A program made the position numbers and the translations under genes. The notes beneath the pieces were generated by a model. It did no database searches. It was given only the letters and a program-made list of their open reading frames with translations, and had not been told where the DNA came from. Of a stretch of 64,000 nucleotides of DNA, positions 1 to 64,000 are shown one piece after another (position 1 is the first letter of the stretch; each line of letters starts with the position of its first letter). The DNA lies in contig OY292276.1 in NCBI GenBank assembly GCA_958496175.1, forward strand, positions 12,046,001 to 12,110,000, read 5' to 3'. Source of the DNA: Sisyra terminalis. Its lineage: Eukaryota > Arthropoda > Insecta > Neuroptera > Sisyridae.

Positions 1-286
1 TGTTATTGGTTGTTGTTGAGACTCCCATTTATTGTTTTCTATTTGGTTCGCCCACTGATATACGATCACGTAGCTGTGATTGGCTGTCGTTGGAACTCCC
101 ATTCATTGTTTTCTACTCAGTTCGACCACAGTTATTTGATCTAACAGCTGTAATTGGCTGTTGTTGAGACTCCCATTTATTGTTTTCTACTTAGTTCGCC
201 CACTGATATACGATCACGTAACTGTAATTGGCTGTCGTTGGAACTCCCATTCATTGTTTTCTACTTGGTTTGTCCACTGATGTAGG
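1..286. repeat. 74-bp tandem repeat with 148-bp higher-order period (satellite edge)
   Basis: The motif ATTGG(C/T)TGT(C/T)GTTG recurs at 5, 79, 153 and 227, an exact 74-bp period. Units 1 and 3 read GAGACTCCCATTTA while units 2 and 4 read GGAACTCCCATTCA, so the real repeating block is a 148-bp dimer. The array touches the window edge and probably continues to the left. The last unit decays near 286. No coding potential is seen. Confidence 0.9.
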
Positions 287-3200
287 CCTATGGCCGCCCC
301 CTATCTTGGCACTGCACACCTGCTAGTATCGGTCCTGCTTATTCCAGATTTCTTATGAAGAAACTTTTCTTAGTGCAGAGGACCAGAGGACCAACCATAA
401 TTCATTTCTTGTAAAAGTTCAATATTTAATTCAAAAAGAATAACAAATTGGTTGTATTCTATGATATTAACATATTAACAAATTTTTCAATCAAGCGGGG
501 AGAATGTTTCAAATATTTTCGCAAAGGAAGGATATGGGATACATTTAGAATCAATTATCTAGAAAATGGGTTTAAATTAGTACAGTAAAATGCAAAATAT
601 AAGTCGTAATTTGTATCTTTTTATTGGAATTACAAAGATTTACATGGTTCCAATTAGATTTGTCGTCTTGTTTTAAATAAAACAGTTCAACTATGACATA
701 ATTTTGATTTTAAATACATACTAATATATATATTTATTAAGTTTACAGATATGTCGAGAGAAATAAAGTATTTTCTTTATAATTATTACGATAAATTGTT
801 AACATCTTTTTGTTAGGGGGGAGGGCAATTATTTTCAACCATCTAAAATCATAATAATATAACGTTGATATAACAGTAATATAATATGCTCTGGTCTCAT
901 AAATTTTCATTGCTAAAATATATTACGTATAAATATATACAATTATTTTGTATTATTAAGTACATTGCACTACCCTCCTGTTAAAAACATCATCAATTGC
1001 AATTTCTTGAGGATAGATAACTTATATAAATTTAAATATTTATATAATATATTTCGCAGAAATACTTTCCATCACATTTTTCGTTATTTTTTTTTAACAA
1101 GTGTTCGTATTATAGACTTTTCTATCAGAAGATAAATTGTTAGGTTTTTATTTACTACTTTAATTCGGTTATATCATTAGTTTGATTTAAAAAAATATAT
1201 ATATTATTTATTGTGGAGAACGTTTATTGTGACACATTTCCTATTGTTTACATGTTAAATATTTTCAAGAGTTCATTATAATTTCTATGAACGACAAAAT
1301 AGTGGTATAATGTGGCTGTGAAAGCTCATTATCTGATATAGATGTTTTGTTTCATTAATGAAGAGCTTTCATTGATTTCTGAAACTTGATGAAATTGGAG
1401 CCAACGGAAAATAGAATGTTCACTTTGATGAATCGGAAAGCTGATTATTATGTTTATACATTTCTATTTTTGTAATTTCAGAATATTAAAAACTTTTAAA
1501 TTGGCTATTTTCGTGAAACAATATCTATTTTTTTGATATAATATTAAAAAAAAACAGTAAATATTTTCACGTGAACACATGCTACTTCTTGCAAAAAAAT
1601 AATTATTGATTATTCCATTCGCGATCGCTTTATAACAAGTTTTGACAATATTTTTTTAGAAAAAACACATTTTTTAAACATTTTGTATTATGATTTATCT
1701 TAAAAATTAAACAATCAATAAACTTTCCACACTGTAAAGTTTCAAAATTGATTTGTGAAGTTCTAAATTAAACTTTACCTACTATATAGTGGAATTTGAG
1801 TAGAAGTTAATCTGATATAAAAGTACGTTGAAGTATGTTGAAGTGGAAACTAGAGATCCACACGAAAGTGAAATTGAAACCAAATATTTGGGGCTTCGAA
1901 ATACTATTGGATATATTTTGGATCAATAGAATAAAAGTGAAATTTGTTTTCTGCATTTTCGAGATTGAGACGAGACCCGAAAAATCTTTTGTCTTCATTT
2001 CTAACGACAATCCTGTATAGTGCCATCAGCCGGGTTAAATTTTGTCTTAAATTCCGATTGTTCGCGATTTCTGATGCCTCAAGAACCAAAAAATAAGGAG
2101 ACACTATACCTTTATCAGTTGGTATTTATCTTCTAGAAGGGGTTGAAAATTGAAAGTATTAATTAATTTAAATTAACATTATAAGGTGTTGTTTCACCCT
2201 GGAAATGGAAACGGATTTTATACAACAAATTTGTACACTTTTATTATTTTCTTGACTCATTTCTCTGCCCAGTAGTGTACTGGCCAGAAAAATCATAGAA
2301 ACATGATTCCAACAAAGAAATCCCTTCGTTATAACTTTCATAAAAAACAATTTTCCCACCGTTTTTCCTATATGGTACTGAAACTCTTAATAAACGTAAT
2401 TTTCGGTGGTTTCAATAATGTACTATTAAAAACAGTTGGGAAAATAAATCTTTTTGGAAATAACTTTGTTCTTTTAATTGATACAAGTGATTCATTTTTG
2501 GTTGATATAATTTTTCTACCAGACGTATAAATTGTAATTTTATTTAGATCCGCACATTATAAGGATAAAGTGAAAGGGGTAAAAAATTTTCCTGGCGTCA
2601 AATTTTATCGTTTGAAATAAATTTTCATCACATACATTAAAAAAAGCACCATTAAATTTCGGTACAAACCAATTCCAACTTTCAATTTTCTACCCTTTGT
2701 AAAGAGCAAATGCCACTGGAAAGATATAGTGTTGTTTATCGTTTTTGGGTCCTTGGACACTCGGTCCACGACTATTTATTCTGAATTTATGACAAAATTT
2801 TCCTAATCGGTTTTGCAGCGATTATTTAGGGTGAAAATTTGTCCAATCAAAACAAAGAAATAAGAATTTTCGAAAGCTTGAGAAACTTTAAACTATGATC
2901 TCTGGATTGTAGTGTATCCCCCGAAATCAACCGAAAATTTTCCGCCCCCTATTTTCTTTATAAGTCAAGAAAATTGGTAAAAAGTCAAATATCTTTGAAA
3001 TCTTTTTTTAAGTTCAAATTGTACTTTTTCTGTATTTCTTAAAGCCAAATCTTTTATGAAATTATTAATGCTTATATGCCGCCCCATTTTTATGTGGCAC
3101 TATGGCCCCTTCTTGCACCCACCACGCTAGGCCACTGTGGTTTTTTTTAACATACATTTCTATTGTTTCCACTTGTTTTGAACAAACTCTTTTATCAGAA

Positions 3201-4249
3201 AATTTATTGTCCAAATGTCCCTCCAATGCAATGATTCTCAAACTTTTGACACCATAAAATTAATATTTTGTGTCTTTGATTTTTGGAAACCAGTACAAAT
3301 CAACTGTTTGAAATTTTTATACTTTTATACTAGAAAAAAAGGAAATTTTTTAGAGTAAATACATGATATTTGGTAATTGTAATGCGGAAAGATTTATGTT
3401 TCATTACAAGTGCTGTGAAAACTATAATTCGCTTGCCATTCTCTCCTAATTGTAATAAATCTTAAACACAAAAATTATCTTCTTTAAAAAATATTTTAAA
3501 TATAATAAATTTAAATGATATAACCGAATTAATAATGAAGTTGTTCTAGCAAGAAGAGAATTGTAAAGATCAAAAAGTTTATAAGTAATTTAGTGATTCG
3601 AATGCCACACATTAAAAAAATGCGTGTAATTTATTATAGAGAATTCTAAGTTGAAGATATAGAAGGTAGTAGGTAGATAGTTTAGTCACAATAGTCGAAA
3701 TATTTAGTGTTAGAATATACAATTTTACTTTGAAATTCTATGTCACCTCTTTCGTTTTCTGTTCAATTAATATACAAAATATTTATCAGAATATAGCAAT
3801 TTATGTCAGTGAACAATTGGTTGTATATACTGATAAAGAGAATATAATGAATGAGAAACATTTAAGGAATTAAATTTATTTTTATTTTATTACAATAGGT
3901 ACATATATTTGTCCTAACACTGAACCAAAATTTATTGATATATAACTGCTCTTTTCGTTATTGGTAATTATCAAGCAGATTGTTATTTTGAGTATATAGC
4001 ATAGATTTTAGAAGACTCCTCTTATGAATTATATTTTCACTGGAAAATATGTTACGAAAAGTTAATAGAAAGCTTTTTTTTTTTGAAAAGCTCCACTGAA
4101 TTATTGAATTTTAAAGTTTATGCTATCTATTGGTGGAAGGAGAGCTAGAAATTAAAAGAGTTTGACAATATGATTAATTTTTGAAAATTTTATCCGTAAC
4201 ATATTTGAGTACAATCGACAATGAATTTTGGTAGTTTTAAATCGTCAAA
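287..4249. other. AT-rich intergenic DNA downstream of the KChIP gene
   Basis: I see no convincing gene here. The short open frames at 1807-2530 overlap on both strands and have no recognisable domain. GC-richer islands at about 288-350 and 3076-3140 (both containing GCCGCCCC-like strings) may be old repeat ends. The stretch from about 3880 to 4666 could contain the 3' untranslated region of the KChIP gene. Confidence 0.5.
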
Positions 4250-4255
4250 TTTATT
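4250..4255 (-). other. Candidate poly(A) signal of the KChIP gene
   Basis: AATAAA on the minus strand, about 410 bp beyond the stop codon at 4667-4669. It is the first canonical hexamer I see downstream. AATAAA is frequent by chance in DNA this AT-rich, so this is only a candidate. Confidence 0.3.
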
Positions 4256-4666
4256 GATGAGAAGAATGAATACAGAAACTGATTTGTGATAGACTTTCAT
4301 GAGTTATCCACATATTTAATTAAGAAGTTGAAGTAGTAGAAGTTATAAATATTGTCAATGGTACATGAATGATGAATATAATTCTAAATGGAGTCACAAT
4401 CATAAAAATACTGCATAGTTATGGACAATAACTATAAACTCCATCAAAAAGTTGGCACTCATTACTGTAAATGTGTTTCAATTGCACAACATGAGAGATG
4501 TTAAGAAGAACCACGTTTTTATCATCACTATTTTACTGAAAGGTTTTCTATTGTACACATCACGGAAGAACTACAAACGGTAACACACAAATGTGTAAAT
4601 TAAATTATGTCGGCGAAACTATTAATAAGTCCTTAAGTATAAAAAGTTAACACCGACGGTAGGGCG

Positions 4667-4774
4667 TCATATTGAATCAAAGACAGCCATCGATTGTGAA
4701 ATGTCTTCATCCTTCCGACAACACTCGAGGAATTCATCTAGCGTCACGACTCCGTCCTTGTTCACATCCATTTT
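4667..4774 (-). CDS. KChIP exon 5 (terminal coding exon, EF-hand 4)
   Basis: Encodes the last 35 residues, starting [19 protein letters not shown] and ending MAVFDSI before TGA at 4669-4667. The acceptor is TTTTCAG just to the right of 4774, and the exon starts in phase 0, matching the preceding exon's end. The EF-4 loop [12 protein letters not shown] has every canonical ligand (D1, N3, D5, V7, T9, E12). The C-terminal hydrophobic tail after the loop is typical of KChIPs, which end close to this point. The DNA is less AT-rich than its surroundings, as expected for a constrained exon. Confidence 0.95.
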
Positions 4775-5275
4775 CTGAAAATAGAAATGTGTTTAGATTA
4801 AATCCATCTTGCACTTATTGAATGTCTGATGAGAGTTTAATTCGTTGCGAAAATGTTTAATGGTTGGTGGGAATATCACCATTTTCTCGTGATTTATTTG
4901 TGAAATGGAAACGGAAAGCGAAATAGTGTTTATGCTACCGAATCGATTTGTCTTGTGGTTTTGGAACTGTGTATAGTATGTATATATATACCATATTGCA
5001 TAAACGTTGAATAAATTATATCATCCAATGCACAATATTTCATGTGAGTATGATTAATGAAACATATTTCTAATGTACCATTTACGATTTGCAGGGTAAA
5101 TGTGCTGAAGTTTTTGACTCAATTTAAGCAAAAATATGCCAACAGTATAAATAAACTTTAATATTTCACAAACCTTGATACATTGAGATTTAAAAAAATA
5201 TTGGGTGTTTTTTTAAGGAATTGTATTGGCATTTGATCATCGAATAGATCAAATGGAACTTAAAGCTCCTTTTCC

Positions 5276-6357
5276 GGCTCATGTGTACTTTAGCACGCCC
5301 ACAATCTGGCGATGTTGCATTTTCGACTTTGTTTTTTATTTAATTCGCGATTAAATCGGTCCATAATGAAAATTTAGCCACAAAAAAGAGAATTATACCA
5401 TACTAGCTGATCCCCGCGACTTCGTCTGCGTAACGTTGGTGTTGATTGTTTTCTTTTTAGGGTCGCTCCTTGTAGTGGTAGTATATGGAAATTTTTATTT
5501 TTCTTATTTCTTTTACAAAAAACATTATCATACTTAAAAACACTATTTTGTCGAATTTAATTTATTAATTTTCAAAAAAAAATATTTATAAATATCTAAA
5601 AAGAGTATGTCTATTGCGTATAGCTACGATAGGTTTACCATGGACCAAATAATCCGTAAATCAATCAGCATCGATACATAAATAAAGTCGGTCTTAATTA
5701 TGGCTAAAAAAAGTCGAAACTTATCAAAATACTCGCGTTAAAATAACAGAACTTTAGGGTCTAGATTTTGAATATTAGTAGGAATCTCTATTAACATCGC
5801 TATTAACATCAACTATGTGTCTTATATATATAAAGGTTTATATTTCAAAGAGGCAATTTTTCAAACTTTAAATTGAATTTACTGTGCTTTTTATCAGTTC
5901 AACAAAAAATATTTTTACAGATTATTTTCTAACTTTAAATTACCTTTCCAATGATATATAACTCACCTGTCTAGTGTAAAAATTTCTGTTTTCATCCCTA
6001 GGGAATACCTTCCCTTATTATTTTTTTGGAATGATAAGTAGCCTATAGTCTGTGAAAAATTGTGTTGTATCTTAATACCAAATTTCATTAAATTCGGTTG
6101 TTCCGTTCTTTAGTTAAATCGGGACACACAGACAGACAGACAAAAATTTTAAAAATGTTAAATTTGGAATAAGGGTCTCTTGAAACAAATATTTACCCTA
6201 AAATTGGGTTCAAAATCGAAATGTACAGACAGACGTAAGAATTTTATATATTAGTATAGATTAGAATTGAATAAACAAAAATATCGCGAATTAAATTAAA
6301 AACAAAGTCGAAAATGCAACGTTACCAGATTGTGAGTGTGCTAAAGTATACTTTAGC
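5276..6357. mobile_element. TIR DNA transposon inserted in the duplicated segment
   Basis: Roughly 70-bp inverted termini: TACTTTAGCACGCCCACAAT on the left and, as reverse complement, TACTTTAGCACACTCACAAT on the right. Both continue into GTTGCATTTTCGACTTTG and an ATTTAATTCGCG string. The empty site is visible in the copy at 6915-7493. The flanks GCTCCTTTTCC and GCCCCTTTTCC look like a 9-11 bp target-site duplication with one difference. There is no transposase gene, so it is non-autonomous. The long duplication fits Mutator-like better than Tc1-like families, but this is inference. Confidence 0.75.
5403..6260 (-). mobile_element. Non-autonomous Helitron, copy 1
   Basis: On the minus strand it begins TCTATACTAATATATAAAA and ends CAGCTAG, placed precisely between A and T, which is the Helitron insertion rule. 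About 8-10 nt before the CTAG end lies a GC-rich hairpin: CGC-A-GAC, loop GAA, GTC-GCG. The same end occurs in two other copies (32690-33636 and 40755-41210). It sits inside the TIR element at 5276-6357, so it arrived third. There is no coding sequence. Confidence 0.8.
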
Positions 6358-6914
6358 CCCTTTTCCAACTAAAACGTAAGGAAATATTGAAGAAGATTCC
6401 CCGAAAGTTTTGACCTATAATTAGTCTGGAAAAATCACTGAAGGTTTGCCAAAAATGGAGTGGAAAACGGTTCGGATTTTTAACAATTGGAAACAATCAA
6501 AATAGGACCAAAGAAAAAGACTGAAACGATTTACTAGAATTAGACAGGACGTCTTTGTTTTCCCGGTCAATTTTCAATCTCAAGAGGTGGTTAGGATCAT
6601 ATATGTAGGCTATTTTAAATATTTAACACCTGGAAATTCAATTTTAGTGAATTTCACACCTGAATTATATTCCAAAAAGAGGCTTATACTTTTACAAACT
6701 TAGCTGGTAAATTTTCAAAGGAATTTTGAAGAAATTGGACCTAAAAAATTATTCTTAACTTGAAAAAGAAAAATAACGAATGCCTTCTAATAGGACACTT
6801 AATCTGACAAAAAAATTTCACTCTATTTGCATTGAAAAAGTGATATTTTACAATTTATTTTGTAGAAAGTAATTATGGTTTTTTTTTTAATTTTTTAAAT
6901 TAAAAATAAATCTT

Positions 6915-7493
6915 GGGTATGTTTTAAGGCATTGTATTGGCATTTGATCATCGAATAGATCAAATGGAACTTAAAGCTCCTTTTCCAACTAAAACTTAAG
7001 GAAATATTGAAGAAGATTCCCCAAAAGTTTTGACCTATAATTAGTCTGGAAAAATCACAGAAGGTTTGCCAAAAATGGAGTGGAAAACGGTTCGGATTTT
7101 TAACAATTGGAAACAATCAAAATAGGACCAAAGAAAAAGACTGAAACGATTTACTAGAATTAGAGCAGACGCCTTTGTTTTCCCGGTCAATTTTCAATCT
7201 CAAGAGGTGGTTAGAATCATATATGTAGGCTATTTTGAATATTTAACACCTGGAAATTCAATTTTAGTGAATTTCACACCTGAATTATATTCCAAAAAGA
7301 GGCTTATACTTTTACAAACTTAGCTGGTAAATTTTCAAAGGAATTTTGATGAAATTGGACCTAAAAAATTATTCTTAACTTGAAAAAGAAAAATAACAAA
7401 TGCCTTCTAATAGGACACTTAATCTGACAAAAAAATTTCACTCTATTTGCATTGAAAAAGTGATATTTTACAATTTATTTTGTAGAAAGTAGT
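6915..7493. repeat. Right, uninterrupted copy of the 0.58-kb duplication
   Basis: Nearly identical to 5208-5275 joined to 6358-6875. It preserves the pre-insertion state of the site hit by the TIR element. The inverted string ATTTGATC-ATCGAATA-GATCAAAT sits near its left end. A 73-codon minus-strand frame across 6895-7116 has no recognised domain and is not called. Confidence 0.85.
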
Positions 7494-8219
7494 TCAAAAG
7501 TTCTGGATTTTTTTTAATTTTTTTTTAGAAAAACTCAATCAAGTTCTAAGTTGGCATATCAAGCTTTTCTATAAATATTAATGTATCGATTTTTTTACGC
7601 CAATAATTGATACTTTTTGTTGTTAAAGAGTTTCGATAGAATAAATTTCACAGCTCTCATATTTCCTCGAGAAAACGTTGTTGAAAGAATAAGGTTGATT
7701 TGGAAATTTCTCAACTATTGATATTTTGAGCTTTTTTGTGTTATTATTAATTTTTGTCGTTCAAAAGCTCTGAAAGAGAAACTTGATAACTTGCATACTT
7801 TCCCGGCAAACGCCATTTAAAGAAATAACTCTTTCTGGAAATGAAAACTTCCAAATTTAAAATTGATAAGTACTTAATTTATTTCCAAGTCACAATTAAT
7901 AAATTAATGAATAATAATAAATGTCCTATGACGTAATTTCTTCTTATTACGACGTGTTTCAACAGTTTTTGATAAATATAATATAATATAAAATCCATAA
8001 AATAAATATGCCAATCCAACCGGTAGTGGATTACAAACTTGCTCCTGGATATTGGTTAGTCAACAAATTGGTACAAACCATCAAATTAGGCATCATATTT
8101 TTTATATTTTTATTTTCAAATAAATTGCACAATCTGCATAGGGTTGCAATAAGTGCATTCAATCCATAGACAATTATATGTAAGCACTAGTCCCAGTAGA
8201 TTAGTGCTGTATAAGTACA

Positions 8220-8420
8220 AAATAGATTTTTAAGCATCAATAGCAACAATAACAATAATAGTAATTCTTATAGCAATAATAACAATTATAAAAACAATCA
8301 ACAGGAGTAATAAGAATAATAATAGTCTATAATAATAATATCAATGCTAATAATAATGTGAAACATTAATATATAAGTAATATATAAAAATAAAGCTATA
8401 TAATAAGAAATAATAATTTG
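8220..8420. repeat. AAT/AAC-rich low-complexity tract
   Basis: Dense irregular runs of AAT, AAC and AGT triplets, within the left, inverted part of the Penelope-like element. This is simple sequence without reading-frame constraint. Confidence 0.75.
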
Positions 8421-8448
8421 ACAATAAATAGTTAATAGGAATATTTGT

Positions 8449-8628
8449 TTAGTTACAAAATCTATCAGGCAAATCTATTACATTCCATTTTTGTAACCTT
8501 CTTATCATCTCACTGTTGTCCAGTAAATTTATTGCGAGATGGTTGGAATGGTCGTTTAGTTTTGTCAGATAATTTTTATTAAACTTTTGAATTTCCTCCA
8601 TTACAGATGGCATTTCTGTATCTTCATG
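8449..8628 (-). pseudogene. Inverted coding fragment of the Penelope-like element
   Basis: Reading the minus strand from 8628 gives an uninterrupted 59-codon frame with a soluble, helical, coding-like composition, containing NHLAINLLDNSEMIRRLQKW, and ending in TAA at 8451-8449. It has no initiating Met at the right edge, where the plus-strand reverse transcriptase begins, so the junction near 8630 looks like an inversion breakpoint. I read it as an N-terminal part of the element's ORF placed backwards, but a fragment of another gene cannot be excluded. Confidence 0.45.
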
Positions 8629-9200
8629 TATTTTTTTATTGTTTACATACCATGGAGCACCGATTAGGCATCATATTGAAAGGAAATTATTCATTAAAAA
8701 ACACATATGAATTTATGAATAATACTAAAAACCTAAAACTACCACAGAACATCAAAATTGCATCACTTGACATTGTTAACTTATACACAATTGTCCCTGT
8801 TGAAGAAATAATCAAAATTGTGGAATATAATCTTATGACATCAAAAATATATAATTATATCGTAATCAACGACATAATGAACTTATTAAGCACCGTATTA
8901 CAACAAAACTATTTCACTTTCAATCAAAAATTTTATCACCAAAGGGAAGGTTTGGCCATGGATTCCCCTTTATCAGGACTACTAGCCGATATTTACATTA
9001 ATCACTTTGAAAATAAATATATTATGAACAATACCTACAAAAATAAAATAGTATATTATGGAAGATATGTTGACGATACATTTATACTATTTAATGAAAC
9101 TACCCGACAGATTGACAATATGGTCTCCGATCTGAACAAAATTAACCAGAAAATAAAATTCACTTCAGAACACAAGTTAAATGGAACAATCAACTTTTAA
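8607..9200 (+). pseudogene. Penelope-like reverse transcriptase fragment
   Basis: Known role: the PLE polymerase copies element RNA at the genomic target. Seen: SLDIVNLYTIVP (RT motif with the first catalytic Asp), QREGLAMDSPLSGLLADIY (canonical PLEs have MGSPLS; here Gly is Asp) and YGRYVDDTF (catalytic YVDD). The frame stops with TAA at the point where homologous proteins continue with a leucine-aspartate-threonine string. The downstream frame (IYRKPT, then a KMAAYSS-like motif) stays readable until about 9518. The first 20 or so codons look unrelated to the family, and the N-terminal domain is missing, consistent with the inversion breakpoint. Clear family assignment; non-functional. Confidence 0.9.
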
Positions 9201-9594
9201 GACACAACAATCATCAAAGAAAATGGAAAGTTGTTATACAATATATACAGAAAACCAACAATAACGAACAGAACTATCCATAAAACATCATTTCAGCCAA
9301 GAAATCAAAAAATGGCAGCTTACAGTAGTATACAGAGCAATCAAGTTCCCTCTTAGCACCAAAGCTCGTGATGAAGAAATTAATATAATTAAACATATAG
9401 CCACTACTAACGGATACAATAGCTCAATCATAGACAAAATAATATCGAAATTTATTAAAAAATCCATTCTTCCAACTCCACTAAAAGAAAAAAAAATATA
9501 TAAAATCAAACTTCAATAATATATCTTTAATTTTACAATCGCCAACTTCCTAAAGAAAAATAACTTCAATATCGCATTTTCAATAAACAACAAC

Positions 9595-9975
9595 ATGATG
9601 AAAATTCTCAAACCATTGGAGAACAACCAAATAAAAACGAAAAATAAAACCGGAATATATAAAATTAAATGTGGTTCCTGTGAAAAATTCTACATTGGCC
9701 AAACTGGTAGATCTTTTGGAACCAGATATAAGGAACATAAACTCAAGAAACCTACTTCAACAATAACTTCAAATTTTACAGAACACCTTTATGACGAAAA
9801 TCATCAATGCTTAAATTTCGAAACAAATTTTAAGCCACTACATATTTGCAAGAAAGGATCACATATGAACACCCTGGAAGAATATGAAATATACAAAGTT
9901 CACAAAATTGATTCAAATAACATCCTTAACGACAAATTATATAAAACAAACAACCTACATGAAATTTGTGACTGA
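9595..9975 (+). pseudogene. GIY-YIG endonuclease domain of the Penelope-like element
   Basis: The sequence TGIYKIKCGSCEKFYIGQTG carries the GIY and YIG boxes separated as in PLE nucleases, followed by the RT(R)YKEH-type helix and an ENH string. Canonical Penelope elements have this nuclease C-terminal to the reverse transcriptase and use it to nick the target. It lies in order after the RT fragment, separated by in-frame stops at 9198 and about 9518. The end at 9975 is only about 15 bp before the tail motif, as in compact PLEs. Confidence 0.9.
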
Positions 9976-9981
9976 CAAAAT

Positions 9982-10030
9982 AATCACTACCTGATGATGA
10001 TAGCCAAAAACTGTTGAAACGCGTCGTAAT
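9982..10030 (+). ncRNA. Hammerhead-type ribozyme motif in the PLE tail
   Basis: The core box CTGATGA is at 9991-9997. Next come helix II (GATAG pairing with CTGTT, two wobbles), GAAA at 10016-10019, the self-complementary ACGCGT (10019-10024) and C at 10025, the expected cleavage site. Helix I has only TAC/GTA adjacent to the core. PLEs are known to carry such minimal hammerheads that act as dimers through a palindromic helix III. One unpaired T precedes helix II, so activity is uncertain. The inverted left copy (7921-7970) has lost the CTGATGA box. Confidence 0.55.
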
Positions 10031-10033
10031 AAA

Positions 10034-10700
10034 GAAGAAATTGAGTCATAGGACATATATTATTATTCATTAATTTCAAATTTAAATAAAAAATTACAAA
10101 ATATTATATATGCAAGAGATAAAGTCTTTTATTTTGGACCTCCAAAACACCAATTAACGACGAAGAAGAAATTGAAGAAAGAAGAAATTGAGTCATAGGG
10201 CATATATTATTATTCATTAATTTCAAATTTAAATAAAAAAGTGCAGAATATTATATATGCAAGTGATAAAGTCTTTTATTTTGAACCTCCAAAACACCAA
10301 TTAACGGCGCCAAAGAAAATTGAAATTTCAATAATTGAAAAATGATCCAATTGGAGCTTTTCCCTTAAACAGCGTATTTCCAGAAAATATACAAACGACA
10401 AACTCAAGCGACAAAAAACACCAATTAATGGTGAACTTTTTTTCGAAAATTTAATATTTGACGAATATCCAAACAGAGCTTTTCTTCATAGGGTTTTCAG
10501 AAAGTATGCAAGTTTCTTGCAGAACTCTCGAGCGATAAAAAAAAACACCAACTAAATCCGCAAAAAAGGTTCGAGATTTTAATATTTGAAGAATGTCCCA
10601 AATCGAGCTTTTTATTTAAACAAGTTTTTTTCAAAAAAGTATGCGAACAATAAAATTTTCTTCCCAAATTTCTTGAGTGACAAAAAAAACCCAATCGAAA
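10034..10700. repeat. Degenerate tandem array downstream of the PLE
   Basis: TTGAGTCATA recurs at 10041 and 10188, with about 130 bp nearly identical after each. The string AAACACCAATTAA or a variant recurs near 10147, 10294, 10416, 10538 and 10683, giving spacings of about 147, 122, 122 and 145 bp. The first two units overlap the PLE tail, so the array may have grown from tail sequence. Confidence 0.75.
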
Positions 10701-10708
10701 TATTAATA

Positions 10709-11194
10709 ACACCGGCACACAAAAAAAAAAGTGCTCTCTACTTTTGACCGGACCTACATAAATCTACGTATTTTGACCCCCTGAACACGAATCCGGGGTC
10801 GGTTTGACCCGTACACCCTCAAAAATTCGAGAAAACTTTAAAAAACCGAAAAAAATGGTTAAAATCGGCAGTTTTGGGGACATAAAATTTTTTTTGAACT
10901 AAACCGAGCATGATTTTCATGTTTTTGTGTTTTTTTCGATCCGCTGAATACAAATTCGAAGTTTGTGTAGACCATAAGCCGTTTTTATTGTAAGAAAATT
11001 GCCTGCTTTGCGAGCATACCGTGTCACCAAAACTGCCGATTTTAACCATTTTTTCCGGTTTTTAAAGTTTTCTCGAATTTTTGAGGGTGTACGGGTCAAA
11101 CCGACCCCGGATTCGTGTTCAGGGAGTCAAAATACGTAGATTTATGTAGGTCCGGTCAAAAGTACAGAGCACTTTTTTTTTTGTGTGCCGGTGT
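10709..11194. mobile_element. Fold-back MITE, about 486 bp
   Basis: Arms of about 175 bp are inverted copies: the left begins ACACCGGCACAC and the right ends GTGTGCCGGTGT. Both contain GACCGGACCTACATAAATCT or its complement and a CCGGATTCGTGTT-type string. The spacer of about 135 bp is unique. There is no gene; open frames in the arms are mirror images of each other. It sits at the end of the tandem array. Confidence 0.85.
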
Positions 11195-12888
11195 AATTAT
11201 AGAAAAGCTCTTAGAGCTTTTCTATGTTCTATGTACTAAGTTGACGTGTATGCCACTTAGCACTACATAGAGTTTATGTGTACAATATGTGGGCGGAATT
11301 TTTTTTCCAGAACTGTTAAATGACAAATAAACATCGCAATAGTTGTTTTTTATAAACTATCGAAGGAAAAATTAAAGTTTAAAATTATTGGTAATCCTAA
11401 ATTTTAACAGCTTATAAGTTTTTAACCCATTGGTAACGGACTGCTTTTGAAAAATAAAGCAAAGATTAGAAAGTAGTTAAACTGTTTATTTATAAAAAAA
11501 TTTATTTCCCGGATTTATACAAAAACTTTTTCATAAAACCGGTTTAAACTAATTTCGGATTTTTCCGGAAACCAACAAGAAATACTTGCTGCTTAAAAGA
11601 AATTAATTATATATGAAGTTAATACAAAATTCTAGCAAAAAAATAAAATATAATATTACTGTAAGTTTCCAGGGTTGAGAGCTTTTACTTTATAATATCC
11701 AAATAGGAATAAAGGGGTTGGATATTTCAAATACTGTTGAATACAAATTTGTTAAGTGAGAGTTTGGGTTTTCAATTAGCTCGTTTCAAGTGGAAAGTTT
11801 GTTTTGAAAATTTCAAAGTTGCAAGATTTGCTAATGATTTCACTTTCTTATACATATTTGTTCATAAAATATCGTCTGTTTCTAACATTTACTTATCAGA
11901 ATTATTTGAAACAAACTTTCATATATTCTTATTTGTTCTTTTATCGATGTAATTGTAGTCGAATATTTTTGTTGATTTTGAAATTTTCTTTAAGCTTGAA
12001 ACTTTTAAATAATTAAAATTGACGTTGGAAATGTGTATTGTTTTATTTCAGATTAAATAATTGTTCACTGTTTGTGCTAATGAATTAAACATTGAATTTA
12101 GTGAATTGATATATTTGGGAAATTTTAAAGGTAAATAGAACATGAAAAATTGTTTTAATGTCGAAAGTTGTTGTTTTCTGAACAAAAATATTGAAAAGAT
12201 TTATATAAAAGATTCATCAACGTTTTTAAAAGTAAGAAATTTGGGCTTTCTTGAAGATTTTTTTTTATTTATTAACATCAATTTTGTCCCCTAAAAGAAT
12301 CCTTTCTCTTGTAGACATAACAGTTATAGCACTAATTGTTCAAATTAGAAATATTCTCGAAACTTTCATTTCGTTATAGCATTTGCATAGCAAGGAAGCA
12401 AAATGTTTCCCTTTCTTAATATTCTTTGTCTTGGACATCATTAAGAAATTTAATGTAAGAAGAATTTTAAGAAGTTCTGGATCCTTTGTAAGCTCTGGCC
12501 TTTCTTATAAATTGTAAAACAAAACAAATTTTGATTTTTTTGCATTAAGTTCGTAATTGTTTCTCAGAAGGGCGTATCGTGGGGGGTTAAAATACAAAAT
12601 TATCAATAAAATTATCATTACTTTCGAAATAATAGCAAAACAATTTCCATATACAGAAGCCCATTTTGTTTTACCATCCCAAATTAGGGAAATCAAATAA
12701 GAACTTTTAAATTCAATTTTTAATTGGATTGAATGTTTAATTTTTATTTCGATTAATGTTTATTTCATTAAATTTATTTTCTTTTTAAACTTTGACATAT
12801 TATTTTGTATTTCATAATATTCAAGTCTTGTATTGTAGTAATTGTATACGGAAACGGTGGAAAACAGCATATACTATAAGCGATATAT

Positions 12889-13945
12889 TAGGGTGTCTAT
12901 TATTTCCCAAATTGATTTTTTTACAGCGATCGCCCCTTGAATTTTTAGTTTAAGACAAAAAAAATTATCCAATACAATTAAGCTCTTAATTTCTTGATTA
13001 AACCGTGCCGGAATCATGTTACTTTTACCATTTAAATAACATGGGATTATTTTACTTTTATTTTTTTTTTCTCAGAAACAAATGAATGAAAAGATTTAAG
13101 GTTAAATTATTCTGACGTAAAATTTAACGCTTTACAAAAAAGGTCTCTTATGAATTTTCGATTAAATCACTACATTAAAAGTTATTCAACATTTAATTTG
13201 TGGCTAATATAAATCTTGCAATGTTTTCAACTTTTTGATCATTTTTTCTTTTTCAAACTATAAAATCATTGAAAGAGAAGATAAAAATTATTATCATTAG
13301 AGCGCCAGTGATTATTTGTGTTAATTTTAAGGCTTGAATTGAAAATTAAACAAAAAAATCATTTTTTGACAATTGAAACAATAAGATTCGAATTCGCTAT
13401 CGTCGTGAAATTCAATTTATCCAGGATAAATTTTCGAACTTTAATCAATATTTTGTACCTACGAAGTGAATTTCATACTAATTAATGAGACTATCGACAA
13501 AAGTTCAATTAAAATTCGAATTTTTACCATTTCACCTGACGCGATCTATGAGAAACTTCTTAAAACATGTAGTCAACAAATTAAATGTTGAATAAATTAC
13601 AAAATACAAATTAAACAAATCAATTCAAGTTAAATGTTGAATAACTTTTAAAGGAGTGATTTAATCGAAAATTTATAAGATACCTTTTTTGTAGAACGTT
13701 AAATTTTACGTCAGATTAATTTGATCTTAAATCTTTTCATTCATTTGCTTCTGAGAAAAAAAAATAAAAGTAAAAAGTCAAATAATCCCATGTTATTTAA
13801 ATGGTAAAAGTAACATGATTCCGGCACGGTTAAATCAAGAAATTAAGAGCTTGATTGTATTGGATAATATTTTTTGTATCTTAAACTAAAAATTCAGGTG
13901 GCGATCTCTGTAAAAATATCAATTTGGGAAATAACGGAGACTCTA
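12889..13945. mobile_element. Fold-back element family A, copy 1
   Basis: Begins TAGGGTGTCTATTATTTCCC and ends with the inverse. The inverted arms are about 310 bp and contain AACCGTGCCGGAATCATGTT. The direct repeat GCGATATAT flanks it at 12880-12888 and 13946-13954, a 9-bp target-site duplication. Two further copies lie at 52721 and 62329. Long arms with a 9-bp duplication suggest a Mutator-like non-autonomous family; 8-bp (hAT) parsing is possible for another copy. It lies in KChIP intron 4, 137 bp from exon 4. Confidence 0.87.
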
Positions 13946-14081
13946 GCGATATATGCACTACATATAGGCAATAAGCAATACAGATATGCACTGATCGCTA
14001 GACTGTCCAAAAAGCGTTGGTAAAGTATTACTTTCTTTCGGAAAATAAAGTTTAATATTCGATTGTGATTTTAAATTTTAC

Positions 14082-14294
14082 CTGAAATATGGTGTTGACT
14101 TTGTTCCGTACAGCTTCTTCATCCACTGACGGCTCAGAAACATTTCCCATCAAATCGTAAATAGCTGAAACAATATCCGTCATCTCCTCCCTGGTTATGC
14201 ATCCATCACCATTAATGTCGTATAACGAAAATGCCCATCTTAATTTTTCGTCCATCGAACCCCGTGATAAAATTGATAAAACATGAACAAATTC
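14082..14294 (-). CDS. KChIP exon 4 (EF-hand 2 end and EF-hand 3)
   Basis: 71 codons in phase 0, from [12 protein letters not shown] to KVNTIFQ. The acceptor is TTGGCAG at the right and the donor CAG|GTAAAA at the left. It carries [16 protein letters not shown] and the complete EF-3 loop [12 protein letters not shown] (D1, N3, D5, C7 backbone, T9, E12), then the MTDIV helix. The linker [10 protein letters not shown] before the next exon is the usual variable region between EF-3 and EF-4. The frame is uninterrupted. Confidence 0.96.
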
Positions 14295-14371
14295 CTGCCA
14301 AATAAGAATCCAATTAACGTTACACACTAAATGCCAGAAATTCCCAATAATAATATCAATAAATTATTTAC
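14295..14371 (-). other. KChIP intron 3 (77 bp)
   Basis: Donor GAG|GTAAAT, acceptor TTGGCAG. It is the only compact intron in the gene. It splits the last two acidic residues of the EF-2 loop (E180 and E181). Confidence 0.93.
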
Positions 14372-14445
14372 CTCAAAACTAACAATTCCACTATGATCGG
14401 CGTCAAATGTATTGAACAGATAGTGGGCATAGTTATTTGTATTGG
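14372..14445 (-). CDS. KChIP exon 3 (EF-hand 2 loop)
   Basis: Two bases (CC) complete an Ala codon begun by G in exon 2, then 24 codons NTNNYAHYLFNTFDADHSG to FE. The loop DADHSGIVSFE+E has ligands D1, D3, S5 and E12 and is intact. The acceptor is TTTTTCAG and the donor GAG|GTAAAT. It was missed by simple ORF length because it is only 74 bp. Its phases fit both neighbours exactly, which is strong support. Confidence 0.95.
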
Positions 14446-15104
14446 CTGAAAAAAAATAAAATTAAAATTTCCATACAAGTAAATATCGTACTTAAGGGAA
14501 TAAATAACGATAAGTGATATAAAATTCATGGGATGTTTTGCAAATATTAAAAATCAATAACATTTACAATAATATATATATACATATATATATATACAAT
14601 ACACAGGACAGTTTTATATGCAAAATTGGAACATAAATTATTCGTAACGTTTTCTAAAAAGAAAAAAAAACGTTTAGGCAAGCCATTATCATGTCAAAAA
14701 TGTATTTCTAAGTTTTAAAGGAGTGTCGGGATAGATATTTTGGTGAGTTGAGCTTTCGTGTATGATATATTATTAATATTTAAATTTATGGTTACGACAC
14801 AAAACATTCTTCCAGAAACAATAAGGGTGTCAGAGTTTCGTGCAGTTTGAAACATGGGAGAAAGTGAAAGAAATGTGTTGGTAAATGTCTAATGAGCATA
14901 ATTGTTAAATCAATATTTGTGAACGGTTTTATTAAATTAACTTTTAAACAGATTTGCGGTGTACCATTATTGCTATTTACTGCAAAAATTGAACATATTT
15001 GCCCTCAAAAACTTTAAATATTATTATTATACTAAAATTATATTTTATTCCATCCGAAAAGAAAAATTATATCAAGATCTTTGGAAAAGTTTTAACTTCT
15101 AATA

Positions 15105-16492
15105 GTCTAGGATCCCACTGGAGAAAAGTGTAGTGATCGATTTTATGCTAAAAACCTAATTTTTACGCATATTTATCATCAGGAGAATAAGTATCTACTA
15201 GGTTGCCTATCAAAATTTGGCCGCTAGTATTTTTAATTAAATTATTTTAACTGATTTGTTCGTAAAAATTTAATTGATTTGTTTTTAAAATAAAATATCG
15301 TCCACTTTACGGCCATATATATAAAGACTTTAAAAAGTCAGGGTTGCCGGTGCGCACTTGACCGCACCTCTTCGCAGCCAGGTGTAAACAGGTATGATTT
15401 TGGGCTCTTTTTACGTTCATAACGTGCATTTATGATTTATATATCAAATTGAAGCTAATTTTTTCTCATTATTATGATATACGGTTGCCTAATTAAATCT
15501 GGCCGCAAATAAGGGTTGCTGGCTGCCTAAGATAGTAAATATTAAAAATTGAGTGAAAGAGAGCTAGCCAAATTTAACCAGTCAGACGAGGACAGCGATT
15601 GGTAGCTGTGCGACGTTTTAAAGCCATTGCGCATGCGTCGGATGCTAGTGTTCTCAACCACTAAAGTACTTCCGGAGTATTTTTTGAACAAAATTTTATC
15701 AATATTGATTCTGCTACTTTTCCAAATTGTTGTGGCAAAGTAGACCCAATTTGATATAAATAATAGAAACCATTAATGATTTCTATGTCGACTTGTCCGG
15801 GATTAGCTGGTGCAATCTTTGCTGTCAATTGTTTACTTAGAGTTGACTTGTACGTCTTCATTATGTCGCCTGAGCAGTGGAATAGTGCAGAAGGTAGAGG
15901 TGCTAGAGGGAATGACAGACAGTACCCAATGTCAACTTTTTGATTAATAGCGATTACCAATAGACGTCCAAAAATATCTTATTCCATTTTAGCTATTGAT
16001 TTTTTGTCTCCGGTGCCTACTCTTAAAACTTTTTTAATACAATAATGAAGCGAAGTTATTTATTTTATTGCAGCCAGCAACCCTTATTTGCGGCCAGATT
16101 TAATTAGGCAACCGTATATCATAATAATGAGAAAAAAAATAGCTTTAATTTGATATATAAATCATAAATGCACGTTATGAACGTAAAAAGGGCCCAAAAT
16201 CATACCTGTTTACACCTGGCTGCGAAGAGGTGCGGTCAAGTGCGCACCGGCAACCCTGACTTTTTAAAGTCTTTATATATATGGCCGTAAAGTGGACGAT
16301 ATTTTATTTTAAAAACAAATCAATTAAATTTTTACGAACAAATCAGTTAAAATAATTTAATTAAAAATACTAGCGGCCAAATTTTGATAGGCAACCTAGT
16401 AGATACTTATTCTCCTGATGATAAATATGCGTAAAAATTAGGTTTTTAGCATAAAATCGATCACTACACTTTTCTGCAGTGGGATCCTAGAC
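15105..16492. mobile_element. 1.39-kb fold-back element with a coding remnant inside
   Basis: Arms of about 430 bp are inverted copies, from GTCTAGGATCCCACTG at the left to its complement at the right. The inner arm ends near TTGCGGCCAGATTTAATTAG. TA flanks both ends (15103-15104 and 16493-16494), so a TA target duplication is likely. Arms are almost identical, implying recent insertion or repair between arms. The middle, 15540-16070, holds the broken minus-strand coding segment described separately. Confidence 0.85.
15661..16010 (-). pseudogene. Transposon-borne protein fragment of unknown family
   Basis: On the minus strand a readable frame runs DIFGRLLVIAINQKVDIGYC, then PLAPLPSALFHCSGDIMKTY, then IINGFYYLYQIGSTLPQQFG. 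A TAA stop lies just after a Met-Glu pair about 15 bp before the open stretch. Pro-Leu-x-Pro-x-Pro-x-x-Leu followed by a (D/G)G-x-x-x-KT box resembles a protein family I have met repeatedly in arthropod repeats, but I cannot name it or its activity. It stops at 15661-15663. The composition is clearly protein-like. It is either the element's own ORF remnant or captured host sequence. Confidence 0.55.
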
Positions 16493-17279
16493 TATAAGTT
16501 TGTAACAATTTAATAGAAACGAAAAGTAAATCCTTGAAAAATAATGAATCTAAAAAATCATTCAAATAATATATTAACAGCATTTTCAAAGAATTACTAC
16601 CCAAAGAAGATTGGTGGGAAAGTTTTAAGTGAACATAAGGAATATTGTTAGCATTGCTTTTATGTGAAATTGCCAACAACTTGAAATTTACAAGTTTATA
16701 TTGTTGTAATAAGATAAAGGATGATAGTTACTTCAATTTCAATGCTTAAGTATACCGTATAACTAATTATACAATCCTTTTTGAGTAAAATGATAATCTA
16801 TGACTGAAGAAATTAAATTTACTGATAAGAACTTGTACATACGATCCCAATCGACTATTTGGCAGCATTCGTATATTATAGGGGCATTAAGACTTGAAGA
16901 ATTGTTGGAATGGAAAACTGTTTTGTAGTAAAAATAAAAGTATGTAATTTTTTGAGTTGTAGGGACTTATTTGGGTGCAATTTTTCACTAAATCAAAAGA
17001 ATTTAGTTTGCCAAATTGTAAATTTTAGTCAAAGCTAAGGTATTGGCCCTAGTTTGTTTTAATTTCTGAATATATTAAAGAAGATCATACTTTTAAAGTA
17101 GTTTTAATCCCCCAACGAAAACAAATTGATTTTTGAAGTTCCTGCATATAGGTTGCATTGAGCACTAGTGCTTATAGAGTTACCAGCTCTAAATTTCAGG
17201 AAGTCCGGATAAATTCATATAGTAAAAAAAGGGAAAAATTACGTGAAAAATTATTCGATATATAAACGAAAAATCAGCT

Positions 17280-17356
17280 TAGAGATGGCCGAGTGGTTAA
17301 AGTAGTCGCTTCAAAACTGGTAGGTATTGGGTTTAAATCTCGTATGAGCACATTTT
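17280..17356 (+). tRNA. tRNA-like pseudogene or SINE head
   Basis: GATGGCCGAGTGGTTAA (17286 onward) matches the A box of long-arm tRNAs (Ser/Leu type), and GGGTTTAAATCTC (about 17328-17340) resembles a B box. The spacing is about right for a polymerase III promoter. No convincing anticodon or acceptor stem forms, so it is a decayed tRNA copy or a tRNA-derived SINE start, not a working tRNA. Confidence 0.55.
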
Positions 17357-17454
17357 CGATAGTTTTTATACTATACCCGCAACAAATACGAGTAATTAGC
17401 AAAGAGTTGGCATAATATTTGAGCGCAAGAAGAGTTTTATTTTTTGTAAGTTAA

Positions 17455-18172
17455 AGGTGGATCACCGTCAGAACGTAAAAAAAAATGACTTTTTTAAAAC
17501 TACTGCCATTTTTTTTTTCAGAGATATTAAAAAACGGTCTTCGACATGTAAAAGTTGAAGTTTTGAACAATTTTTTTTTTATTTGCCCCGATATGTAACC
17601 CCCCCTCACCCTTTTATAGCGCTTTGAAAAAGGGTCCTCAGAAATGAGGAGGCAAACGGGAGACAAGTTTTCTCGGAAACCGGAAGTCGGATCATGATTT
17701 TCCAAAGAATGTATAGGTTTTGGTAGTGCGTCTTCTTGGTACTGAACCTCGAAAATCTGAAAAAAGTTGAAAATTCACAAAATGGCGCGACTTTGAAAAA
17801 AAAGTTAAAAAAAACGACCTTTTTTTGGACCTTTCCCCCTCTCCCACGTTGAGGGGGGGGGAGGTTTGGCCAATTTCAGAGGTTCAGTACCAAGAAGACG
17901 TGTTGAACTATAACACTCTCCAGTTTCAAGTCAATCCGTCGGATAGTTTCTGAGAAATCTTGTCTCCCAGTTTTAAAAAGTTGATTTCGAGAAAAACGCA
18001 TTTAAAGTTTTTTTAAGATATTTTTTTATGTTATTATCAATTTATTCAATTTTTATCAGTGAAAATACATTAGTCAGCTATTCCAATCCTTTTAACCCGT
18101 TATTCTTGAATGTTATAAGAAGACATTTATGGAAAAAAAAATCGATTTTTTTTTTCTGACGGTGATCCACCC
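17455..18172. mobile_element. TTAA-target DNA transposon (MITE), copy 1
   Basis: TTAA at 17451-17454 and 18173-18176 flanks inverted ends GG(G)TGGATCACCGTCAGAA. The second copy is at 35202-35938 in the opposite orientation. Inside is a second inverted pair around CAGTACCAAGAAGACG. TTAA duplication is the mark of piggyBac and Kolobok superfamilies; the purine-rich ends favour Kolobok-like, but no transposase is present to decide. Confidence 0.87.
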
Positions 18173-20258
18173 TTAACATAAGAAAAACTTTTGGGTAATT
18201 GTTAAAAAAAACTTACTTTACACTTCAAATAAAAAACACATTTCAATTTTCTATTTTTGATCGAAATTATTGCGAAATATTCAATCAATTGATATTATTC
18301 CATACTTAAAACATTCGAAAGTTCTAACAATTGGATTGAAGTGAGACGAAAAACGTTCCAGTAAATTCCCGGTGAGATTCTCATGTGGGGTAGAAAGAAA
18401 TAAAAATCGTTTGAGGTTACTGGAAACTTCCAGAAAGTGGCAAATAGTTATATAAATTAGGTGATCGACCATCGCCAGAACAGATACGATCAGTAACACG
18501 TTACACGTTATTAAAATAATTGTTATAATAAATTAATAAGTGTGTAATAATAAACGAGTGCATTAAAATAAATGATGTTATTGTTGATCCGTCAAAATAA
18601 ATATATAAATCGTAAAAACGTAACAATATAATCTAAGTTCCGATGTTCAACATTTACATATAGTTAAACTTTTTTTAATTTTCTTAATCAAATAGCAGAA
18701 TCCCTTAATCCATAGTTAAATATTTAACTAGAGTTGATTTTGCAACTGCTATTCTCTTTGTTCCACAACGAACTATACACATGCATACTATATATTGGAA
18801 AATGTATTTATTTGGGAAAGTAATTATGATTAGATAGAATTGATTGTCGAATGATTTTATTTATTCATGCATTTTACCAAACGTAGCTATACTGTTTCGG
18901 TACTAATTTATTCAAGGATTTCCACCAATGTGTCCTGAACAATTCAGTAATTGATTTTCCCCGGCCAAACGGCCAAAACTTTCCTAAGTTAATCCTGTGC
19001 AAAATGTCCATTATTGCACATCTTGTACAAGTGGTGACATTTTCCAGGCTTAAAAATTAATAATTGCCATCGTATATACTGATTTTTTATGAACGTATGA
19101 TGGAAATTTTAATGTTTGAAGTTAAATTTGGAAGTTAACTGCTATTTATAGTCGGTAGAAATCCCCGTTACGATTGTATTGAGGCTGGGGGGATGAAATA
19201 AATTGCGATAATATTCAACCAATGTTATGAACAGATTAAAGTAAATTCGAGAGATTATGATATAAATTTATGAATGTTTTGTGCTTAAAATTTTCTTGAC
19301 ACGTACTTTTGTTTTAGACCATAGTTCATTAACTCAACTAACGAAAAATAGAAGTGTGGGAGTTTGAATAATGATTAACAAAGAATATAATAAGAAATTT
19401 TCAATGTTTTACTTCATTTATGAGAGAAACTCAGGCTTTATTAATCATTATTCCTTAATAACTAACATCGATATAATTTTACAACATATAAAGGTTATAT
19501 TGAAATTAAGACAATTAAGGTAGATAATTACAACATCAAACATTCATTCATTTCTAAATTAAGCACAGACTTGAAACAAAAGGGGTACGACTATTTTAAG
19601 CTTTGACTTTTCAATCTTGTGATAGATTGTCTGAAGACATTTTCTTACGGGACGTATATGAAACATTGAATTTTCTTTTTTGTTCATGCATCTGTACAGA
19701 TATGGAGTCTAGTTTTGGGAAGAAAATTCAATTTAAATATCCTTTGATCATCCCCATATCAGGGGGTGAATACAATTTACCAGTCTGCCAGCCAGAAATT
19801 TAGCATCAATTCAATATTGTTTCAGGTTTGTGCTCAATTGTCTAACCTTTGTCGCTAAAACATTAACTATTTACACAACACTTAGGATTGCTATATGCAT
19901 GGTTATTTATTTTTCACCTGGTAATTGAGATTTTTGGAGTTTATTATTGTTTAATGATCCATTTGTTCAAACTTCATGGTTTTATCTATTTATTTTGATA
20001 AAAAATATACAAAAATAAGTATTTCTGCTAAAAAATCGCTGCAAATTAAAAACTCTTCTTCTTTTTGAAGTTTCTAAGTTCTAATCCCAATTTCGTTTTG
20101 CTTTGTCGTTCAAGTTTAAGATTAAATAAAAGAAAGTATTTCAAATATTAATGACCGTTAAAAATTGTTTTTCTGGTGATAAAAGAAAACCCAGAAAACT
20201 TATTTTTGAAGAATTGATGTAAAAAATACTTACGCAACTAAAAATTATCCAAGAATTT

Positions 20259-20299
20259 CCTTATGAAGTCAGCAACTAGTTGACGAAACGTCATAAATC
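20259..20299 (+). ncRNA. Penelope-type hammerhead-like tail remnant
   Basis: CTTATGAA is followed by a 6-bp stem (GTCAGC, loop AACTA, GTTGAC), then GAAACGTC. This is the same order of boxes as the PLE tail at 9991, but the core CTGATGA has one change (G to T), so it would be inactive. No PLE coding sequence adjoins it. Confidence 0.45.
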
Positions 20300-21082
20300 A
20301 TTTGGTTGAATTTTAATTTCTAAAAGCTTCAGTTTGGAATTCCTCTACGTTCTTGTTTTTTTTATCTAAATTGTCTTCAGCTTTAAAGAATTGGACCATA
20401 TAAATTTATTTTGGAAATCATATTTTAATGGTTTAAGGCTTTGAATAATTAAGTTTTGTTTTAGAGATCATCAGCAACAAATCTGAAAGATTTCCATTAA
20501 GCTTAAGACTTTGAAAATAACCCTTATACTAGAGGTATTATCGGGCAACATGTAATACATTTATTTATAATAAAAGATTTGTACTCGAAATCATTGAAAC
20601 GGGTAAATTTTTTTATTTTTTAACAAAGTTTAAATCTTCTGATAAAAGTTCATCAATTGTTATATAGACGATCAAAAAAGTAAATTAAGATATTATTAAA
20701 GTTGTTCATAATTTTTGTTTGAAATAATTTACCACATTCATAATTAAATAGATATTAATATGAAAAAACATTTTCAATAAAAAATAAATGCCTTTCATTA
20801 AAATTAATTCTTAGATTTGAACATTAGAGTTATACCTTTGGAAAAAAATGCTAAAATGATTTGTGGAGTATTCCAATGTATGAATCAGAAACTTGAAGTC
20901 TTAGGTAAGGAAACAAGAAAAATAGTATCTAGAGAGCTTTGAAATGCGCTGATGTAGAAGAAAAGAAAAAATAAATTGGGAAATCAAATCACAATATAGA
21001 AGTATCGAGAATTGTTATCAACAACGATCAACAATGTGGTGACTAGAAGAATATCTTTTTCTTCTTCTTTATTGTACTGAGG

Positions 21083-21995
21083 AGGGTGGTCCTTAATAGG
21101 GGTGTTTTCGAATTTTTTTGTTCCCAGAAGCTCAAATGCTTCCAAATTGATAAAAAAAAAAACTCCCTAAAAATTTGAGCTCTTAATATTAACTTTAAGA
21201 TACTCCGTTTTCCATCTTAAGTTTCTTATGGAAATATCGTAGGAAAAATTAAATTTTTTCTTTTGAATTCCATAACTCAACGACAAATAAATCGAAAGTA
21301 ACCAATTCCGTCATGTTTATTGTAAATTTAACGCTCTACAAAAAAGATCTTTTATAATTTTTCGCTAAATCTTTTGGTTTAAGAGTTATTGGCTTAAGAA
21401 TGCAGCACTAATGGTCAATGAAAATATAATGCATTTTTTAACGGAGCAACGGAAAGATGGTAGAGTTGGTAACATAGCTAATATTGAATCTGATGACAAT
21501 GAACAAATACAAAAAATGAAGGATGAACTACTACAGCTACGTCGTAAAAAATCACAAGAATAATATTATATTTGCTTCTTTTTGATCATAAATACAAATT
21601 TTGAATAAGAAATTTGATATATTTCATAAAAATAAGTATTAACTTCACAATTATAGTTGCTAATATTAATAATTATACTTTGAACTAGAATAACTCTTAA
21701 GCCAATAGATTTAACGAAAAATCATAAGAGCTCTTTTTTGTAGAACATTAAATTTACAAGAAACATAACGCTATTGATTACTTTCGATTTATTTGTCGCT
21801 GAGTTATGGAATTATAAAGAAAAAATTAAATTTTTCCAACGTTATTTCCATAAGAAACTTAAGTTGGAAAGCGGACTATCTTAAAATTAATATTAGGAAT
21901 TCAAATTTGTAAAGGAATTTTTTTTTGATCAATTTTGAAGCATTTGAGCCTCTGGGAGCAAAGAAATTCAAAAACACCCCATTAAGGACCACCCT
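21083..21995. mobile_element. Fold-back element family B with 9-bp target duplication
   Basis: Ends AGGGTGGTCCTTAAT and inverse, arms about 300 bp. GTACTGAGG occurs at 21074-21082 and 21997-22005, a clean 9-bp duplication pointing to Mutator-like transposition. The arms include TTTTTGTAGAACATTAAATTT-like sequence also found in families A and the 27-kb and 51-kb elements. A deletion derivative lies at 40140-40251. A small ORF sits in the unpaired middle. Confidence 0.88.
21411..21563 (+). CDS. Small ORF in the loop of fold-back element B (50 codons)
   Basis: ATG at 21411 to TAA at 21561. The predicted peptide is strongly charged with a helical, coiled-coil-like C-terminus (IQKMKDELLQLRRKKSQE). 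Codon composition is richer in G and C than the surroundings. It occupies exactly the single-copy centre between the inverted arms. It may be the last exon of a captured gene or the C-terminus of a lost transposase. I do not recognise the family; a chance ORF is possible. Confidence 0.35.
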   Translation: MVNENIMHFLTEQRKDGRVGNIANIESDDNEQIQKMKDELLQLRRKKSQE

Positions 21996-24100
21996 GGTAC
22001 TGAGGGCCCCTCAATTTGGATTTCTAATCGAAAGGGTGATAGTTTATTTTGAGTTTATTTTGAATGGCATGGAAAGCACTTGAGTAAAGACGTAGGAAAA
22101 CTTTAAATTTTAAATAAGTTAAAAGTGAAAAGATATATTTAAATAATATATTACATGTACTATTGGGCCAATAATACATGCAATTAATGGATCAACGTTA
22201 TCATTTCGACTAGAAGTCGTTTATCGGCTAATGAAAATTGCCATTGCTGTGCCATTAATTGACATTCTTGGCCCAGCGATGGCCCAATCTAGGGCCGATT
22301 TCCAAACTTTGTATGGGTATTCCGATTCAAACCACATGACAAAGTTTTGATTTATTTTATCATAATTTTCTCGCCATCGGGAAAAAGGAGGCTTTTGAGC
22401 TTTTTTCATTTCCTTTTATTCTATAGTATGAATTATATAGAGCTTGTAAGCATGCATAATTTGTCCGTAGAAAACTCGATCCATCTTCTCCATGTGGTGA
22501 GAGATCTTCTGATTTTGGCATGTTTTTCTTGTAAGTTTTTCTGGGCTGTATCCTAGATGGGCTATTGCAGACCAACATTGTTACATTCTCAGTTCATCAA
22601 TATATTTAACTATTGATAAATTTAAGCAAGCACCATGCATAATCCTTAAAGATTTTCAACAGTTCATGCCAAGACGATTCTATGGAACTAAGGTGGATAC
22701 CAGCCAAAGCTCGTCAGCCAAAAAGTATGTAAAAGCCAGTGTCCTTCCTCTTCAGATATTTCTTGCATCCACTTGACTCAGTATTAACTTTCATAATTTG
22801 AAGATGTTTCTTCGGATTAGAAGCCTATTAACAGGTCTACAAATATTCTGATTTTTTTTCGTTCCTCAGTTTTGGAATTTTTTGCTGTAGTATCTTTGAA
22901 AATTACCTTCATTCATGCTAAGATCTTATTGAATCATTTACTTGTCCAATTGTGCAAATCCATCCTTTTCATAAATGAAAGTTTGAGCTTGATTTTGTTA
23001 GGAGATATGTTTTTTTAATGCTTTTTATGTTTGCATGTAACTTAATTAAATACTGCCCAAAAGCTTATGAGGGTTTTACCCTCTTAAACCAATTTGGAAC
23101 TGGTCTGATGAGGCTTAAAAACTTTTATTACTACTCGACCAGAAGAAAAGATTATTCTTATTTTGTCGTGATATTTTCCAGCATGCATGCATTAATCACG
23201 TAGATTTCCATTTGAAATATTGTAAGGACTTTCCTAAGTCCAACGAAAATTCGTTTTCTAGAACTTCCAACCTCATATACTGATGTTCTTCTTTAAATTG
23301 TTCTCAAGGGAATTAAATACAATGTCCAAAAAGAATATGAGAAATTGTTTCTTCAGATCTTTCTTCTAGTTTGTAAATAGTTTCCTCAGCTTCCTCAAGC
23401 TCAAAACGCTTAAGAGTAGTAGAGAAGTAAAGGACCAAAACCATAAAAATAAAAAAATGGCTTCATTAATAGTATTTGGTTCATATTCAGACAAATTTTA
23501 ATATGTTCTTAAGCAAGTAAAAAATATTTTACTATTGGTAATTGAAATACAAAGAAAGCATTATAAAAATGAAGATGATTTTATGGAGTGGGATTAGATC
23601 TAATTTAACATATCAACGAGACCAATTTGTATATTTGTAATATCATAAAAATAATTCTTTTGATTTTAATCCTACTTCTTCGTACAATAAACATATCAAT
23701 GGTGATCAAAATAATAATTTTTCACTGACTTTGAACAGTTATACTGTGTAAACAATATATAAAATATAGTGCGATCCAATTTATGTAGTATAATTTAATA
23801 TAATAATATATAAAAATCATACCATAAATATAAATTTGAACAGAAGTTCAAACAAAAACATTTGTGACATATTGACCAGATACGTATTTCGATTGCCAAG
23901 CAATCTTCCTCAGTAGTCATCAAGTAGTTTGGATCACTCCGTAACTGCTTTGTGTTGTGTATTGCCCAGATACGTATTTCTATTGCCAAGCAATCTTCCT
24001 CAGTGATCATCAAGTAGTTTGGATCACTCCGTAACTGCTTTGTGATGATTCACGAATCCTCATAAAATCATCACAAAGCAGTTACGGAGTAATCCAAACT

Positions 24101-24153
24101 ACTTGATGATCACTGAGGAAGATTGCTTGGCAATAGAAATACGTATCTGGGCA
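24101..24153 (+). ncRNA. Hammerhead ribozyme motif, unit 1 (probably damaged)
   Basis: CTGAGGA at 24113-24119, helix II GATTGC/GCAAT, and AGAAA in place of CGAAA, which breaks the base pair closing helix II. ACGTAT follows and then C. Helix I, TGATCA with TGGGCA, has one mismatch. It is a degenerate copy of the unit at 24197. Confidence 0.45.
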
Positions 24154-24196
24154 ATACACAACACAAAGCAGTTACGGAGTGATCCAAACTACTTGA

Positions 24197-24243
24197 TGAC
24201 TACTGAGGAAGATTGCTTGGCAATCGAAATACGTATCTGGTCA
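24197..24243 (+). ncRNA. Hammerhead ribozyme candidate, unit 2
   Basis: The core CTGAGGA (24203-24209) fits CUGANGA. Helix II is GATTGC, loop TTG, GCAATC, six perfect pairs. Then GAAA (24226-24229), self-complementary TACGTA (24230-24235), U and C at 24236-24237, the predicted cleavage site. Helix I TGACTA (24197-24202) pairs over six positions with TGGTCA (24238-24243). All three helices are present in a type I order. One extra A between the core and helix II departs from the strict consensus. The palindromic helix III implies action as a dimer. Confidence 0.6.
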
Positions 24244-24701
24244 ATATGTCACAAATGTTTTTGTTTGAACTTCTGTTCAAATTTATATTTATGGTATGAT
24301 TTTTTGTTATTTAAAGAAACGATAAATTATAAATGCTTCGTTTGATTTGAATACAGCACTTGTGTAATAAATGTCTAACAATCTTACATTCAAGTTATAC
24401 AATTTGATAATTAAATCATTTCAAGTTCAACATAAGAGCGTTGAACTATGATAGTTGAAATTATAATTAACCAAACGTTTTTACCACAAGCGATTTTCGT
24501 AGTACACACGAAACCATATCATATATCAGTATATCAAGCACAAATTATTATTGAAAATTCTATTAAATGGATCATTAAACAATTATATCGAATGTACACT
24601 CGAACAAATCCCAATGCAGATAAATAGTTTCGTAGCGTTTCGTTTCGGGTTCGATTGTAAAATTACATCGAATATCCTTACACTACAATCCCAAAACTCA
24701 C

Positions 24702-24896
24702 CACCTTGTGGAAAAAATTGTGAATAGATCATTTTGAAGGTTTCCTCGCGAACGACTCCTGTGGGACATTCAGCTTTGAAGCCTCTGTAGATGACTTTAA
24801 GCTCGGCCTCGGAAAAGCGCGTAGCACGTCGTAAAGATTCCAAACTATCCGGCCGATATCTGGGAATTGGTTCGCCTAATTCTTCAAGTTCGGAAT
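24702..24896 (-). CDS. KChIP exon 2 (degenerate EF-hand 1)
   Basis: AT at the right edge completes an Asp codon begun in exon 1, then 64 codons SELEELGEPIPRYRPDSLES to FFPQG, then G of the next split codon. The acceptor is TTTTAG (right of 24896) and the donor GTGAGT. ELKVIYRGFKAECPTGVV and EETFKMIYSQFFPQG are family signatures. The first EF loop has Cys-Pro in place of calcium ligands, as in all neuronal calcium sensors. The hammerhead palindrome ends only about 400 bp downstream of it. Confidence 0.96.
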
Positions 24897-26782
24897 CTAA
24901 AACAGAATAAAAATATTACAATTAATATATATGTTTATTTTACCAGCAAAATGTTCACCAGTTATACTGTACTATCACGGTATTTCAGTAAAAAATTTGC
25001 TAACAAAATATACCATCTCTTCTGTATTTGTGAAACATTTGAGGAAGTTTTAATAATTTACCAATTTTGAAATATTCATAAAATTTGCAAAATTGATTAG
25101 TTAGCTGTAGTACATTTGTTATTCTATCGACTAGTAGTTTTGGGTTCAAATCAAAAAATTTAAAAGAAAAATCATAGTATTGTAGTTATGAAAAATATTA
25201 GCAATCAATACCGATTGAAAATTTAGAGAAAAAATCATTAAATTATAAATTTTTTTGGCGAAAAAATAATTCCAAACTAATCACGTAGTTACATAAATTG
25301 ACCAAAAGGTAGAAAATCGATGTATTTTATTATTGCAAAGCAATTACAAAATTTAATAATTTGATTAAGTAATTACGATAATATTTGAATGTTGATAGCA
25401 TCCGTTGTTTTGTCTAAAGTTTCCTCTTGTTTCTACAATCTACTTTCAAAAGCTATTTATTTCGGTAATTATCTTTTCAATTAAATGGGAAATTTTAACG
25501 ATTTTAACCTTTGCCAACCTATCCTTTTGTGTGACAGGTTGTTTTTAACGATTTCAACGATTTCTCTTATCTGTATCGATGGATCATTCGACAAATATAA
25601 AATTTTTCAGCGATAAAGTGCTACAATTTTCAACAGGTGGCTCATAAACTTTGGGTTGGTAATAACTTTATAATTTTTTTTAATTCATACGTTCCTTCTT
25701 TATGACTTCTTTGGTGTAAAATTTTGACTATAATTAAAAGAAATTGATTTTTGCCTAATTTCAGTTTCCTCCTCTTTTTTTTTGTATAATATTGAAAATT
25801 CGATCTATTAAAGTATACTGATCAGATTTAATTTAAAAAAACAAATTAGTTCTATTGATTAAAGTAAATGTTCATCAATGATTCTTTTATATTGGGAAAG
25901 TATAGGAAAATTTGTATTTATATTTTCAAAAAACGGGAATCAGAATGCTTATAAGTCTGTAAACTATGACCAGAATGATAAATGCTGGTCCAAGGAAAGA
26001 AGAAGGAAAAATTCAAGCAATTCTTTGGTACATAAACTGGGAATTGAAAATTTTTAGGTAAAATTTGGGAAATAAGGCTTTGGAAAAATATGAAAATTAT
26101 ACAATGGATAGAAGAGTTGGAGAAAACAGAAGTAGAATTGCAAAAGAGAATGGACCGTTGGTTGACCAATCGTTAGAAAAATATACCGAAAGGATGTAAG
26201 TAAAGTAAAATTGAGAGTAAAGAAAGCACCAAAAAGAAGATGATGAAAACCAAAGATGGACAAACTACCAAAGAATTTAAAGTACATATTGATTTGAAGA
26301 AAATCAATAAAATTTTATTGATTAGAAAATTAAAATTATAACACTGCAAAGAATAGATCTTCAGAAAATATCACGAGAACTTTTAGAAGGAAAATATCGA
26401 GTAAATCAAATACACCAATCAAATTAATGAAGAAAAAACGATACTCAATGTGGTAACAAGAAAAAAGTTAAAAAGATTTCAAATTTATAATTACTATTGT
26501 TAAAAAGAACTTAAAAAAACTTAAAAAAACTTAAAAAAACGAAGAAAAAGAATTGATATCCTGGACTTGTTGACTTGACGAACAAATACCTGCTATCCCT
26601 CATATAAAATGGAAGAAAGGTACCCAGAAAATTCCGTGTTTTATACGACCTAGCATTAGTATAAAAACTGGGAAATATTCCAAAAATTAGATATATTAGG
26701 TTAGGAAAATAAAAATTCAGTAATTTAACCTGAACATCAAAGTTTAATCTTATATGTTTTGGATTGTCTAATTTTGGAAAAA

Positions 26783-27472
26783 TTAGTTTTTTTTGCATTT
26801 ATCTCGTAAATAACAAGAGCTACGGAAAAATTATAAATGAAAAACTTGTAGAAAATTTGATTTCCTACAAAAAAGTTCTTGTAGACCAAATCGCTAAGAT
26901 CAATTTTAAACGAGATATTAAGCCGAGATTAACGAGATATTGATTTAAACTTTAAATCAATGATCGGCAAAAATTTCACAGAAAAATCAATTCAAGGCTT
27001 AATATCTCGTTTAATATTGATATTAGCGATTTGGTCTACAGGACCTTTTTTGTAGGAAATCAAATTCTCTACAAGTTTTTTTATTTATAATTTTTCCGTA
27101 GCTCTTGTTATTTACGAGATAAATGCAAAAAAAACGCGAATTTTATGGAAAAATCAAGTTCAGTGGCCCGTACTACCTCACCGGTGTGAGTTACGACTTT
27201 GTCGCAACGGGCACTTTTGTAGAGCGTTTAATTCTGAGAAAAAACCATCTTCGGTAAAAGCGATCCCATGAAATGCCGCTGAGATACAGAAATTTAAAAA
27301 TAAAAAATCCGAGTTTCCGTGTATTTTCAATGGGAAATCTTTACACGTCTTGGTCGAGGACTTAAAATTAATATTAAGGGCTCAAACTTTCAGAGAATTT
27401 TTGTTTTGGTATTTCCAACAAAATTTCACGATGGGACCAAAAAAAGTCACAAAAAAAAATCACCCTAATATA
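26783..27472. mobile_element. Fold-back repeat ending in CACCCTA
   Basis: Arms 26783-26960 and 26985-27130 are inverted copies (shared TTATCTCGTAAATAACAAGA). The right flank runs on through CGGGCACTTTTGTAGAGCG to AATCACCCTA at 27472. The 50640-51284 copy has the same right part and end. The matching left terminus was not found, so the element is truncated or rearranged. The CACCCTA end resembles family A. Confidence 0.65.
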
Positions 27473-27795
27473 TATAAAAGAAAGTCGTGTTAGTTACACT
27501 ATTTATAACTCAAGAACAGCTAGACCAATTTTCATGAAGTTTTCTATGTATATTCGATAGGCATGGGAATCGGATATAAAGTATATTTTATACCTCCAGA
27601 AGATTAAGATGTCCCTCAACATCTTCTGCAAATTTTTACGCTTACTTGCCTATTTACTATTTGTAATCATTAATGCCTGTGATTTATTTTGAAAAACGCT
27701 TAGCAACGTTTGAATTTGGCATTTTTATTTATTTAATTTATGTGTTATTTACATATTTTACTTAATATTTATTGTAATATGGAACAATTGGGGAA

Positions 27796-28010
27796 ATGAC
27801 AATCATTTGCCAATATTGTAAGGCGTTCAAGTACAGCGGTGAGTCTACTGGGTTATGTTGTGCTGGTGAAAAAGTAAATTGCCCCAATTGGTCCCATCAC
27901 TAGATCCATTACGCTCATTAGTTTATGGGATAGGAAATTATTGTACAAACTCCTTGGCCAATATTAAAAAACTAAATAGTGGTTTACAAATTATATCGTT
28001 TCGCCTATAA
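27796..28010 (+). pseudogene. Helitron Rep/helicase N-terminal remnant
   Basis: The frame starts MTIICQYCKAFKYSGESTGL, followed by CCAGEKV: the Cys-rich N-terminal motif of Helitron replicase-helicases. A one-base deletion after EKV shifts to a second frame, LPQLVPSLDPLRSLVYG, continuing to about 28010 where a NSGLQIISF string matches the conserved tail of this region. The Rep and helicase domains themselves are absent. Family identity is clear from the ordered motifs; the gene is dead. Confidence 0.8.
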
Positions 28011-28629
28011 AACAAATATGTTTAAAGAAGTACTAAAGAAAACAGGAATATTTCCAGTAAGCTTCCAGTCCCTGATTAATAGCGATCTTTGGATCGAATT
28101 AGCCAAAAAACAATTCAATTTTGAAGGACACAAATAGACATATACAAAACTATGTTTAGAAATATCTATGTATGGCTTTATACTCTTGAATAGGTGTGAA
28201 TTTCAGGATTTTTTGTATGCATATGAGTTTTATCATGTTTAATGTTTTTATAGGTGAAAAATTTAAATAAGTAAAATACAATGTATTTTAATTTAATTGT
28301 TAATAATTATTGTTATTGTTAGTAATTTAATAATTAAAAATGAAACAATATTACCGATATTAATTAATTTTCGCAATTCAATTTTAGGTGGAACGAAGTT
28401 AACCGGGTCTTCTGATATTTGATAAAAAAAATTTGCATATAACATAATCAAGTACATATTAATCGTGACGCAGGCAATTGGTAAAACGCTTTATTTTTAA
28501 ATGCATTTAATATTATTACCATACATAAAAGAATTTAATGAAACCATGAAATGAAATTTGAAATTTGGTTTGTTTGTAAAAACGTTTAAAATATTATTAA
28601 ATTGTATATATACGAAAAATTCAAGCATA

Positions 28630-28864
28630 TGCTCAACTGTTGATATGAAATAACAAAGTACAAGCTTGAAGGCCAAAATGAGAGAATGGCAGCTTTAAAT
28701 ATGTCGTTTAAGGAATCTGAACCGGTTTGAAGTATTTATTATTTGTTGACAATTATGAATACATTAACACCTCTTTTCGAATTCATTAGTGACACCTTTA
28801 ATTCTACCTTTTTCACACATTTTGGCCTTCAAGCTTTCACTATGCTATTTGATACCACCAGTTG
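28630..28864. mobile_element. Small fold-back MITE, 235 bp
   Basis: Inverted ends of about 50 bp: CTCAACTGTTGATATGAAAT at the left and the inverse of CTCAACTGGTGGTATCAAAT at the right. Both contain AAGCTTGAAGGCCAAAATG. There is no coding sequence. It lies inside the Helitron remnant. Confidence 0.75.
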
Positions 28865-29618
28865 AGACCAGACAGAGAATCGTTTGCAATTTCACACCAC
28901 CTTGGAATTAAGTCGGTTTCGGTCACAATATTGATTATTATGGATCAAAAGTCAATAATTCGAACGTCAATTTCTGCCTACCTGCATTCTTTCGTATGAT
29001 TCAATAACAGGTTTATTGATTTTGACAATACTTTGTTTTCAGGTACATCTTAGACGTGTTTCGCCAAAAATAAGTATAAAGGTCACAAAAAAGTCTAATC
29101 TAAATAGTTGTACCAATATTTTATTCTGGTTTTACTTTCGGTTCCAATTCAAAGACAGTTTTATTGTTTTGACAGAAACTTTGAAATTAAGTTCAATTAA
29201 TTTTTCTTCGGAAGAAAAGGTTGCCTATTTACGTTTAATTATTAATAATAAAAGTTGCAATTAGAAGAAACCCGATTAAAATAATTAAATGAATATCCAT
29301 TAATTGGATATAAATTGGACTCTTTAATTAAATATCTATGTTCTTTTTTAAGATATCAAACAATCAGCATATTTTAAATCAGGAGTGGCCAACCCAAATT
29401 GTATTGCGGGTCACTCCGGAAATGCATGATAACTCCACGGACCATTTTTGAAATTATATCTCAAATTCTCCATACTAAATTTAGATACACTATAAACATT
29501 TATAATATATTGATTTTCACCACTATGGTCATTACAAAATGTATACATTTTATAAAAGTCTGATGCATCTCGTGGGTTGGCCACCTCTGACAATCTCTGA
29601 TTTAAATAAACAATAATA

Positions 29619-30793
29619 ACACTGATCAACAAAATTTTGTAACAAGAAAAGTAAGCAGTAATTTCGAAATATCTACCTTACCTCTCCACAAAATCATATG
29701 TATATTAATTTGAGTAGGTCTAGTTTCCGTGATATTTTGTAACAATGTCTGTGGTGTTATGAATATTTTGGGAATACAATACACAATTGAAGAGTGGCGT
29801 TTATTCATTGATGCTTCAAAAACAAGCTTAAAGGCAGTTTTGTTACAATGGTAATAATCTTCCCTCTGCACCGGTAGGTTAAAGTGCTAACATGAAAGAA
29901 TCCTATGAAACAATGAAATTTCTTTTAGAAAAGATTAAATATGACGAACATAAATAGAAAATTTGCGGAGATTTAAAAGTTGTTGCCCTTTTATTAGGAT
30001 TGCAACTTGGGTGTACACAATTTTGTTGTTTTCTTTGTGAATGGGATAGTAGGGATAGGGAAAACTATTACGTTAAAAAAAAACTTTGTGAAAGCAATAG
30101 ATAAAAATGGCGCTGGATTTCAATACCTAAAAGAAAAATTCCCTAAAATCAGTGATGCTAAGATTAAAGAAGGTGTGTTTGTAGGTCCTCAAATCAGGCA
30201 AGTGATAAAAGATGATATACTTAAAGAACAACTCGATGATCCAGAAAAACCAGCTTGGAAAGCACTTATAAAAATCACTAAAAATTTTCTTGGAAATCAC
30301 CGATCAAATGACTATAAAACTATTATCGAGGAACTTTTAGAGAATTATAAAGCATTAGGCTGCAATATGTCCTTAAAAATACATTTTTTACATTCACATT
30401 TAAACTTTTTTCCCCCAAACTTGGGTGCCGTTAGTGATGAACACGGGGAAAGATTCCACCAAGACATTTTTACCATAGAAAAACGATACCAGGAAAAAAG
30501 AAGTCCAACTATGCTGGTAGATTATTGCTGGGGATTACAGAGGAACGTTCCTGATGCAAAATATAGGAGAAAATCATAAGAAAGTACTTATATTAATATT
30601 ATAACATTGGTAAAAATTTAATTTTTGTTAAAATAATTTGTAATTTAAGAAAAGTAAAAAGAATCATATTACAATAAAACTATTCGTATTTAAAAGTTTA
30701 GACTACTAATTCTACTCTACTTGACCTTATTCCTAACAGAATCAGCCAATATTTTTCTTGTTACACATAAAAAAAATTTTTTGTTGATCAGTG
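29619..30793. mobile_element. TIR transposon carrying the DEHGERFH protein
   Basis: Left end ACACTGATCAACAAAATTTT (29619 onward) with GTAACAAGAAAA following; the right end is its inverse, closing TGTTGATCAGTGT at about 30793. TAA on both sides may be a 3-bp target duplication, as in PIF/Harbinger-like elements, though the family is uncertain. The element contains one broken plus-strand gene, so that protein is probably its transposase or a passenger. Confidence 0.75.
29892..30579 (+). pseudogene. Transposon-borne protein with DEHGERFHQDI motif
   Basis: The frame from 29892 has a stop (TAG near 29957), then GDLKVVALLLGLQLGCTQFC and CEWDSRDRENYY. A frame change at the A-run near 30075 leads into a 168-codon stretch with SDAKIKEGVFVGPQIR, LGNHRSNDYK, CNMSLKIHFLHSHLNFF, LGAVSDEHGERFHQDI and DYCWGLQRNVPDAKYRRKS. 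These motifs recur in many uncharacterised arthropod proteins that I know only as repeat-associated. The part between the CEWDSR and NFVKA motifs appears deleted. The flanking TIRs argue for a DNA-transposon protein. Catalytic residues are not assigned. Confidence 0.75.
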
Positions 30794-32689
30794 TAATCTA
30801 TGTTTTATCTACTTATATGGAATTGTTATGTTGGTTTGTGTAGATTTCAAAAACTCAAAAAGTTTTGCAACAATTTAGCTCAAATTCCTCTCAAATTCAA
30901 GTAATCCACTTTAATGATTGTTTTTATCTTTTCTTGCGTCAGTAACATACCTGCGATCGCAAAAAAACGAATTTTTCAACGTTCAATACAATAATCGTTA
31001 ACTGTCAATACTTTATTGTTATGATCGTATAGTGATTTTTAGAGGTAGAGGATCTCAAAACGTAATTGATTAATGTATATATTGAAGATGATTTATAATT
31101 GGTACAACGAGGGATGCTGCGGGTTGATAAGGAAAGTGATTCTAATAATTTTCAAGCTTTTTTTTTCCTAAATTCAATTTATCTATTTACAACTATTGGC
31201 AGGCTGGCAGGACAACGTCTGCCGGGTTTAGCTAGTTTAAGAATAAATTAGAAAGCTATTTGACAAGTTCTTAAGATAAAATTGAAAAAAATATTTCTTA
31301 GATTATCCCCGAAAACTTTTAAAGCATTTAAATGATCTCGAAAAATAAAAATTTTATAAGATAGCATTAAAAAACTTTACTAATCATCTTTTTAATGTCT
31401 TTTGGGTTTTATTTATTAATTAAAGTAACTAAAGTATAACTTTTATTACGTATTTTTTTTTCAATTAGTTAATGTTTAGTAAGCAAAAAATTATATAGTA
31501 CAACGTACAACAATTTCCTATTTCCACACCAAAAATGTAATCTAATTTTTTCACACGATTCGTGAAAATGACAAAATCATTTTTCCAAGTCTATATTGTT
31601 ATACATATATATATAAATTTCATTGTGAAGAAGAATGTCCACTGGTGGACAATGTATGAAAAATGAGTTCATTCCGGGAAAATTATTTCAATAAATCTGC
31701 TCAAAAGCGTAATGCCTTAATGGTTCATTATCTCATATTGTGAAATGATAAAAATGTACACGAGTGATAATGACAGAAAGTGAATAAACGAAGGGGAAAT
31801 TAAAATGGGACCGTAGAAAAAGTAAATTCACATGGGGAGTCCCGGTGTCGTGTCCGTACATATCCAAGGATGGCTTTAGTATGGCCACATAATATAGGAA
31901 GGTATATTTTATTATGGTCACCACTAATTTTCGCGTTAAACGTTAATTAGCTAATTTCTAGTTGACTTAATAATTTGCACGGAGTGAAATGAGTCTATTA
32001 AAAAAAATAAAAAACTTTATAACTTCAATTTATGACGAAATTTTCAGTAGGTCAAGTTTTATTTTCCGGTCTATATAACCATACATAAATTTAGTATTAT
32101 ATATACGCATTTTTTTTCTCCTTTATTCTCCACATTTTATCGCAATTCCCACTGAGGTGTTATTTTCAAGATTACTCGTACGTTTCTAGTCTCTGGAAAA
32201 ATAAGGAAAATTTTTAGTTGGAGCAAGAAAAATCGAGTTTAAACATTTTATTACCGTTTTGTAGTAGTTGACCAAAATTATTTTTTACTCAAGTCGGCAA
32301 GAAGCCGGCATTATGAAGCTAGAATTATGAAGGTGAAAGTCCAATTTTCATAAATTTTGGACAAAAATAAATATGTAAACCGAAATCAAAATATAGTTTA
32401 GAAGAAACTAATGAAGAAATTGGTTACAAATGTATTAGATGAGATAAGTTACAGCTTTCTAGTAGAAAAATTAAAGTTTTCGGATCATAAACTATACAGA
32501 GGTGTGAAACTTATTAGACTCAAGACAACTCAAGATAAAAAAAAATACATTTTTGTTTTTAAATATTATAAATTTAAAAGTTACAATAATTTCACTCATC
32601 CATTATTTTGTGTGGTACCCTTTATTGTTTATAATTTATTTTTCTCATCCTGACATACTTAATATTATTTTTTCATTCATATTTTATTA

Positions 32690-33636
32690 CTAGCTGATCT
32701 CCGCAACTTCGTCTGCGTAACGTAGGTGTAGATTATGTTTTCTTTTCAAATTTGCCATTTGTAGTGGTATATGAAAATTTTTATTTTTCTTATTTCTTTT
32801 ACGAAAAACATAATCATACTTAAAAACACTATTTTGTCAACTTTAAAAAGACATATTTAATAAACTGTTGCAAAAAATAAAATTGTTCTATGTAATAATC
32901 AATTAATTTTCAAAAAATATTTAAAATATCTAAAAAGAGTATGTCTATTGCGTATAGCTACGGTAGGTATTACTACCGTAAACCAAATTATCTGTAAATC
33001 AATCAGCATCTATACATAAATAAAAAATATCGCCAAGTTCAATAAAGTTGGTCTTAATTATAAGTAAAATGCGGTGACCATGCGACATTTTTCAAATAAC
33101 TTACATTTTTAAACTTGTGATATCTTTAGAATGGAATGTTCAAATTGAATAACTCAAAAAGTTATAAAATGGTATTGAAGCAAACTTAAATATGAAGTCA
33201 TTTATTTTGATAAGGATTAATCTCAAAGTATAAATAAAAGAGCTTTTCTAGCGGTGGCATTTATATATATTTTTTAAAATGAAAAAACAGTTATTGTGAC
33301 ATAACTATAATAGTTAGACATATGCTGTCGCTCTATTTTTTGTAGATAATGATATGTTCTGCAAAATCGTAGTACATCATTTTGTTCTTTAACCAATAGT
33401 TTTCGCAGCGCACGCGATAAAAGAATGTTTTTTGGTATTTTTTTCAGACCTTGGGTTACATTATTGGAGTTTTAATATAGATCCCTAACTTTTTTGAAAA
33501 TTTAATATAACCTATGTTCACCGGAAATAATGTAGCTTCCCAACAGTGAAAGAATTTTTCAAATCGGTCAAGTAGTTTCGGAGCCTATTCAAATCAAACA
33601 AACAATCAAATCTTTCCTCTTTATAATAATAGAAGA
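32690..33636 (-). mobile_element. Non-autonomous Helitron, copy 2
   Basis: Same family as copy 1. The CTAG 3' end is at 32690-32693 (minus strand) and a TC 5' end at 33636-33635. It shares GCGTATAGCTACG and CAAATTATCTGTAAATCAAT with the other copies. It inserted between A and T inside the Tc1 transposase gene. Confidence 0.8.
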
Positions 33637-34040
33637 TTATGCCAAATCTTAATGAGTTTGGTCATCAGATCCACTCGTGTTGTAATAGTTAATTTTTTTA
33701 GTTTTTTCTTCCCATTGGCCCAAAAATTTTCCATGGGATTAGCATCAAGACTACTTCCTGGCCAAGAAGGCACATTAATGTTAGAATTTTTGTGGAGATC
33801 CATAACTTTTTTGGCTTTATGGCAAGGAGCTCCATCCTGCATAAAGATAAAATTTTCTTCCGGAAACCACTCTTTAGTTTGAGGTAATAACCTTGTTTCC
33901 AAGACTTGTATATATTGGTCTTGCCCCATAGTACCTTCCACAATGAATATCCTACCGGTACCCTTTGCTGACATGCAGCTACAAACCATAACTGATGTTG
34001 GATGTTTTACAGTCTGGGTGATATATTGCTGGAAGAAAGT
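33621..34040 (-). pseudogene. Tc1-like transposase, C-terminal half
   Basis: The readable frame begins about 34040 with QYITQTVKHPTSVMV and continues SAKGTGRIFIVEGTMGQDQY, ENFIFMQDGAPCHKAK and WPGSSLDANPMENFWANGKK. These match the Tc1 DDE domain: the second catalytic Asp (MQDGAPCH) is kept, and the PMENFW box holds the third acidic residue. Canonical elements have SPDLNPIEN where this has SLDANPMEN. The last codons and the stop at 33621 come from the inserted Helitron, giving an artificial end. The first catalytic Asp and DNA-binding domain are lost. Confidence 0.88.
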
Positions 34041-34216
34041 AAAAATCTTCTTTTGAGTCTAATAATTTTCACACTTCACAGGTGGCCTCACGCGCCACGT
34101 GACGTATCCAGAAAAAATTCGTACATATCTTCAGACTGATTCAAATTTCAAAATTCTTCGTATGATGTCATTTTTTTTTCTAAAGGGGCAACCTGTGTAG
34201 TTTAGAAACCTTGGAT

Positions 34217-34270
34217 TTGATGGACAATGTCGCCTACGTTTCGCAACCAGTCCAGGCCGCATCTTCAGGT
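34217..34270 (-). ncRNA. Penelope-type hammerhead-like tail remnant
   Basis: Minus strand: CCTGAAGAT, stem GCGGCC, loop TGGACT, GGTTGC (six pairs, two wobbles), then GAAACGTAGGCG. The boxes follow the PLE tail layout. The residue after the helix III palindrome is not a good cleavage position, so it is not predicted active. No PLE ORF adjoins it. Confidence 0.45.
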
Positions 34271-35201
34271 CCATTGAGATCATTAGGTCCATCAGGTCCA
34301 TTAATTCAACACACTGCTTTAGAGCCGAAATCCACAACTTTTTCACTACTGAAAAAGCCTTCAATCTTAAGCATTGGATGAGGTTTTCTGAAAGTGGATC
34401 GTTTGTCCTAACTTACAGTTATGCATCAATGGAAGGCAAAGAGTTTAAGACTTGAAATTTATATAATAATGTTCGAAAATTATTCCAGCTTCTTCTCGTA
34501 ACTGAACTGAGATTCAATCAAAGTTTTTTTTCTCAAAATTAATTTTCTCAAATCTCGAATCATTACATTAAATTCACTAAAACAAATGGGAAATTTTAAT
34601 AAAACTAATTACTTCAATATTGTTTTCTAAACATAATTACAAAAGAAAAAAAACAACAATCGTCAGAAGTCAAAGTCTAGACTTTAGGCTCTTTTTCATT
34701 CGTTATTTATAAATAAATTTCAAACCGAAATCTGAATGGAATTTTTATTTTATTTAAACACATCGAACTCAAATTGCAAATTTAAGCTCGAAATTTTGCA
34801 GATTTGTAATTTCAACACGTATTGTAGTTTGCTTTTAGTGAACTCTAAATCGGTAAACATAAACGCTTTAAGCATCTTGCTAGACATCTAATGTAAGCAC
34901 TGACATATTTTAATATTATGTTTTATTAAGTTATTCAACCCTTTGTCTTGGATAAAATGAAATGTAATATATCATTCTGAAAATTTATATTCAAAAATGG
35001 TTCATGAACAAAAAAGGCAAGTGCGATAAAAAATAAAATAGAAAATAATAGATGATTTACAGTTTGCAACTTATGAGATTTAGATTCATTAATGCTTCTT
35101 TAAATCCTTTTATATATTTTTGTGAAATTTAATTAAGTTTTACGTGTTTGATGGCACAATTTTACTATAGCTAATACGGTAAAATTATTATGTACAATTA
35201 A

Positions 35202-35938
35202 GGGTGGATCACCGTCAGAAAAAAAAAATTCGATTTTTTTTTTCCATAAATGTCTTCTTATAACATTCAAGAATAACGTGTTAAAAGGATTTGTCGATAT
35301 ATTATATGGTCCTGGAATAGCTGACTAATGTATTTTCACTGATAAAAAATGAATAAATTGATAATAACATAAAAAAATATCTTAAAAAAACTTTAAATGC
35401 GTTTTTCTCGAAACCAACTTTTTAAAACTGGGAGACAAGATTTCTCAGAAACTATCCGATGGATTGACTTGAAACTGGAGAGTGTTATAGTTCAACACGT
35501 CTTCTTGGTACTGAATCTCTGAAATTGGCCAAACCTCCCCCCCCCCTTAAAGTGGGAGAGAGGGAAAGGTCCAAAAAAAGGTCGTTTTTTTTAACTTTTT
35601 TTTCAAAGTCACGCCATTTTACGAATTTTCAAATTTTTTCGGATTTTCGAGGTTCAGTACCAAGAAGACGCATTACGAAAACCTACATTCTTTGGAAAAT
35701 CATGATCCGACTTCCGGTTTCCGAGAAAACTTTTCTCCCGTTTGCCTCCTCATTTTTGAGGACCCTTTTTCAAAGCGCTGTAAAAGGGGGGGGGGACATA
35801 TCGAGGCAAATAAAATAAAATAGTTCAAAACTTCAACTTTTACATCTCGAAGACCGGTTTTTAATATCTCTAAAAAAAAAAATGGCAGCATTTTTAAAAA
35901 AGTCATTTTTTTTTTTACGTTCTGACGGTGATCCACCC
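35202..35938. mobile_element. TTAA-target DNA transposon (MITE), copy 2
   Basis: GGGTGGATCACCGTCAGAA at the left and its inverse at the right, with TTAA at 35198-35201 and 35939-35942. Internally it matches the reverse complement of 17455-18172, so the two copies are opposite in orientation. The open frames at 35525-35936 overlap on both strands and are repeat by-products. Confidence 0.88.
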
Positions 35939-38164
35939 TTAAATATAAGTTTTTATTTCAGATTTCACAAAAATATTTTGTTCATAACAAAATAACTTGT
36001 ATTTGATAAATTTTATTAAAGAAGAAGCTTTTATAAGGAATGGTACAAAGTTTCATAGCATAAGTTCTATACGAAAAAAAATGCAGATAATTTTTTCAGA
36101 CCAATTTATTTTAAATTAAAAGAAAACTTTCTATATGAAACTCGTACGTGAATTTTTCCCTGGATATTACATATGAATAATTGATCATCTTCAAAAAAAT
36201 TTTCAGAAAAAATCTTCCACATTAATAAGTAACTAAATGCTATCATACTATGTGATAACCAAAATATATTCAGTTTCATTTTCGTTTTTTTTTTATGTTC
36301 TTCAGTGAAAGTTTAAACATCTTGGATACGAAGAAAAATATATTGCAATTTTCAAATAGCTTTTCGTGCAATATAGAAAGTGAAGTGTTGAGATTAAAAA
36401 AGTTATGACGATGTCTGAAAAAGATTGGCACTTAAAATCTTAAAACTTTTTTGTCAATGACTAAATTGTGAATTTTTTAACTAATTACAAAATTCTGCAA
36501 AAAATCGGCTTGGTAAACTTTTTAAAAGTTCCAAACGTTGTTTGTTATTCAACTCGCATTTTAGCGATATACTGCTTATATGTGTATTCGGTGAAGCGTG
36601 TAATGGGGTGAGTTTTTTTGGTGAAAACTATCATTGGTGTAAACTAGTGAAATATGTTCAAGATTCTTTCAATAATGGTTTTAAGTTATATCGATTTGAA
36701 CTTGGAAGAAAAGTATCCAAATTAATAATTGTTTTGAAGTTATGGATTATATCCCAAGTAGGAATTTATAATTGGTCTAGTTATGGCCCAGGCTTGGGCC
36801 AAAACTTGCCAAGCCTGGTCCAAGACTGGCATAACTCCGAAATGATATCTATGGGCCAGACCTCGAAACCACAGTCAATAACTAAAATTTCATAATAGAT
36901 TCTACAAAAAAAAATGATTTTTACAAATCAAAATAATATAAGCCTAATACAATTTAAAAATGATTTTAATTATTATGGTGAAATTATTTTTGCTCACTTA
37001 TCTCAGATGAAATCTGGCGTTGATGCTTGGCCAAATCTTGGGCCAGATTTGTATACCAAGGTTTGGAAATTAACAATTGGCTCAAGATTGGCCCTGTTGT
37101 GAGTATTGGGAGTTTCTACATGGGATGATCTAAATTGGGAGTCCTAGAGAAACAACGAAAAAAAATCCCAACATATTTTACAAAACGGTTAAAATATACT
37201 TAAATTTATTTGAAAAAAATAATTGTTTCCTATACTTCAGCTAGAAATATAAAGAACCATGGGGTATAACCCTGGTGATTCGTCCCCGAAATAAATATAT
37301 TTTAATGGATACTATACATCATTAGGTACGTAGGAAACATTAAAACCAACAATTAGCTATTGCAAACAAGAGTAACTAGTGAATAACGCAAAATTTGTAT
37401 TTTTAACCAATTTATCTTAAATTCTCATATGATTTAGGGATTAATAATGCCTTTTTTATATAAAAATTTACCATTATGTAACTCAGAAACCTATAAAAAA
37501 ATATTTTTTGAACAAAAAAATTTTTTTTAACCTTTATACAATTAATCTACTGCACTAAAAATATTTTTTTAAAGTTTAATATACTTTCAGTATATTTCCT
37601 GTTTTTTTTCAGATTTTTTAAAGAAGTATTTCATAGTAAAAAAAAAAATATATTAAAAATAAAACCACTTCGGCGATTAATTATAATCGCTTCATTTAAA
37701 CTTGAATGTGTACACTACACAGTGTAGATGGCAGTGCTATTAGCCTTAGGTTTCTTGAATTTCCAAATTTTCAATAATCAAAACAAGTGAACATCGCAAA
37801 ATCTCGCAATCCTATTGGCTAATAGCCGTACATTGACGTGTGTATGTCGCCAGTAGATATTAGTGCGTCGCTTGATTAATTCATTCTTTATTTGATCATA
37901 ATTAATTAATTTCTTTTGATTAAAAGCCAAAAAGTGATAGTTTAAATAGTGCACCATTAATCGAGATATCAATTATTTTATACAAGTAAGTGGAATGTTA
38001 TTAAATTCTGAAAATCAGAAATCTTAGTACCAACAGTGTTGGTTTCAATTCAATTCACAATTGAGGTTTTTGCGATAAATTTAAGTTTCCAATCTTAATG
38101 ATTAAAGATTCTAAGGCTATAAGCATAGTGAATCAAACCCGGAAAGATATTTTAATGATAAACA

Positions 38165-38405
38165 TAGATATTTTGGTATTCCCGTGGATCAAGCACGTTA
38201 GCATGGATCAGAACCTTTATGACCCAATTTGTTCGTCAATTAAAGTAGAAAATGCAACGTTACCAAATATTAACGTCCCTAAAAGGATATGAGTCGATTT
38301 TATTGTATTTTTTTGTGGATTTTGATAGAATTTTCGTGGCTGAATTGGCCCATAATGCTTTTGATTTACGCTGACTTTGATCCACGGAATACCGATATTT
38401 GAATA
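38165..38405. repeat. Inverted-repeat MITE remnant, 240 bp
   Basis: GATATTTTGGTATTCCCGTG at the left and, inverted, GATATCGGTATTCCGTGG at the right. Inside at about 38252 is AGAAAATGCAACGTTACCA, which nearly equals part of the TIR of the element at 5276-6357, so the two may be related. No gene. Confidence 0.5.
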
Positions 38406-39179
38406 ATTTGATATAGAATTCATATCAATCCCTAAACCATATTAAAATTTTAGATCAATATTTTACGTAAATTCTAAAAAAATGTTTTCTGTTTTTCACA
38501 TATCTATTACTGTTTTTTTTTCGGGAAAACTAATTGAATTAGAGATCAAAAACTTTCTGGATTTTGGTATTTTTTTAGTAGGTATCTACAAAGTATCAAT
38601 AAAATACCTTACCAGGGCCGATATAACTTGTTAAAATTTTTTGGTTTTTTGTGTATAAAATAAATTGTATTGGGAGAAAATTGTGAATGAAAAATATCTT
38701 TTATTTCTACTATTCATTTAAAATTTCATTTATTGTTTCTTACTTTTGTCTCTTAACTTTCGATTTCTTTAATTAACTGATTTAACATTTCTTAAACTGT
38801 CAAAAAGATGAGTTGTACGCTATTGTTACTCAATATTAATTAAATCGCAAAGTTCAACTCATTTTACTTATTTTACCCAGTGATATAATAGGAATTACAA
38901 AATATGTCTCTTTAAATAGGAAAAAATATTTTCTGTAAATTTTTCCCAAAACGAAAATGCTGATATTTGATATTTATTAAAAACTATCGTATATTGTTAT
39001 TTTTTTCTAAGTATGTACTTCGTTATGTACTATTGTTGTAATAATATGATCTTGAAAAGAAATCCAAGAATAATAAGTTTAACTACACAAAATATGAGAG
39101 GAAATGCACAAATTATGAAGCTCTAAGAATTTCAGAATAAAAAATTATTTAAACACTAAATGACTTTTTAATTACACAT

Positions 39180-39440
39180 ATGACTCGTTTATTTTGAAAG
39201 TGGCGTAAGTATATTTCAAGGACGGTTTATATGGTGATTCTTCTTCTTGTAACTAGAACAAAATACGTTAATTATTTAACTGCTAAGTTTTCAGAAATTA
39301 CTGATTTCATTTTAGTTGTTAACAAAAACGGCAATTATTCCCTCCTCCTTAGTATCTTATGTTCCTTTGGTTAAAAATGATAACACTATAGGGATTATTC
39401 TTAAAATGGACTTAACTCACTTTCAAAATAAACGGTTCAT
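39180..39440. repeat. Inverted-repeat MITE, 260 bp
   Basis: CGTTTATTTTGAAAGTGG at 39186 and its inverse CTCACTTTCAAAATAAACGG at 39417. The same end (AAAATGGACTTA then TTTTCAAAATAAATGG) reappears once at 61001-61035. Other short open frames here are not supported. Confidence 0.6.
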
Positions 39441-40139
39441 AAAGCTAATAGTATCTTTGTAGTTAGTACTTATACCAAAGACCAAAGAGGCGGTTTTTAA
39501 TATTTGTTTGTTTTTCAAAAATCAAATTTTTTAAAACCTAATTGTTATGAACCAATGATTGTAACCTGGAGCAATTATTTATTCTGTTGAAGGCAGCAAT
39601 TTTTTATCATATATTTCATTACCAATTAAAATATACAATCTTCCAAACTAACTTTTCTTCGATATTTAGAACAATTTGAAAACCAATTATTGTTATTGAA
39701 AATAAATAAAATATTCAAATTTACTTCCACCTTTTCCCCCTATTACTAACAATTTTGTATGTACAACGCCCAAATGTGCGAAATCGATTAGCTTTTCAGT
39801 CATGATAATCAAAATACAGAAGGTCATAATTTTTTTCGTTTTACATTGTATTTTCAAATATAAGTGCAAATTAGTGTCGATGAAAATGGAAAGTGTTTTT
39901 CTTATACGATGCAGGTATATAATAAGAAAGGGTTTTTGATAATTCCTCCCTTAAAAGAGTGAAAAACGGTAGCAAAGTTTGTACGGCAGAACATCTAATA
40001 AATAATCGAAATTTCAAATTTCATAATAAAAGCACCGTTATAGATGAAAATTTTATCACCTTAAATAAAATAAAGTTAGTTTTTTATTAGAAACAAAAAC
40101 TTAGGGTCTGCTTAGAAATTTAAACTTTCAGATATATTT

Positions 40140-40251
40140 AGGGTGGTCTTTAATAAGGGAGTTTTCGAATTTCTTTGCTCCCAGAGGCTCCAAGGAACAC
40201 TTGAGCCCCTGGGAGCAAAGAAATTCAAAAACACCACTAGTAAGCACCACA
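40140..40251. mobile_element. Deletion derivative of fold-back family B, 112 bp
   Basis: AGGGTGGTCTTTAATAAGG at the left, the shared string GAATTTCTTTGCTCCCAGAGG, then the inverted GGGAGCAAAGAAATTCAAAA and a decayed right end. It equals the two termini of 21083-21995 joined with the middle removed, and can fold into one hairpin. Confidence 0.75.
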
Positions 40252-40295
40252 TTCATCAAAAAATGCTGAAAATCTTGGTATTTAAGGAGAAAATC

Positions 40296-40298
<3 letters not shown>

Positions 40299-40360
<62 letters not shown>
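40299..40360. repeat. (AT)n microsatellite
   Basis: About 30 uninterrupted AT dinucleotides. It produces the Ile-Tyr run in the frame over 40143-40394, which is therefore not a real protein. Confidence 0.97.
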
Positions 40361-40361
<1 letters not shown>

Positions 40362-40754
40362 AAAATGGTTAAGTTGTGTTTATTAGTGAACTAAAGTTAG
40401 TGGCTCCTATCGACAGGGAAAGAATGACAATTTAAAGGGGGGGGGAGTGTTTTGAAAGTTAAATATACTCCAGTAAATCATAATGATAAAAAAAATTTAA
40501 AATGCTCTTCCAGAGCAAAAGGCATACGTCAAATCGTGTACGGTGAACTTGAGACTATCCAATATGGTTTAATTGTGTAGTTGAAATTCAGATATTTTAA
40601 TAATAACTGCATAGATACACAATGGTTATACTTGATTATGGAGGAACTGGGTTTCGTGCAATTGAACAAATTTTAATTTCGCGGTAGTTTTGTACATTGC
40701 AGTAGTATAATAGTTTTGGGAAAAAGGTTCATTCGGGAATCGAGACAATGAAAT

Positions 40755-41210
40755 GGGATTTCTACTAATATTCTAAATCAAAACCCTTAGCTTCTGTTAT
40801 TTTGACGCGTTTTGATAAATTTTTATTGTTTTAAGTCATAATCAAGACCGACTTTATTGAACTTGACGATATTTTTTTATGTATAGATACTGATTATAAT
40901 GTATGGATTATTTGGTTCATGGTAGGTGTACCTACCGTAGGTATACGCAATTGAACATACTCTTTTTAGATATTTATAAATATTTTTTGAAAATCAATTG
41001 ATCATTACATACAAATATTTTATTTTAAGCAACAGTTTATTAAATGTGTCTTTTTAAAGTTGACAAATTAGTGTTTTTAAGTATGATTATGTTTTTCGTA
41101 AAAGAAATATGAAAAATAACAATTTTCATATACCACTAAAAATAGTAAATCTAAAAAGGAAATTTAATCTACACCTATGTTACGCAGACGAAGTCGCGGG
41201 GATCAGCTAG
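40755..41210 (+). mobile_element. Non-autonomous Helitron, copy 3 (5' truncated)
   Basis: Plus-strand 3' end ACGCAGACGAAGTCGCGG, hairpin, then CAGCTAG (CTAG 41207-41210) before T. Homology to copy 1 starts near TTTCTACTAATATTC at about 40757, so the first several hundred bases are missing. It is in the opposite orientation to copies 1 and 2. Confidence 0.78.
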
Positions 41211-41594
41211 TCTTTATATATTTGACACTTAAACCAAACTATGCATTTAAACTTCACAATTCCTGTCCATATGATTTGATTAAAATAAGAATATGCACTC
41301 TGTTTAAACGGTTTAAAAAGCATTTAGGTATTCCATAATTAGCTCTAATCCGTATTTCAATGTTGCAAGTTTATGTGTTTTCATACCAGGAAACCGAACA
41401 ATTTATCCTTACTAAAAATATTGTATTTTATGTAAAACCTTTTTTATTTTTTTACTTTTTAAGTGGCACCCATTTTCGAATAAATTACGCACAGTAATTT
41501 TCTTTAAAAAAAAAAGAGTCATTTTTTTGTATTTCGTAAAAAAAATTTACATAAACTTACGAGGAAATAATTACGAAAGTGTTTAAGCCTTCAC

Positions 41595-41903
41595 TTGTGT
41601 GATAAAGGTTCATACCCTGTGCTTTGTGAGCACGCTTTTAATGTAAATAAAAGGACAACCCTTATTTCACGAAACTTACTTTTTCGAGCTTTCAGAAACA
41701 TAATAGATGTCATTATTTGGGGCACACCATCCAAAAAGGTACCCCAATGTGTGGTTGGGCATGACAACCATTTTCAATTCAATTTCCATTCGAAACTTTT
41801 CATAACTATAACGCTGTTCGATGAGTTTCGAGACGGAAACTTTGATGCAATCAATTGATAATTCGACAACCTCAATTTTTGATTCAATCAAATATTTTTT
41901 CAA
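41595..41903. other. Unassigned overlapping open frames
   Basis: An 87-codon plus-strand frame (41595-41858) and a 75-codon minus-strand frame (41676-41903) overlap over a region with slightly more balanced base composition than its flanks. The minus frame contains GYLFGWCAPNNDIYYVSE. I recognise neither. There is no evidence for splice sites or a promoter, so I list the region only as worth a protein search. Confidence 0.2.
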
Positions 41904-42562
41904 ATCTTAATGTGAATCTGCTGGAAAATTCGTGAAATGACTATTGAAAAACTTTTGGGTATCAATTTTATTTCACCACAAAACTGCAACGATGGAAGTT
42001 TTACTTACTAAATAAACTTTTCAAAAGCTAAATCAATCTTAAAACTAATTTGGTTTTTAACTAAAATTGCTAATCGAAAAAAAAACTGCGTTAAGATTGA
42101 TGAAAAAAGAACAAACATAAATTACATTAAACTGCAATTAAGTTTCACTGGAAATCTTAATTAGTTTAGAGTAGAGCTATGCAGTTTGGAGACAAGTTGT
42201 TGTTAATACTGTGTTATTCAATTAGAATATCAATTTTGGGATTAGTTGTTAGTTAATTCGGTTAGTTGTTTGTAAATTAATGTGTAAGTTTGTGTTCAAG
42301 TTGAATTGAAGAATTGTATATTGTGCATTTGTGTTATGGAATATAGAAACGCCAATAGAATTCGGTTAATGCATAAGTAATTTTGACAAAACATAATTTT
42401 TCAGAGTTTCATGAGAAAATAAATATCGATGGCATTGTTCACACATGGTAACTACTTATAGATTGATTAAAAATTCAAATTCAAAATAAGGCATTTTTAA
42501 AACGTCTTATTGGAATTAATACAGGCAATTGAAAATAGAAGGCTATAAAAAGTAAAAACTTT

Positions 42563-43030
42563 AGTGTGTATACAATATATAGAATATATTGCGGTTCAAT
42601 TTATGTAGTATAGTTTAATATAATAATATAAAGAAATCATACCATAAACATAAATTTGAACAGAAGTTCAAATAAAAATATTTGTCACGTATTGTCCAGA
42701 TACGTATTTCGATTGCCAAGTAATCTTCGTCAGTGGTCATCAAGTAGTTTGGATCACTCCGTAACTACTTTGTGATGATTCACATTCTATATATGCAAAA
42801 CGGAGTTACGGAGTGATCCAAACTACTTGATGACCACTGAGGAAGATTGCTTGGCAATCGAAATGCGTACCTACGCAATACGTTACAAATATTTTTATTT
42901 GAACTTCTGTTCAAATTTATATTTATAGTATGATTTTTATGTATTATTATATTAAATTATACAACATAAATTTGACCGCAATATATTCTATATAATGTAT
43001 ACACAGTATAACTGTTCAAAGTCAGCGAAA
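42563..43030. repeat. Second hammerhead palindrome (one unit per arm)
   Basis: Left flank TATAGAATATATTGCGGTTC and right flank are inverse copies, as are the unit-bearing arms 42630-42780 and 42795-42945. Only one unit is present per arm, against two in 23718-24304. The right end CAGTATAACTGTTCAAAGTC is the inverse of the first palindrome's left end. The flanks also match the first palindrome. Confidence 0.85.
42831..42880 (+). ncRNA. Hammerhead motif in the second palindrome
   Basis: CTGAGGA at 42837-42843, helix II GATTGC/GCAATC perfect, GAAA at 42860-42863, then TGCGTACC in place of TACGTATC. Helix III is no longer self-complementary and helix I is weak, so this copy is likely inactive. 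The inverted left-arm copy keeps GAAATACGTATC but has CTGACGA and a disturbed helix II. Confidence 0.45.
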
Positions 43031-43549
43031 AAATCTTATTTTGATTAAAAACTTTAGTTTTAATGAAAAAAGTTGATTTTCATGGATTAAAAACTATATG
43101 TGCAATCGTTAATCGAAGTCTTAATATTTTCTGGTGGCTTATAAAATGTAGGTTTAAATATAAATTAAGAATTTTTTATTGTTGTACTTGACATTTAAAA
43201 ATTATATATTATGGAGAATATGGTATATTTTATGGAGAATAGAATGTGCCAGAAGCATCTGAAACTTTCAAAAGTTTCTAGTCCTGAGCCAAATAAGCCA
43301 CAAGACGGTTAACCGTCAACAATCAACAGTAAGACAGTGACAAGTAACAATCCAAAACAATTTAAAACTGTTAATCACGGAAAGATACAAGGATACCGAA
43401 CGGTATAAGCTTTTTTAAAAAATTCATGTACATAAAAACCGATCCAGATTATAGTTCTTTTTTCTGTCACTAACAGCGCAAGTATTTAAAACCTACCAAA
43501 GGTCACTAAGGTTTTAAGACGGTATTCCAATCCTGCAAAGCATTAAAGA

Positions 43550-43694
43550 AAAGTGTCAAGATGTGGCGCTGCCATTAGTGTGTTTGCAGTACTAACTTAA
43601 ATCAAAATTATGTACTTTCTATAAGTGGATTATATGAGAACATAAGTTAGTACTCCAGACACTCTGGTGGCAGCACCATATCTTGACACATTTT
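43550..43694. repeat. Short palindromic MITE, 145 bp
   Basis: AAAAGTGTCAAGATGTGGCG at the left and ATATCTTGACACATTTT at the right are inverse. The arms are about 55 bp with a 30-bp loop, and both contain the GTACTAACTTA string or its inverse. The hairpin is long enough to resemble a microRNA precursor if transcribed, but a MITE is the simpler reading. Confidence 0.7.
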
Positions 43695-44167
43695 CCATAG
43701 TGCAGTAGATTAAAATTTACAGTTTCTAATAACAACACTTCCCGCGTAATGTTTCAAACGCGTACTCTATGAGATGTAGCCGTACACCGGAACTGGACCT
43801 CAAATTCAGGTACTTAATTTTTTTAACATAGCGTTGGAATTTCTTGTATCTATACTTCGTGCAGTTAACAGTGAAAAAGTGAAAAATAAATCGATTTTGA
43901 TAAACGCATGGCAAATCTCGATTTGTAGAATAAATTAATAATTGTGTAGTGTAGAAGCATGTATCAATTGACTTTTATTACGTTATTTTAAATATTACAC
44001 TGAATAATTTCAGAAAAATATCTTTCTTATAAATGCATTTAAATTTTCATTATAATAATAATAGACAAATGTAATTAACATGTACGCAATATGCATATAT
44101 TTTGGCAAAGATAGACAAACATTGTAAACATATACGTGTGAGTGAAATATCATAATTGTTTCAAATT

Positions 44168-44392
44168 TGAGTACCAAAATGTGTTACATTGTTACATTGA
44201 CCGGTTACATTCCTAACAAGTGTGAAAATGTAATTAACACATCTTTCGAGGGTTAACTTCAGGTAATAAAACCTTGAGTTCCAAAATGTGCTAGAATGAT
44301 CACATTCTAACCTAGTGTGAAAATGCAATTAACATATCTTTCGAGGGTTAAAATCAGGTAATAAAACCTTGAGTTCCAAAATGTGTTAGACC
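44168..44392. repeat. 95-bp direct repeat, about 2.3 copies
   Basis: GTGTGAAAATG at 44220 and 44315 starts two copies with ATCTTTCGAGGGTTAA and CAGGTAATAAAACCTTGAGT. A third partial copy, GAGTACCAAAATGTGTTACA, precedes them. Directly to the right, 44430-44580 holds dispersed ATTGCACAACCG-type inverted motifs. Confidence 0.8.
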
Positions 44393-45217
44393 AAATTGTG
44401 GACATACAATGTCAATTACAATATGCAATTAATTATATTGCACAACCGTCAATATCGCTTCCATACGATACATACGATAATATTTTCCACAAATCAACAT
44501 ATTGTATAATAATATTGACCATCTAAGGACCGTCGTCAATATATTGTGCAACCGGCATTGCACAATATTGACCGTAAAAGGTTTTAAGCGATCTGACTGT
44601 TTCTAACTGTTCGCTAGCTATATAACTTCGTATCTGATTCGGGATTGTTCGGGATGATCGAATTCTCTTCTAATAAACGAAAAACATATGCTAGGGTTGG
44701 CTTAACTAGGTCGATATGATATAAAGTTTTAGTCGTCTTACTACTATGCATATCGGTTCCAAAACCGATTTTTCTCGCTAACAGTTTGCGAGCAATTTCA
44801 TACTGTTACTTTAAAGCATAATTTTTTTAACAATTGACTCTGATTATTTTTTTCCAAAACACCAGTAAAGAAGTATAACTTCAATAGACTCCTTAAGGAC
44901 ATAGGACGATAAGTATAGTGAATCGGCCCCAGAAGGGTATTTGGTTCATAATTTCAGGGTAAGTTGGTAGGTACTATTAAGATACATTGATTCGGCAAAT
45001 TTCAGATTCTTATGTATTACCGTTTCTTCAAAAATCGAAAAGAGCTGGAAATCAGAAAAAAAAATTTCTCAGAAACTTGTCAATCGATTTATTTGAATTT
45101 TGAATATGTTATAGGGGCTAATGATAGCTTCTAGAAAAAAAAAATTAAGAGCTTTATCGGTTTATAAAATCCTTGAAAAAGAGAGCTTTTTCTTTTAATT
45201 TTAATTTCTAACCATGA

Positions 45218-45911
45218 TGCAATTTTGATACAATTACGAAACTATTTTTTTCGAATTCTCCATCCAATTTCCTTTAAAGTTATGAGTCTTTTAAATCTTA
45301 AAAAACGGTACGCCAAATTGAAAAAAAATAAAAACCATTTTTTTTACACAAAAATCCATTAATATAATAGACAGAAACAGAGCTTTCTCGATTACTATAC
45401 GAGTGCAAATAACAGAAAATATTAAAAAAATTAATATGAAAACAATTGTTTTCTATTAAATGAATTCAATCGTTAATATAAAAATTATTTGGGCCTATTA
45501 TGATTAAGTCAACAGCAAGTGTTATCTTATGAAATAAGAGTGTTGCATATTACAACTTGCAATATTATCAGGATAGCAATCTTAGATAACTTAGATATCT
45601 TAGATAACACTTGATGCTGCCTTAATCATAATAGGCCCAAATAATTTTTATATTAACGATTGAATTCATTTAATAGAAAACAATTGTTTTCATATTAATT
45701 TTTTTAATATTTTCTGTTATTTGCACTCGTATAGTAATCGAGAAAGCTCTGTTTCTGTCTATTATATTAATGGATTTTTGTGTAAAAAAAAATGGTTTTT
45801 ATTTTTTTTCAATTTGGCGTACCGTTTTGTAAAACTTAAAAGACTCATAACTTTAAAGGAAATTGAATGGGAATTCGACAAAAAAAATAGTTTCGTAATT
45901 GTACTAAAATT
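45218..45911. repeat. Near-identical 300-bp inverted arms
   Basis: The arms are almost identical over roughly 300 bp each (for example AACAGAGCTTTCTCGATTAC and its inverse), with a 65-bp loop around 45535-45600 containing AT-rich TTAGATAACTTAGATATC repeats. The 75-codon frame at 45721-45948 is one arm read through. Confidence 0.85.
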
Positions 45912-46229
45912 GTATATTATTGTAAAATTAATTAAAATTAATCTTTAAATTAATTAAAATAAATTGTAAAATTGTAACTTTTGAAGGGTTGCTACATAGT
46001 ACAAGTTAAATCAACAAATTACTTATTTAAAGACTTTATATTAATGATATAAACCATATTCAGCATTTTAAATATTCAAAATATATATATTTTAAGGAAA
46101 TGAATCAATAGAATACCGCGACAACGCATAAGAACTACTGCATGAAGAACTACCGACACGGAAATGTATCGAAAACCATTCTATTGAAGTAGATATCCAT
46201 AAAAATATGATGTTAGTAATAAAATCATT

Positions 46230-46420
46230 ACGAGGACAAAAGTAACATATTACTTTTGTACCCTAGGGGGCTATGTTACTTTTGTACCCATTCTCATTTT
46301 TAATAAAAGGTGAAATATAACTAGTGGTTATATTCATTTAATGGCAATAATAACACCCAGCCAGAAATCAAGGTAAAAGTACAAATTGTTACTTTTGTAC
46401 CCGGCCTCCCCTACATAGGG
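46230..46420. repeat. TTACTTTTGTACCC cluster with a TE-like terminus
   Basis: TTACTTTTGTACCC or a close variant occurs three times (about 46250, 46276 and 46390). The last is followed by GGCCTCCCCTACATA. A similar terminus (AGGTTCCCCTACA) lies at about 60872-60885. These look like ends of one mobile family; the whole element is not delimited. Confidence 0.45.
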
Positions 46421-46595
46421 ATCTGAAATTTGGCGAATTAATGTATCTTAATAGTACCAACATACCCTGAAATTATGAACCAAACACCCTTCTGGGGCTG
46501 ATTCACTATACTTATCGTCCTATGCCCTGTGGTACTTACACTTACCACAATTGGGTACAATACCATCGATATTATAATAACTAGTGTTGTTAATA

Positions 46596-47517
46596 CAGGG
46601 TGCTTCAAAAAATGTATACACACTTTAAACTATTGTAGTTTTCCCGCTCTACAAGGCTAATGTTATATTTCTTCGCCAGGTGCCAGCATAATCGTCCCTC
46701 TATGTTATATTATTAGTTGGAATTTGTAATATCAACATGGGGGACGTACGTTTGAGTTTTGAAGAACGTAAGCAGGTTATTAAGTGGTACTGGAAGTTTG
46801 AGAATGTAAATGAAGTTCAAAGACAGTGGAGAAGAGAGTATACAGAACCACCTTCAAGATTAACAATTACACGCATACGAGACAAATTCGAAGTTCATGG
46901 AACAGTGTGTGATGTGCATAAAGGTCATTCAGGTCGGCCTTTTCGATTTGGACCTTTTCGATTTGAAGGCACTGTAACTGGTATTAATTACCTAACGATG
47001 CTTGCTGATTCCATATTTCCTGCCATTCGTGCATTATACGGTAATGATGATTTTTATTTTCAACAAGATGGTGCTCCGCCGCACTATCACAGGGACGTAC
47101 GAGCTTACCTGGATCAAAATTTGTCGGGCCAGTGGATAGGACGCAGGGGGCCAATCGAGTTTCCAGCACGCTCTCCAGACCTTACACCACTGGATTTCTT
47201 CTTGTGGGGCACAGTAAAAGATGAGGTGTACAAACGTAAACCACGTAACCTAGACATTCTTTGGAATGAGATTCAAGCAGTGTGTAGAGAAATCTCATTG
47301 GACGTTTTGATACGATGTACAGAATCAGTGGTGACTCGTACTCAGAATTGTATTGATGCTGCAGGTCACCAATTTGAACAGTATTAACATTTGTTATTTA
47401 TGTTTCATTTACATTGGACTTTCAGCTTTCTATTTTCCTGAAATTTAACTTTGTAGAACGGTAAATAAATTTTCTATGGAAGTTCAAAGTGTGTATACAT
47501 TTTTTTGAAGCATTCTG
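46596..47517 (+). mobile_element. Internally deleted mariner-like element, 922 bp
   Basis: Ends CAGGGTGCTTCAAAAAATGT and the inverse of CAGAATGCTTCAAAAAAATG, about 37 bp of TIR, with TA on each side (46594-46595 and 47518-47519). It contains a single plus-strand ORF. It inserted 69 bp downstream of the KChIP exon 1 donor, in intron 1 and in antisense orientation to that gene. Confidence 0.9.
46737..47387 (+). pseudogene. Mariner-type transposase with internal in-frame deletion (216 aa)
   Basis: N-terminal helix-turn-helix: LSFEERKQVIKWYWKFENVN to GHSGRPF, about residues 5-65. Then a short GPFRFxG repeat and the C-terminal half of the DDE domain with FYFQQDGAPPHYHRDVRAYL (second catalytic Asp) and ARSPDLTPLDFFLWGTVKDE (third catalytic position). 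About half of the usual length is missing, including the first catalytic Asp and the linker, so it cannot transpose. The frame is nevertheless fully open from ATG to TAA at 47385. Such a protein would keep DNA binding; whether it is expressed is unknown. Confidence 0.9.
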
Positions 47518-47586
47518 TATATAGAGTAGAGAGTAGGAAGAAGAAAGAAGAGTAAGTAAGTCAAAAAAAAGAAATGTGAAGAATAC

Positions 47587-47857
47587 CTAAAGCTGATTTA
47601 ACTCCCGTCCATGCTTCCCGTACATAATTAAAAACACGTCGATAGAGAGGTCCTCTACGAACACGTTGTTTGGTGAGTTCAGGGTCCGACGTCTGCTTTT
47701 CAACATCCTTAATACGAACGGTGGTGCATCGTGGTTGACATTGGGTACTAGTTTGTCGTTGTGGGGCAATTTGTGACGTGGAAGATGGTTCTGGCTGAAC
47801 CAAATTCAGTTCTTGTGGTTGGTGCTGATGATGGGTCTGCACCATTGGGTACATCAT
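47587..47857 (-). CDS. KChIP exon 1 (N-terminal variable region)
   Basis: 90 codons from ATG at 47857, with a second ATG immediately after, to VKSAL and a split Asp codon. The first 40 residues are rich in Gln, Pro and His. The end, RRVFNYVREAWTGVKSAL, is basic and amphipathic and runs into the conserved core. KChIP N-termini are isoform-specific and contact the channel. The upstream frame is open to a stop at 47909-47911 without another ATG, so this start is preferred, but a spliced upstream start is possible. No N-myristoylation glycine follows the Met, unlike many calcium sensors. Confidence 0.9.
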
Positions 47858-49062
47858 GCCCCGGTAGGCATGCCTGCATCTACCCCAGTCACAACGACCG
47901 AGCTTTTTCTATTTCAACATTGCCGCGTAACGACCATACCAAGCAATTCATCATTTATTTAGTTCGATTCCATTATATAAATAAGGCAATAATTTTCGCT
48001 ATTCACTCATACATAACGCGATAATCTCACATGAAATCGAGTCTGATGCGTGGAAATTATTTTTCATGAATTTATAGGCGTTTCATGATTTATGGATACT
48101 CCTAGTGTTTGTTGTTGTTCATCTTAGTTCTGGCCAGTATTCTTATAAAACGTACATTGTTTTATAAACATTTAGTGGCTATGCTGTATTTGGTTCGTTA
48201 ACATTTTAAAAGTGTATCGATGTTGATGCAGTGTATGTTATTGTTAGTAGAATGCAGAGGTAGTTAGATGTAAATAACACGTTCATGCCCCACATGTTAT
48301 CTGAAAGCAAAACGAAGATACATCACATTTACAATTTTCCAATAAAATCCTAAAAATCTACACAAAATTACCATAAAATTTCGTTTTAATTTTGCATAAA
48401 ACTTTCGTCTATTCAAATAAAAGCACACATTACATAGAGTGATATTTATAATTCACTTACGTGCGAAATTATGTTTTGAATAATATAATAAACACTGTCT
48501 GTGCTGTGGATTGTTATAATTGCGTTTAGATGTCTTCATAGATATACAAATTTAATTAAATTTCAAGCAAAACATAAAACTCTATTCCAAGTCAATCATT
48601 TATATCAAAAAAAAAAAATAATAATAATAAAAAATAGACATTCACGGGACAATATACGAGAAATAAAAACTTTATATTGGAAGTTGAAAACAAGAAAACT
48701 AGGCAAATGACGTCATGAACTGAATAAATATTTTATTTGTAGCGGTTTTAGTTCGCTATTTGTGTTTATAATAGTTTCCAATATTTGACACATAATACCT
48801 ACACATGTATGTGTAATATTATAGTAGAGATTTGTTGTAGAGCTTTCGTTGTAATTCTGTAATATTAGCGTTTATTAGTAGGGAATTGATTGGAGTATAG
48901 GAAATCGTGTTAAGAAGATTATTAGTAAAAGATTAGCTTTAGCGGTAATCTTTGAATGGGGTTTTGTCAAAATTAATTGGCATAAGTTTTTTTTAATGTT
49001 ACTGATTGTTGAATTCGTATAGCATAGTTGTAACCGTTGATGTGACTTTCTTGGAATTTTTA
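47858..49062. other. Immediate upstream region of the KChIP coding start
   Basis: AT-rich, with balanced-composition sequence only up to about 47960. A 5' untranslated region or promoter is expected here or farther right, but I see no TATA box or initiator that I can defend. No other gene. Confidence 0.4.
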
Positions 49063-49973
49063 AAAGGTTGTTCGGAAAGTAATTTCGTTTCTTTTTTAGG
49101 GATAATAAAAGACAATTTTTGTATAGTGAATAAATATTTTTTTAAATTATATATTGGCAATTCTGGTTCAATATCTTTGGCCATTTTTCTGGCTGTAGTA
49201 TGATTTTTCACTGAAAAAATTTTTGCTCTTTTTTTGGCCGAAAAATGTTCTTGGGGGATTTTTTACTTCCTCATTTGAGGTAAAGGTTTTACCGTCTAAA
49301 AGATTTAACAGTGATCAAAACCAATAATAAACCGAAGGTGCCAGATCTGTAGAATATGATGGGTATGACATTTTATTCCATTCAAATTGTAAAAGCTTTT
49401 GGGAGGGCACAAAACTTGTATGAGGTCAAATTTCTCCACATAAACACATAGGGAACCCATATATCGGGGTTCGAGGTTAATCCTAGGCCTTTTAAGTGGC
49501 TCATTAACAATTGAATTTGGTAAATTTTACCTTTTACCGATCTCACGTACTGTTATTCACCGATTTGTATCAACTAATGATTTCATTGTCACTTTATCAG
49601 CTTCAACCGGTCTTCCAGACCGTGATGCATCTTCGATATCAAAATCACCGAATCGAAATTTTACAAACTAGTTTTGGTACTGGCGTCCTGCCAATACATC
49701 TTTTGCATATACATCGGTTAATATTTTCTTGATTGACTTTTTTATAGTGGAAAAGTAATATATGAGGAAAATTCTGGTTTTTGCTCTCCATATTTAAAAG
49801 GGCACGAACCAAAAACTATTGCATAGAATCACTTGAGCTATTTCACATACAAGCCTTGGTATATGAGCTCTCAAAATATACAATGATTATACGGCTTAAT
49901 TATAAAATGATTGCAAAAAAATACAATTAAATCTTTTGTCGGGGAAAAACGAAATTACTTTCCGAACAACCAA
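49063..49973 (-). mobile_element. Degenerate mariner element
   Basis: Inverted ends GGTTGTTCGGAAAGTAATTT at 49066 and the inverse of GGTTGTTCGGAAAGTAATTT at 49971, with TA nearby on both sides. The TIRs are nearly perfect although the gene inside is broken. It lies about 1.2 kb upstream of the KChIP coding start. Confidence 0.88.
49080..49791 (-). pseudogene. Mariner transposase remnant
   Basis: Reading leftward from ATG at 49791: MESKNQNFPHILLFHYKK, then after frameshifts FGDFDIEDASRSGRPVEADK (the mariner linker motif), then a stop, then MSYPSYSTDLAPSVYYWF (the SPDLAPSDYHLF box with changes) and DGKTFTSNEEVKN. The order is that of a mariner transposase, but stops, frameshifts and an internal deletion (roughly between the linker and the C-terminal box) make it non-functional. 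Confidence 0.85.
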
Positions 49974-50639
49974 TATAACAATTGGATTATATTTTAAATA
50001 TGTTAGGGCTTTTCACTGCGCGTAGCGCTAGTTGTTGTGACTAGGATTGCTTGATGAGGTTATTTAGCGCCAATCTTTCTTACTCTTTTTTATTGTTGGC
50101 TTATTATTGTTAAATTTTAATATAAAATTTTGGTTAAGTAAAAAAAAACGTAAGTAACTTTTAAATTAGTTTTATACATTCCCCCTTAACTATTTGTGCG
50201 CCAAAACAAAAAGACGCTACTTTTAACAAAAAAGTTTTGGTATCCCTGGTTGGGATTTACTTTGTGGAAGGTTCGGACCTCTGATATTCTTAGATGCCTA
50301 TGATCCGTGGCGAAGAATTAAAGTTTGTAATGAAACTTTTTCCTACTTTACATTTTCTTAAGAAATCTTAATTCATTTTTGCAATTAAAAAATTTGAAAT
50401 TCACAAGTTTTAGCTGCTACATAAATGAACTATCTATTTTGCTAAGATAATTTTTAAATAAGAAAAAGGTGAATTATATGTAATCATGATATCAAAAATT
50501 GGTTAATTAATTTATCATATTGGACTTTTGGAGTACAACTAATGTTATTTAATCGATTAGTAGTGAAAATTGAAAATTTCAATTCATTAGGAGGAAATGG
50601 CAAGGAAAGAGCAAATTGTCCGAAAAATTCGTATCAATC

Positions 50640-51284
50640 TTGAGTTTTTCGCTGAAAAATTTGTGCGGTTTTAATAAATACGGAATTACGGTATGCTCTA
50701 CAAAAGTGCCTATTGCGGCAAAATCGTAATTTACACGGGCGAGGTAGTACGGGTCACTAAACCTAGATTTTTCATAGATTTCTCGTTTTTCTCTCAGTAA
50801 CTCATGAATTAGAAGACCTACAGAAAAAATGTAAATGTCAAATTGATAGGAAATTTAATTTCCTACAAAAAAGTTCTAGAAAACGAAATTACTTAGATCG
50901 ATATTTCTCGAGATATTGAGCCTTGAATTTCTCTTACTATAAAATTTTTACGGATTATTGAGTAAAATTTAAGAAAATATTGATTTTTTATTCCTTATTA
51001 AAAGTTATTAAAAATAGGCACTTTTGTAGAGCATACAATTGTAAAAAAATCCCGACTTTGAGCGAGGCGATACCATAAAATGCCGCTGAACTATAAAAAT
51101 TTAAAAAAAAAATCAAATTTTAGGTGTATTTTAAATGGAAAATGTTCACACGCTGTGAACGAGTACTTAATATTAATATTAAGAGCTCAAACTTTCAGGG
51201 AATTTTTTTTGAAGTATTTCAAACAAAATTTCGGCATGGGAGCAAAAAAAAAATAGTCCCAAAAAAAAAATCACCCTAATATAT
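50640..51284. mobile_element. Fold-back-family copy related to 26783-27472
   Basis: It shares GGTAGTACGGG, ACTTTTGTAGAGC, AAATGCCGCTGA, ATTAAGAGCTCAAACTTTCA and the AATCACCCTAATATATA end with the 27-kb copy. The inner palindrome is present but decayed (TTTCCTACAAAAAAGTTCT). The left terminus is not identified. Confidence 0.65.
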
Positions 51285-52720
51285 ATATATGTTTTTAAAG
51301 TTAAATCCAGTAACTCTTGTTTTTAAAGTTACATTTATTTTCCAAACGTGATACATCTTTATTGAAAATCCAATTTTGGTAAACTTTGAAACTTTAAAAG
51401 CAGTCTTTCCAAACTGTCTTTGGTAATCATAACAAAACTCCAGAGCTATATGACCACTCTCGTTAAAATTCTTATCACAAATGGTGAAATAAAAACATTA
51501 TTTCAAGTTGAGTTTAGTTCAAAAATGAATTAAATGTCTTAGAAATTGAATTACGGGATTTAAGTTCTTATAAAGCACTAGCTTTTAGCAATATAGATAT
51601 GTGGATACCTCATATAAAACAGTGGGACAGTGGAAAATAATTTAATAATTGTTTCATAAGTAAGTTTTCTTGATTTTTATGGTTCCCAACGTTAGTTTAA
51701 TGCATTTCATAGATTTATTTGTGAAAATTGTGAGTATTTTATAGTTTAATATCAATTAAATTAGATTATATATGCATTAAGTATGGTTAAGTAGCTCAAA
51801 TGAGTCATATGATATTTAACGACACTTTTGATTCTGATGAAATGATGTAAAGCCTATATAACATTAATATTAATACAAACACCTGTAATAAATTTCTAAC
51901 ATAAGGAAGACTTGTAAATAATTGTAATAATTTGCAATTATAAATAATCCAGCACTTAGTAACTCATAACAGTTGAAGTAACAATAATTCAAATTAAAAG
52001 CTCGAAACAAAAACACCACGTACACTTATGCACACAAACCATTAAAAAATATTTGTGCGATAAAATACCAAAAAATAACTAAGCCAATTATCGAAAAAGT
52101 TAATTAATAAAAACCTTACAAAAAATTTTGTAGATCTTCGATTTCACGAAAGAATACATTCTAACGTCCCATTAAAATTTGGTGTGGTATATGAAACCAA
52201 ATATTTAACGATAGAATAAAATAAATCGCTAACAAGAAAAAAAACACTAACACATACACTTTTCCAACGTTTTCCACTCGTTTATAAGACCATAATAATG
52301 GAATACAATCTTCAATTGACGGGTAATTTAATTATGTTCTAGCAATCAGTTACTGTGTACACACCAGCAAACTAAGTAGTAACTTTACGAAGTTTGCTAT
52401 TTATATCAATTCCTTGTCGAATAGTCAAGATCATCGACGATTTTCTACACAAGCTTTCAAATAAATAAACGCAGAATCTCAACGGTCTGTTCTAATTGGT
52501 ATTAACCAGAAAATTTACATTTTCTAGCAAATTTAATAAATATTTTTGCGACGAACGATTAAACAGACTTGTTTAATGATGTAACGTTTTTTTTCACCAA
52601 GATACTTATAATATACAGGCTGTTTCCAGTAACTGGGAAATTAAACATTCAATCTTATATATATTTAATAAATAAAGAAAGGTTTCACTCTATCATCTAT
52701 AATTTTTAAACTATAGATAT
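51285..52720. other. AT-rich DNA, nothing recognised
   Basis: No gene, RNA or delimited repeat seen. Two close copies of TGTTTTTAAAGTTA occur at 51290-51340. Confidence 0.5.
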
Positions 52721-53792
52721 TAGGGTGTACGTTATTTCCCAAATTGATTTTATTACAGCGATCGCCCCTGAATTTATAATTTAAGATACAAAAAAAAATA
52801 TCCAATACAATTAAGCTCTTAATTTCTTGATTAAACCGTGCCGGAATCATGTTACTTTCACCATTTAAATAACATGGGATTATTTGACTTTTTACTTTTA
52901 ATTTTTTTTCTCAGAAACAAATGGATAAAAAGATTTAGGGTCAAATTATTCTAACGTAAAATTTAACGCTTCACAAAAAAGGTCTCTTATGAATTTTCGG
53001 TTAAATTACTCCATTAAAAGTTATTCAACATTTAACATGAATTAGTTTGTTTAATTTTGTATTTTGTAATTTATTTAACATTTAATTTGTTGACTACAAG
53101 TTCTAAGAAATTTCGCATAGATGGCGTCAGGTGAAATAGTAAAAATTCGAATATTAATTGAACTTTTGTCGATAGTCTCATTAATTAGTATGAAATTCAC
53201 TTCGTAGGTACAAAATATTGATTAAAGTACGAAAATTTATCCTGGATAAATTGAATTTCACGACTATAGCGAATTCGGACCTTATGTCACCTGTTTTAAT
53301 AGTCAAAAAATGTTTTTTGTGTTTAATTTTCAATTCCAGCCTTAAAATTAACACAAATAATCACTTGCGCTCTAATTATAATAATTTTTATCTTCTCTTC
53401 CAATGATTTTATAGTTAAAAAAAGTAAAAATGAGCAAAAAGTTGAAAATATTGCAATATATATATTAGGCGCAAGTTAAATGTTGAATAACTTTTAATGG
53501 AGTAATTTCATTGAAAATTCATAAGAGACCTTTTTTGTAGAGCGTTAAATTTTACGTCAGAATAATTTGACCTTAAATATTTTTTTATCCATTTGTTTCT
53601 GAGAAAAAAAATAAAAGTAAAAAGTCAAATAATCCCATGTTATTTAAAAGGTAAAAGTAACATGATTCCGGCACGGTTTAATCAAGAAATTAAGAGCTTA
53701 ATTGTATTGGATAATTTTTTTTGTATCTTAAACTAAAAATTCAGGGGGCGATCGCTGTAAAAAAATCAATTTGGGAAATAACGGACATCGTA
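52721..53792. mobile_element. Fold-back element family A, copy 2
   Basis: TAGGGTGTACGTTATTTCCC at the left and inverse at the right, ending CATCGTA. ATAGATAT flanks it at 52713-52720 and 53793-53800, an 8-bp duplication (9 bp in copy 1). The unpaired middle contains the 62-codon frame also seen in copy 3, which is conserved repeat DNA rather than a clear protein. Confidence 0.87.
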
Positions 53793-53849
53793 ATAGATAT
53801 GCATGTATAGATTAAGTTCTAAATGATACAAAAATACAGATAAGTAAGG

Positions 53850-54590
53850 ATGATATGGAATATGTAATAAGGAAGTAAAGAAAAAAATTTGGAATTCAGA
53901 GCCTCACTATAAATGTGGATAGTACGGAATATTAATGCATTGGACAGCAGGTTGCAGATTTAAATTAGATAAATGAAACCATTTAATGTGTTATAAGGGT
54001 GGTAAATGTGGTATAAATGTGGTATGACCTATAAAGTGGTTAAACTTTTGAATGCAATCTATCACTCATAATTTTTTAAGCTATATATAGAATATAAATT
54101 CTAGAAGATACAAAAAATGCCGACAGATGGGCTTACTGATATATGAATATGTAATATCTTCACTTCTTTTTGCGGTGGATCAAGTTATTTTTGCACAGGA
54201 AAAGACAAGGAGGTAAAGTGAAAAATCTGAGATTCGAGGCTTTAAACTAAATAAGGATAGTACAGAATATTTATGTATTGGATATCAGGTTACTGATTTA
54301 AGTTTGGAAAATGAAATCAATTAAAATGCCCAAACTTTGGGATCATCTGTTCACCAAGATGGTATTTGCTTATCCTGAACTACAAAAATATTACATAGAT
54401 TGATATGGTACTTCAAACTTACAAAAGAAAATAAAAACAAATCATCAAAAATATAATCGAAAATAGAGTTTAATACAAAGCAGAATTCTGGCCAATGATA
54501 ACGACCATCAGAAACAAAATAGGAATAGTAAAGAATTAGATATCACTGCAAAACAATTTTTTTTTAATATTTCCTCTATTTGTTGAGTCA
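53850..54590 (+). pseudogene. Non-LTR retrotransposon RT fragments (two overlapping pieces)
   Basis: The first piece (53850-53990) reads MEYVIRK then LTINVDSTEY, a stop, CIGQQVADLN. The second (about 54165-54590) reads LLFAVDQVIFAQEKTR (the YADD catalytic box changed to FAVD), then FKLNKDSTEYLCIGYQVTDL and GSSVHQDG, and a late ILANDNDHQKQNR stretch like the CWT-x-T-x-x-x-x-K-I region of LINE proteins. Both pieces cover the same palm region, so they are two copies or a duplication. Many stops and shifts; dead. Confidence 0.72.
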
Positions 54591-54867
54591 AATCTATCTA
54601 ATTTTGGGTCGAGTAAAGCTAATATGATAACAATTTTTTATTAGCTCAAGTATTAATAAAACAGAATATTTAAAATAATTTGATATTGTAAGACTTAAAA
54701 CAAATCGTAAATTTTAAATGAAATATTTGTGTCTCAAAAATTAAAACCACTCAATTTTCTAGTTCTAATATGAATTGACAAATTTGTGTCCATACTTTAC
54801 ATAATACTATTTAATTTTTAGCAGGAAAGTGGACTAAAAGGATGTAAATCCATATACTAATAGTTAA

Positions 54868-54915
54868 TACAGCGACGTTTTGGGCCTTTATTTAATCTTC
54901 ATCAGGCTTCTCAAA
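54868..54915 (-). ncRNA. Decayed Penelope-type tail motif
   Basis: Minus strand: AAGCCTGATGAAGATT, then about 12 bases, GGCCCAAAACGTCGC. CTGATGA is intact but the GAAA box reads AAAA and helix II is mostly lost. It lies between the LINE fragments and is the weakest of the series. Confidence 0.35.
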
Positions 54916-55849
54916 AATCATATTAATACAAACACATGTTTAAAGAACTTTTCAATAGATTCTTAATAAATCGATGAATCTGATGAGAATAATGTACTAC
55001 TTGCATAAGGTCTCTTAAATTGTCTTTTGTAGGTCAATTCTAAAGTATATCTCAACAAAGGTCAATTGTAATCCACAAGTATGGCTTCACTCCAAAAGCC
55101 CTAATATCTTTGTTCCAACAAATATATGCTTTGAAGGAATCTTTCTTCATGCTTATCAATAAAAACTTCACAATTTTGGGGAAAGAAATCCAGATGAAAG
55201 CAAAGAAAATGGACTTTTGGAGACATATTACATCCAAGTTGATAGTATTTTTCTAGTAATGTTTTTACTGACTAAAAATATCATATCTCATGTCTCTAAA
55301 AATCTATGGATGATCTTAACGGCCTTCCAAACTTTTTTTTCTTCTCCTGAAGAATTTGGCAATTTTCATGATTATCAAATCCAGTATTTTTTACAATTCC
55401 CAAATTTGTGGTTCAACAGAGATTCTTTATCTTTTGCTTCATTGAGTCGGTGAAATTTTTCTTTTAAGTCCTTGAATGCCTATCTTCTCAATCCAAAGCT
55501 TTGATAAAATTTTTAGTTCAACTAAGTTTTGACTTCAAGAGCATTTAAATGCAAGAAAAATGTAATAATTATAACAGAGATATAGTGAAAACTGAAGCGA
55601 CAATTGTAAAAAATATTTTTATGCAACAATTGGATAGGGAACTAACAAATTCAGATGTGCAAACTGAGAAGCACGGTATTTGTTTGAATTTAAGATATGC
55701 ACTGTATCTTAAAAGCCTGAACTAAAAGGTCATTTAAAAGATCATTATCGTATTTCGTAGATAAAGATGCATAAAAATTAGTTATTTTGAACTTTAAATA
55801 TGTTTACTGTTGCACAATGTTATTATACCTATAGAAGTTTCTTAAAAAT

Positions 55850-56110
55850 CTGATGAAATGATAGAATATGGGAATGAATGGAAAATACAAGAGAAGTTGA
55901 TTAGAAGAAAAAAGGGTTTTAAAATGGTATGCTCCAAAGAATGCCTAATTACAGATTCCCAAAAAAAAAATAATCGGAATGGGAAATCCTCAGGAAAGAA
56001 ACGATGAAGAAGACCAGCTCGAAGATGGGAAACCTATATCGGACAAGTAATGATAGATCAAGAGAATGGGTTTTCAACATAAAAGGATTGTGGAAGACAA
56101 TAATGGCGAG
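55850..56110 (+). pseudogene. Non-LTR retrotransposon C-terminal fragment
   Basis: In shifting frames: LKWYAPKNA at about 55918 (LKWYGH-type box), NYRFPKKI, EWEILRK and, after a stop, RRPARRWETYIGQVM. The Arg-rich GRPxRRW-like box is the usual C-terminus of many LINE reverse transcriptases. It probably belongs to the same LINE as the fragments at 53850-54590, separated by about 1.2 kb of unrecognised DNA (54930-55850). Confidence 0.65.
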
Positions 56111-56699
56111 CTTATATTGGAAAAATAGTAAAGAATTAGGAAGAAAGAAAATGGCGAATCAAAGAAAAAAAAGGAAATAAAATTTTAAAAAGAGATATTT
56201 CTAAAAATATTTTCCCTATATAAATAATAGTTGGATGAAAAATCACAGTAGGGGTAAAGGTGTACCATATATTAGGGCAGTGCTTCTTAAACTTTTTCAA
56301 AATATGGCCTTCTAAATCATAAAAAAATCCAAGGGTCCTCATCTTAGCAAATTTAGTCTTTAGAGGCCAATAATTCTTGATTTATATGTCATTAATTATT
56401 ATTACTACAGAAATATTTCCATAAAAGAGATAGGACTCTCTAGTTTAAAAAGCACTGAATTAGGGGGACCGTAAAGTAATGTAGTTTCTGAATCTATTCA
56501 AATTGTGCTGAAGACTAAAATATTTCATATTCAATTAGCTGGTTAAATGGCCGATGGAATTCAAATTCTGTATACCATAGTCTTCGAGTATAACAGGGTA
56601 GTTGCCACTTAGCCATTTACAAAATTTATTGAAGTACTAGATGTTCATTAATATTAAAAGATTTTTTTTAAGTTTAAATCAGATAATTTTGAGTTTAAC

Positions 56700-57290
56700 A
56701 ATTTGTACCAACCAAGAATGATAAAAACTGTAAACAATACGGTGTTAAGGGATGAAGTGATCCCAAATCAATGTCAGGTGGTCGAAGAGCTGTCAAATAT
56801 TCCTAATCCATCTTAGTCGACCAACCAAGTACCCAAAAGTTCCCAAGAATTATCAGCAAAGAAAACTTTATTCTGCAACATGATAATGCAAAACTTTTCA
56901 ACACAAGAAAAACCTGGGAAAAATTAATATTTTAAGGGTGAACGATATTGCCATACCCACCATAATTATCCAAAATTGTTTTATTGGACTTGTATTTATT
57001 TCAATTGTTACAAAATTTTCTAAGTGCAAAAAAAATTGAATTTTAAACGATGTTGAAAATGTTTTTTTTTATATTTTCCTCATTAATCAAGTGATTTTAA
57101 CTAATTTGGTAATAAAAATTTGCACTCTAGATGTCAAACCGTTGATGTATTTAGGCCAATTGTATCATTGACTGAAAATTTAGTATAATGAAAAAACCAC
57201 ATCACCATCAAGTTCATAAGAATTTGGCAGGAATTTTTTCATAAGTATGCCAACATGTTTTTATCTGTTATTATTTGGGACATCCTGTAC
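56700..57290 (+). pseudogene. Very degraded mariner-like transposase
   Basis: ILQHDNAKLFST-like reading around 56872-56900 (QHDNA box with the catalytic Asp). It is followed in another frame by LPYPPYYPKLF at about 56950-56985, corresponding to the HPPYSPDL box. The spacing between them is right for mariner. No clear TIR was found; the end near 57285 (GGGACATCCTGTAC) may be one terminus. Heavily mutated. Confidence 0.5.
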
Positions 57291-57299
57291 AAGTCGTTT

Positions 57300-59608
57300 A
57301 TGAAAAAATAATAAAAATCCATGAAAAATTTAATTAAGATTAATCCTCGATAATTTCACGTTAATTTCACAAAAAAAAAAAAAAACGTAAAAACCGTAAG
57401 GTGTTAACTGAAATTTAAATTCTGAATAGTTTTAAAGATAAAGTTTAATTAAGCTGACGAGACGAAATAAAATTTTATAAACACATCAGCTAGAATCCTA
57501 GACGATATCATCCACTAATAGCGAAACTTGAGAAAAACGCTAGACATTATAACCTCACCATTATAATCTCATCCACGTTAACTTTTAAATTGTGTACAAA
57601 TTTGTAGGTCATAGTCTGTGATATTAAATTGCAGCTTTTTTTTTTTCAATTTATTTTTCAGATGAATATTTCGAAATTGCACTTATATAAAACTAGTGTC
57701 ATTTACAATTTTATATTGATCACACCATTTATGATGTGCAATAAATTGGAATATAAAAATTTAATGACTATGTTGTCATCTCTTTAATATCGACAATGAT
57801 ATCATACTAATCAGAATTGAAACTTTAAGCTTCTATCAATAATAAAAGCTCAAATTACAAAGAAGCTTTAAGTGCACTTAGTATGAAAATAAAATTTATT
57901 TTCTCGTCCCATAATGTTCATTCTTGGAAATGTAATTACTAAAAATATATCTCAAGAATTGATTTTGAAGAAGGCAATTAATAATTTAGAGGACTTTTTA
58001 ACAGAATCGCTTCTTTGTGACAATGAAATTTTAATGCGGCATTAAACGTAAATGATTTCCTCTTGTATTTAGGTATGTAGGGCATAAAAATACCAATTTC
58101 CCTCACGCTATGACGTCATTGAATTTGCCATTCAAATTTTCTGAATATTTATCAAAGGATGAAGTTTATTCACAATAAAGAATGTTTTGGGTGTGACGGA
58201 GAATCGAAATATTGACAAAATTTCCAATTGTGTTGTAAGTAAAATACGCGGAATTGACAACTTTCTGACGTTTTTTTTTTCGGTTTATAAATGACACTTT
58301 TTCGTGCTTTTGTAATTGTATAATTCGGATAGATGTTAGTAAATATGTAGATCTTAAAAAAACTGAGAAGTTTATTATGATATTTTTTCTAGTGGCTTAT
58401 TTGCAAGTATTGAATAAATTCTTCATTTCTTAATAAGTACAAATGACTTGAACTTATGACTTAAAATTATTTGTAATAAAAAATAATCATTTATATAATT
58501 TTCTTGCTTAAAATAAGTTTCAACTACTAAATATAACAAATATTTACCAAAAGCTTACGCTTTTTTTTCTATACCTGGATTTTTCCGCGTACAGGGATTC
58601 GTTTGCACCAATTTGCTATCGATTTTTCAAGCTTTTGTAAGGATTGACTTAAATATTCAATTTAAAGTCGCAAATTATTTGCAAACTTTAATTTTCTCGC
58701 ATATAAAGTTACCCAAAATATTTCATTTATATTTTGAAATAATCTGATGATACCAAATCTCTTAAATTTGACCCCTAAATGATAAAATGTTACCGTATAT
58801 TTAACACTAAAGGTTAATAAACCTGGACTTACAATACACCCATATTTACTCAGGTAATATTTATCTAATGTTGCAACCACCTGTTAACAATAGAGGCAAC
58901 TTATTCACATGGCTTTTTGTTGAAATTTTTGGATTTTTTTTTTAAATTTAAAGATCCTCTCAAATCAACAAGTATTGCTAATAAATGCATCAATTTTCAA
59001 AGAAATACAACCCAAATTATGCATACAAAAATTTATAGTTTGAGAAAAAACATCTTCAGTAAAAACTTGATTTTCCGAATAGTTTTTCCAATAATGCACT
59101 TTGATGGTTAGAAAATAATTCAAACGATCGTTCGTCAACGTTAATGCCCAAAAATTTTGATGGGTTTTCCCAAAGTTTTGGTGCTGTGTTGAAAAATTCG
59201 GTAAAAGATTTTTTTTCTAGTTTCTCGTGATTGTGGTAAAGTTTATTTTGGTAACAGATGTATAACTAGTAAGCTTACTTTATTTGTTGACAACAAAGGG
59301 CTTGAAAGTGTCGGAAAACTCATGAACTTTAAACTTTTGTTAACCAAAATCAGCTATCATCATATATGGTGTCAAACAATGCCTTAAAAATTGATAAAAA
59401 ACCAATTTACTATCTCAATTTTTAAGCACTTCTGTCAGGTGAATTCCACCAGATAAACATTAAACTATCAATAGTTTTTTGATCTTTGTTATGAACAATC
59501 CTTTTTCGAACAATGAATTCGGTTGTACTAGGAAATGAATGATGAAGATGGTACCTGAACTATAATTTTTCATTTTTTAAGCCCCTTTATATTCGTTTTT
59601 AAAAATAT
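57300..59608. other. AT-rich DNA, nothing recognised
   Basis: No gene or delimited repeat. The frames at 58662-59111 are short, overlapping and unlike any family I know. Confidence 0.5.
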
Positions 59609-60075
59609 TGTAACAGAAAGGGACAAAGTCTGTTTCTCTCTTTGTGCCATGTCGGCACGCGATTGGCTGAGTGACTTCTATCTCTCTCCCACCAATGTGA
59701 ATGTACAAATAGATTGTTCTAGAAACATCTAGTAGGTGGTGGAACGTTGGCGAACATTGGAGTATATTCTAGAATGTTGGGTTGCGGGTAGCAAGGCGCT
59801 TAGCCAAGCCAGTTGGCAGTTCTGTATTGCAGTTCATCTTGAATTTCCGTTACAACAAAGCGATTACCAAGCGATTTTTATTATGATTTCGATTTAAAAG
59901 TGATTATTGTCATTTGAGTGATTGTTTCGACAAGTGTAATTGTTAAAGTTAATTGTTAAAGCTAAAGTGTACGAAAAAAAGTGATTGTTAGGTGTGAAAG
60001 TGATTATTTATTTCCAAAAGAAATTAAAAGAACGAATAAATGCCATCTCAATAAAGTTTGAGACGTTACGTTACA
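59609..60075 (+). mobile_element. Probable solo LTR with heat-shock-like motifs
   Basis: Starts TGTAACAGAAAGGG and ends ACGTTACGTTACA, so it has TG...CA ends with the short inverse TGTAAC/GTTACA, length 467 bp. Two AATAAA signals near 60035 and 60050 precede the end. It is far more GC-rich than its flanks. TTCTAGAA occurs at 59717-59724 and 59767-59774, with further GAAC strings between, resembling heat-shock elements. ATTGG (an inverted CCAAT) is at 59662. No primer-binding site or coding region follows, and no clear target duplication. It could instead be a cellular promoter and 5' untranslated region. Confidence 0.55.
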
Positions 60076-62082
60076 AAATTGAATTCCCTTGCTCTTGAAG
60101 ACGACCTCCTAGGGCCTCCAAGGGCCTGCGCTTAAAGACTCCTACTAGATGATATCATTATAAGCCATATTGGATACTCCTGACGGTTAGGAAGATATCT
60201 AAGGTGTAAATTATCTGAAGTCCAAAAAATCGGATGAATTATTTTTGGAATAGATGAATACAGGTAATGGAAGAAAAGATTGTCAAAATTTGATGCCTTT
60301 CCAAAAAAAAAAAATCACTTTATACACTATATACTGTCAGGATTTATACTTTAAATTTAATGAAAGCTAGTGTTTCTGGAGTATTTGTCAAAAATGGGCA
60401 CATTTGGCATGTCTTGGGTTAAACAGTGACTAGGATGACAGTGTCTTTATTTGCGGACTATGCCAATAAGTTAATAACAAGTATCCTATTGCGCCCCAGG
60501 CCTATTTCTCATTGTGCCCCAGAGGGTGGGGCAGAATGGGAAATTTCCATTTGTTTTATAAACCTAAATTTTTAAATATAATAATTAAATTGTGGGGAAT
60601 AAGAACGAAGCTTCTTGTGGAATATTATTTATTTTATCGCCAACGTTTCGTCAGTCATTCCTGACTTCTTCAGGGCTATATAATGAATATACATACCATT
60701 TAAAAAATAGCGACACTAAATTTTTAATATTAATTTTTAATTTAGGTCAACAAAACTTTTTTATTTGTAGAGAATGAACTAAATAGTTATATAAATTACA
60801 AAATAATGAAATTTTTTTTTTGAACCTCTCGTAAATTGTAATTAAAGCTTAGATACCCCGTTCCGCTCCAGGTTCCCCTACATTTGATGTATTTCTATAA
60901 CTAATGCCTCTTTACAAAATATTCCGGGAAAAAAAACGTTTTCTTAGACTTACAACTAGGCATAACCCCTTAAGCACAGACTACGTGATATCTATTTTTT
61001 AAAAATGGACTTACATCATTTTCAAAATAAATGGTCCACTTATAAATGTTAGCTAGCAAAGAACATATTGTTCCAAATGATTCTAAATATCTGTGACCTA
61101 AATATTGGTAATTTTTTTTTGCCAGTTACACATACTATTTATTTTTTAACTCTTAATTAAAATTTTGATTTTTAAAATTTTATTTTAACCAAAGAATTGA
61201 AAGTACGAATTTATTTATTTTTTTTCGAATTGAAATGCAAAAGAAGCCGGAAATATTCAAAGGTAAATACAGGCAAAAAATTTTTTGCAATTCTACTCAC
61301 ATAATTTTTGTCAACTTTGCTTTCGATAACGTGCGGTTAAAGCTCCATCCCCAATAATTATGATGTAAATTATGTATTCACTTCTCTCATGTCCCTCATA
61401 TTCTTTTTTTCAATGATGAAACTCACCCTTTTTTCCGACGTGTTAGTAATATTCATTTGATCATTGTTCGTTCAATGTACAATGTTGTTTTTTTTTTTTG
61501 CTTATGTAATTTTGTTGATTTTTACAATTAAGCCTCGTTTGAATGGTACTTTCAGAGCTTTTACATTATAATAAATCACATGGATTTTGCGGGTTAGGTC
61601 GCTATAAATTTGATAATATAATATATTTGAAATTAGTAGTTTTTCAGTGTTAGTAGGTCACCAAATGATGTATTATTTTAGCACTTGTCAACGCAAACGT
61701 AAGTGTGGAAATTTGAAAGTTTTAAATGAATTTCCCCGGAAATGTAACACACTGCTTTTTTGTTTTTAATGTTGCAAAACAGTTATGGACGTAGTTTTGT
61801 TTTGAAACTGGGAGTTTTTTATTTCAATTTGAATATTCACTGTAAACATTGTACTTGCACATTAAATGTTAGTATTGTTGGGAAAATTAAAAACCAAAAG
61901 CCATCATTAGAGAAAAAATTGCTTTGAACTTTTGTTTCCTAGTAAAAATATTTTACAAAACGGAAAATTTGTTGCTTGGTAATTATATTTGAAACCACTG
62001 ATCAAAAGTACATACATACCAAACAAGAAAGAGAAAACTATCAAGTGGCTGTAAATACTTTGAAAATATTTGTTACACATAT
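60076..62082. other. AT-rich DNA with scattered repeat ends
   Basis: The segment 60490-60545 (GCGCCCCAGG, GTGCCCCAGAGGGTGGGGCA) and the string at 60856-60885 (CCCCGTTCCGCTCCAGG) resemble ends of mobile elements. 61001-61035 matches the end of the MITE at 39180-39440. No gene is supported. Confidence 0.45.
60637..60680 (-). ncRNA. Penelope-type tail motif
   Basis: Minus strand: CCTGAAGAA, stem GTCAG, loop GAATGA, CTGAC (five perfect pairs), GAAACGTTGGCG. The architecture is that of PLE tails; G after the ACGT helix III palindrome does not suit hammerhead cleavage. Confidence 0.5.
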
Positions 62083-62328
62083 AACTAAATATTTATAATT
62101 ATTGCATTGCATTATATGTTGCATTGAATGACATGTTTGAAGTGACTTGTTTGTTCGATACGCAAATATTTCATGTTAACAACAACAAGAACATATATGA
62201 TAGGATAATAGTATTCAATCATAGATGTAAGTCAAAAGAAAAATTTGAAGTTTTAACCAAAAAATAAATTTGTGCAACATTTGTACAAAATTTTCCGTCG
62301 AACTCTATAGAGGTTTTATCGTACACGT
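62083..62328. repeat. Left copy of a local 0.2-kb duplication
   Basis: GTTGCATTGAATGACATGTT to CTCTATAGAGGTTTTATCGT and GTACACGT, matching 63400-63628 with few differences. It ends exactly where fold-back A copy 3 begins. Confidence 0.88.
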
Positions 62329-63390
62329 TAGGGTGTCCGTTATTTCCCAAATTGATTTTTTTACAGCGATCGCCCCTTGAATTTTTAGATTAAGATACAA
62401 AAAAAATATCCAATACAATTACGCTCTTAATTTCTTGATTAAACCGTGCCGGAATCATGTTATTTTACCATTTAAATAACATGGGATAATTTGACTTTTT
62501 ACTTTTAATTTTTTTTCTAAGAAACAGATGGATCAAAAGATTTAAGATTAAATTGATCTGACGTATAATTCAACTCCCTACAAAAAAGGTCTCTTATGAA
62601 TTTTCGATTAAATCACTTTATTAAAAGTTATTCAACATTTAACTTTTTAACGATAAATCAATCGACTATTGGCTCAATAAAAATGATGTTAACTACAAGT
62701 TCTAAGAAATTTCTCATAGATGACGTCAGGTGAAATAGTAAAAATTCGAATAATAATTGAACTTTTGTCGATAGTCTAATTAATTAGTATGAAATTCACT
62801 TCGTAGCTACAAAATATTGATTAAAGTACGAAAATTTATCCTGGATAAATTGAATTTCACGATTATAGCGAATTCGGATCTTATGTCACCTGTTTTAATT
62901 GTCAAAAAATGTTTTTTGTGTTTGATTTTCAATTCCAGCCTTAAAATTAACATAAATAATCACTGGCGCTCTAATGATAATAATTTTTATTTTCTCTTTC
63001 AATGATTTTATAGTTGAAAAAAGTAAAAATGAGCAAAAAGTTGAAAATATTGCAAGATTTATATTAGGCACAAGTTAAGTGTTGAATAACTTATAATGGA
63101 GTGATTTAATCGAAAATTCATAAGAGACCTTTTTTGTAGAGCGTTAAATTTTACGTCAGAATAATGTAATTTTAAATCTTTTCATTCATTTGTTTCTGAG
63201 AAAAAAAATTAAAAGTAAAAAGTCAAATAATCCCATGTTATTTAAATGGTAAAAGTAACATGATTCCGGCACGGTTTAATCAAAAAATTAAGAGCTTAAT
63301 TGTATTGGATAATTTTTTTTGTGTCTTAAACTAAAAATTCAAGAGGCGATCGCTGTAAAAAAATCAATTTGGGAAATAACGGACACCCTA
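62329..63390. mobile_element. Fold-back element family A, copy 3
   Basis: TAGGGTGTCCGTTATTTCCC to its inverse, with arms about 310 bp. Unlike copies 1 and 2 there is no flanking short direct repeat: GTACACGT on the left, CTAATAAT on the right. It lies exactly between the two copies of a local duplication. Confidence 0.88.
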
Positions 63391-63399
63391 CTAATAATT

Positions 63400-63628
63400 T
63401 ATAATTTCTGATTTATAATATTCGTGTTGCATTGAATGACATGTTTGAAGTGACATGTTTGTTCGATACGCAAATATTTCATGTTATCAACAAGAACATA
63501 TATGGTAGGATAATAGTGTTCAACCATAGATTTAAGTCCAAAGAAAAATTTGAAATTTTATCCAAAAAATAAATTTGTACAAAATTTTCCGTCGAACTCT
63601 ATAGAGGCTTTATCGTACACGTATAATG
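63400..63628. repeat. Right copy of the local 0.2-kb duplication
   Basis: Same sequence as 62083-62328, including TTTGTTCGATACGCAAATAT and TTATCGTACACGT, then continuing into ATAATGTCAACC. A 14-bp indel (GCAACATTTGTACA region) distinguishes the copies. Confidence 0.88.
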
Positions 63629-64000
63629 TCAACCACGCGTATTTGTGATAATTTTTCAAATCATTATCCTTAATGCCAAGGGTGCTTTAGGCTTTACGGG
63701 TATCCGCCCTTAAACTAACCGTTTGGATAATAAAATTAACATTATAGAGTCATCATTAAGGTTTTCACCAATTGTTTGCACTAATTCATTCGCAAATGAA
63801 CAAAACAAACCAAACGATAATTTTCATTCATTTGAATCCATTTTTTTTTGGTAGAGGAAAAAATCATTATTTCAATACACATCTTTTCTAGTGGTTGAAT
63901 TTTTTTTTTTATATTTATTTGAAATGAATAGGTTAATTTTATGCCAATAAATTTGTGGCGAAGTACTTTACAACAGAATTCAATTTATGAATATATTAAT
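63629..64000. other. AT-rich DNA at the window edge
   Basis: Nothing recognised; slightly GC-richer around 63670-63720. Confidence 0.4.

What the first reader, a model, noticed from the sequence alone, without database searches (positions are those of the whole stretch)
24101..24243. Tandem 90-bp units carrying hammerhead ribozyme motifs inside a palindrome
Each unit has CUGANGA, a 6-bp helix II, GAAA, a self-complementary helix III and U-C, and unit 2 also has six-pair helix I complementarity (TGACTA with TGGTCA). Small tandem hammerhead repeats resemble retrozymes or Penelope tails, but 90-bp units in mirror-image arms are unusual. The palindrome places ribozymes on both strands, so either transcript could self-cut.
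Basis: partly seen in the sequence, partly recalled or inferred. Interest (0 to 1): 0.75.

Follow-up and report, generated by a model that had tools for sequence, protein, structure and literature searches.

The report
Palindromic Penelope retrotransposon end with hammerheads
The repeats are two mirror-image ends of a known kind of jumping element (a Penelope-like retrotransposon) that carries a small motif resembling a self-cutting RNA and is abundant in this animal genome; the arrangement is typical of these elements rather than new.

Summary
The motif is real. Unit 2 (24197-24243) has the minimal hammerhead core with 6/6 helix I and 6/6 helix II pairs, mirrored on the minus strand; a strict descriptor gave 0 hits in 200 shuffles. 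Rfam shows no hammerhead, even at E<=10.

It is the 3' end of a Penelope-like element (PLE). The unit starts with the last codons and stop of a reverse transcriptase/GIY-YIG frame, seen in L049; the hammerhead follows. The 35-nt core (N7 free) occurs 2754 times exactly in the genome. The palindrome is a PLE head-to-head pair: of 17 such elements examined, 16 have 9-15 bp target duplications at their outer ends (11 exact, 5 with one mismatch) and 17 carry the ~42-nt tail on one end only. The finding's own copy is the one without a duplication.

Inferred mechanism: both target strands prime reverse transcription at two internal start sites; the cDNAs join head to head. Ribozyme activity is untested; a transcript of the whole palindrome is predicted to fold into a ~240-bp hairpin, so self-cutting from this copy is doubtful. 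New member of a known kind.

The parts
23702..24304 (.). Head-to-head PLE-derived element (the palindrome of the finding); complementary arms 23805-24050 and 24066-24311
   Evidence: no target duplication found
23703..23745 (-). 3' 'tail' of the left arm (beyond GTGTAAAC), absent from the right arm
   Evidence: sequence
23873..23919 (-). Hammerhead motif of left arm, mirror of unit 2
23963..24009 (-). Hammerhead motif of left arm, mirror of unit 1 (eroded)
   Evidence: sequence
24107..24153 (+). Unit 1 hammerhead motif, eroded (helix I 5/6, helix II 5/6)
24162..24182 (+). Last codons and stop (HKAVTE*) of the PLE frame at the start of unit 2
   Evidence: sequence compared with the end of the L049 frame
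24197..24243 (+). Unit 2 hammerhead motif, all predicted helix I and II pairs present; expected cut between 24237 and 24238
42566..43045 (.). Second head-to-head element of the same family in the window, with the 13-bp target duplication TAAAAACTTTAGT at 42553-42565 and 43046-43058
8583..9972 (+). Remains of another PLE family: RT frame (8583-9197) and GIY-YIG frame (9520-9972)
   Evidence: GIY-YIG only E 0.042
9985..10033 (+). Hammerhead-type motif behind that PLE's frame (CTGATGA, extra T, GATAG/CTGTT, GAA, ACGCGT, C); helix I 4/5
24586..24915 (-). Open frame with a KChIP-like exon; with 14055-14363 (-) it places the palindrome in a likely intron

Best explanation
A short copy of a Penelope-like retrotransposon: two 5'-truncated 3' ends joined head to head. 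Shown: the unit is the 3' end of a PLE whose ORF stop lies in it; sampled head-to-head copies are bracketed by 9-15 bp target duplications; each has one tailed and one tail-less end; the hammerhead motif sits just behind the stop. Inferred: the PLE endonuclease cuts both target strands with a stagger, both 3' ends prime reverse transcription on element RNA at two internal start sites about 42 nt apart, synthesis stops early, and the two cDNAs are joined in the middle. The tandem 90-bp units arose by a jump on a template and came into both arms. The hammerhead is a minimal PLE type with palindromic helix III, which may act on free element RNA, perhaps as a dimer or helped by PLE protein, but hardly in a transcript that holds both arms.
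For: L049: a 696-aa open frame ends ...VNHHKAVTE* inside the unit, and the hammerhead follows. The last 18-20 codons are also found in front of the unit in L009 (two copies) and L016, and an RT piece in L023. RVT_1 E 5.4e-9; GIY-YIG residues are among the invariant columns of an alignment of the frame with 9 relatives, several of which carry Pfam GIY-YIG. 16 of 17 head-to-head elements have duplications at the outer ends, and for each of the 16, 0 of 20 displaced controls reach the score; tail on exactly one end in 17 of 17. 13 of 20 retrieved copies are in such pairs. Of the core places listed on C1, 13 neighbour pairs lie under 1 kb apart: 11 (-,+), 1 (+,-), 1 (-,-), counted by hand. PMC11167929: PAc protein cuts and extends both strands, and the tail is the stretch between two RT start sites. 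PMC3846280 (passages): 31-bp tail on one of the inverted pLTRs, 8-10 bp TSDs, head-to-head most frequent. A second PLE family has a motif of the same layout, head to head in L030.
Against: The finding's own palindrome has no target duplication and a short right arm, so its origin is inferred from relatives. L049 is itself a 5'-truncated head-to-head copy whose open frame begins in the opposite arm, so a complete master was not seen. The arms of the finding's copy are 98% alike, both units included, which fold-back copying would also give. 7 of 20 retrieved copies are not in pairs, and L026 has inner pieces in (+,-) order. No Rfam hammerhead hit. Pfam GIY-YIG is below its cut-off in L049 (E 0.016). 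Catalytic G5 varies as often (63 of 2817) as a helix II loop base (47 of 2801) among otherwise exact cores: no sign of selection on the ribozyme among the copies.
Confidence: 0.9

Rival explanations
1. A PLE insertion as above, but with the palindrome made by fold-back copying: one cDNA (or an antisense transcript) self-primes at its end and is copied back. This rivals the joining step, not the PLE identity, so its odds overlap with the main explanation.
For: In this copy the arms are 98% complementary over 246 nt while units within an arm are 93-94% alike, so both arms share one source. Self-priming is the reading preferred in PMC3846280 (passages).
Against: Fold-back predicts matching arms; elsewhere the arms differ in length and sequence (L049: a long frame against its last third; L010: arms 90% and 96% to the unit). 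It does not by itself explain one tailed end in 17 of 17.
Confidence: 0.3
2. Retrozyme-like repeat: 90-bp hammerhead monomers that spread as small circular RNAs.
For: Tandem units with a core and palindromic helix III; three tandem units in L013; animal retrozymes are short tandem repeats with type I hammerheads, reported from insects too (PMC7229834, passages).
Against: Tandem junctions do not lie at the cut site and differ between loci (period 90 here, 114 in L013). The unit holds the end of a PLE ORF. 18 of the 20 fetched loci and the second window element show no unit repeated head to tail at the element (the other two are L013 and L026, the latter rearranged).
Confidence: 0.03
3. Long-TIR DNA transposon (MITE or foldback element).
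For: Mirror-image ends of up to about 250 bp.
Against: Duplications vary from 9 to 15 bp, the two ends are unequal (one tail), and an RT/GIY-YIG frame shares the end.
Confidence: 0.02
4. Chance resemblance: the hammerhead core is a coincidence within a PLE end.
For: No Rfam match; no extra folding stability; G5 not better kept than a loop base.
Against: 0 of 200 shuffles; a second PLE family in the genome has the same layout with other helix letters; a review says all available PLE sequences carry hammerhead motifs (PMC6155905, passage).
Confidence: 0.06

Closest known systems
EN-containing Penelope elements of Adineta vaga (Pen2a_Av and others, PMC3846280, passages seen)
   Same: Inverted, mostly head-to-head pLTRs, short TSDs, a 31-bp tail on one of the inverted ends, solo pLTRs
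   Different: Here the tail is ~42 nt, TSDs are 9-15 bp, 16 of the 17 pairs examined span only 355-1005 bp, and the core is present 2754 times
Poseidon of Anolis carolinensis, PAc (PMC11167929, main text seen)
   Same: RT plus GIY-YIG protein, hammerhead beside the ORF, two RT start sites that define the tail
   Different: In PAc the motif overlaps the ORF start of a tandem copy; here it follows the ORF stop
Minimal hammerheads of PLEs (Cervera and De la Pena 2014; not held, title seen in a reference list; described in a passage of PMC6155905)
   Same: Short or missing helix III
   Different: Extra base between A9 and helix II; an extra core base in a viroid hammerhead is the subject of ref. 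28 of PMC6155905 (title only; that it lies at the same place is recalled). Not compared here with the published PLE motifs, so this may not be a difference
Animal retrozymes (PMC7229834, passages seen)
   Same: Type I-like hammerhead in tandem units
   Different: [quoted passage not shown] this is the end of an ORF-bearing PLE

Membership tests
Penelope-like element (EN-containing) | RT plus GIY-YIG ORF belonging to the same element | tested here: met
   L049 frame; GIY-YIG only E 0.016 in Pfam, under its cut-off, but its residues are invariant in A1
Penelope-like element (EN-containing) | Inverted or tandem pLTRs | tested here: met
   tandem in L013
Penelope-like element (EN-containing) | Optional tail on one end | tested here: met
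   17 of 17 pairs examined
Penelope-like element (EN-containing) | Short variable target duplication | tested here: met
   16 of 17; not in the finding's own copy
Hammerhead ribozyme | Conserved core and three helices | tested here: met
   unit 2, with one extra A; helix III is at most 2 bp plus a 4-nt loop as monomer, an 8-nt palindrome for a dimer
Hammerhead ribozyme | Covariance-model match | tested here: not met
Hammerhead ribozyme | Pairing kept through sequence change | tested here: inconclusive
   Helices I and II differ between two PLE families and pair in both (4 copies of the second family partitioned by hand: helix I full in 2 of 4, helix II full in 4 of 4); within the family almost no variation
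Hammerhead ribozyme | Self-cleavage | not testable with these tools
   needs RNA
Retrozyme | Non-coding monomer bounded by hammerhead cut sites | tested here: not met
   junctions differ and miss the cut site; unit holds ORF end
Long-TIR DNA transposon | Equal inverted ends and fixed-length duplication | tested here: not met

The most novel reading that the evidence does not exclude
PLE integration is by rule two-sided and unequal: the two halves of a dimeric PLE complex use two different start sites on element RNA, so every head-to-head insertion carries one tailed and one tail-less end. This genome, with its many short pairs, would record that rule directly.
Probability: 0.3. Interest if true: 0.6.

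Novelty: new member of a known kind. Interest (0 to 1): 0.35.

Why it matters
It explains a striking palindrome with ribozyme motifs as a PLE insertion of a described kind. The family is abundant (2754 exact cores) and partly young (the 40 best of 892 candidates match an 82-nt stretch perfectly), so it can serve as a record of how PLEs insert, which is only partly known, and of whether their hammerheads matter.

Tried and rejected
Rfam as a test of the hammerhead: no hammerhead hit for this unit, for L049 or for the other PLE; the microRNA-family hits are under their gathering scores and follow from the palindrome. Monomer folding: not informative. Dimer folding gave lower energies than two monomers, but the predicted dimers of unit 2, L049 and L030 pair helix II across strands, so they are no evidence for a dimeric hammerhead. 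Selection test by counting one-base variants genome-wide: N7 not G in 1230 of 2754, G5 changed in 63 of 2817, helix II loop base changed in 47 of 2801. N7, the free core position, varies most, but the N7 variants listed (a part) are T or A, so this may be a few subfamilies; G5 is not better kept than the loop. Two further patterns of this test did not complete. In 28 equal-length copies (of 29 caught by a fuzzy scan that missed others, the finding's own units among them) only N7 and two helix I columns fall below 90%; the copies were fetched by likeness to the unit, so conservation is overstated. Scan of viral contigs for relatives with flanks: none. Solved structures for the L049 frame: none at E<=0.01. 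MITE and retrozyme readings: see rivals.

Rows left out before counts: the 17 elements were chosen by hand; three older eroded pairs (L014:8275-8471, L022:3837-4022, L024:1588-1980) were not tested, and in the first two neither end shows the tail. The 20 loci L009-L028 are the 20 best non-window matches of the 50 listed. Of 8 second-family motif places in 7 of 20 loci, 4 were partitioned; L031, L033 and L038 look eroded and the second L030 place is the same sequence.

Full report
Around 23.8-24.3 kb lies a palindrome with 246-nt arms, 98% complementary and 15 nt apart, each arm with two units spaced 90 bp. Unit 2 at 24197-24243 has CTGAGGA, an extra A, GATTGC/GCAATC, GAA, the palindrome ATACGTAT, C17 and a helix I of six pairs; unit 1 lacks one pair in helix I and one in helix II. 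A strict descriptor finds only unit 2 and its mirror in the window and nothing in 200 shuffles. Rfam gives no hammerhead match at gathering over the window nor at E<=10 over 23700-24400.

The window has 29% G+C and lies in a genome of 376.6 Mb. The 85-nt unit gave 50 matches with 40 of 534 candidates scored, 41 of them at 96% or more over 82-85 nt, the window's two included. The 35-nt core with N7 free occurs 1383 + 1371 = 2754 times exactly, against 0 for the pattern read backwards.

Some copies extend upstream of the unit. L049 shows why: a 696-aa open frame with reverse transcriptase and GIY-YIG residues ends ...RDYFVNHHKAVTE*, and its last codons and stop are the start of the unit; the hammerhead motif follows. 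The frame's first codons lie in the opposite arm, so this copy is 5'-truncated. The last 18-20 codons also stand before the unit in L009 (twice) and L016, and an RT piece lies in L023. L049 is itself head to head: a long copy on one strand, a shorter one on the other, 3' ends outward, with TTCAAAAGATGAT on both sides.

Of 17 head-to-head elements examined, 16 have 9-15 bp duplications at the outer ends (11 exact, 5 with one mismatch; ends searched within about 12-16 nt), and for each of the 16 none of 20 displaced controls reached the score. In all 17 one end carries the ~42-nt tail and the other does not: 14 stop at or near GTGTATAC, three further in. The finding's own element is the one without duplication. 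Of 20 fetched copies 13 are in such pairs, some with a partial second arm; 7 are not (the retrieved copy of L009, L013, L016, L017, L018, L020, L023), L013 being three direct units with period 114. No whole pair is tail to tail, though L026 has inner pieces in that order.

These are PLE features in print. Passages of PMC3846280 describe inverted pLTRs, mostly head to head, 8-10 bp TSDs and a 31-bp tail on one of the inverted ends. The main text of PMC11167929 reports that a PLE protein cuts and extends both strands, that the tail lies between two RT start sites, that the PAc hammerhead cuts only with protein and that hammerhead mutants still insert; its methods add that the authors earlier saw self-cleavage in PLE hammerheads at 3-25 mM Mg. 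A passage of PMC6155905 says all available PLEs carry hammerhead motifs, mostly minimal. Paper searches gave 22 papers (15 listed), 7, 2 and 10; beyond those named and the passages of PMC8969392 and PMC7229834, only listings were seen.

So the palindrome is best read as one PLE insertion made of two truncated 3' ends. Two-sided target-primed reverse transcription from two start sites explains the duplications, the single tail and arms of unequal length; fold-back copying explains better why the arms of this copy agree, tandem units included. These steps are inferred.

Ribozyme function is open. For it: the core, and a second PLE family (window 9991, L030, L045, L047) with the same layout but other helix letters; of four copies partitioned, helix II is full in four and helix I in two, and three further loci look eroded. 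Neutral or against: G5 varies as often as a loop base (63 of 2817, 47 of 2801). N7 is not G in 1230 of 2754, which fits the free core position but may be subfamily history. A transcript of the whole palindrome folds at -428 kcal/mol into one hairpin, which should mask the motif; the copy sits in a likely KChIP intron.

Verdict: real motif, correct lead to Penelope, ordinary architecture for that group.

Noticed in passing
42553-43058: Second head-to-head element of the same family in the window with a 13-bp target duplication.
   Followed up: yes
8583-10324: Remains of another PLE family with RT and GIY-YIG-like frames, a hammerhead-type motif behind the frame and a 147-bp tandem repeat; 152 RT matches in the genome with 150 of 1318 candidates scored.
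   Followed up: partly
L013:4755-5135: Three direct tandem units of 114 bp carrying CTGATGA cores.
   Followed up: partly
14055-14363 and 24586-24915, minus strand: Exons of a KChIP-like calcium sensor flank the palindrome.
   Followed up: partly
33624-34058 (-) and 46692-47384 (+): Transposase-like frames: DDE_3 domain, and DUF4817 helix-turn-helix.
   Followed up: no
G000 C1 19780612-19840075: PLE unit and RT matches lie in mirror order about 27 kb apart on both sides, which suggests a large inverted duplication or an assembly artefact.
   Followed up: no
1-281: 74-bp tandem repeat, 3.8 copies, at the window start.
   Followed up: no
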